From: a virus
Reading direction: 5' to 3' (one strand)
Virus record (IMG/VR): IMGVR_UViG_3300025327_000613
Coordinates: 1-21,559 of that record
Length of the DNA: 21,559 nt
Below the pieces are notes generated by a model that saw only the letters and a list, made by a program, of their open reading frames with translations, searched no databases and had not been told where the DNA came from. The position numbers and the translations under genes were made by a program. The first letter of the stretch is position 1. Every line of letters begins with the position of its first letter. Of this stretch, positions 1 to 21,559 are shown piece by piece.

Positions 1-62
1 TCATTGACGGTGAAATTGGCCGTCAGGCGGATGCCGTCGCCCACATCGTAAACATTGCTCAT
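1..62 (-). CDS. 5' end of a phage structural/appendage-like protein (partial)
   Basis: A leftward ATG at 62-60 overlaps the TGA of the preceding gene (ATGA) and opens a frame that leaves the window after about 20 codons. The visible N-terminus reads MSNVYDVGDGIRLTANFTVN. This resembles the start of phage virion proteins that open with a small Ig-like or BppU-N-like beta domain, and the N-terminus of the 422-residue protein at 569-1837 is of the same general style. It would be the next member of the appendage gene run. Only 20 residues are visible, so the family call is tentative; that a gene starts here is fairly safe because of the overlap and the continuing operon. Confidence 0.5.
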   Translation of the reverse strand, partial: MSNVYDVGDGIRLTANFTVN

Positions 63-340
63 CGAAGGGTATCCGAAACGACGACATCGAAACGAACATT
101 ATCCATGAGCGTCACGTCATGGTAGAGGAGCTGGTCTGAAAGAACGACATCGTAATACGCCAGGTCAGCGATTGAGACATCTCCAATCGCGAAACCAGCT
201 CCGATCGTAATGCCGCTGTAGCCCCAACCACTTTCCTGCCGCCATTCTCGATCATGAACTACGTTGGGTGTGACAGAAGAAGGCGCACCCGGATTTGTGG
301 AAACAACCGAAGCGCGCTTCTCTTTGCTATCAAGAGCCAC
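59..340 (-). CDS. Small virion-associated-like protein, paralogue C (93 aa)
   Basis: Function unknown. Residues 1-47 are clearly paralogous to the 75-residue protein just upstream and more distantly to the one at 2200-2436. Shared signatures are an N-terminal MALD-x-x-EKRASVVS, a central EWRQE-x-GWGYSGI, and Pro/Ser-rich sequence between them. Unlike its sisters it does not end in the GGQP...RDRPG-WN tail. Instead, residues 56-93 carry a degenerate repeat of about 10 residues (YYDVVLSD, YHDVTLMD, FDVVVSD). The start is GTG at 340, two bases after the TGA of the previous gene, and its own TGA overlaps the next start. The position among appendage-type genes suggests a virion or assembly role, which is inference. 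Confidence 0.75.
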   Translation of the reverse strand: MALDSKEKRASVVSTNPGAPSSVTPNVVHDREWRQESGWGYSGITIGAGFAIGDVSIADLAYYDVVLSDQLLYHDVTLMDNVRFDVVVSDTLR

Positions 341-341
341 A

Positions 342-569
342 TCAATTCCACTTGCCTGGGCGGTCCCGATAGCCGGGCATGGTCGGGACCCCCTGCATCC
401 GGATCATGACCGGTTGGCCCCCAACCGCCGTCACGCTGATTCCAGAATATCCCCAGCCAGCCTCCTGCCGCCACTCACTGTCATGGGTCGCGTTCGGAGT
501 GACGGTAGGAGGAGCTGCGTAAGCCAGAGAAACGACCGAAGCCCGTTTTTCGGCAGTATCCAGAGCCAT
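342..569 (-). CDS. Small virion-associated-like protein, paralogue B (75 aa)
   Basis: Function unknown. This is a short conserved phage-type protein starting MALDTAEKRASVVS, with a central EWRQEAGWGYSGI and a C-terminal GGQP-x-M-x-R-x-QG-x-P-T tail ending RDRPGKWN. The tail is nearly the same as that of the 78-residue protein at 2200-2436, and the N-terminal half matches the 93-residue protein immediately downstream. The start ATG shares its A with the TAA of the 422-residue gene (TAATG), so translation is probably coupled. A pair of long appendage protein plus small partner occurs twice in this operon. No signal peptide or membrane segment is visible. Confidence 0.8.
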   Translation of the reverse strand: MALDTAEKRASVVSLAYAAPPTVTPNATHDSEWRQEAGWGYSGISVTAVGGQPVMIRMQGVPTMPGYRDRPGKWN

Positions 570-1837
570 TATGGACCCGCGATCATTTCGGCTTCAGAGT
601 AGGTCGCACCGTCATCGGTGAGGGTCTTTTTGGTGATCACCGTTCCGGCGTCGTTGTAGATCTCCTTGAAGTCGGAGGCTCCAGTCGTATCGATGTCTAG
701 CCGGTTCCGCAGTGCCATGTAAAGCAGCATCAGGGCGGTCCGGACGGTCGGCGTAGCGGTTGGGATTGCCTGAGATAGTTCGGCAATCGCGGTATCTAGT
801 GCGTCATTAACCTCACTCTCGACTTCCGCATCCCAAGCCGCATTCCACGGAACGGCAGTGAGACCTGCACCGGCCACTCCAATTTCAGTGGTATCGGTGA
901 GGATGGCCGCGATACTGGCACCTAAGAACGGTGTGCTATCACTCAGGATCGAGTCTCGGATTTCCTGAACGGCGGAGGTCGCCAGTTCAGAGGAAGTGAT
1001 CGCATCGGCCGCCACCTTGTCTGCGGTGATGGCATCCGTCCCCAGATTGATCGCTAGAATCGCAAAGTCCGCGATCTTGGCTGAGGTGATGGCATCGGCC
1101 GCAATCGCCCCTGCGTCAATCGCACCATCGGCGATCTCGGAGGCTCCGATGGCATTGGCCGCGATCTTATCTGACGTAATCGCGTCCGTTCCGATCTTCG
1201 CGGCCGTGATAGCAAAAGAGGCGATAGCTGATGCATCAATTGCTCCGGCTGCAAAGGTAGCCGCATCGATGGCCGCATTGGCGATCGCGGTTGCATCGAT
1301 AGCCCCAGCCGCAAAAGTCGCAGCATCGATGGCTCCGTTAGCGATCTCTGAAGCCCCGATGGCATCCGCGGCAATCTTGGCTGCCGTGATCGCATCCGTG
1401 CTTAATAGACCTGCAGTCAAGAAGAAGGCATCATAGTTCGTCGTCCCGAGAGCGCCCGAGGTATTGTCGAGATCCAACCCCACTTCCCCGCCCGCGGTCA
1501 CATCAACGGATCGTCCGCTGACAGTGGGGAAGGCCAGATCCACCAACTGCCGGGTCGCGGTGTACATCACATTCACCGCGGTCTTGGCATCGGTGGTCGA
1601 GGTCTTGGTAATCGTAGTCACGATGTCGGCGTTCGCTTCCGTGGAAGTCAGGAGCAACTTGTAAATGCCACTGGCTCCGACTTCGGTCGCCTCATTCGTG
1701 GCATCGATAAAACCGCCGGCATCCTTGTCTATTTCCGAATCCAGAGCCGCGGCAGAACTCACCAAATCCCCGTCGTTGTCATAGATCGGGAAAGTGACAG
1801 TGAATGCTGCATTCTTTTTTACAGGCCAGTCTGCCAT
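569..1837 (-). CDS. Appendage/fibre-like protein with decapeptide repeats (422 aa)
   Basis: Likely virion appendage protein with three parts. Residues 1 to about 95 form a beta-rich N-terminal domain (AFTVTFPIYDNDGDLV, then ...SGIYKLLLTSTEANAD...) of the type found at the head of many environmental phage tail-fibre or upper-baseplate proteins. Residues 148-287 are fourteen consecutive 10-residue repeats with consensus DAITAAKIAA, expected to form a regular elongated rod. Residues 345-422 are a C-terminal domain (TALMLLYMALRNRLDIDTTG, then a short DDGATYSEAEMIAGP tail) shared with the 387-residue protein at 2436-3599. The start ATG directly follows the TAA of the upstream gene with GAGGAG close by. 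Exact location in the virion (collar, head fibre, tail) cannot be told. Confidence 0.75.
   Translation of the reverse strand: MADWPVKKNAAFTVTFPIYDNDGDLVSSAAALDSEIDKDAGGFIDATNEATEVGASGIYKLLLTSTEANADIVTTITKTSTTDAKTAVNVMYTATRQLVDLAFPTVSGRSVDVTAGGEVGLDLDNTSGALGTTNYDAFFLTAGLLSTDAITAAKIAADAIGASEIANGAIDAATFAAGAIDATAIANAAIDAATFAAGAIDASAIASFAITAAKIGTDAITSDKIAANAIGASEIADGAIDAGAIAADAITSAKIADFAILAINLGTDAITADKVAADAITSSELATSAVQEIRDSILSDSTPFLGASIAAILTDTTEIGVAGAGLTAVPWNAAWDAEVESEVNDALDTAIAELSQAIPTATPTVRTALMLLYMALRNRLDIDTTGASDFKEIYNDAGTVITKKTLTDDGATYSEAEMIAGP
974..1396 (-). repeat. Fourteen tandem 30-bp repeats coding decapeptides
   Basis: Within the 422-residue protein, residues 148-287 fall into a strict 10-residue (30 bp) period without gaps. 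Examples are DAITAAKIAA, DAIGASEIAN, GAIDAATFAA, GAIDATAIAN and DAITSDKIAA. Ala-Ile at positions 2-3 and a hydrophobic residue at position 8 are nearly invariant. One 20-residue block (DAATFAAGAID...) appears twice in tandem, which indicates recent expansion by unequal exchange or slippage. The antisense strand is open through the same stretch only because of this composition. Confidence 0.9.
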
Positions 1838-2197
1838 TTACTCCTCTTCCTTTCCGAACAAATCTCGCAATCTGTTCCTGAGATTCTTGTTAGGTTTGAG
1901 CTGTGTTTCTTCAGGCACTTTGACCTCCCTCAACCACGTTTGTTCCTCGGTCGGTTCCATACTCGTCACGAGGGAGGGCCGTAAACCACTTACCCGCACT
2001 CGATCCTTCGGACTGATCGCCAGATTTTCCTGAGGAGTTCCCCTTCGAACATCATACTTTACCCTAAGAATAATGTCATCTGCCTTGTCGTCTGGCTGAG
2101 TTTCTTCGATGCCGATCAGCTGGGCGACGAAGTGGCCTTTCCGCTTGTGGTGGATGGAATACACCTGACCGATTTTGAGTTCCTTGGTGGTTGCCAT
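1838..2197 (-). CDS. Hypothetical small beta-barrel-like protein (119 aa)
   Basis: Unrecognised family. The N-terminal half (KIGQVYSIHHKRKGHFVAQL, then IILRVKYDVRRG) alternates hydrophobic and polar residues like a small SH3-type beta barrel. The C-terminal third is charged and probably flexible, ending in a basic/acidic tail (LRNRLRDLFGKEEE). I chose the ATG at 2197, coding MATTKELKIG. An ATG four codons upstream at 2209 also lies in frame, but its purine-rich GGGAG abuts it with no spacing. The gene overlaps the end of the 78-residue gene or lies just beyond it, and its TAA directly precedes the start of the repeat-bearing appendage gene. A virion accessory or chaperone role is possible but unproven. 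Confidence 0.7.
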   Translation of the reverse strand: MATTKELKIGQVYSIHHKRKGHFVAQLIGIEETQPDDKADDIILRVKYDVRRGTPQENLAISPKDRVRVSGLRPSLVTSMEPTEEQTWLREVKVPEETQLKPNKNLRNRLRDLFGKEEE

Positions 2198-2199
2198 AA

Positions 2200-2436
2200 T
2201 CAGTTCCATCTCCCTGGGCGATCCCGGCTACCCGGACCGGTTGGGATGCCTTGAGTCCGCTTCATGAAGGGCTGGCCGCCCGCGGCTACTTCCGATGAAA
2301 TCCCCGAGTAGGTCCAGGCGATGTGCTGCCGATCGAGCTGCGAGATCGTTCCGTCGGGGGCGGGAGGGGCCAGATTGTAGGATTCAATGATCTGCACCGA
2401 GGACCGGCGCTTGCTGGTCGTATCCAGATCCGGCAT
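2200..2436 (-). CDS. Small virion-associated-like protein, paralogue A (78 aa)
   Basis: Function unknown; most diverged of three paralogues in this operon. It keeps the KRRSSVQ-like N-terminal motif, the W-x-YSGI core, and the tail GGQP-x-MKRTQG-x-PTGPG ending RDRPGRWN that it shares with the 75-residue protein at 342-569. Its start ATG shares one base with the TAA of the 387-residue appendage gene (CCCATAATG). The 75-residue paralogue has the same junction with its own long partner (TCCATAATG), so gene pair and junction look duplicated together. No membrane segment or signal sequence is seen. Confidence 0.8.
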   Translation of the reverse strand: MPDLDTTSKRRSSVQIIESYNLAPPAPDGTISQLDRQHIAWTYSGISSEVAAGGQPFMKRTQGIPTGPGSRDRPGRWN

Positions 2437-3599
2437 TATGGGCCAGTCCCGATCTCGCCTCGTGTGTAGGTCGTGGCATCATCGCTCACGGTCGCCTTCT
2501 GATCCACGGTCGCGGCATCATCAGCGAATACCGAAAGTGTGGTCGAGGTTTGAGTGATCTTGTTCCTCAGGAACTTGTAGAGATAGCCAATCTTTTTGAT
2601 CAGCGTGGTCGTCGCGGGCGGTGCCTCCTGGCCGGGCTCGGCGAAAGTGTCGGTATTAAGTACATCCAAAACCTCGCTATTGACTTGAGCTGGAGTAGCC
2701 CTAGTGGAGACAGCCGCATCTAAGTTCGGAGCCTCGGAAGAGGTGATGGCCCCCGCAGCAATGGAAGTAGCGGTGATCGTGTCGTTAGCGATCCCATTAA
2801 CGAAAGCAGGCACATTTGAACTCACCAAGGAATTAGGTATCGGAAGAAAGTTGGCTGTCCCAACCCAACTTTGAAGATCAACGGCTCCATTGGGTAGGAT
2901 TTCATACGTGATTCCCGATCCAATCGAGGCCGTCGTGTCGGGAGCAAAAGTAATCGTGTCAGTGCTCGCGACGAATTCCACGATCAGTCGGCATTGACCC
3001 GAAACCGCACCAGATGTAAACAGAATCCAAGCCCCATTCCAGACATCATCGGCTTCGGTCCGGGCTGCATCGATCATCGTGGTGGTCGAACCGCCAGCAT
3101 CGGAGGTCCCCGTAGCTAATGCCCCGCGTAATTCTGTCGCTGCATCTGCCGCGATGGATGCCGCAGTAACTACACTGGCCGCCATCGCGGTGACATTCAC
3201 ATCAATCGTCGTTCCATCGATCAGAGAATTGTTCAATGCTGAGGCACGGAATCCTATGACCGGACCTCTCCAAGGAAGAATGCCAGTCGCAAAACCAGTA
3301 AACCACCCGAAACCTTCCGTATCGTTATTGATCGAGGCGCCACCCGTGGCGGGGATCTCGATCGTATATATCCCGTCGCCTTGGTTTGTCCAGTCATAGT
3401 TTCCTGCCGAAGTCGGGGTCACGGCGGTCTGGGTGAACGCGCCGCCTGTAGTAACGAAATTCCAGACCAGATCCATGCCAGCTTGATCAAAAGTAACGCC
3501 GGTTTCCCGAGTTTTGAAATCTGTGTCATCCAATAATGACATGATGTTGACCGGGACTTCAGAAAGCGCGGTGTCGACATCCATCCAAAGATCAGGCAT
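2436..3599 (-). CDS. Appendage/tail-like structural protein (387 aa)
   Basis: Likely virion structural protein. Residues 1 to about 130 form a beta-rich N-terminal domain (MDVDTALSEVPVNIMSLLDD, FGWFTGFATGILPWRGPVIGF) of a kind that recurs in environmental phage proteins next to tail genes. The middle (about 130-290) is Ala/Thr/Ser-rich with short AITSSE- and SIAAGAI-like units reminiscent of the decapeptide rod of the 422-residue protein. The C-terminus (about 325-387, TLIKKIGYLYKFLRNKITQT then DDATTYTRGEIGTGP) is homologous in pattern to that protein's C-terminus. An AGGA sits 6 nt before the ATG. It is followed by one of the small paralogues. Precise virion location is unknown. Confidence 0.75.
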   Translation of the reverse strand: MPDLWMDVDTALSEVPVNIMSLLDDTDFKTRETGVTFDQAGMDLVWNFVTTGGAFTQTAVTPTSAGNYDWTNQGDGIYTIEIPATGGASINNDTEGFGWFTGFATGILPWRGPVIGFRASALNNSLIDGTTIDVNVTAMAASVVTAASIAADAATELRGALATGTSDAGGSTTTMIDAARTEADDVWNGAWILFTSGAVSGQCRLIVEFVASTDTITFAPDTTASIGSGITYEILPNGAVDLQSWVGTANFLPIPNSLVSSNVPAFVNGIANDTITATSIAAGAITSSEAPNLDAAVSTRATPAQVNSEVLDVLNTDTFAEPGQEAPPATTTLIKKIGYLYKFLRNKITQTSTTLSVFADDAATVDQKATVSDDATTYTRGEIGTGP

Positions 3600-3607
3600 A
3601 TATCATC

Positions 3608-5071
3608 CTATTGCTGTGCATAAGCGTACCAAGGATTCCCGGCAGCGGCCGCGGTGTATTCGATGTGGAGCTTGGCGGCGTTTGTTGTGCTATTGTCATA
3701 GGCGTCGGCAACGCGTTCTCCAGTTCCGCTTGTATATAACCAAAGCAACGCGATGGCAATCGGATCGTAACTATCGGCGAGTTCTTGAATGATGTCGCCA
3801 ATTGTCGTAGTGCCATCGCCGACGAAGTTAGTTGATGAGTTGACCGTCCAATTGCCAAAATCTGTTCCATCACCTTCGCAGGTCGTTGTAGTTCTCGGAC
3901 GTTGTGCCGTATCAGAAATATTGGAAGTAGTGGTTGTGAATACCCCTGGTGAAACAGCATCATGAGCAAACCAGTCACCAATAAAGTCGCCATTATCGGT
4001 TGCAACAGCAAAGAACGTCAAATAGGAATTGACTGTATCTATGGTTGCGCCGCCCAAACCAGAGATACCACTAAAGCGAAAGCCAGCATGTTTCGTGCCG
4101 CCGATATTGCCCATGAATATTGCGGTGTCATCCAACACCATTCCGCCGGTTGCTACATCTTCCCAGGCATCTTCATCGCTAGCCGCTACTTGGGCATTGA
4201 TCGTCGTATCGATCTCAATGGGATAATCTGCGGCCTGAAGCCACGCAATTGGGATCCGATGTTCTACAAACAGATTGGGGCCAGTCCTGCGTAGCCTGAA
4301 CGTCCCCAGTAACTCATCCGGGTCCTGATCCTCGACTGGCGCACCGCTGGAGCGTGGAAGATTGAAGCTCCACAGCACCTCGCCCGCCCCCTGCAGCCGG
4401 AACTCCACATAAGTCTGCGTATCCCGTATGCTGTTCGGCTGGCGGGTCCACAGCACGCCGTTCACGAAAACGTCTATTCCATTCGACACCGCAAAGATGA
4501 ACTGCAGCCGCAGCACCGGATTGCCCCCGTCGAGGATGAACTGTTCCGGTGCTGGAAACCGCGAGGCCTGATCCACGATCAAGCGCTTATCCAGCCTGGC
4601 GGTCTGCGCCTGCCAGCGGATGTCCATCCCCGCTCCGAAAGCCCCTTGCCAGAACAGGACATCCTCATCCTGGACGACCGCGCTCACAGACTGCGGATTG
4701 GCGATGGCCTGGATCTGATTTAGGTCATTGGTGTATTGGAGCTGCTGGGGTTGAAAGGCGATGCTCTCTCCGCTTCCGGGGTGGACGTACTTGACGATCT
4801 GCCCGGAGGAGAAGTTGGAGAGCGCAAAGGCGTTATAGCCCGCCTGCACCATTTGGAACTGCCAGGGCGCAATGCCGGGCTGCCAGGCGGTGTCGATCTC
4901 CTGGTCTTCGGACGGCCCGAAGTGCATCGGGCCGATTCCTAGGTCCAGCATGAATCTACTAGGTTCAGTGGGATGCTGGTGCTTGATGGAGTTGCGGCGG
5001 CGTTCGATCACTGCGGCGCTAGGCCAAGTTGACTGCGCTCGATCACGGGCTTCTCGAGCAGGATGGGCCAC
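3608..5071 (-). CDS. Phage virion-like beta-sandwich protein (487 aa)
   Basis: Probable structural or adhesion protein; no family named with confidence. The first about 40 residues are basic and polar. About 45-280 is a beta-rich domain with many aromatic and Gln residues (APWQFQMVQAGYNAF, VLFWQGAFGAGMDIRWQAQT). About 290-487 looks like a second beta-sandwich or carbohydrate-binding-like module (DTTINAQVAAS, AGFRFSGISGLGGATID, AKLHIEYTAAAA). The start is a GTG at 5071, immediately after the TAG of the protease gene and with no good SD, so translational reinitiation is likely. An internal ATG at 4951 (MLDLGIGPMHF) is an alternative. Directly downstream are the paralogous appendage genes. Confidence 0.7.
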   Translation of the reverse strand: MAHPAREARDRAQSTWPSAAVIERRRNSIKHQHPTEPSRFMLDLGIGPMHFGPSEDQEIDTAWQPGIAPWQFQMVQAGYNAFALSNFSSGQIVKYVHPGSGESIAFQPQQLQYTNDLNQIQAIANPQSVSAVVQDEDVLFWQGAFGAGMDIRWQAQTARLDKRLIVDQASRFPAPEQFILDGGNPVLRLQFIFAVSNGIDVFVNGVLWTRQPNSIRDTQTYVEFRLQGAGEVLWSFNLPRSSGAPVEDQDPDELLGTFRLRRTGPNLFVEHRIPIAWLQAADYPIEIDTTINAQVAASDEDAWEDVATGGMVLDDTAIFMGNIGGTKHAGFRFSGISGLGGATIDTVNSYLTFFAVATDNGDFIGDWFAHDAVSPGVFTTTTSNISDTAQRPRTTTTCEGDGTDFGNWTVNSSTNFVGDGTTTIGDIIQELADSYDPIAIALLWLYTSGTGERVADAYDNSTTNAAKLHIEYTAAAAGNPWYAYAQQ

Positions 5072-6577
5072 CTACGGAGTCATCTTAACGTCTTGAAAAT
5101 AAGTCCCGGTCGCGGTCAACGAAAAGCCGCGCAGTTCAATCTCCACATTGATCGCCGTTAGACCACCCTTGATGTCCACATTGCACGTCAGATAAAACGG
5201 CGAACCCGAGGCCGTCCAAACAGCCCCGCCCGTGATCTTGCCGCAGACCGCGGTTCCGGGCTGGCGAGTCGGTGCCAACGTTGGGATCGGGGTCTCGGTA
5301 GGAATCGGCGTTTCGGTCGGAATGAGCGTCTCCGTTGGAGTGAGGGTTACGGTAGGCTCTAAGGTCGGAGTTGCTGTCGGGAATTCTCCGCCGAACGAGA
5401 GCGCGGCATAGGCATCGACTAAGCCGAACCCGTAGAACTTGTCCCAGCCGACTGTTCCCTTGTCGGCCGCGGTGAGCTGCAAAACTTGTCGAGCCTCGGC
5501 ATTCGTCAACGTGGATCGAAAGCTCAACAGCAAGGCTCCGGTGCCTGCCGCGTGCGGAGTAGCCATCGAAGTGCCTGACAAGGAACGATAGCCCGACGGA
5601 TCACATAAGCTACAGGAGCCGGTAGGAACACTGCTCAGGTTAGCAACCCCCGGTGCCGCCAGCTCTACTTCCGGTCCTGTCGTACTGAATGATGCTCGGT
5701 TATCAGTCGCATCCGTCGCCGCGACCGCGATCACGCTGTCATAGCGAGCGGGATAGAGCACGCCCTCGCCGCCCGAGTTCCCGGCCGCCGCAAAGATCAG
5801 CACGCCTTTGGAGTACGCGTAGTCCACCGCGTCTTTCATGACCTGGCTGAAGCCGGACCCGCCCAAGCTCATATTGATGACATCCGCTCCGTTATCGGCC
5901 GCCCAGATGTTGCCTGCTGCCACAGCCTCCCAAGTTCCGCTCCCGCCAGAATTGAGTACCTTCACGGGCTGGACTCGGCAAGCCCAGCACATCCCAGCCA
6001 CTCCGAGGCCGTTGTTCGTGTTCGCCGCCGCGATGCCGGCGACGTGCGTTCCGTGTCCGTGATCATCAAACGGATCGGGATCATTGTTCACGAAGTCGAA
6101 TCCGGCTACGCATTTGCCAGCCAAATCCTCGTGACTGCAGGCGACTCCGGTGTCGATCACGGAGATGATGATCGTATCTGATCCGGTAGACAGATCCCAA
6201 GCCTGCGGTCCTTTGATCCGAATTGGGCCGTACTGCTCCGGCCAGCGCGGGTCATTCGGGATCGTTTCCACCGCGAAGACCAAGCCAGCGACCTCGGCAT
6301 AGACTACGGGATCGGTCCCTTCCAATTGATCAATGACGGCCAGCTCCTTGCCTTCATGAACGCCAGCTACCGTCACGTCGATCTCGGGAAGTTCTGACTG
6401 ATACCAGGCTCCGAACTGCTTGAGATGCGCGTCACGCGCCTGGATCGGTAAACCGGGCTTGAATCGGACAAGGATCTGACCCGGCGCGAACTCCGGGACT
6501 GGCTGATCGGCCTGCGCAGGAAATCCGATGAAGGAAATTGCAATCAGAATGAAGAGGACGATGATCAATTTCTTCAC
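5072..6577 (-). CDS. Secreted subtilisin-like serine protease (S8 family, 501 aa)
   Basis: Subtilase with a complete catalytic set, numbering from the GTG at 6577: Asp142 (SVIDTGV), His175 (HGHGTHVAG), oxyanion Asn267 (AAAGNSGG) and Ser337 (GTSMATPHAAG). Residues 2-24 form a classical signal peptide (KKLIIVLFILIAISFIGFPAQA). A prodomain-like segment follows (PGQILVRFKPGLP). After the catalytic domain come a Pro-Thr-rich linker (about 399-440) and a roughly 60-residue beta-rich C-terminal module. Several close Cys pairs (CxxC and similar) suggest disulfides and an extracellular location. The GTG overlaps the portal stop (GTGA) with GGAGAGG 6 nt upstream; an in-frame GTG at 6592 is less likely. 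It occupies the slot where a prohead protease is usual, but S8 enzymes are not the standard maturation protease. Whether it is a virion or host-surface protease is inference. Confidence 0.93.
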   Translation of the reverse strand: MKKLIIVLFILIAISFIGFPAQADQPVPEFAPGQILVRFKPGLPIQARDAHLKQFGAWYQSELPEIDVTVAGVHEGKELAVIDQLEGTDPVVYAEVAGLVFAVETIPNDPRWPEQYGPIRIKGPQAWDLSTGSDTIIISVIDTGVACSHEDLAGKCVAGFDFVNNDPDPFDDHGHGTHVAGIAAANTNNGLGVAGMCWACRVQPVKVLNSGGSGTWEAVAAGNIWAADNGADVINMSLGGSGFSQVMKDAVDYAYSKGVLIFAAAGNSGGEGVLYPARYDSVIAVAATDATDNRASFSTTGPEVELAAPGVANLSSVPTGSCSLCDPSGYRSLSGTSMATPHAAGTGALLLSFRSTLTNAEARQVLQLTAADKGTVGWDKFYGFGLVDAYAALSFGGEFPTATPTLEPTVTLTPTETLIPTETPIPTETPIPTLAPTRQPGTAVCGKITGGAVWTASGSPFYLTCNVDIKGGLTAINVEIELRGFSLTATGTYFQDVKMTP

Positions 6578-8004
6578 GGGTACCCTCTCCACGCCTCAGC
6601 AGCTCGCATGATCTCGATTACATCGGCTGCGGTTTTGGCCGTTTCAAGCTGACCCTCAATGGACTTCTTGAGTGTAGCAGGAATGTGTTCCGTAGTAAAA
6701 GCCCGAAGTGCTTGGCCGCGTTTCATTCGGTTGATAGCAAAGCGTTCCCACTGGCGCATCTCTTCCCCCATCCCATCTTCACGGCCATTCTGCCGAGGTC
6801 CGGGCCGGGGCTGCTGGGCGAACACCGGGAACTCTCGTTGAGGCTTTTCCTTGGCGGGCTTAACCTCTAACTCTTCCGCCGCCGCCCCTGGATCCTCAAT
6901 TCCCTCCCTGACCAAAGTAGCATGTCTCTCGGCCTCAATCTGCTGGTCCTCCGCCATGACTTCCAGCTTATCCCAGCGCCACTTGAATCTCAGGCCGGGC
7001 TGGAACTCATCTAAGTATTCCGCTTCGATGACTCCGCTGAGATATTCACCCCGAGGCTTGATCGCATTGATGATCAGGGCTTTCATCTGTTCCCGAGAGG
7101 CGGCAAAGTTGGCGGCCTCCCAGGCTCCCGCAATCGCGGGGGGGACTCGAAACACCGCGCATACATCCCGGCGCACTTCTGCCAGGATCTCGGCCAGTGC
7201 CAGATCCTTGGTAGGATACCCGATGATGTTCGGTTTCATGCCGTGGGTTGTGAAGCCGGCTCGATGCTGATTCTCTTTCTTTCCGAAGGCCCGCTTCCAT
7301 GCAGCCACGATCTTATCTAAGGTGGATTCGTCAATGGATTGATCGGATGAGAACACGATCGGGGGGATCGCATAGTTCTTGAAGAAGGCCGCCGTGTACT
7401 CCGCGGCATTCACTCCAGCGTTTACGGCTGCCATTGCGACAGAAAGTTTAGAAAGTCCCCCCAGATCATTGAAGGGATGGTATTCCCGGAAATACATCAC
7501 GTCCTCCCGCGGGAATGTCCGCTCCGCGGAAGCTCTGCCAGGAAGTCTCTGAGTAAATCCCTTGATGCCCCCGCTATCCGCTTCCAGTTTGATGGTCGAG
7601 GGATTGAGCCTCATCAGGCCCTTGATCCTCTGAGTAGCTTGTCCTCGGGCCTTTAGCCAGTAGGCGACCCCGAAGATGTCCAGATCTGATTCGGTTGCCC
7701 GCATCAGATCGTTCCCATTCATCTCGGGATTGACTTCCTTCAAGGTTTGTACGGCAGGGTGGGTCGTTGGAAGCGGGCTCTTCTCATTGGTCTCGGGCAC
7801 GATTTCCCATTCGACGCCCGCAATCGCATCGGCCCGGATAGTGATGCAGGCATAAGCCCACACCGAGGCTTGATAGGCTTTGATGAGATCGGTCGTTGAG
7901 ACCCCCTCGCCCCGCTCCCAAACCTTATCCGCCTGCCAGCCTGGAAGGGTGACGATGGCTTTGAAGTCCTGCCCGTTGATCTTCCCGAGATTGATTATGC
8001 CCAT
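6574..8004 (-). CDS. Phage portal protein (HK97-type family)
   Basis: Forms the dodecameric ring at the capsid vertex through which DNA is packaged. Its 476 residues fit the family. Recognisable blocks are the N-terminal TTDLIKAYQASVWAYACITI helix region, IRADAIAGVEWEI, DIFGVAYWLKARG, LNPSTIKLEAD, DVMYFREYHPFNDLGGLS followed by an Ala-rich helix, and VRRDVCAVFRVPPAIAG, which is typical of HK97-like portals. The C-terminal 90 residues are hydrophilic and Gln/Arg-rich. It overlaps the end of the large terminase by 10 nt and hands over to the protease through a GTGA overlap, so the order TerS-TerL-portal is as in most tailed phages. Confidence 0.95.
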   Translation of the reverse strand: MGIINLGKINGQDFKAIVTLPGWQADKVWERGEGVSTTDLIKAYQASVWAYACITIRADAIAGVEWEIVPETNEKSPLPTTHPAVQTLKEVNPEMNGNDLMRATESDLDIFGVAYWLKARGQATQRIKGLMRLNPSTIKLEADSGGIKGFTQRLPGRASAERTFPREDVMYFREYHPFNDLGGLSKLSVAMAAVNAGVNAAEYTAAFFKNYAIPPIVFSSDQSIDESTLDKIVAAWKRAFGKKENQHRAGFTTHGMKPNIIGYPTKDLALAEILAEVRRDVCAVFRVPPAIAGAWEAANFAASREQMKALIINAIKPRGEYLSGVIEAEYLDEFQPGLRFKWRWDKLEVMAEDQQIEAERHATLVREGIEDPGAAAEELEVKPAKEKPQREFPVFAQQPRPGPRQNGREDGMGEEMRQWERFAINRMKRGQALRAFTTEHIPATLKKSIEGQLETAKTAADVIEIMRAAEAWRGYP

Positions 8005-9212
8005 CGGAAGCTCGGCTCTCCACCAAGCATGAGTTCAGTCAATACCCAGACCATTGCGTCTACCCGGTTAGGAGACCAGTCGGATTCGCCGGGCACCCAG
8101 TTGCACATTTCGTCTTCCAGCTCGGCCTGCTCACCAACATGATGAATGCGGCCTTTCTCATAGAGTGCCGCGATTGGTTCAGCGCGGACCATCTTTCCTC
8201 TCGAAGCCCGCACAGAAGTATAGGCTACACCCGAACCGTCAGATACGTTGCGGATAACGTTCTCCACCATGTCTCCGCCATGATTCACTTCCCCAATGAT
8301 ACGGTCAGCCTTGTTCTTATGATAAGCCGAGACGACCGCACTTCCCCATACGGCCGGCTTGACTCCCGGAGCGGGGGTCGCATCCTCCAGAATGTAGGCA
8401 TGATATTCGTCCCCGATCTTCGCTTTCCCAGCCACGATGATTCCAGTCTGCCCGGTCGATGATTGGGGATCCACACCGACTGCGATCCGAATGAGCTCAG
8501 GATGCTTGTTCACCCGGTCGATGAGGTCACGATTCCACAATGCCCGTGGATCATCATCAACTTCAGCCGCCAGGATCTCGGCCTTGTAAGCCAGCTCGGT
8601 CATGTCGGTTGAGATCTCGGCTAGGGCCTCTCGACTGAGATAGGGATTCTCCAGGCTGGAGAACAAGAACGATTCCCATCTCCCGGTCGTGTCTTCAGAA
8701 GCCCGCTTGTAGAGTTCCTTGGAATGATTCTTGCCCCGCTTTTGGGTGAAGATGAAGACGGCATCGCCATCGTTGTCCAGGAGCATCGGGGCTCCGACCT
8801 CGTTCCAAGTATCCTCGCTCATCAATTGGAACTCATCGAGAATCAGCAGATCGGCATAGTCCCCCCGGAGGGTATCCGCATTCCAGGCCGTCTTTCCTCG
8901 AATGCGCTGCTCAGTGCCTTCTAGCTCAATGGTGTGCTTGGTCTCATTCTTGTTATAGACCCCATGATCGATCGGTTCCTGCAGGGCGATTTTGCATTCA
9001 TGCCAGAAGCGATCGACCTGGTCCTGGGTAGGTGTGGCATAAAGAATGCGCCTCCCTTCGAGGAAGGCGCGGATAGCAAGAACGGCGACCCCGGTGGTCT
9101 TTCCGCTCCGGCGGCCGGCACGAATAACCTTACGCTTGGCCGAGGAATCAATGAACTGGCGTTGCCGGTCGTGCGGGCGCCTGAGCGTGACGGTGAGGTC
9201 GAGAGCGGTCAT
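7995..9212 (-). CDS. terL: Terminase large subunit (ATPase/nuclease)
   Basis: Motor that cuts concatemeric DNA and pumps it through the portal. The N-terminal ATPase has Walker A RAGRRSGKTT (31-40) and Walker B LLILDEFQ (122-129, with Asp126-Glu127). An ATPase coupling region of the IFTQKRG type follows. The C-terminal RNase H-fold nuclease shows its acidic residues in order: Asp248 (VGVDPQSS), Glu308 (GEVNHGGD) and Asp385 (PNRVDAMVW). At 405 residues it is slightly short but complete. The start ATG lies 65 nt inside the small terminase gene with AAGGTG about 10 nt upstream. It overlaps the portal start by 10 nt. Confidence 0.96.
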   Translation of the reverse strand: MTALDLTVTLRRPHDRQRQFIDSSAKRKVIRAGRRSGKTTGVAVLAIRAFLEGRRILYATPTQDQVDRFWHECKIALQEPIDHGVYNKNETKHTIELEGTEQRIRGKTAWNADTLRGDYADLLILDEFQLMSEDTWNEVGAPMLLDNDGDAVFIFTQKRGKNHSKELYKRASEDTTGRWESFLFSSLENPYLSREALAEISTDMTELAYKAEILAAEVDDDPRALWNRDLIDRVNKHPELIRIAVGVDPQSSTGQTGIIVAGKAKIGDEYHAYILEDATPAPGVKPAVWGSAVVSAYHKNKADRIIGEVNHGGDMVENVIRNVSDGSGVAYTSVRASRGKMVRAEPIAALYEKGRIHHVGEQAELEDEMCNWVPGESDWSPNRVDAMVWVLTELMLGGEPSFRWA

Positions 9213-9714
9213 TTTGATACGTCACCTTGATGTTGATTTCGCCGGTGTGCTGCACCACTTCGGCCGCCATTCCCCGATGGCGTCCTAAGAGGTCGAGTGC
9301 CTTCTGCGCGTTATAGAGTTCGAGGCTGAGAGTTGTGTATTCGTACTGCTCGCCTTTCTCGGAGTAGCGGACAGTCGAGATAGCCTTGATGCGCTTGATG
9401 AGATGGCCTCGTTCCTTGATGATCTCGGGATCGAAGGCAATCCGGTTTCCGTCAGGGTTCACTACCATGAAGTCGCCGATCGAGGTGGTAGCTTGCTCGG
9501 TGAGACGTGCGAGGATTTCGTCTAGCTTTAGAGAACGCTTCTCGAATTCCTGGTCGATGAGTTTGCTGATGTTAGGTTTTGTCAATAACTGCGAAGCTAC
9601 TTGCCGCGCAGTCTTAGCTGAGAAGCCTGCTCGGATCGCGGCCTTAGTTGCATTGAAGTCTCTGGGGTACTCAAGCACAAACGCCCGCTGTTTGGCGGTA
9701 AGCTGTGGGGGCAC
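9148..9714 (-). CDS. terS: Terminase small subunit (Terminase_2-like)
   Basis: DNA-recognition subunit of the packaging terminase. The N-terminal HTH region has the standard family wording: LTAKQRAFVLEY, then FNATKAAIRAGFSAKTARQV and a Q/N-rich helix (SQLLTKPNISKLIDQEFEKR). This is followed by a central oligomerisation part and a basic C-terminus. At 188 residues it is normal in size. The start is a GTG at 9714 with no SD sequence; instead a -10-like hexamer ends exactly 6 nt upstream, so the message may be leaderless. It overlaps terL by 65 nt. Confidence 0.92.
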   Translation of the reverse strand: MPPQLTAKQRAFVLEYPRDFNATKAAIRAGFSAKTARQVASQLLTKPNISKLIDQEFEKRSLKLDEILARLTEQATTSIGDFMVVNPDGNRIAFDPEIIKERGHLIKRIKAISTVRYSEKGEQYEYTTLSLELYNAQKALDLLGRHRGMAAEVVQHTGEINIKVTYQNDRSRPHRHAQAPARPATPVH

Positions 9715-9749
9715 GCTGCGATAGTAGCACAGATGTGGGGGTAGGTCTA
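9715..9749 (-). promoter_or_regulatory. Candidate leaderless promoter for terS
   Basis: Read leftward, there is a -35-like TAGACC (9749-9744), a 17-nt spacer, and an extended -10 TGC-TACTAT (hexamer 9726-9721) ending 6 nt before the GTG start of terS. A transcript from this site would begin at or next to the start codon. The -35 is a weak match to consensus. Supported mainly by the absence of an SD site and by two other genes in the window with the same 6-nt spacing. Confidence 0.45.
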
Positions 9750-10442
9750 CTGGTATCTCTTACGCGCGATCTCTATTTCCCTCCCCGCTGTCCCATTGGC
9801 ATTGAATCTTACCTCAGCCTGATCGAGCCTCCGAAGATAGATGCCAAGGACTTCTCGAACATGATAGAAGGCCTCATTGTAGGCCGCGAGCCGCAGCCAG
9901 AATTCATAATCTCCTGCGCTCTGGAATGAGCCATCAAAGGGACCGTACTTATCGTGAAGTGATTTCCTCCACATCGGTTGAGGTCCCAGAAAGCAATGCT
10001 TCATCAGCTCTTCCAGTCCACCTTCAGCCCAACGAAAATACCCAGTGCGCCAAGCGTATTCAAAGCCTCCTGAAAGATCCTCAACGATGTCCACGTCTCC
10101 ATAGGCCACGGCTACCTGGGGATGACGATCTAATGTGCTGGCGAGCCTTTCGAGTCCATAGCGGGCCAGCCTATCATCGGCATTGGCGTTCGTCAGGTAC
10201 TCACCCTGCGCGGCGGCCGCCCCGATATTCCAGGCCTCATAGATGGTAATGGTGGGTTCTGCATCAATCAGGAGGTCGCCGGCCAGGGGATTGAGCAGCC
10301 GGTCCGCGATGTCGTATTCCTTGGAATGGATGGGGGCAACGACGATGATCTGAGGCCGCAGGTTCTGATGGATAAGATTCGCAATCCGGCCTTCAAGGTA
10401 GGACTCACAGAAGTAGGCACTGACAATGGCGCTCACTTTCAT
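9747..10442 (-). CDS. Glycosyltransferase family 2 (231 aa)
   Basis: GT-A-fold glycosyltransferase that would move a sugar from a nucleotide donor. Visible features are the N-terminal beta strand and VSAIVSAYFCESYLEGRIAN, a substrate-side GEYLTNANADDR with the metal-binding DxD-like NADD at residues 87-90, FDGSFQSAGDYEFWLRLA (general base region) and a C-terminal helix. It has no membrane anchor, so it is probably cytoplasmic. Its ATG overlaps the stop of the FkbM gene (ATGA), and 32 bases separate its stop from terS. It is the last gene of the five-gene glycan cassette. Acceptor (phage protein, phage DNA or host surface) is unknown. Confidence 0.88.
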   Translation of the reverse strand: MKVSAIVSAYFCESYLEGRIANLIHQNLRPQIIVVAPIHSKEYDIADRLLNPLAGDLLIDAEPTITIYEAWNIGAAAAQGEYLTNANADDRLARYGLERLASTLDRHPQVAVAYGDVDIVEDLSGGFEYAWRTGYFRWAEGGLEELMKHCFLGPQPMWRKSLHDKYGPFDGSFQSAGDYEFWLRLAAYNEAFYHVREVLGIYLRRLDQAEVRFNANGTAGREIEIARKRYQ

Positions 10443-11221
10443 CGGCGGGCAAACAACGTCGAATGTCCAGGCCAGATCGTGCCTAGCTCGTAGGGTTCTA
10501 CTTTCATAGATTCCCTATTTACCCAGTCCAATTTATAGCCACTATCCTTCAATCGTCTGGCTAGATTGTCTTGGACATTTGTCTCGATCTGATTTCCTGC
10601 ATGCGCCTCAATGATCCAGTAAGCCACGTCGCAGGTTTCTAGCCCATCAGAAACCACCGCGTATTCTGCGCCCTCGATGTCAAGTTTTACGACTTCGGCT
10701 TTGGAATCGATGTCCTTGAGTCGGATCGCTTCGACTGGAATGCCCACAGAAACAAGCGCCCCATTGGACTGTCCATTGTAGTGAACGGTACCATTCTCCT
10801 TCCAAAGAACAGCCGCCTTGAGTATCCAGGGCCAATCCTGAAACCCATTGAGGGCGATATTAACTTCGGCGATGTCAAGGTTGGAAGGATGCGGATCAAC
10901 TAGTGAAATCCAATTCGCCTTCTGGCTGAGAAGGATCAGACCATAATGTCCATGGTGACATCCACCGTCCACGATCCGCTTGTTCTTCAGTGGGATGTTA
11001 TCGAGCACCCATTGATACTCTAATAAAGCATAGGGGCGAGGAGGATCGTACCAATCCTTTGCTAATGGAGTCCCAATAAAGAACTCCAAATCATAGATTC
11101 CATGTCGGATGATATAGGGTTCAAACTGTTCCATGCGCCAATGTCCTGAAGCTAGTTGGAATGATCTCTTCGATTCATCGGGCAACCAAGTCACGATATG
11201 CCTCATAGTCCGCGACATCAT
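10439..11221 (-). CDS. FkbM-family SAM-dependent methyltransferase
   Basis: O-methyltransferase-like enzyme, commonly found in glycan or natural-product modification. The SAM-binding glycine loop is IVDGGCHHGHYGL (83-95), the acidic residue at the end of strand 2 is in SLVDPHPSNL (106-115), and the FkbM hallmark is VVKLDIEGAEYAVV (177-190). The downstream AYWIIEAHAGNQ is also family-typical. Starts are uncertain. The ATG at 11221 overlaps the upstream gene by 47 nt, ATG 11206 by 32 nt, and ATG 11134 has AGGA at 9 nt and no overlap. It is part of the glycan cassette and coupled by ATGA to the next glycosyltransferase. Confidence 0.88.
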   Translation of the reverse strand: MMSRTMRHIVTWLPDESKRSFQLASGHWRMEQFEPYIIRHGIYDLEFFIGTPLAKDWYDPPRPYALLEYQWVLDNIPLKNKRIVDGGCHHGHYGLILLSQKANWISLVDPHPSNLDIAEVNIALNGFQDWPWILKAAVLWKENGTVHYNGQSNGALVSVGIPVEAIRLKDIDSKAEVVKLDIEGAEYAVVSDGLETCDVAYWIIEAHAGNQIETNVQDNLARRLKDSGYKLDWVNRESMKVEPYELGTIWPGHSTLFARR

Positions 11222-11801
11222 GATAGGAGTCCATCTGGATGGTGTAGTGCTTGACCTGTTCTAGGGCTAGATTGAGCGCGTCGGTGTGATTCGTGAGATA
11301 AGTCTCGTGCAGGATCTTCATCACAGATTGGGGCCAGCCAAGCACCCCCCAGGCTTTGAGGAGTTGGCCCCGATTCTCTGGATTCTTGTCGTCAATCCGA
11401 CCGTCTCGCCATACTCCATATCGATGCCCTTCAATCGTATCGAAGAGACCGACCATCATGAAATTCAGGTCAGGAGAATCGGGAAAGATGTTTTCGGGAA
11501 AGACCGTATCCGGCATGGCGAAGAAGTAGTAGTCTGCCTCAACCGTCATAGAGCGAATGCCCGAGAGAAGGGTATCGCCGTCCTGGAGCACGAAGTAGAC
11601 ATCGGAGAAACCTTCGAGCTCCTGAGCGTGTTGGGCGATCTTGTCGGGATTACTGATCACGATCACGGCATCCGAGACTGTCCACAGGATGCGCACTGTC
11701 CGATGCAACAGGGACTCTCCCGTGTCCCAAGGAAGCAGTTCTTTGAGAAGTCCTCCGAAGCGTTCGGCCTTTCCTGCAGCCGGGACAATCCCGACGATCA
11801 A
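11175..11801 (-). CDS. Sugar nucleotidyltransferase-like protein (208 aa)
   Basis: NTP_transferase-type GT-A enzyme expected to make an NDP-sugar from NTP and sugar-1-phosphate. The signature loop IVPAAGKAERFGG (5-17) is followed by KELLPW, which places the catalytic Lys, and FFAMPDTVFPENI (93-105) holds the metal-binding Asp. It is shorter than full RmlA enzymes and ends soon after the core, so it may have a restricted activity or work on an unusual donor. The start is TTG at 11801, overlapping the TGA of the upstream glycosyltransferase (TTGA), with GGAGGG 7 nt upstream. It would supply the neighbouring transferases. Confidence 0.82.
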   Translation of the reverse strand: MIVGIVPAAGKAERFGGLLKELLPWDTGESLLHRTVRILWTVSDAVIVISNPDKIAQHAQELEGFSDVYFVLQDGDTLLSGIRSMTVEADYYFFAMPDTVFPENIFPDSPDLNFMMVGLFDTIEGHRYGVWRDGRIDDKNPENRGQLLKAWGVLGWPQSVMKILHETYLTNHTDALNLALEQVKHYTIQMDSYHDVADYEAYRDLVAR

Positions 11802-12418
11802 TTGAAGACCCTCCAGTCCTTCTCATCCCCAATCTGGATTTTGTGCTTGGTCTCAAGATAGAGCTTATTCTTCAGACGGATCTCAGAGTAGCGCGGGACA
11901 GCCCAGCGGGTTTTCCCCCCGTAGTGCAAAACCGGGAGGTTGGATTTCTCAATTTGGAATCCCGCCTGCTGCGCCCGGAGACAGTAATCGGTATCGTCAA
12001 AGCCGCAGACTTCGAACGCCTCATCGAAAGGACCAACTGATTCCCTTACGGATCTTGGAATGGCGAACAGCCAGAGCCCCAGCCAGCGCAGATCTCCGAA
12101 CGTGATGAGCTGATTGCCCCAGAGTGCGTCATGAGTCATCCAGGCTAACGCCTCCTGAATGGAGGCGATCGCCACGATGTCATTATTGAGCACCACAATC
12201 CAATCAGGATCCCCGGCCGCCGCGATCCCCACATTGATCGCCGCGGCATAGCAGACCCGAGCTGGAAGCTGGATCGCATCGGGGTAGGGCGTGTCAGACG
12301 CGTTGTCGATCACGATCAGATCGATGCCCGGATCGAAGGCTTGAATGGATTTAATGGCCGGCTGGGTCCATTCATGCCAGCCGTCGATCCCGACGACGAC
12401 TATCGCCACACTTGCCAT
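11798..12418 (-). CDS. Glycosyltransferase family 2 (206 aa)
   Basis: Rhamnosyl/galactosyl-type GT2 transferase. It has the nucleotide-binding start VAIVVVGIDGWHEW, IDLIVIDNASDT (33-44), the donor/metal motif VVLNNDIVA (75-83; NND in place of DxD), and the acceptor-side block VGPFDEAFEVCGFDDTDYCL followed by RAQQAGF, typical of GT2 enzymes. The length is on the short side but the core is complete. The start ATG has GAGAGG 5 nt upstream and lies 19 nt inside the previous gene. Acts with the other four cassette genes. Confidence 0.88.
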   Translation of the reverse strand: MASVAIVVVGIDGWHEWTQPAIKSIQAFDPGIDLIVIDNASDTPYPDAIQLPARVCYAAAINVGIAAAGDPDWIVVLNNDIVAIASIQEALAWMTHDALWGNQLITFGDLRWLGLWLFAIPRSVRESVGPFDEAFEVCGFDDTDYCLRAQQAGFQIEKSNLPVLHYGGKTRWAVPRYSEIRLKNKLYLETKHKIQIGDEKDWRVFN

Positions 12419-13848
12419 TCTTGCCTCTCAAACACCTCCAGCGCAGAGTTCGGCGTCAAATTGATAATGCGCCGACTATCTGCCTCGAATGCAGTCCGCG
12501 CCATCTGATAGGCCTCAGCCGATCTTACCAAGTCCGGGGCATGCCATTTGTTCCCATCCGAGAAATACCGCGGGTCGAAGTGATTGGGATCCTCGCCCTG
12601 CGCGATCAGCTCTTGATTCGGATTCCCCTCATGAGTATAGCGATGATCTACTCCCACCAGGAGAATGGTTGAGAAGCCCATCCAGTAGGCCAATTGGAGA
12701 GCGACGAAAGAAACGGTATGCCCCTCATAAAGACCTGCTCTTGGATCGGGGAAGAACTGGGGATCGCCCAAAGACCTCACAGGAACCACGGTTGGCTGCT
12801 GGGCTACTGCCAAATTCTGCGCCAAGTAATGCTCAGAGAGAAAGAACCGCCTCACCTTCCCTTTGTAGGCTTGCAGCATCTCGCGTCCGAATTGATCTAA
12901 TACGAGCGGATTGACTGCCGCGTAATAGTAGGGCGTGAAGCCGGCCAGTCGATAGATGCGGTTTGTCCCGAAAGATGGGTACTTCTGCAGAAACTCGAGC
13001 GGGATGTCTTTCAGCGAGGGCCCATTCCCGACGATGAGTCCTGTCTCGCCCTTGTGGATGTCTTTGAGCTCCTGCCATTTCCGCTCGGCATCCTGCATGA
13101 CTGTGGGATCATTCAACCACGGTTCTGGACGTGATGTAGCCAGTTGATCAGGAACCAACTTACCCTGACGAATGAGCCAGGGCTTCTCATCGATCCACAT
13201 CACATCCTGATGAGGCGAGATCAAGCGCATGTCGCAGTAGAGCTTGATGCCGGCCTTCCGACACTTCTGGGAAAAGTCCCAATCCTCTCCGAGGAAAGTA
13301 TCCTCCCCATCCTCATAGATCATTCGGAACCAGGGATAACGAAAGCCCTTGGCTTCCAGTTCAGTAAAAACCTTCCTACGAATGCAGAGCGCGGCGGCGC
13401 CCACGATGTCCGCCTCCATCACCCCGGCAGTCCATTCGATCGGCTGGGCCAGGTCCTCCCCTTTCATCACATAGACCTGGGGATCGAATGGCTCGCCTCG
13501 TCGAAACGCCAACGCCCCGACGATGGGGAGATTATCCTCGATGAGTTTCAAGACCACATCATGGGAATGTAGGTGATCGGTATCGAGCATCGTCAGGGAG
13601 GACTCGGGATGCGTGGTGATCTCCATGAACTTCTTAGCGATCCGGTTTCGGCTTACATCCACCCGGCTATAAGGATGCCGAACCCTTCGAATCCCATGTA
13701 GCACACAGAAGGCGGCCAGATCCTCCCGACCATCCACAACCTCAGAACTGATATGGCGCTCGTTGAGAACTGCAAACCAATGAGTAGGCCCAGACCCTTC
13801 CTGCTTGACTTCAGGTTGGCGGTGCGGCCGACGCTGGCGGCGCCTCAT
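12400..13848 (-). CDS. Two-domain glycosyltransferase: GT-A domain + DUF115/GT42-like domain (482 aa)
   Basis: Fusion of two transferase-like domains. About 22-215 is GT-A-like: SSLTMLDTDHLHSHDVVLKL (83-102, DxD at Asp89/Asp91), DIVGAAALCIRR, and GEDWDFSQKCRKAGIKLYCD (187-206). About 265-482 matches the DUF115 (MptE/Maf-like) and GT42 sialyltransferase pattern: GLIVGNGPSLKDI (270-282), FGTNRIYR (293-300), EGHTVSFVALQLAYWMGFST (375-394), LLVGVDHRYTH (396-406) and INLTPNSALEVF (462-473). DUF115 proteins include motility accessory factors that load pseudaminic/legionaminic-type sugars. The start ATG overlaps the TGA of the upstream RHH regulator, so the cassette appears co-expressed with it. The acceptor and sugar are not known. 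Confidence 0.8.
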   Translation of the reverse strand: MRRRQRRPHRQPEVKQEGSGPTHWFAVLNERHISSEVVDGREDLAAFCVLHGIRRVRHPYSRVDVSRNRIAKKFMEITTHPESSLTMLDTDHLHSHDVVLKLIEDNLPIVGALAFRRGEPFDPQVYVMKGEDLAQPIEWTAGVMEADIVGAAALCIRRKVFTELEAKGFRYPWFRMIYEDGEDTFLGEDWDFSQKCRKAGIKLYCDMRLISPHQDVMWIDEKPWLIRQGKLVPDQLATSRPEPWLNDPTVMQDAERKWQELKDIHKGETGLIVGNGPSLKDIPLEFLQKYPSFGTNRIYRLAGFTPYYYAAVNPLVLDQFGREMLQAYKGKVRRFFLSEHYLAQNLAVAQQPTVVPVRSLGDPQFFPDPRAGLYEGHTVSFVALQLAYWMGFSTILLVGVDHRYTHEGNPNQELIAQGEDPNHFDPRYFSDGNKWHAPDLVRSAEAYQMARTAFEADSRRIINLTPNSALEVFERQEWQVWR

Positions 13849-14006
13849 GCCTTTTCGCGCTTGCGGTATTCCAGCTCGAAATGCGCCTTGCGAATCAGAT
13901 CCCGTAGTACCAGGGACATGCTTTCATTCCGCTGCCTGGATAGTTCGTCAAGTTTCTTACGATCTTCAGAGGATAGCCTTATGTTAAGGCGTTCTTCCTT
14001 GTTCAT
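13845..14006 (-). CDS. Ribbon-helix-helix (CopG/Arc-type) DNA-binding protein (53 aa)
   Basis: Small repressor-like protein, first gene of the leftward operon. It starts MNKEERLNIRLSSEDRKKLD: an N-terminal basic beta strand (RLNIRL), then helix 1 (SEDRKKLDELSRQRN), the S-x-S turn (ESMSLV) and helix 2 (LVLRDLIRKAHFELEY), as in CopG/Arc/MetJ folds. It would bind as dimers with paired strands in the major groove. Its ATG at 14006 has no SD but lies exactly 6 nt beyond a good -10, suggesting a leaderless message; an in-frame GTG at 14012 is an alternative. Its TGA overlaps the ATG of the transferase fusion. An 8-bp inverted repeat over its own start and the opposing promoter is a likely operator. 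Confidence 0.85.
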   Translation of the reverse strand: MNKEERLNIRLSSEDRKKLDELSRQRNESMSLVLRDLIRKAHFELEYRKREKA

Positions 14007-14065
14007 ACGCACATTTTACAGCCTTTGTAGAGCCAGTGCAAGATCAAACACTTGACTTGTGCGTA
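14006..14065. promoter_or_regulatory. 8-bp inverted repeat in the divergent control region (candidate operator)
   Basis: TACGCACA at 14006-14013 is repeated exactly in inverted orientation as TGTGCGTA at 14058-14065. The left copy covers the start codon and edge of the -10 of the RHH gene; the right copy sits in the spacer of the rightward promoter. Such placement would let one protein, most simply the RHH product, shut both promoters. That the RHH protein binds here is inference. Confidence 0.5.
14013..14041 (-). promoter_or_regulatory. Leftward promoter of the RHH/glycan operon
   Basis: Leftward -35 TTGCAC (14041-14036), 17-nt spacer, and -10 TAAAAT (14018-14013). The -10 ends 6 nt before the ATG at 14006, so the predicted start of transcription falls on the start codon. 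A second leftward TATAAT at 14083-14078 has no convincing -35 partner. Placed back to back with the rightward promoter. Confidence 0.6.
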
Positions 14066-14079
14066 CAGTATGGTACTAT
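14052..14079 (+). promoter_or_regulatory. Rightward promoter of the early-type operon
   Basis: TTGACT (14052-14057), 16-nt spacer, and TACTAT (14074-14079) preceded by TGG, giving an extended -10. Transcription would start near 14086 and reach the SD AAAGGAG at 14091-14097 and the GTG at 14104. This is the best sigma70-like promoter in the window. Confidence 0.65.
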
Positions 14080-14103
14080 TATAGGCAAGGAAAGGAGCTT
14101 CCG

Positions 14104-14298
14104 GTGACAGAACAGACGTTCGCCCCAGAGCCGCACCAACAGCTGATCGACGGCTTGAATGCCCTCATGCTGGAGGGCCAGCTCGATAAGGCCGAGGCCC
14201 TGGAGATCATAGCCTACTATAACGAGTTGCATCCACACGATAGTTGGCTGGATGGTTCCGTTCTCTGGCAGCTCCGAAAAGACTTGGGGGCGGCATGA
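14104..14298 (+). CDS. Hypothetical small acidic helical protein (64 aa)
   Basis: First gene of the rightward operon; family not recognised. The GTG start at 14104 has a near-perfect SD (AAAGGAG, 6 nt spacing). A longer frame reaching back to 14059 would start inside the promoter and is rejected. The protein is mostly helical and amphipathic (PHQQLIDGLNALMLEG, QLDKAEALEIIAYYNE), with a Trp-containing C-terminal part (SWLDGSVLWQLRKDLGAA). No membrane segment. Its stop overlaps the next start (ATGA). A first-gene position suggests an early regulator or host-takeover protein, but nothing in the sequence proves it. Confidence 0.7.
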   Translation: MTEQTFAPEPHQQLIDGLNALMLEGQLDKAEALEIIAYYNELHPHDSWLDGSVLWQLRKDLGAA

Positions 14299-14540
14299 AG
14301 ATCTTCCCCAGCCGATACCGAGATCGATGCGGAACCTGCCTGCTCCCCATTCGCAAAGGCGAACTGATCCGGCGCCTGGAGAGTCCAGCGATCATCGAAA
14401 TCGCTGAACGCTACAACTATGACAAGCTACGAACCGAGGGCGGAGGGTACCGGCGGCTGAACTATGCCCACGCCCGATGCCCGAACGACTGCCCGGTCTG
14501 CGGGCAGGCCGAGCCGCACGTGTGCCGAGAAAGCCTATAG
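14295..14540 (+). CDS. Small Cys-rich, probable zinc-binding protein (81 aa)
   Basis: Starts at ATG 14295, overlapping the upstream TGA. The N-terminal RCGTCLLPIRKGELI is a CxxC knuckle followed by the PI-x-x-GE turn common in phage zinc-ribbon proteins. The C-terminal part has ARCPNDCPVCGQAEPHVC, giving five more Cys/His candidates. Two zinc sites are therefore plausible. Between them is a Tyr/Arg-rich stretch. Such proteins usually bind nucleic acid or host polymerase, but the target cannot be read from the sequence. Confidence 0.75.
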   Translation: MKIFPSRYRDRCGTCLLPIRKGELIRRLESPAIIEIAERYNYDKLRTEGGGYRRLNYAHARCPNDCPVCGQAEPHVCRESL

Positions 14541-14555
14541 GAACAGGAGAAGACC

Positions 14556-15266
14556 ATGAGCAACCAAACAGAGATCGTGGAGGTGGAGCCGATGGCAATC
14601 GTTAAAAGCGACCGGGTGCAGCTGGGGACGATTGAACTGGAACCAGAGGAGGTAATCGCTCGAGGTGCCAAGATCGCCAAAGCCCTGGCCCAAGTCATCA
14701 AGAAACAGAGCCTCTTCGTCAGCATCCGGGGGCGAGATCATGTCCGGGTTGAGGGATGGACGACGCTGGGCGCAATGGTCGGCATTGGCCCGCGTACCGT
14801 GAGCGTGACAGAGATCGAACCCGGGATCTTCGAGGCCAGAGTCGAACTCATTCGAATGTCGGACGGAATGATCATCGGCGGCGGGATCGCCGAGTGCGGA
14901 TCCCCGGACGAGACGAACCGGGATGGCCTGTCCGTATGGGCTGATCGGCCTCGATACGCCCGAAAATCTATGGCGATCACCCGAGCCACCGGTAAGGCAT
15001 TCCGACTCTCGCTCTCTTGGATCATGCAGCTCGCGGGGTTCGATCCCACGCCCGCCGAGGAAATCCCCCATGAGGAGGCCAGTCCTACGATCCCCAAGAA
15101 GGATCCTCTAGTACGCGAAGATTGGACATCGATGTTCTGGCAGCTCGCCAATCAATACGAGCTCGACAAAGAGCAGGCGGCGGAAGTGCTGCGCAATCAC
15201 GACAACAACTTCCACCACGCGTATGAGACCCTCAAGGCCTCGCTTGAGCCAGAGCCGCCGCAATGA
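14556..15266 (+). CDS. Conserved phage protein, candidate ssDNA-annealing/recombination protein (236 aa)
   Basis: Largest gene of the early cluster. The core, about 35-170, contains SLFVSIRGRDHVRVEGWTTL, an alternating beta region (ARVELIRMSDGMIIGGG, then AECGSP), and RPRYARKSMAITRATGKAFR followed by LSLSWIMQLAGFDPTPAEE. The A-x-TRA-x-GKA-x-R pattern recalls the TRA-GRAL helix of Erf/Rad52-like single-strand annealing proteins. The similarity is of pattern only, so the call is tentative. About 187-236 is a separate small helical domain (YELDKEQAAEVLRNHDNNFH and AYETL) that looks like a UBA-type three-helix bundle. AGGAG is found 6 nt before the ATG; the stop overlaps the next start. Confidence 0.6.
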   Translation: MSNQTEIVEVEPMAIVKSDRVQLGTIELEPEEVIARGAKIAKALAQVIKKQSLFVSIRGRDHVRVEGWTTLGAMVGIGPRTVSVTEIEPGIFEARVELIRMSDGMIIGGGIAECGSPDETNRDGLSVWADRPRYARKSMAITRATGKAFRLSLSWIMQLAGFDPTPAEEIPHEEASPTIPKKDPLVREDWTSMFWQLANQYELDKEQAAEVLRNHDNNFHHAYETLKASLEPEPPQ

Positions 15267-15367
15267 AAAGAAAATGGCCTGAGATTCTAATGTTGATCAG
15301 TGTCGGATTAGCCTTGTTGTTTGGGGGATTGGTATTGGCTTTTTCGTTCGCGGGATGGTGGCAATGA
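15263..15367 (+). CDS. Tiny single-span membrane protein (34 aa)
   Basis: A short frame bounded on both sides by ATGA overlaps: its ATG lies in the upstream stop, and its stop contains the next ATG. It codes MKRKWPEILMLISVGLALLF then GGLVLAFSFAGWWQ: a positively charged N-terminus, a hydrophobic stretch of about 24 residues and an aromatic end, a clear transmembrane helix with N-in orientation by the positive-inside rule. The double overlap makes it a credible gene despite its size. The role is unknown; small single-span phage proteins can act in superinfection exclusion, lysis timing or membrane takeover. Confidence 0.7.
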   Translation: MKRKWPEILMLISVGLALLFGGLVLAFSFAGWWQ

Positions 15368-15627
15368 CTACGCCAATCCTCAAAGTCATCCACGCGAAAG
15401 AGATCCTGGCCGACCCATTCCGGGACCAGAAGGAACTGACGCCCCGCGAGCGAGAGATCGCCCAGCTCGCGGCTCGGGGCTGGAGCATCACCGAGATCGG
15501 GCAGGAGCTGGAGATCGTGCCGCATACGGTGGCCGTGTTTCTGAACCGCATCCGGCTGAAGATCGGAATCAACCGGCACGGCCTGACGCGGCAGATGATC
15601 GAACGATTGGACCGCGCGCTTGAGTAG
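15364..15627 (+). CDS. LuxR/GerE-type HTH transcriptional regulator (87 aa)
   Basis: Consists almost only of a LuxR_C-like DNA-binding domain. KELTPREREIAQLAARGWSI (about 23-42) opens with the TPRE-x-E-x-x-LAA signature. TEIGQELEIVPHTVAVFLNR supplies the helix-turn-helix, and IRLKIGINRHGLTRQMI ends the domain, with K-x-G where classical members have KLG. No receiver or ligand domain precedes it, so DNA binding is probably not signal-controlled. I chose ATG 15364 (ATGA overlap) over an in-frame ATG three codons earlier. The following 135 bases are non-coding, so this gene may close the first part of the operon. Confidence 0.88.
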   Translation: MTTPILKVIHAKEILADPFRDQKELTPREREIAQLAARGWSITEIGQELEIVPHTVAVFLNRIRLKIGINRHGLTRQMIERLDRALE

Positions 15628-15762
15628 CTATGCTATGATGTCCTCGGCATCGGGTCCCTTAGCGGCCCATGTCCACAAGTCGGTACGTCCCGCCCCTGGC
15701 CCCTCGAAGTCGGAAGCTCCGAATAGGCTCGGGGCGGGTCGCGTCTTAGGGAGCCAACTCTC
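15607..15762 (+). promoter_or_regulatory. Non-coding intergenic element: promoter-like site plus nested stem-loops
   Basis: From 15628 to 15762 no gene is visible. A promoter-like site has an extended -10 TGC-TATGAT (hexamer 15634-15639); upstream TTGGAC at 15607-15612 fits better with an alternative -10 TATGCT at 15629-15634 (16 nt). Downstream, helices nest: TCCCT (15655-15659) with AGGGA (15748-15752), CCCGCCCC (15689-15696) with GGGGCGGG (15731-15738), and a small CGGA/TCCG hairpin at 15711-15721. The SD GGGAG of the next gene (15749-15753) lies in the outer helix, so the structure could control its translation. Confidence 0.5.
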
Positions 15763-15912
15763 ATGCTGTTAATCTCAATGACCATGATCCTGATAGCCCT
15801 GGACAGTGGGGTGAGATTCAGTAGCAGTCCTCTTTGGCTCGTGTGGATTGTCTGCTTCCAAATGGGAGCGCTCATCGACATCGGATTGATTCGAAAGTTC
15901 TGGCGCAAATGA
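15763..15912 (+). CDS. Small membrane protein, two predicted spans (49 aa)
   Basis: Short frame with GGGAG 9 nt upstream and an ATGA overlap with the next gene. The N-terminal MLLISMTMILIALDSG and the central SPLWLVWIVCFQMGALIDIG are hydrophobic enough for two membrane helices. The C-terminus is basic (LIRKFWRK), so both ends may face the cytoplasm or the first segment may be a re-entrant helix. It is preceded by the structured intergenic element whose outer helix covers its SD. Function not recognised. Confidence 0.65.
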   Translation: MLLISMTMILIALDSGVRFSSSPLWLVWIVCFQMGALIDIGLIRKFWRK

Positions 15913-16253
15913 CTGAGTTCACCTACACCAGTCTGGTCGGCTATAGAGAGCACATGCTATCTGGCAAAATGACCAGCCAGCGCAACCGGATCTTGACCTG
16001 CCTGTTTGAGTCCGCGGTCCCGCTCTGCCGGCGCCAGATCGCGAAGCTCACGAACATTGAGATCAATGCAGTCTGCGGGCGAGTGAATGCAATGCTGCCA
16101 GACGAAGAGCAAGATAAGCCCGGTCTGATCCACAAAGTCTACGAAGCGATTGATCCGATCACCGGGAAGCTCGTTGAGTTCTTAGAGCCGACCTGGCCGC
16201 AGCCGATACAGAAGTCCTTTGAGAACTTTCTAGCCCAAGAGGAGGGCCAATGA
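15909..16253 (+). CDS. Winged-helix-like DNA-binding protein (114 aa)
   Basis: The ATG at 15909 overlaps the previous stop (ATGA); a longer frame from 15834 would run across the small membrane gene and is rejected. Residues about 20-90 look like a winged helix: SQRNRILTCLFESAVPLCRR (helix 1 and 2), QIAKLTNIEINAVCGRVNAM (recognition helix), and a wing with LIHKVYEAIDPITGKLVEFL, where the ITGK hairpin is typical. This fold in phages is usually a small replication or transcription accessory protein. The C-terminus (QKSFENFLAQEEGQ) is polar, and its coding DNA recurs almost exactly before the gene at 16688. The stop overlaps the next ATG. Confidence 0.65.
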   Translation: MTEFTYTSLVGYREHMLSGKMTSQRNRILTCLFESAVPLCRRQIAKLTNIEINAVCGRVNAMLPDEEQDKPGLIHKVYEAIDPITGKLVEFLEPTWPQPIQKSFENFLAQEEGQ

Positions 16254-16438
16254 CTATCTATCGAGTAAAGATGGCGAATACTGAGTTGAGCGGTGAACGA
16301 AGAGAATACATCGTGCAGGCGAAGAATTTTGGCGCTGCCGAGGCCAAGGCTCTCAAACAGATGGGCAAGGATATGGCTGGCGAGCGCGGCAAGAACTATG
16401 CCTATGAGGCTGAGTTGCTTGGCCCGCTCGTGAAATAG
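16250..16438 (+). CDS. Hypothetical small protein (62 aa)
   Basis: Starts in an ATGA overlap with the winged-helix gene. The N-terminal strand (TIYRVKMANTELSGERREYI) is followed by a helix (AAEAKALKQMGKDMAGE) and a short C-terminal strand (NYAYEAELLGPLVK), giving a small alpha/beta protein. The layout resembles small phage proteins with a beta-hairpin and one helix, but I recognise no family. Confidence 0.65.
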   Translation: MTIYRVKMANTELSGERREYIVQAKNFGAAEAKALKQMGKDMAGERGKNYAYEAELLGPLVK

Positions 16439-16450
16439 GCTAGGTATCTT

Positions 16451-16675
16451 ATGCCATACAACCAGGCCGGTCTGCATGTCAAAAACAGGAACCGCGTCGC
16501 TGTCGGAGATGATGGTCTCAACCTTCATCCGATCAACATCAGCCCCGATTGCTGGTACTACGAACAAAGAGGCGGCATCGCCGTTTATTGGGAAGGTCAC
16601 GGGCTAATTGCTGTCATTCCTTGGCGTAATCTTCGGGCCAGCCTCAAACGGAAGGCGGAAGCAGAAGTCCTTTGA
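16451..16675 (+). CDS. Hypothetical small protein (74 aa)
   Basis: Probable gene without a recognised family. The central WYYEQRGGIAVYWEGHGLIA, followed by VIPWRNLRASLKRK, is a beta-meander followed by a basic helix. Similar W-Y-x-E...G-I-x-V...IPW-x-x-x-R-x-SL arrangements occur in small phage proteins. The SD is poor (AGG near 16442). It does not overlap its neighbours, unlike most of the operon. Its last codons coincide with a 24-bp sequence that also encodes the end of the winged-helix protein in another frame, so its tail may have been altered by a past duplication or deletion. Confidence 0.6.
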   Translation: MPYNQAGLHVKNRNRVAVGDDGLNLHPINISPDCWYYEQRGGIAVYWEGHGLIAVIPWRNLRASLKRKAEAEVL

Positions 16676-16687
16676 GGAGTTTCTACG

Positions 16688-16912
16688 ATGAGTGACCCTT
16701 GGCAAAGTATCAGGCACACGCTATCAGTCATGCCCGCGCAATCCCTGATTCCCGATCCGATCATGGGATTTCTGGTGGCGGAAGGCAAGAGACTTCTGGC
16801 CGACGCCGATGCGCTCCTGGCTGTAATCCGCAAGCATGACGTCGCTGTAGAGAATGGACATTATTGCGATCGCCTAGTGAATGAACTGCCGGACCATCTC
16901 CGCCCAAGATGA
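16688..16912 (+). CDS. Hypothetical small helical protein (74 aa)
   Basis: GAGGAG lies 8 nt upstream of the ATG. The protein is mostly helical (VAEGKRLLADADALLAVIRK) with a C-terminal HYCDRLVNELPDHLRPR. The single Cys and two or three His do not make an obvious metal site. No family recognised. It stands between two unlinked small genes, with 18 bases to the next start. Confidence 0.6.
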   Translation: MSDPWQSIRHTLSVMPAQSLIPDPIMGFLVAEGKRLLADADALLAVIRKHDVAVENGHYCDRLVNELPDHLRPR

Positions 16913-16930
16913 ACGAGTGGGAGGAAACCA

Positions 16931-17167
16931 ATGCCTAGCGAGCCGCGTGATCTTGTGCCTGAAATCCCGATTCCCATCGGCCTCTATTCCGTCCTGTCCG
17001 TAACTGACCTGCGGATCAAGAGGGCCCGCAATCCCTGGCGGACCGTGAGGGCGATGGCCTGGGACCCAAGCGATGATGACTTCAAGCAGTTCGTGAAGAA
17101 CTTTTCAGAGGGGATGCTCCAGATGTTGGCTGGCCGAAAACAATCGAACGAAAGGAGAGCGAAATGA
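16931..17167 (+). CDS. Hypothetical small protein (78 aa)
   Basis: Strong SD (GGGAGG, 6 nt before the ATG). A Pro-rich N-terminus (PSEPRDLVPEIPIPIGL) precedes a short beta region (YSVLSVTDLRIKRAR) and an amphipathic helix (DDFKQFVKNFSEGMLQMLAG) with a basic tail. No known family recognised. The stop overlaps the next start (ATGA). Confidence 0.65.
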   Translation: MPSEPRDLVPEIPIPIGLYSVLSVTDLRIKRARNPWRTVRAMAWDPSDDDFKQFVKNFSEGMLQMLAGRKQSNERRAK

Positions 17168-17358
17168 GAAAGAACAAATTGCAGCGAAGGATTGAGGAAC
17201 TAGAACAAGAGAGAGCACTACTCACACAGGCATTGGCCGCGTATCCGCACGATTTCAGGGCAACCAGTTGGTTCCCCGCGCAGAATAATTGGTTCTGGGA
17301 CTACGCGGCCCCCATCCTTGGCGTGCAACCGCTGAAGTCTTCCCACTACTGGCGCTAG
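17164..17358 (+). CDS. Hypothetical coiled-coil protein (64 aa)
   Basis: Starts in an ATGA overlap. Residues 1-25 are a basic/acidic heptad-like helix (KLQRRIEELEQERALLTQAL), followed by an aromatic C-terminal half rich in Trp and Phe (SWFPAQNNWFWDYAAPIL). It is the last gene before a new promoter at about 17360, so it probably ends the polycistronic run that starts at 15.76 kb. Function unknown. Confidence 0.6.
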   Translation: MRKNKLQRRIEELEQERALLTQALAAYPHDFRATSWFPAQNNWFWDYAAPILGVQPLKSSHYWR

Positions 17359-17359
17359 C

Positions 17360-17387
17360 TTGGCGTGTGGGAAAAGTGTAGTATGAT
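17360..17387 (+). promoter_or_regulatory. Promoter of the HTH-GIY-YIG gene
   Basis: TTGGCG (17360-17365), 16-nt spacer, and TATGAT (17382-17387). The hexamer ends 6 nt before the GTG at 17394, so the transcript would begin at the start codon and at the first base of a 13-bp inverted repeat. No SD sequence is present in front of that GTG. Confidence 0.6.
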
Positions 17388-17392
17388 GGGAC

Positions 17393-17525
17393 TGTGGGCA
17401 AGAGAAAGCGCGCAAGCCGCGCGTTCATTGATGCACACCGAGAGGGTGTGGCTGCGGAGACTTACCAAAGTCTCTTGCCCACAACCGCAGCTCACTCCCT
17501 CAGTGTGCATCAGTCGTTTAACGCG
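17393..17525 (+). other. Dense inverted-repeat / pseudoknot element overlapping the start of the GIY-YIG gene
   Basis: Exact pairings seen: TGTGGGCAAGAGA (17393-17405) with TCTCTTGCCCACA (17471-17483), 13 bp; TGATGCACAC (17429-17438) with GTGTGCATCA (17503-17512), 10 bp; CTGCGG (17452-17457) with CCGCAG (17485-17490); GAGACTT (17457-17463) with AAGTCTC (17468-17474), a 4-base loop hairpin; CGCGTT (17420-17425) with AACGCG (17520-17525); and a local CGCGC/GCGCG hairpin at 17409-17423. The 13-bp pair crosses the nested set, giving a pseudoknot, and its last four bases compete with the GAGACTT hairpin. It begins at the predicted transcription start. It could be RNA structure or paired protein-binding sites in DNA. 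Confidence 0.65.
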
Positions 17526-17879
17526 GGCGCGACATTCCAAGAGATTGCGGAATCATTTCAGATCAGCAGACAACGAGTACACCAGATACTCGGCCGTAAG
17601 CCGAAAGCAGGAATTCTCTATGTCATCCGTAATCCAGAAAACAGAAGATACAAAATTGGTGTCACAGCCAATTGGGAAAGCCGCTTTCAAACGCTTAAAT
17701 CAGAGCTGGGAATTGATCCAGAACTAATCGCTCAATATGATTCCGATGACATTTTCCGTGATGAAATCAAAGTCCACCAAGCACTCGGGGATCGGAACAT
17801 TCAAGGGGAATGGTTCGATCTCAAGACACTGGATTTTCGATTCATCTATTGGTTTTTCGAACTTAACAGACACCTTTAG
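17394..17879 (+). CDS. HTH + GIY-YIG (T5orf172/Mug113-like) nuclease-family protein (161 aa)
   Basis: Predicted DNA-binding nuclease-fold protein. About 36-67 is a helix-turn-helix (GATFQEIAESFQISRQRVHQIL). About 72-150 is a GIY-YIG superfamily domain of the T5orf172 kind: ILYVIRNPENRRYKIGVTAN (the two strand motifs, with YVI and KIG), then ESRFQTLKSELG and a C-terminal EIKVHQALGDRNIQGEWFDL that supplies the conserved His, Gly-Glu-Trp-Phe. Related proteins include phage homing-type and stress-associated enzymes, so activity is likely but not certain. The GTG start lacks an SD and lies 6 nt after a -10, so it may be leaderless. Its first about 40 codons double as the inverted-repeat element, and a structured non-coding region follows. 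A later start cannot be excluded. Confidence 0.82.
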   Translation: MGKRKRASRAFIDAHREGVAAETYQSLLPTTAAHSLSVHQSFNAGATFQEIAESFQISRQRVHQILGRKPKAGILYVIRNPENRRYKIGVTANWESRFQTLKSELGIDPELIAQYDSDDIFRDEIKVHQALGDRNIQGEWFDLKTLDFRFIYWFFELNRHL

Positions 17880-18353
17880 AGGTGGCAGCGATGCCGCCTC
17901 GCCAGCGGTGTCGCTGTTTCAAAGTAGTGAACGACTCGAAACTGCGCTTGGTCAGCGTGTTATGAACGTGGCGAAAAGAATGGGCGGCGGCGTGGAAAGC
18001 AGACACGCACACATCAGCGGTCTGGCAGGCCAACGATGTGGTCTATAGCGGCTACAAAACGGAGGACCAGTCGGCCAGGTCAAACCCGTAATGCGCCAAG
18101 CAATCCGGGTGCCGAAAGACCGACAGAGCCGGAGTAGCGCCCGGCCCGCCCATTCATCAAAGCACCCGACAACCCCAGAGTCCACAAGGAGCGGGATAGT
18201 GGGAGCGACCGGCAACACATCAGCGACACGCCCCAAGTCGGAGAGAAGAGGCCAGCGAGGTCGGATAGGGCATCCGGGACCGCTTGAGCGAAGCCTCGTG
18301 GCTCCGATAGGTGAAGATAGTCGCGCCTGCGGGCCAAGAAAAGGAAAAGGAAA
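17880..18353 (+). ncRNA. Candidate large structured non-coding RNA
   Basis: About 475 bases with no convincing protein gene; the open frames across it on both strands have arbitrary, low-complexity content. An extended -10 TGT-TATGAA (hexamer 17961-17966) could start a transcript near 17973. Helices nest cleanly: CACATC/GATGTG (18010-18015/18035-18040) enclosing GGTCT/AGGCC with a 3-base loop; GGTC/GACC (18078-18081/18118-18121) enclosing ACCCG/CGGGT; GCCGG/CCGGC (18128-18132/18141-18145); and TCGGAG/CTCCGA (18238-18243/18302-18307) enclosing GAGGC/GCCTC (18248-18252/18293-18297) and GGTCGGAT/ATCC-GG-GACC (18259-18281). GGCGTG (17989-17994) can pair with CACGCC (18227-18232) as a long-range closing helix. 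No known RNA class was identified. Confidence 0.6.
17886..17916 (+). terminator. Strong hairpin after the GIY-YIG gene, possible terminator
   Basis: CAGCGATGCCGC (17886-17897) pairs with GCGGTGTCGCTG (17905-17916): 12 bp including two G-U pairs, with a 7-nt loop, starting 6 bases after the stop codon. It is followed by only TTTC, so intrinsic termination would be weak. It may instead be the first helix of the large RNA-like region downstream or protect the mRNA 3' end. Confidence 0.5.
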
Positions 18354-18575
18354 ATGATGAAGACGGCAAAGGAAATCCATGAAGCACTCGACGGGATCCG
18401 CGACAACACGAATCCGGGATTGCTTGTTACGGCAATTCCAGCTACAGCAATTCCAGACAACAACCCACTCAGCCCGATCGCTACGATTCTCGCGGTCTTG
18501 ACGGCAATCAGCCTAATACAGGCCCGAACTTTGGCGTTGATGCTTGAGAAGATCGAAGAGGCCAACGCGAAGTAA
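18354..18575 (+). CDS. Small membrane-associated protein (73 aa)
   Basis: A purine-rich AAGGAAAAGGAAA leads directly into ATGATG (second ATG at 18357 also possible). An N-terminal amphipathic helix (KTAKEIHEALDGIRDNTNPG) is followed by VTAIPATAIP and then a hydrophobic helix (NPLSPIATILAVLTAISLIQ) ending in a charged tail (LMLEKIEEANAK). One membrane span is likely. It lies directly after the RNA-like region, whose transcript probably runs into it. Function unrecognised. Confidence 0.65.
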   Translation: MMKTAKEIHEALDGIRDNTNPGLLVTAIPATAIPDNNPLSPIATILAVLTAISLIQARTLALMLEKIEEANAK

Positions 18576-18606
18576 CTCGGATGAGACCGCAGGGAGGTAG
18601 GACGGC

Positions 18607-18930
18607 ATGAGCGAGAACAAACTCAGCGAGGATCTGCTTTTGGACGCCGATGCCTTTGATGGTCAATCCTTCATGATGACCGCTGGCGAGATGCGGACAT
18701 ATTCTGAACGGGCCACCGTCCTCGAATCCGAACTCGCCCTGCTCCGAAAGGCGGTGCGGCAGCTGGGCATTGAACGCCCACGCCTTGCTGCGCTTGTCGT
18801 GGCACTCGACAGCGAGACAATTCTTGATGTGCTATCCGAGGATGCGCAGGCAGCGTTTCGGCTGGCAATTGGCACCGCAGAACCCGACCCCGACGTACTG
18901 GATCTCATCAAGGAATCCGAATCTAAGTGA
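18607..18930 (+). CDS. Hypothetical acidic helical protein (107 aa)
   Basis: GGGAGG lies 9 nt before the ATG. The protein is acidic and largely helical, with a heptad-like stretch (SERATVLESELALLRKAVRQ) and a C-terminal SEDAQAAFRLAIGTAEPDPD. It looks soluble. No motif points to a function. The stop overlaps the GTG of the zinc-ribbon gene (GTGA). Confidence 0.7.
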   Translation: MSENKLSEDLLLDADAFDGQSFMMTAGEMRTYSERATVLESELALLRKAVRQLGIERPRLAALVVALDSETILDVLSEDAQAAFRLAIGTAEPDPDVLDLIKESESK

Positions 18931-19148
18931 TCCCGCCTATCGCCGCCCAGAAGTGCAAAGCCTGCGCCGCGCCGATCTTCTTTGTTAAGACGGCCGCGAG
19001 CGGAAAGTTCATGCCGCTCGACATTAAACCCGAGCGTCGCATCTGGCTGGACAAGGCCGGGAAAGCGCATTCGGTGTCGGTGTACGTTCCCCATCACAGC
19101 AGTTGTCCCAAGGCGGATCAATTCCGAAAGGAGAAACAGCAGCAATGA
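18927..19148 (+). CDS. Zinc-ribbon-like phage protein (73 aa)
   Basis: GTG start in a GTGA overlap. KCKACAAPIFFVKTAASGKF with MPLDIKPE is the characteristic front of a widespread family of small phage zinc-finger proteins (CxxC, then API-x-F, then K-x-MPLD). The second metal half is HHSSCPKADQFRK near the C-terminus (His and Cys ligands). These proteins are common in early or middle gene clusters, but their targets are generally unknown. The next gene starts in its stop codon. Confidence 0.8.
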   Translation: MIPPIAAQKCKACAAPIFFVKTAASGKFMPLDIKPERRIWLDKAGKAHSVSVYVPHHSSCPKADQFRKEKQQQ

Positions 19149-19336
19149 CTTACATCTGGGTCGCAGGAAAGAACCGGCAACGCATGCACATCCAGCAATA
19201 CCGACGAGATGGAACTCCGCTATCGGCCGCTCTCTGTGGAATTAAACATCCGTTTGATCGCAGCATCAACGCGCCGTGGTCTCTGGGGAAAGGCGTATGT
19301 AAGCATTGCCTGTCTCTGGCTCAGGCTGAGGGATGA
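19145..19336 (+). CDS. Small protein with a CxxC motif (63 aa)
   Basis: Starts at ATG 19145 (ATGA overlap); a frame from 19103 would overlap the zinc-ribbon gene and is not preferred. It begins TYIWVAGKNRQRMHIQQYRR, then has GTPLSAALCGI and a C-terminal GKGVCKHCLSLAQ. The single Cys plus CxxC and His residues could form one zinc site. The pattern of a lone Cys after a beta hairpin and a C-terminal CxxC recurs in small phage proteins whose sequence starts with a target-like tag of H/R-rich strands. Confidence 0.7.
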   Translation: MTYIWVAGKNRQRMHIQQYRRDGTPLSAALCGIKHPFDRSINAPWSLGKGVCKHCLSLAQAEG

Positions 19337-19353
19337 AACCGAAGGAGGGAGAC

Positions 19354-19614
19354 ATGAGTAAGCACAAAAATATCTCGTTCACGCTCTGGAGAAAATGGCG
19401 CAACTTAGGATGGCGGCCGCACTTCACAGTTGAGGTGATGCAGAACGGTGCTACTGATTCCGGTCCGACAGGGATCATTGAAGATTGGATGGCCGTAAGA
19501 TTTCCCGGCGGCCGGAATAGTTACTGGAAGCGGGGAAAGACGTGGATGATTAAGCCGAAGGGTCAGGAACCAGCCGAGTTGAACCGTCTAGCAAAAAGGA
19601 GAAAGCATGACTGA
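19354..19614 (+). CDS. Hypothetical basic protein (86 aa)
   Basis: I start it at ATG 19354 because AAGGAGG stands 5 nt upstream. An ATG at 19333, in ATGA overlap with the previous gene, would add seven residues. The product is basic and Trp-rich (SFTLWRKWRNLGWRPHFTVE, SYWKRGKTWMIKPKGQ, LNRLAKRRKHD), suggesting nucleic-acid or membrane-surface contact. No family recognised. The next gene starts 8 bases before its end. Confidence 0.65.
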   Translation: MSKHKNISFTLWRKWRNLGWRPHFTVEVMQNGATDSGPTGIIEDWMAVRFPGGRNSYWKRGKTWMIKPKGQEPAELNRLAKRRKHD

Positions 19615-19786
19615 TACAACGATCGTCCTCATGCGCAAGGATCTGAAGCACGATCAGGAAGTTCTTCAGGCGAAGCGAACGCTCGTGCGGATACTAGCAC
19701 AGCTTCCCAACGATGATGCTCGCCGGCGCGTGATTGGTGCGGTAGGCGTGTTATATGGCACATTCGACGTCATTCTGAAACCATGA
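19607..19786 (+). CDS. Hypothetical helical protein (59 aa)
   Basis: Short frame with an excellent SD (AAGGAG, 5 nt before the ATG), overlapping the previous gene by 8 nt and the next by 4 nt (ATGA). It codes MTDTTIVLMRKDLKHDQEVL and continues with AKRTLVRILAQLPNDDARRR, VIGAVGVLYG and TFDVILKP. Two amphipathic helices are followed by a hydrophobic one. It is a real gene by its junctions; function unknown. Confidence 0.72.
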   Translation: MTDTTIVLMRKDLKHDQEVLQAKRTLVRILAQLPNDDARRRVIGAVGVLYGTFDVILKP

Positions 19787-20037
19787 CAGAAAACGCCGGC
19801 ACCAAGAAGTGGCGCGCCATGAGTCTCCGCATTAAGCCCCGCCAGTTTGAGTACACCTACACCGGCCCGGTCCAGCCGCATGTGGCGGAATGGATTCGGG
19901 TCAACGCCGAGTACGTTTCGGCAGGCGCCGGGAAGGATCGGGAACGAGACTTGTGCGAAGGTGGGATGATGAACGGCCAGCCGTGCCGGCATCTGGCGAG
20001 GCGAAACCGGATCAGCTGCGGCCGAGCCCATGACTAA
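19783..20037 (+). CDS. Hypothetical protein with C-terminal Cys/His residues (84 aa)
   Basis: Starts in an ATGA overlap. The central RIKPRQFEYTYTGPVQPHVA followed by EWIRVNAEYVSAG is beta/alpha. The C-terminus has DLCEGGMMNGQPCRHLARRN and ISCGRAHD: three Cys and two His, possibly a metal site. An internal ATG (MSLRIKPRQ) is an alternative start without overlap. Its TAA falls 8 nt inside the HNH gene. Confidence 0.65.
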   Translation: MTENAGTKKWRAMSLRIKPRQFEYTYTGPVQPHVAEWIRVNAEYVSAGAGKDRERDLCEGGMMNGQPCRHLARRNRISCGRAHD

Positions 20038-20500
20038 GACGATTCCCCTGACCCAGGGCCTGGTTGCAATTGTTGACGATAAAGACTATGAACTCTTAGG
20101 TCAATACAAATGGTATGCCCACAAGAACACGGATGTTTACTACGCGCAGAGGCGCGCTGGAAAACGCATTGTTTCAATGCACCGAGAGATTCTTGGTTTA
20201 CAGCACGGAGACAAACAAATCGTTGACCGTGCCAACGGCAATGGTTTGGATAACCGACATCAGAATTTGCGATTTGCTACCCCAAGCCAAAGCGTGATTA
20301 ATCGGCGCCTCAGCACTAGAAACAAGACTGGTTACAGGGGCGTTAGTTACTTTCAAGGCCGCTATCGTGCATTCATCTATCTTCGTCGCGAACAATACTA
20401 TTTAGGAAGTTTCACGACAGACAAAGAAGCGGCGCTTGCATATAATGCCGCCGCCCCGAAATATCACGGCGAGTTTGCAAGATTGAATGTGCTTGAATGA
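20030..20500 (+). CDS. HNH endonuclease with AP2-type DNA-binding domain (156 aa)
   Basis: Free-standing homing-endonuclease-like protein. About 46-95 is an HNH_3-type nuclease: VSMHREILG supplies the first His, then DKQIVDRANGNGLDNRHQNL and RFATPSQS give the central Asp/His and Asn-rich block. About 100-154 is an AP2/ERF-like three-strand-plus-helix domain (TGYRGVSYFQGRYRAFIY, YYLGSFTTDKEAALAYNAAA, FARLN). The gene is visibly richer in A+T than its neighbours, as expected for a mobile gene. It sits neatly between two small genes, overlapping both, and shows no sign of splitting another gene. Confidence 0.93.
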   Translation: MTKTIPLTQGLVAIVDDKDYELLGQYKWYAHKNTDVYYAQRRAGKRIVSMHREILGLQHGDKQIVDRANGNGLDNRHQNLRFATPSQSVINRRLSTRNKTGYRGVSYFQGRYRAFIYLRREQYYLGSFTTDKEAALAYNAAAPKYHGEFARLNVLE

Positions 20501-20574
20501 CCGCTCTACTCCTGCTGGTGATGTGGCTGATCGGGCGGATTCCGGTTTGTTCCGAGGCCGAAGAGGAACGATGA
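20497..20574 (+). CDS. Micro-protein with a hydrophobic N-terminus (25 aa)
   Basis: A 25-codon frame whose ATG overlaps the HNH stop and whose stop overlaps the methyltransferase start (ATGA on both sides). It codes MTALLLLVMWLIGRIPVCSE followed by AEEER. The hydrophobic start could insert in the membrane or act as a signal-like segment. It could equally be a translational bridge that keeps ribosomes on the message. Evidence is junction geometry only. Confidence 0.45.
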   Translation: MTALLLLVMWLIGRIPVCSEAEEER

Positions 20575-21559
20575 CTTCCGCGCTCATCGCCCAGGCCGAC
20601 TGTTTCCGCATTCCCCTTCCCGACAAGAGCGTTCACTGCGTCGTCACCTCGCCGCCTTATTGGGGCCTGCGCAAGTACGCCGGCGACCAAGGCCCCGAGC
20701 CGCTGGGCCTCGAGCCAACTCCCGAGCGCCACATAGAGCGGACCGTTGAATGGGCTAGAGAAGTTCGGCGCGTACTTCGAGACGATGGGGTTTTTTGGCT
20801 CAACTATGGAGATTGTTACGCCGGCAGCGGAGGCGAGAATGGCAACTCGGGCATCGGGGGTCAGACAGCCGAGAAGCATGGTCTCTATCGCAACAATCCA
20901 CGACAGACGCGCATTGCCCCAGGCAATCTCATGATGATGCCTCACAGGGTTGCCCTCGCCTTGCAAGCCGACGGCTGGACCGTGCGCCAGGATCTGGTCT
21001 GGAGCAAGCCCAACCCGATGCCGGAGAGCGTGAACGGGTGGTGGTGGCAGAAGGAGCGCAATAAAACGGGCGGCGGGACCAAGCATAGCGGCGGCGTCCG
21101 CGGAAACGCCGCCGGCGATTTTCACGCCTCACTCCATGAGCGCGAAGATGTGGAATGGGAATACGGCGACAACTACGAACTCCACCGCGGCTCTTGGCGG
21201 CACACCCGCGCGCACGAGTACGTTTTCCAGCTCACTAAGGGGATGCAATATTTCAGTGATCAGGAGGCGGCAAGGGAAGCGGGCGGGGGCTGGAACGGTA
21301 GTTCATTTCTGTCTCCATACGATCAAGAAACTCAACCAGGCTTAGGACAATCAGAACGAATAGAGAGGGCCGGCCGCAACCCACGATCCGTCCTCCGCAT
21401 CCCGACCTCGCCGTACAAAGGCGCTCACTACGCCACCTTCCCGCCCGCTCTGATTGCCCCGCTGATCCTCGCCACCTGCCCCCGCTGGTGCTGTCCGGTG
21501 TGCGGGCAGGGGTGGGCGCCGGTGGTAGACCGTACCCCGACCGGCGAGACACAGAAGAT
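20571..21559 (+). CDS. DNA methyltransferase, N6-adenine/N4-cytosine type (partial, cut by the right edge)
   Basis: The frame is open for 329 codons to the end of the window. Residues about 25-33 are VTSPPYWGL: catalytic motif IV (SPPYW) close to the N-terminus, as in beta-class enzymes, with the SAM-binding DPF-x-GSG expected later and outside the window. DGVFWLNYGDCYAGSG (about 73-88), DLVWSKPNPMPESV (about 142-155) and HTRAHEYVFQLTKG (about 211-224) are family-typical. About 287-322 is ATFPPALIAPLILATCPRWC, then CPVCGQGW: a Cys cluster inserted after the FPP-x-L motif, common in phage enzymes of this type. Likely protects phage DNA from host restriction or marks it. Starts in an ATGA overlap. 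Confidence 0.93.
   Translation, partial: MTSALIAQADCFRIPLPDKSVHCVVTSPPYWGLRKYAGDQGPEPLGLEPTPERHIERTVEWAREVRRVLRDDGVFWLNYGDCYAGSGGENGNSGIGGQTAEKHGLYRNNPRQTRIAPGNLMMMPHRVALALQADGWTVRQDLVWSKPNPMPESVNGWWWQKERNKTGGGTKHSGGVRGNAAGDFHASLHEREDVEWEYGDNYELHRGSWRHTRAHEYVFQLTKGMQYFSDQEAAREAGGGWNGSSFLSPYDQETQPGLGQSERIERAGRNPRSVLRIPTSPYKGAHYATFPPALIAPLILATCPRWCCPVCGQGWAPVVDRTPTGETQK

Follow-up and report, generated by a model that had tools for sequence, protein, structure and literature searches.

To our knowledge, only a handful of large ornate RNAs are known from phages. One of them, GOLLD, is a phage-encoded large RNA whose 3′ region is conserved, whose 5′ region is less so, and whose variable linker sometimes carries tRNAs; another, ROOL, is a phage RNA of several hundred nucleotides with a complex structure and pseudoknots (PMC12286853). 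GOLLD and ROOL both assemble into RNA nanocages, and no function is known for either (PMC12286853).

The window examined here is the whole of a 21,559-nt stretch of viral DNA (IMG/VR record IMGVR_UViG_3300025327_000613, positions 1–21,559). Its genes are tightly packed, with neighbours overlapping by a few bases, and the 474-bp gap at 17880–18353 is indeed gene-free. A preliminary description had taken this gap for a large multi-helix non-coding phage RNA, ornate-like and of no known class. This core reading is supported by homologues with compensatory changes and is also backed by a flat codon-position pattern, a conserved promoter position, and the lack of a credible Rfam match. We regard it as very likely that a conserved structured RNA gene exists at this locus. 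It is about 410–590 bases long, and the gap is its back half. The description requires correction elsewhere: the 5′ part of the RNA was overlooked, an endonuclease-like gene splits the RNA, and neither the closing helix nor the repeat pairing is conserved. Sequence comparison establishes the RNA family, together with its predicted structure and strand, its promoter-like position, the ORF insertions, and the absence of a coding pattern.

Relatives and extent of the element

Related phage contigs were collected via the DNA methyltransferase of the phage and then compared with the region by blastn. Contig L089 matched 17863–18328 with 82% identity; L096 matched with 94–96% identity in three blocks; and L093/L095 matched 18157–18328 with 91% identity. 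The matches in L090 and L091/L092 (91–98% identity) were confined to the last 44–51 nt. Homology to relatives ends sharply at 18328 in every case. Contig L043 is near-identical to the window and adds no information. The comparison covers about six lineages in all, the window and its relatives being metagenomic fragments. A BLASTN search of viral relatives followed by covariation analysis had been suggested at the outset, and it revealed both homologues and compensatory changes.

The uninterrupted relatives carry elements of about 586 nt (L089, from 3844 to near 4429) and 414 nt (L093). The elements of L090 and L091, which keep the 5′ domain and the last 44–51 nt and have lost the middle of the RNA, may be remnants. 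The gap lies within a structured RNA, as had been claimed, but it holds the 3′ part only: the 5′ end of the RNA is at about 17394, well before the gap, and no conservation extends past 18328.

Searches of the region against phage records, of the L093 element against plasmids, and of a conserved pattern against bacterial genomes yielded no matches, matches attributable to chance, or the T-arm of a tRNA. Scanning for the pattern GTGGGCAAGAGAAAG gave chance matches and the near-identical contig L043. The near-identical contig was also the only relative found via the endonuclease and via the downstream 73-aa gene, and no new family members were obtained via the gene at 16931, other flanking genes, and further conserved patterns.

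Some observations concern the surroundings of the element. Positions 13624–16691 of the window share 99.5% identity over 3 kb with L089:1–3068; beyond 16691, the identity drops abruptly to about 83% or no match is found. This pattern indicates a recent recombination breakpoint at 16691, just upstream of the RNA cassette. In contig L108, the place where relatives carry the RNA (L108:3070–3759) is occupied by other genes, one of which resembles a phage replication initiation protein. The DNA methyltransferase gene of L097 has, relative to the window, an in-frame insert of ~325 codons (about 158–1137), which starts with Cys and ends with HN before Ser; by eye, this insert looks like an intein. 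In contig L093, the gene preceding the RNA is itself directly preceded by a homing endonuclease gene with GIY-YIG, NUMOD3, and HTH domains (L093:1860–2591). Finally, the window gene at 5072–6592 on the minus strand, next to the portal gene, matched a phage protease (PHROG 3677, E 2.8e-69); both its size and its neighbour in the head module are unusual.

Promoter and 5′ pseudoknot domain

A sigma-70-type promoter, TTGGCG-16 nt-TATGAT, is located at 17360–17387 on the plus strand, and its −10 box ends 6 nt before the first helix, P1. The same 6-nt gap between the −10 box (a TATNNT hexamer) and P1 was present in 5/5 lineages (window, L089, L091, L090, and L093); for L090 and L093, this spacing leaves the first one or two nucleotides unpaired, or is counted from the first paired base. 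A good −35 box at 16–17 nt (9–11 of 12 matches) was identified in four of the five lineages, that of L093 being weak.

The 5′ domain (17394–17514, plus strand) is predicted to form an H-type pseudoknot, in which helix P1 interleaves with helix P2 and loop 1 contains a hairpin, P1.1. The 5′ strand of P1, GTGGGCAAGAGA (17394–17405), pairs with its 3′ strand, TCTCTTGCCCAC (17471–17482). P2 comprises 27 bp between 17427–17457 and 17485–17514. Hairpin P1.1 (17407–17425) is also present in L089, L091, and L093 and was not seen in L090. Helix lengths vary between 9 and 12 bp for P1 and between 27 and 31 bp for P2, and MFE z values of the domain range from −4.6 to −6.4 across lineages (−6.3 in the window).

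The letters of P1 and P2 are almost wholly different among the window, the L089 type, L090, and L093, and both helices pair throughout. Changes on both sides were recorded at 9/9 positions of P1 and 26/27 positions of P2 in these four lineages, each helix position being counted in the individual fold of the sequence concerned, since the letters are not reliably alignable. The observed length of P1 was reached in one of 2000 shuffles for the window and in 7, 21, and 88 of 2000 for L089, L090, and L093, respectively. From 17863 on, the window and L096 share about 94% identity over the first block; upstream of this junction their 5′ domains are unlike, that of L096 belonging to the L089/L096 type. 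Given this discontinuity, the 5′ domain appears to have been exchanged at the 17863 junction.

The claim that the gap folds as a large RNA is reflected in its energy to a limited degree. The MFE of the region is modestly below that of shuffled sequences (z −2.26, 3/100; the minus strand behaves in the same way), and the main source of this value is the hairpin located just after the endonuclease stop codon, 17926–18353 alone having a z of −1.33. An MFE scan of the whole window gave 17776–17925 (z −5.0) and 17401–17550 (z −4.75) as the two top signals on the plus strand. The latter segment, which scores −6.4 on the minus strand, lies upstream of the gap. Folding energy by itself would not have made the case for an RNA.

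The 3′ part

The 3′ part (17863–18328, plus strand), with which homology in relatives ends, comprises a hairpin (P3), a variable arm, and a conserved 3′ module. P3 (17885–17917, z −3.9) is the hairpin that directly succeeds the endonuclease gene. In L093 and L091 this hairpin is formed again from different letters, and the motif GTTTCA follows it in the window, L089, L091, L093, and L096. P3 was also considered as an intrinsic terminator; this was rejected because only three Ts follow.

The variable arm (17978–18155) is closed by GAATGGGCGG/CCGCCCATTC; its counterpart is a short hairpin in L093 and contains a tRNA-like sequence in L089. The latter sequence (L089:4112–4201; TTCGTCTAGCGGCAGGAC ... 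GAGGGTTCGATTCCCTC) has D-arm- and T-arm-like portions and an odd, extended anticodon arm. It gave a tmRNA match with E 2.7e-5, which is far below the gathering score, and a short BLAST match to tRNA-Glu. ARAGORN detected no tRNA or tmRNA at default settings and a partial tRNA-like fold in L089 at relaxed settings only.

Within the arm of the window, GCGTG and CACGC form a local hairpin (17990–18008). The preliminary description had tentatively assigned this segment to a long-range closing helix (17989–17994/18227–18232), which is contradicted by the relatives. L096 has GCACG in place of GCGTG and, in step with it, CGTGC in place of the nearby CACGC (18004–18008), a double compensation; because both change together, the partner of GCGTG is local and not long-range. 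L093 is devoid of the segment. The 11-nt direct repeat ACACATCAGCG does occur twice, at 18009 and 18215, but the relatives lack the first copy, which is part of the variable arm, and only the second copy (18215) is conserved in them. The alternative pairing, or switch, envisaged on the basis of this repeat is not conserved among them.

The 3′ module (18191–18328) is nearly invariant and indel-free, and it served as the basis of covariance model R1. Its identity among relatives is 91–95%, as opposed to a 5′ domain that is unalignable by letters. The main 3′ domain, originally placed at 18238–18307, proved to be a real hairpin at 18237–18308, with two pairs changed on both sides across four relatives. 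In this hairpin, 98.9% of cells are paired, versus 25–44% with the partners slid; the shuffle control gave 21/500, a modest result obtained with four sequences only. The G-U variants in the hairpin fit the plus strand and not the minus strand. The MFE of the 3′ part alone is unexceptional (z −0.84 in L089 and −0.58 in L093).

ORFs inside the element and neighbouring genes

The ORF at 17394–17879 (plus strand) is homing-endonuclease-like, as judged from domain matches to HTH and GIY-YIG (MUG113/T5orf172), and its opening codons are shared with the 5′ domain of the RNA. The segment of about 17523–17862, which is situated between copies of TTAAC at 17518–17522 and 17863–17867, has no counterpart in L089 and L093; both have a single TTTAAC at that site and no ORF inserted. 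This comparison indicates that, in the window, the RNA gene is split in two by the homing-endonuclease-like gene. Other lineages carry other ORFs: in L096, a 109-aa ORF lies at the position corresponding to 18176/18191; in L090, an HNH ORF extends up to the conserved 3′ piece; and L091 has two ORFs inside the element.

The upstream gene ends before the promoter in the window, L089, L090, L091, and L093. The genes downstream differ between lineages, those of the window, L096, and L089 being unlike, which is consistent with an RNA not dedicated to any single gene. The RNA of the window is not closed by a terminator; in L089, L091, and L093, the next ORF extends without a stop from within the RNA across its 3′ end. 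One of the downstream genes (LGLTNPDP...; L089:4066–4758, L093:3049–3561, and L091:3946–4491) lacks a start codon at the junction, its frame continuing open backwards into the 3′ end of the RNA; the same gene in L090 has its own ATG.

Proposed role of the RNA

The explanation we prefer, and to which we would give even chances, is that the locus encodes a large, structured ("ornate") phage RNA of the stand-alone type. Transcription would start at about 17394 from the sigma-70-type promoter, and the first ~120 nt would fold as the long P1/P2 pseudoknot of the H type. This would be followed by the P3 hairpin, the lineage-specific variable arm, and the strongly conserved 3′ module ending near 18328. 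In the phage represented by the window, the GIY-YIG homing-endonuclease-like ORF would be lodged between the 5′ and 3′ domains. The RNA would be made as a separate molecule and, similarly to GOLLD and ROOL, might serve the infecting phage as a scaffold or particle. Its 5′ domain looks exchangeable, with a sequence that turns over and an architecture that is fixed.

A more far-reaching proposal is possible, if somewhat improbable: the element may represent an undescribed class of large phage RNA, defined by a swappable 5′ pseudoknot, whose sequence is exchanged entirely between close relatives and whose geometry is fixed to the transcription start, and by a near-invariant 3′ module. It would be a repeated landing site for homing-endonuclease-like genes, and selection for self-recognition would be suggested. 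Self-recognition, if true, could take the form of homotypic assembly or of incompatibility when phages co-infect. With its strong covariation, the constant position of its promoter, its naturally minimal versions (about 414 nt in L093), and its naturally swapped modules, a further class would lend itself to structural studies and to asking why phages keep large RNAs. It would also be an unusual case of homing-endonuclease-like genes lodged in an RNA gene that is no recognised intron.

Alternative explanations

Because no terminator closes the RNA and the next ORF runs open in three lineages, the main rival is a cis-acting leader. The element would then be the 5′ end of a downstream accessory-gene mRNA, acting on transcription elongation or translation as an antiterminator, or as an attenuator via P3. 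The HK022 put RNA is the model for the antiterminator form; RNAs of the put type make RNA polymerase ignore terminators in cis. A leader would begin at a promoter, as this RNA does, and would pass without a terminator into genes such as the small rightward ones located directly after it. The ORF continuing out of the 3′ end in L089, L091, and L093 and the GTTTCA shared after P3 by these three lineages, the window, and L096 agree with this reading as well. We nevertheless consider it unlikely. The downstream genes are not conserved among the window, L096, and L089, the element greatly exceeds known phage antiterminator RNAs in size, and P3 is followed by a run of only three Us. Moreover, conservation is highest at the 3′ end, a long way from the promoter.

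The RNA could also function in replication, as an origin transcript or as a primer like ColE1 RNA II; incompatibility would then be set by the variable 5′ domain of the element. Being promoter-driven, about 0.4–0.6 kb long, divergent in 5′ structure, and constant at the 3′ end, the element has the appropriate outline, and the replication-initiator-like gene of L108, which is without the RNA, is found at the corresponding place. That context may be a coincidence, however; no origin features were seen, and the block is GC-rich (about 60%). We judge this role to be very unlikely.

A self-splicing group I-like intron, or a ribozyme derived from one, with homing-endonuclease ORFs in peripheral loops, would account for the GIY-YIG and HNH ORFs inside the element and for the variable arms. 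Also, the conserved GAAGATAG near the 3′ end recalls, by eye, the J8/7-P7 element. This origin is strongly disfavoured, and in our opinion highly improbable, because the promoter abuts the first nucleotide and there is no coding exon upstream. Rfam contained no group I or II match at E≤10 (window, L089, and L093) or at the gathering score (five loci), and no P7 partner for GATAG was seen by eye. Flanking exons of one gene were not found: the upstream gene ends before the promoter in five lineages, and the downstream genes differ. The idea of a group I intron, prompted by the endonuclease, was rejected for want of both core and exons.

With regard to coding potential, codon-usage scores are negative in all six frames of the gap, the annotated frames scoring about −0.1 to +0.3. 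The gap frames that were compared with Pfam gave nothing above the curated cut-off. None of them matched a protein family, and the substitutions across homologues are not of the codon type: the variable columns are distributed 5/5/4 over codon positions, unlike those of a control gene in the same contigs, which shows a third-position excess of substitutions. A decayed or hidden gene for a basic protein, in the frame that ends at 18357, with the endonuclease gene and a single TAG as interruptions, can be dismissed as having a negligible probability: this frame is open except for the TAG at 18046–18048, remains open over the conserved block in L089, L093, and L096, and has a TGA overlapping the next ATG, but 34/46 codon differences in it are non-synonymous, the compensatory changes alter amino acids while keeping the pairs, codon usage and protein families argue against it, and the covariation of P1/P2 has no coding explanation. 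A coding frame with the TAG read through was rejected by codon usage and the substitution pattern; TAG serves as a stop in other genes of this phage.

Comparison with known RNA classes

The Infernal/Rfam check proposed in the preliminary description was run and gave no credible match. No family was detected at the gathering score in the window and five loci. At E≤10, the elements of the window, L089, and L093 again had no credible match, and GOLLD, ROOL, HEARO, group I, and group II were absent from the lists.

With HEARO and the OMEGA RNAs of IscB and IsrB, the element shares the position of a structured RNA beside a nuclease ORF (HNH in L090). It differs from them in having no Rfam match and in that the nuclease varies by lineage and is absent inside the L089 and L093 elements; the HNH ORF of L090 is short and stand-alone and was not recognised as an IscB/IsrB protein. 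Group I introns that carry homing endonuclease genes are likewise phage RNAs with peripheral GIY-YIG and HNH ORFs, but the element lacks a core match and exons and has a promoter at its first nucleotide.

As a candidate stand-alone RNA, the element is best compared with GOLLD and ROOL. Like ROOL, it is a phage RNA of several hundred nucleotides with a complex structure and pseudoknots, although it has no covariance-model match to this class and no adjoining tRNA island in the loci scanned. The features distinguishing it from GOLLD, to which there is no covariance-model match even at E≤10, are its size (about 414–586 nt versus often >800 nt in GOLLD), the long P1/P2 pseudoknot at the transcription start, and the ORFs inside. 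The two have in common the plan of a conserved 3′ and a variable 5′ region, as well as the tRNA-like piece in the variable arm of L089. The element would accordingly stand closest to GOLLD, with ROOL as the other comparable class, and the plan it shares with GOLLD is a similarity of layout rather than proof of kinship.
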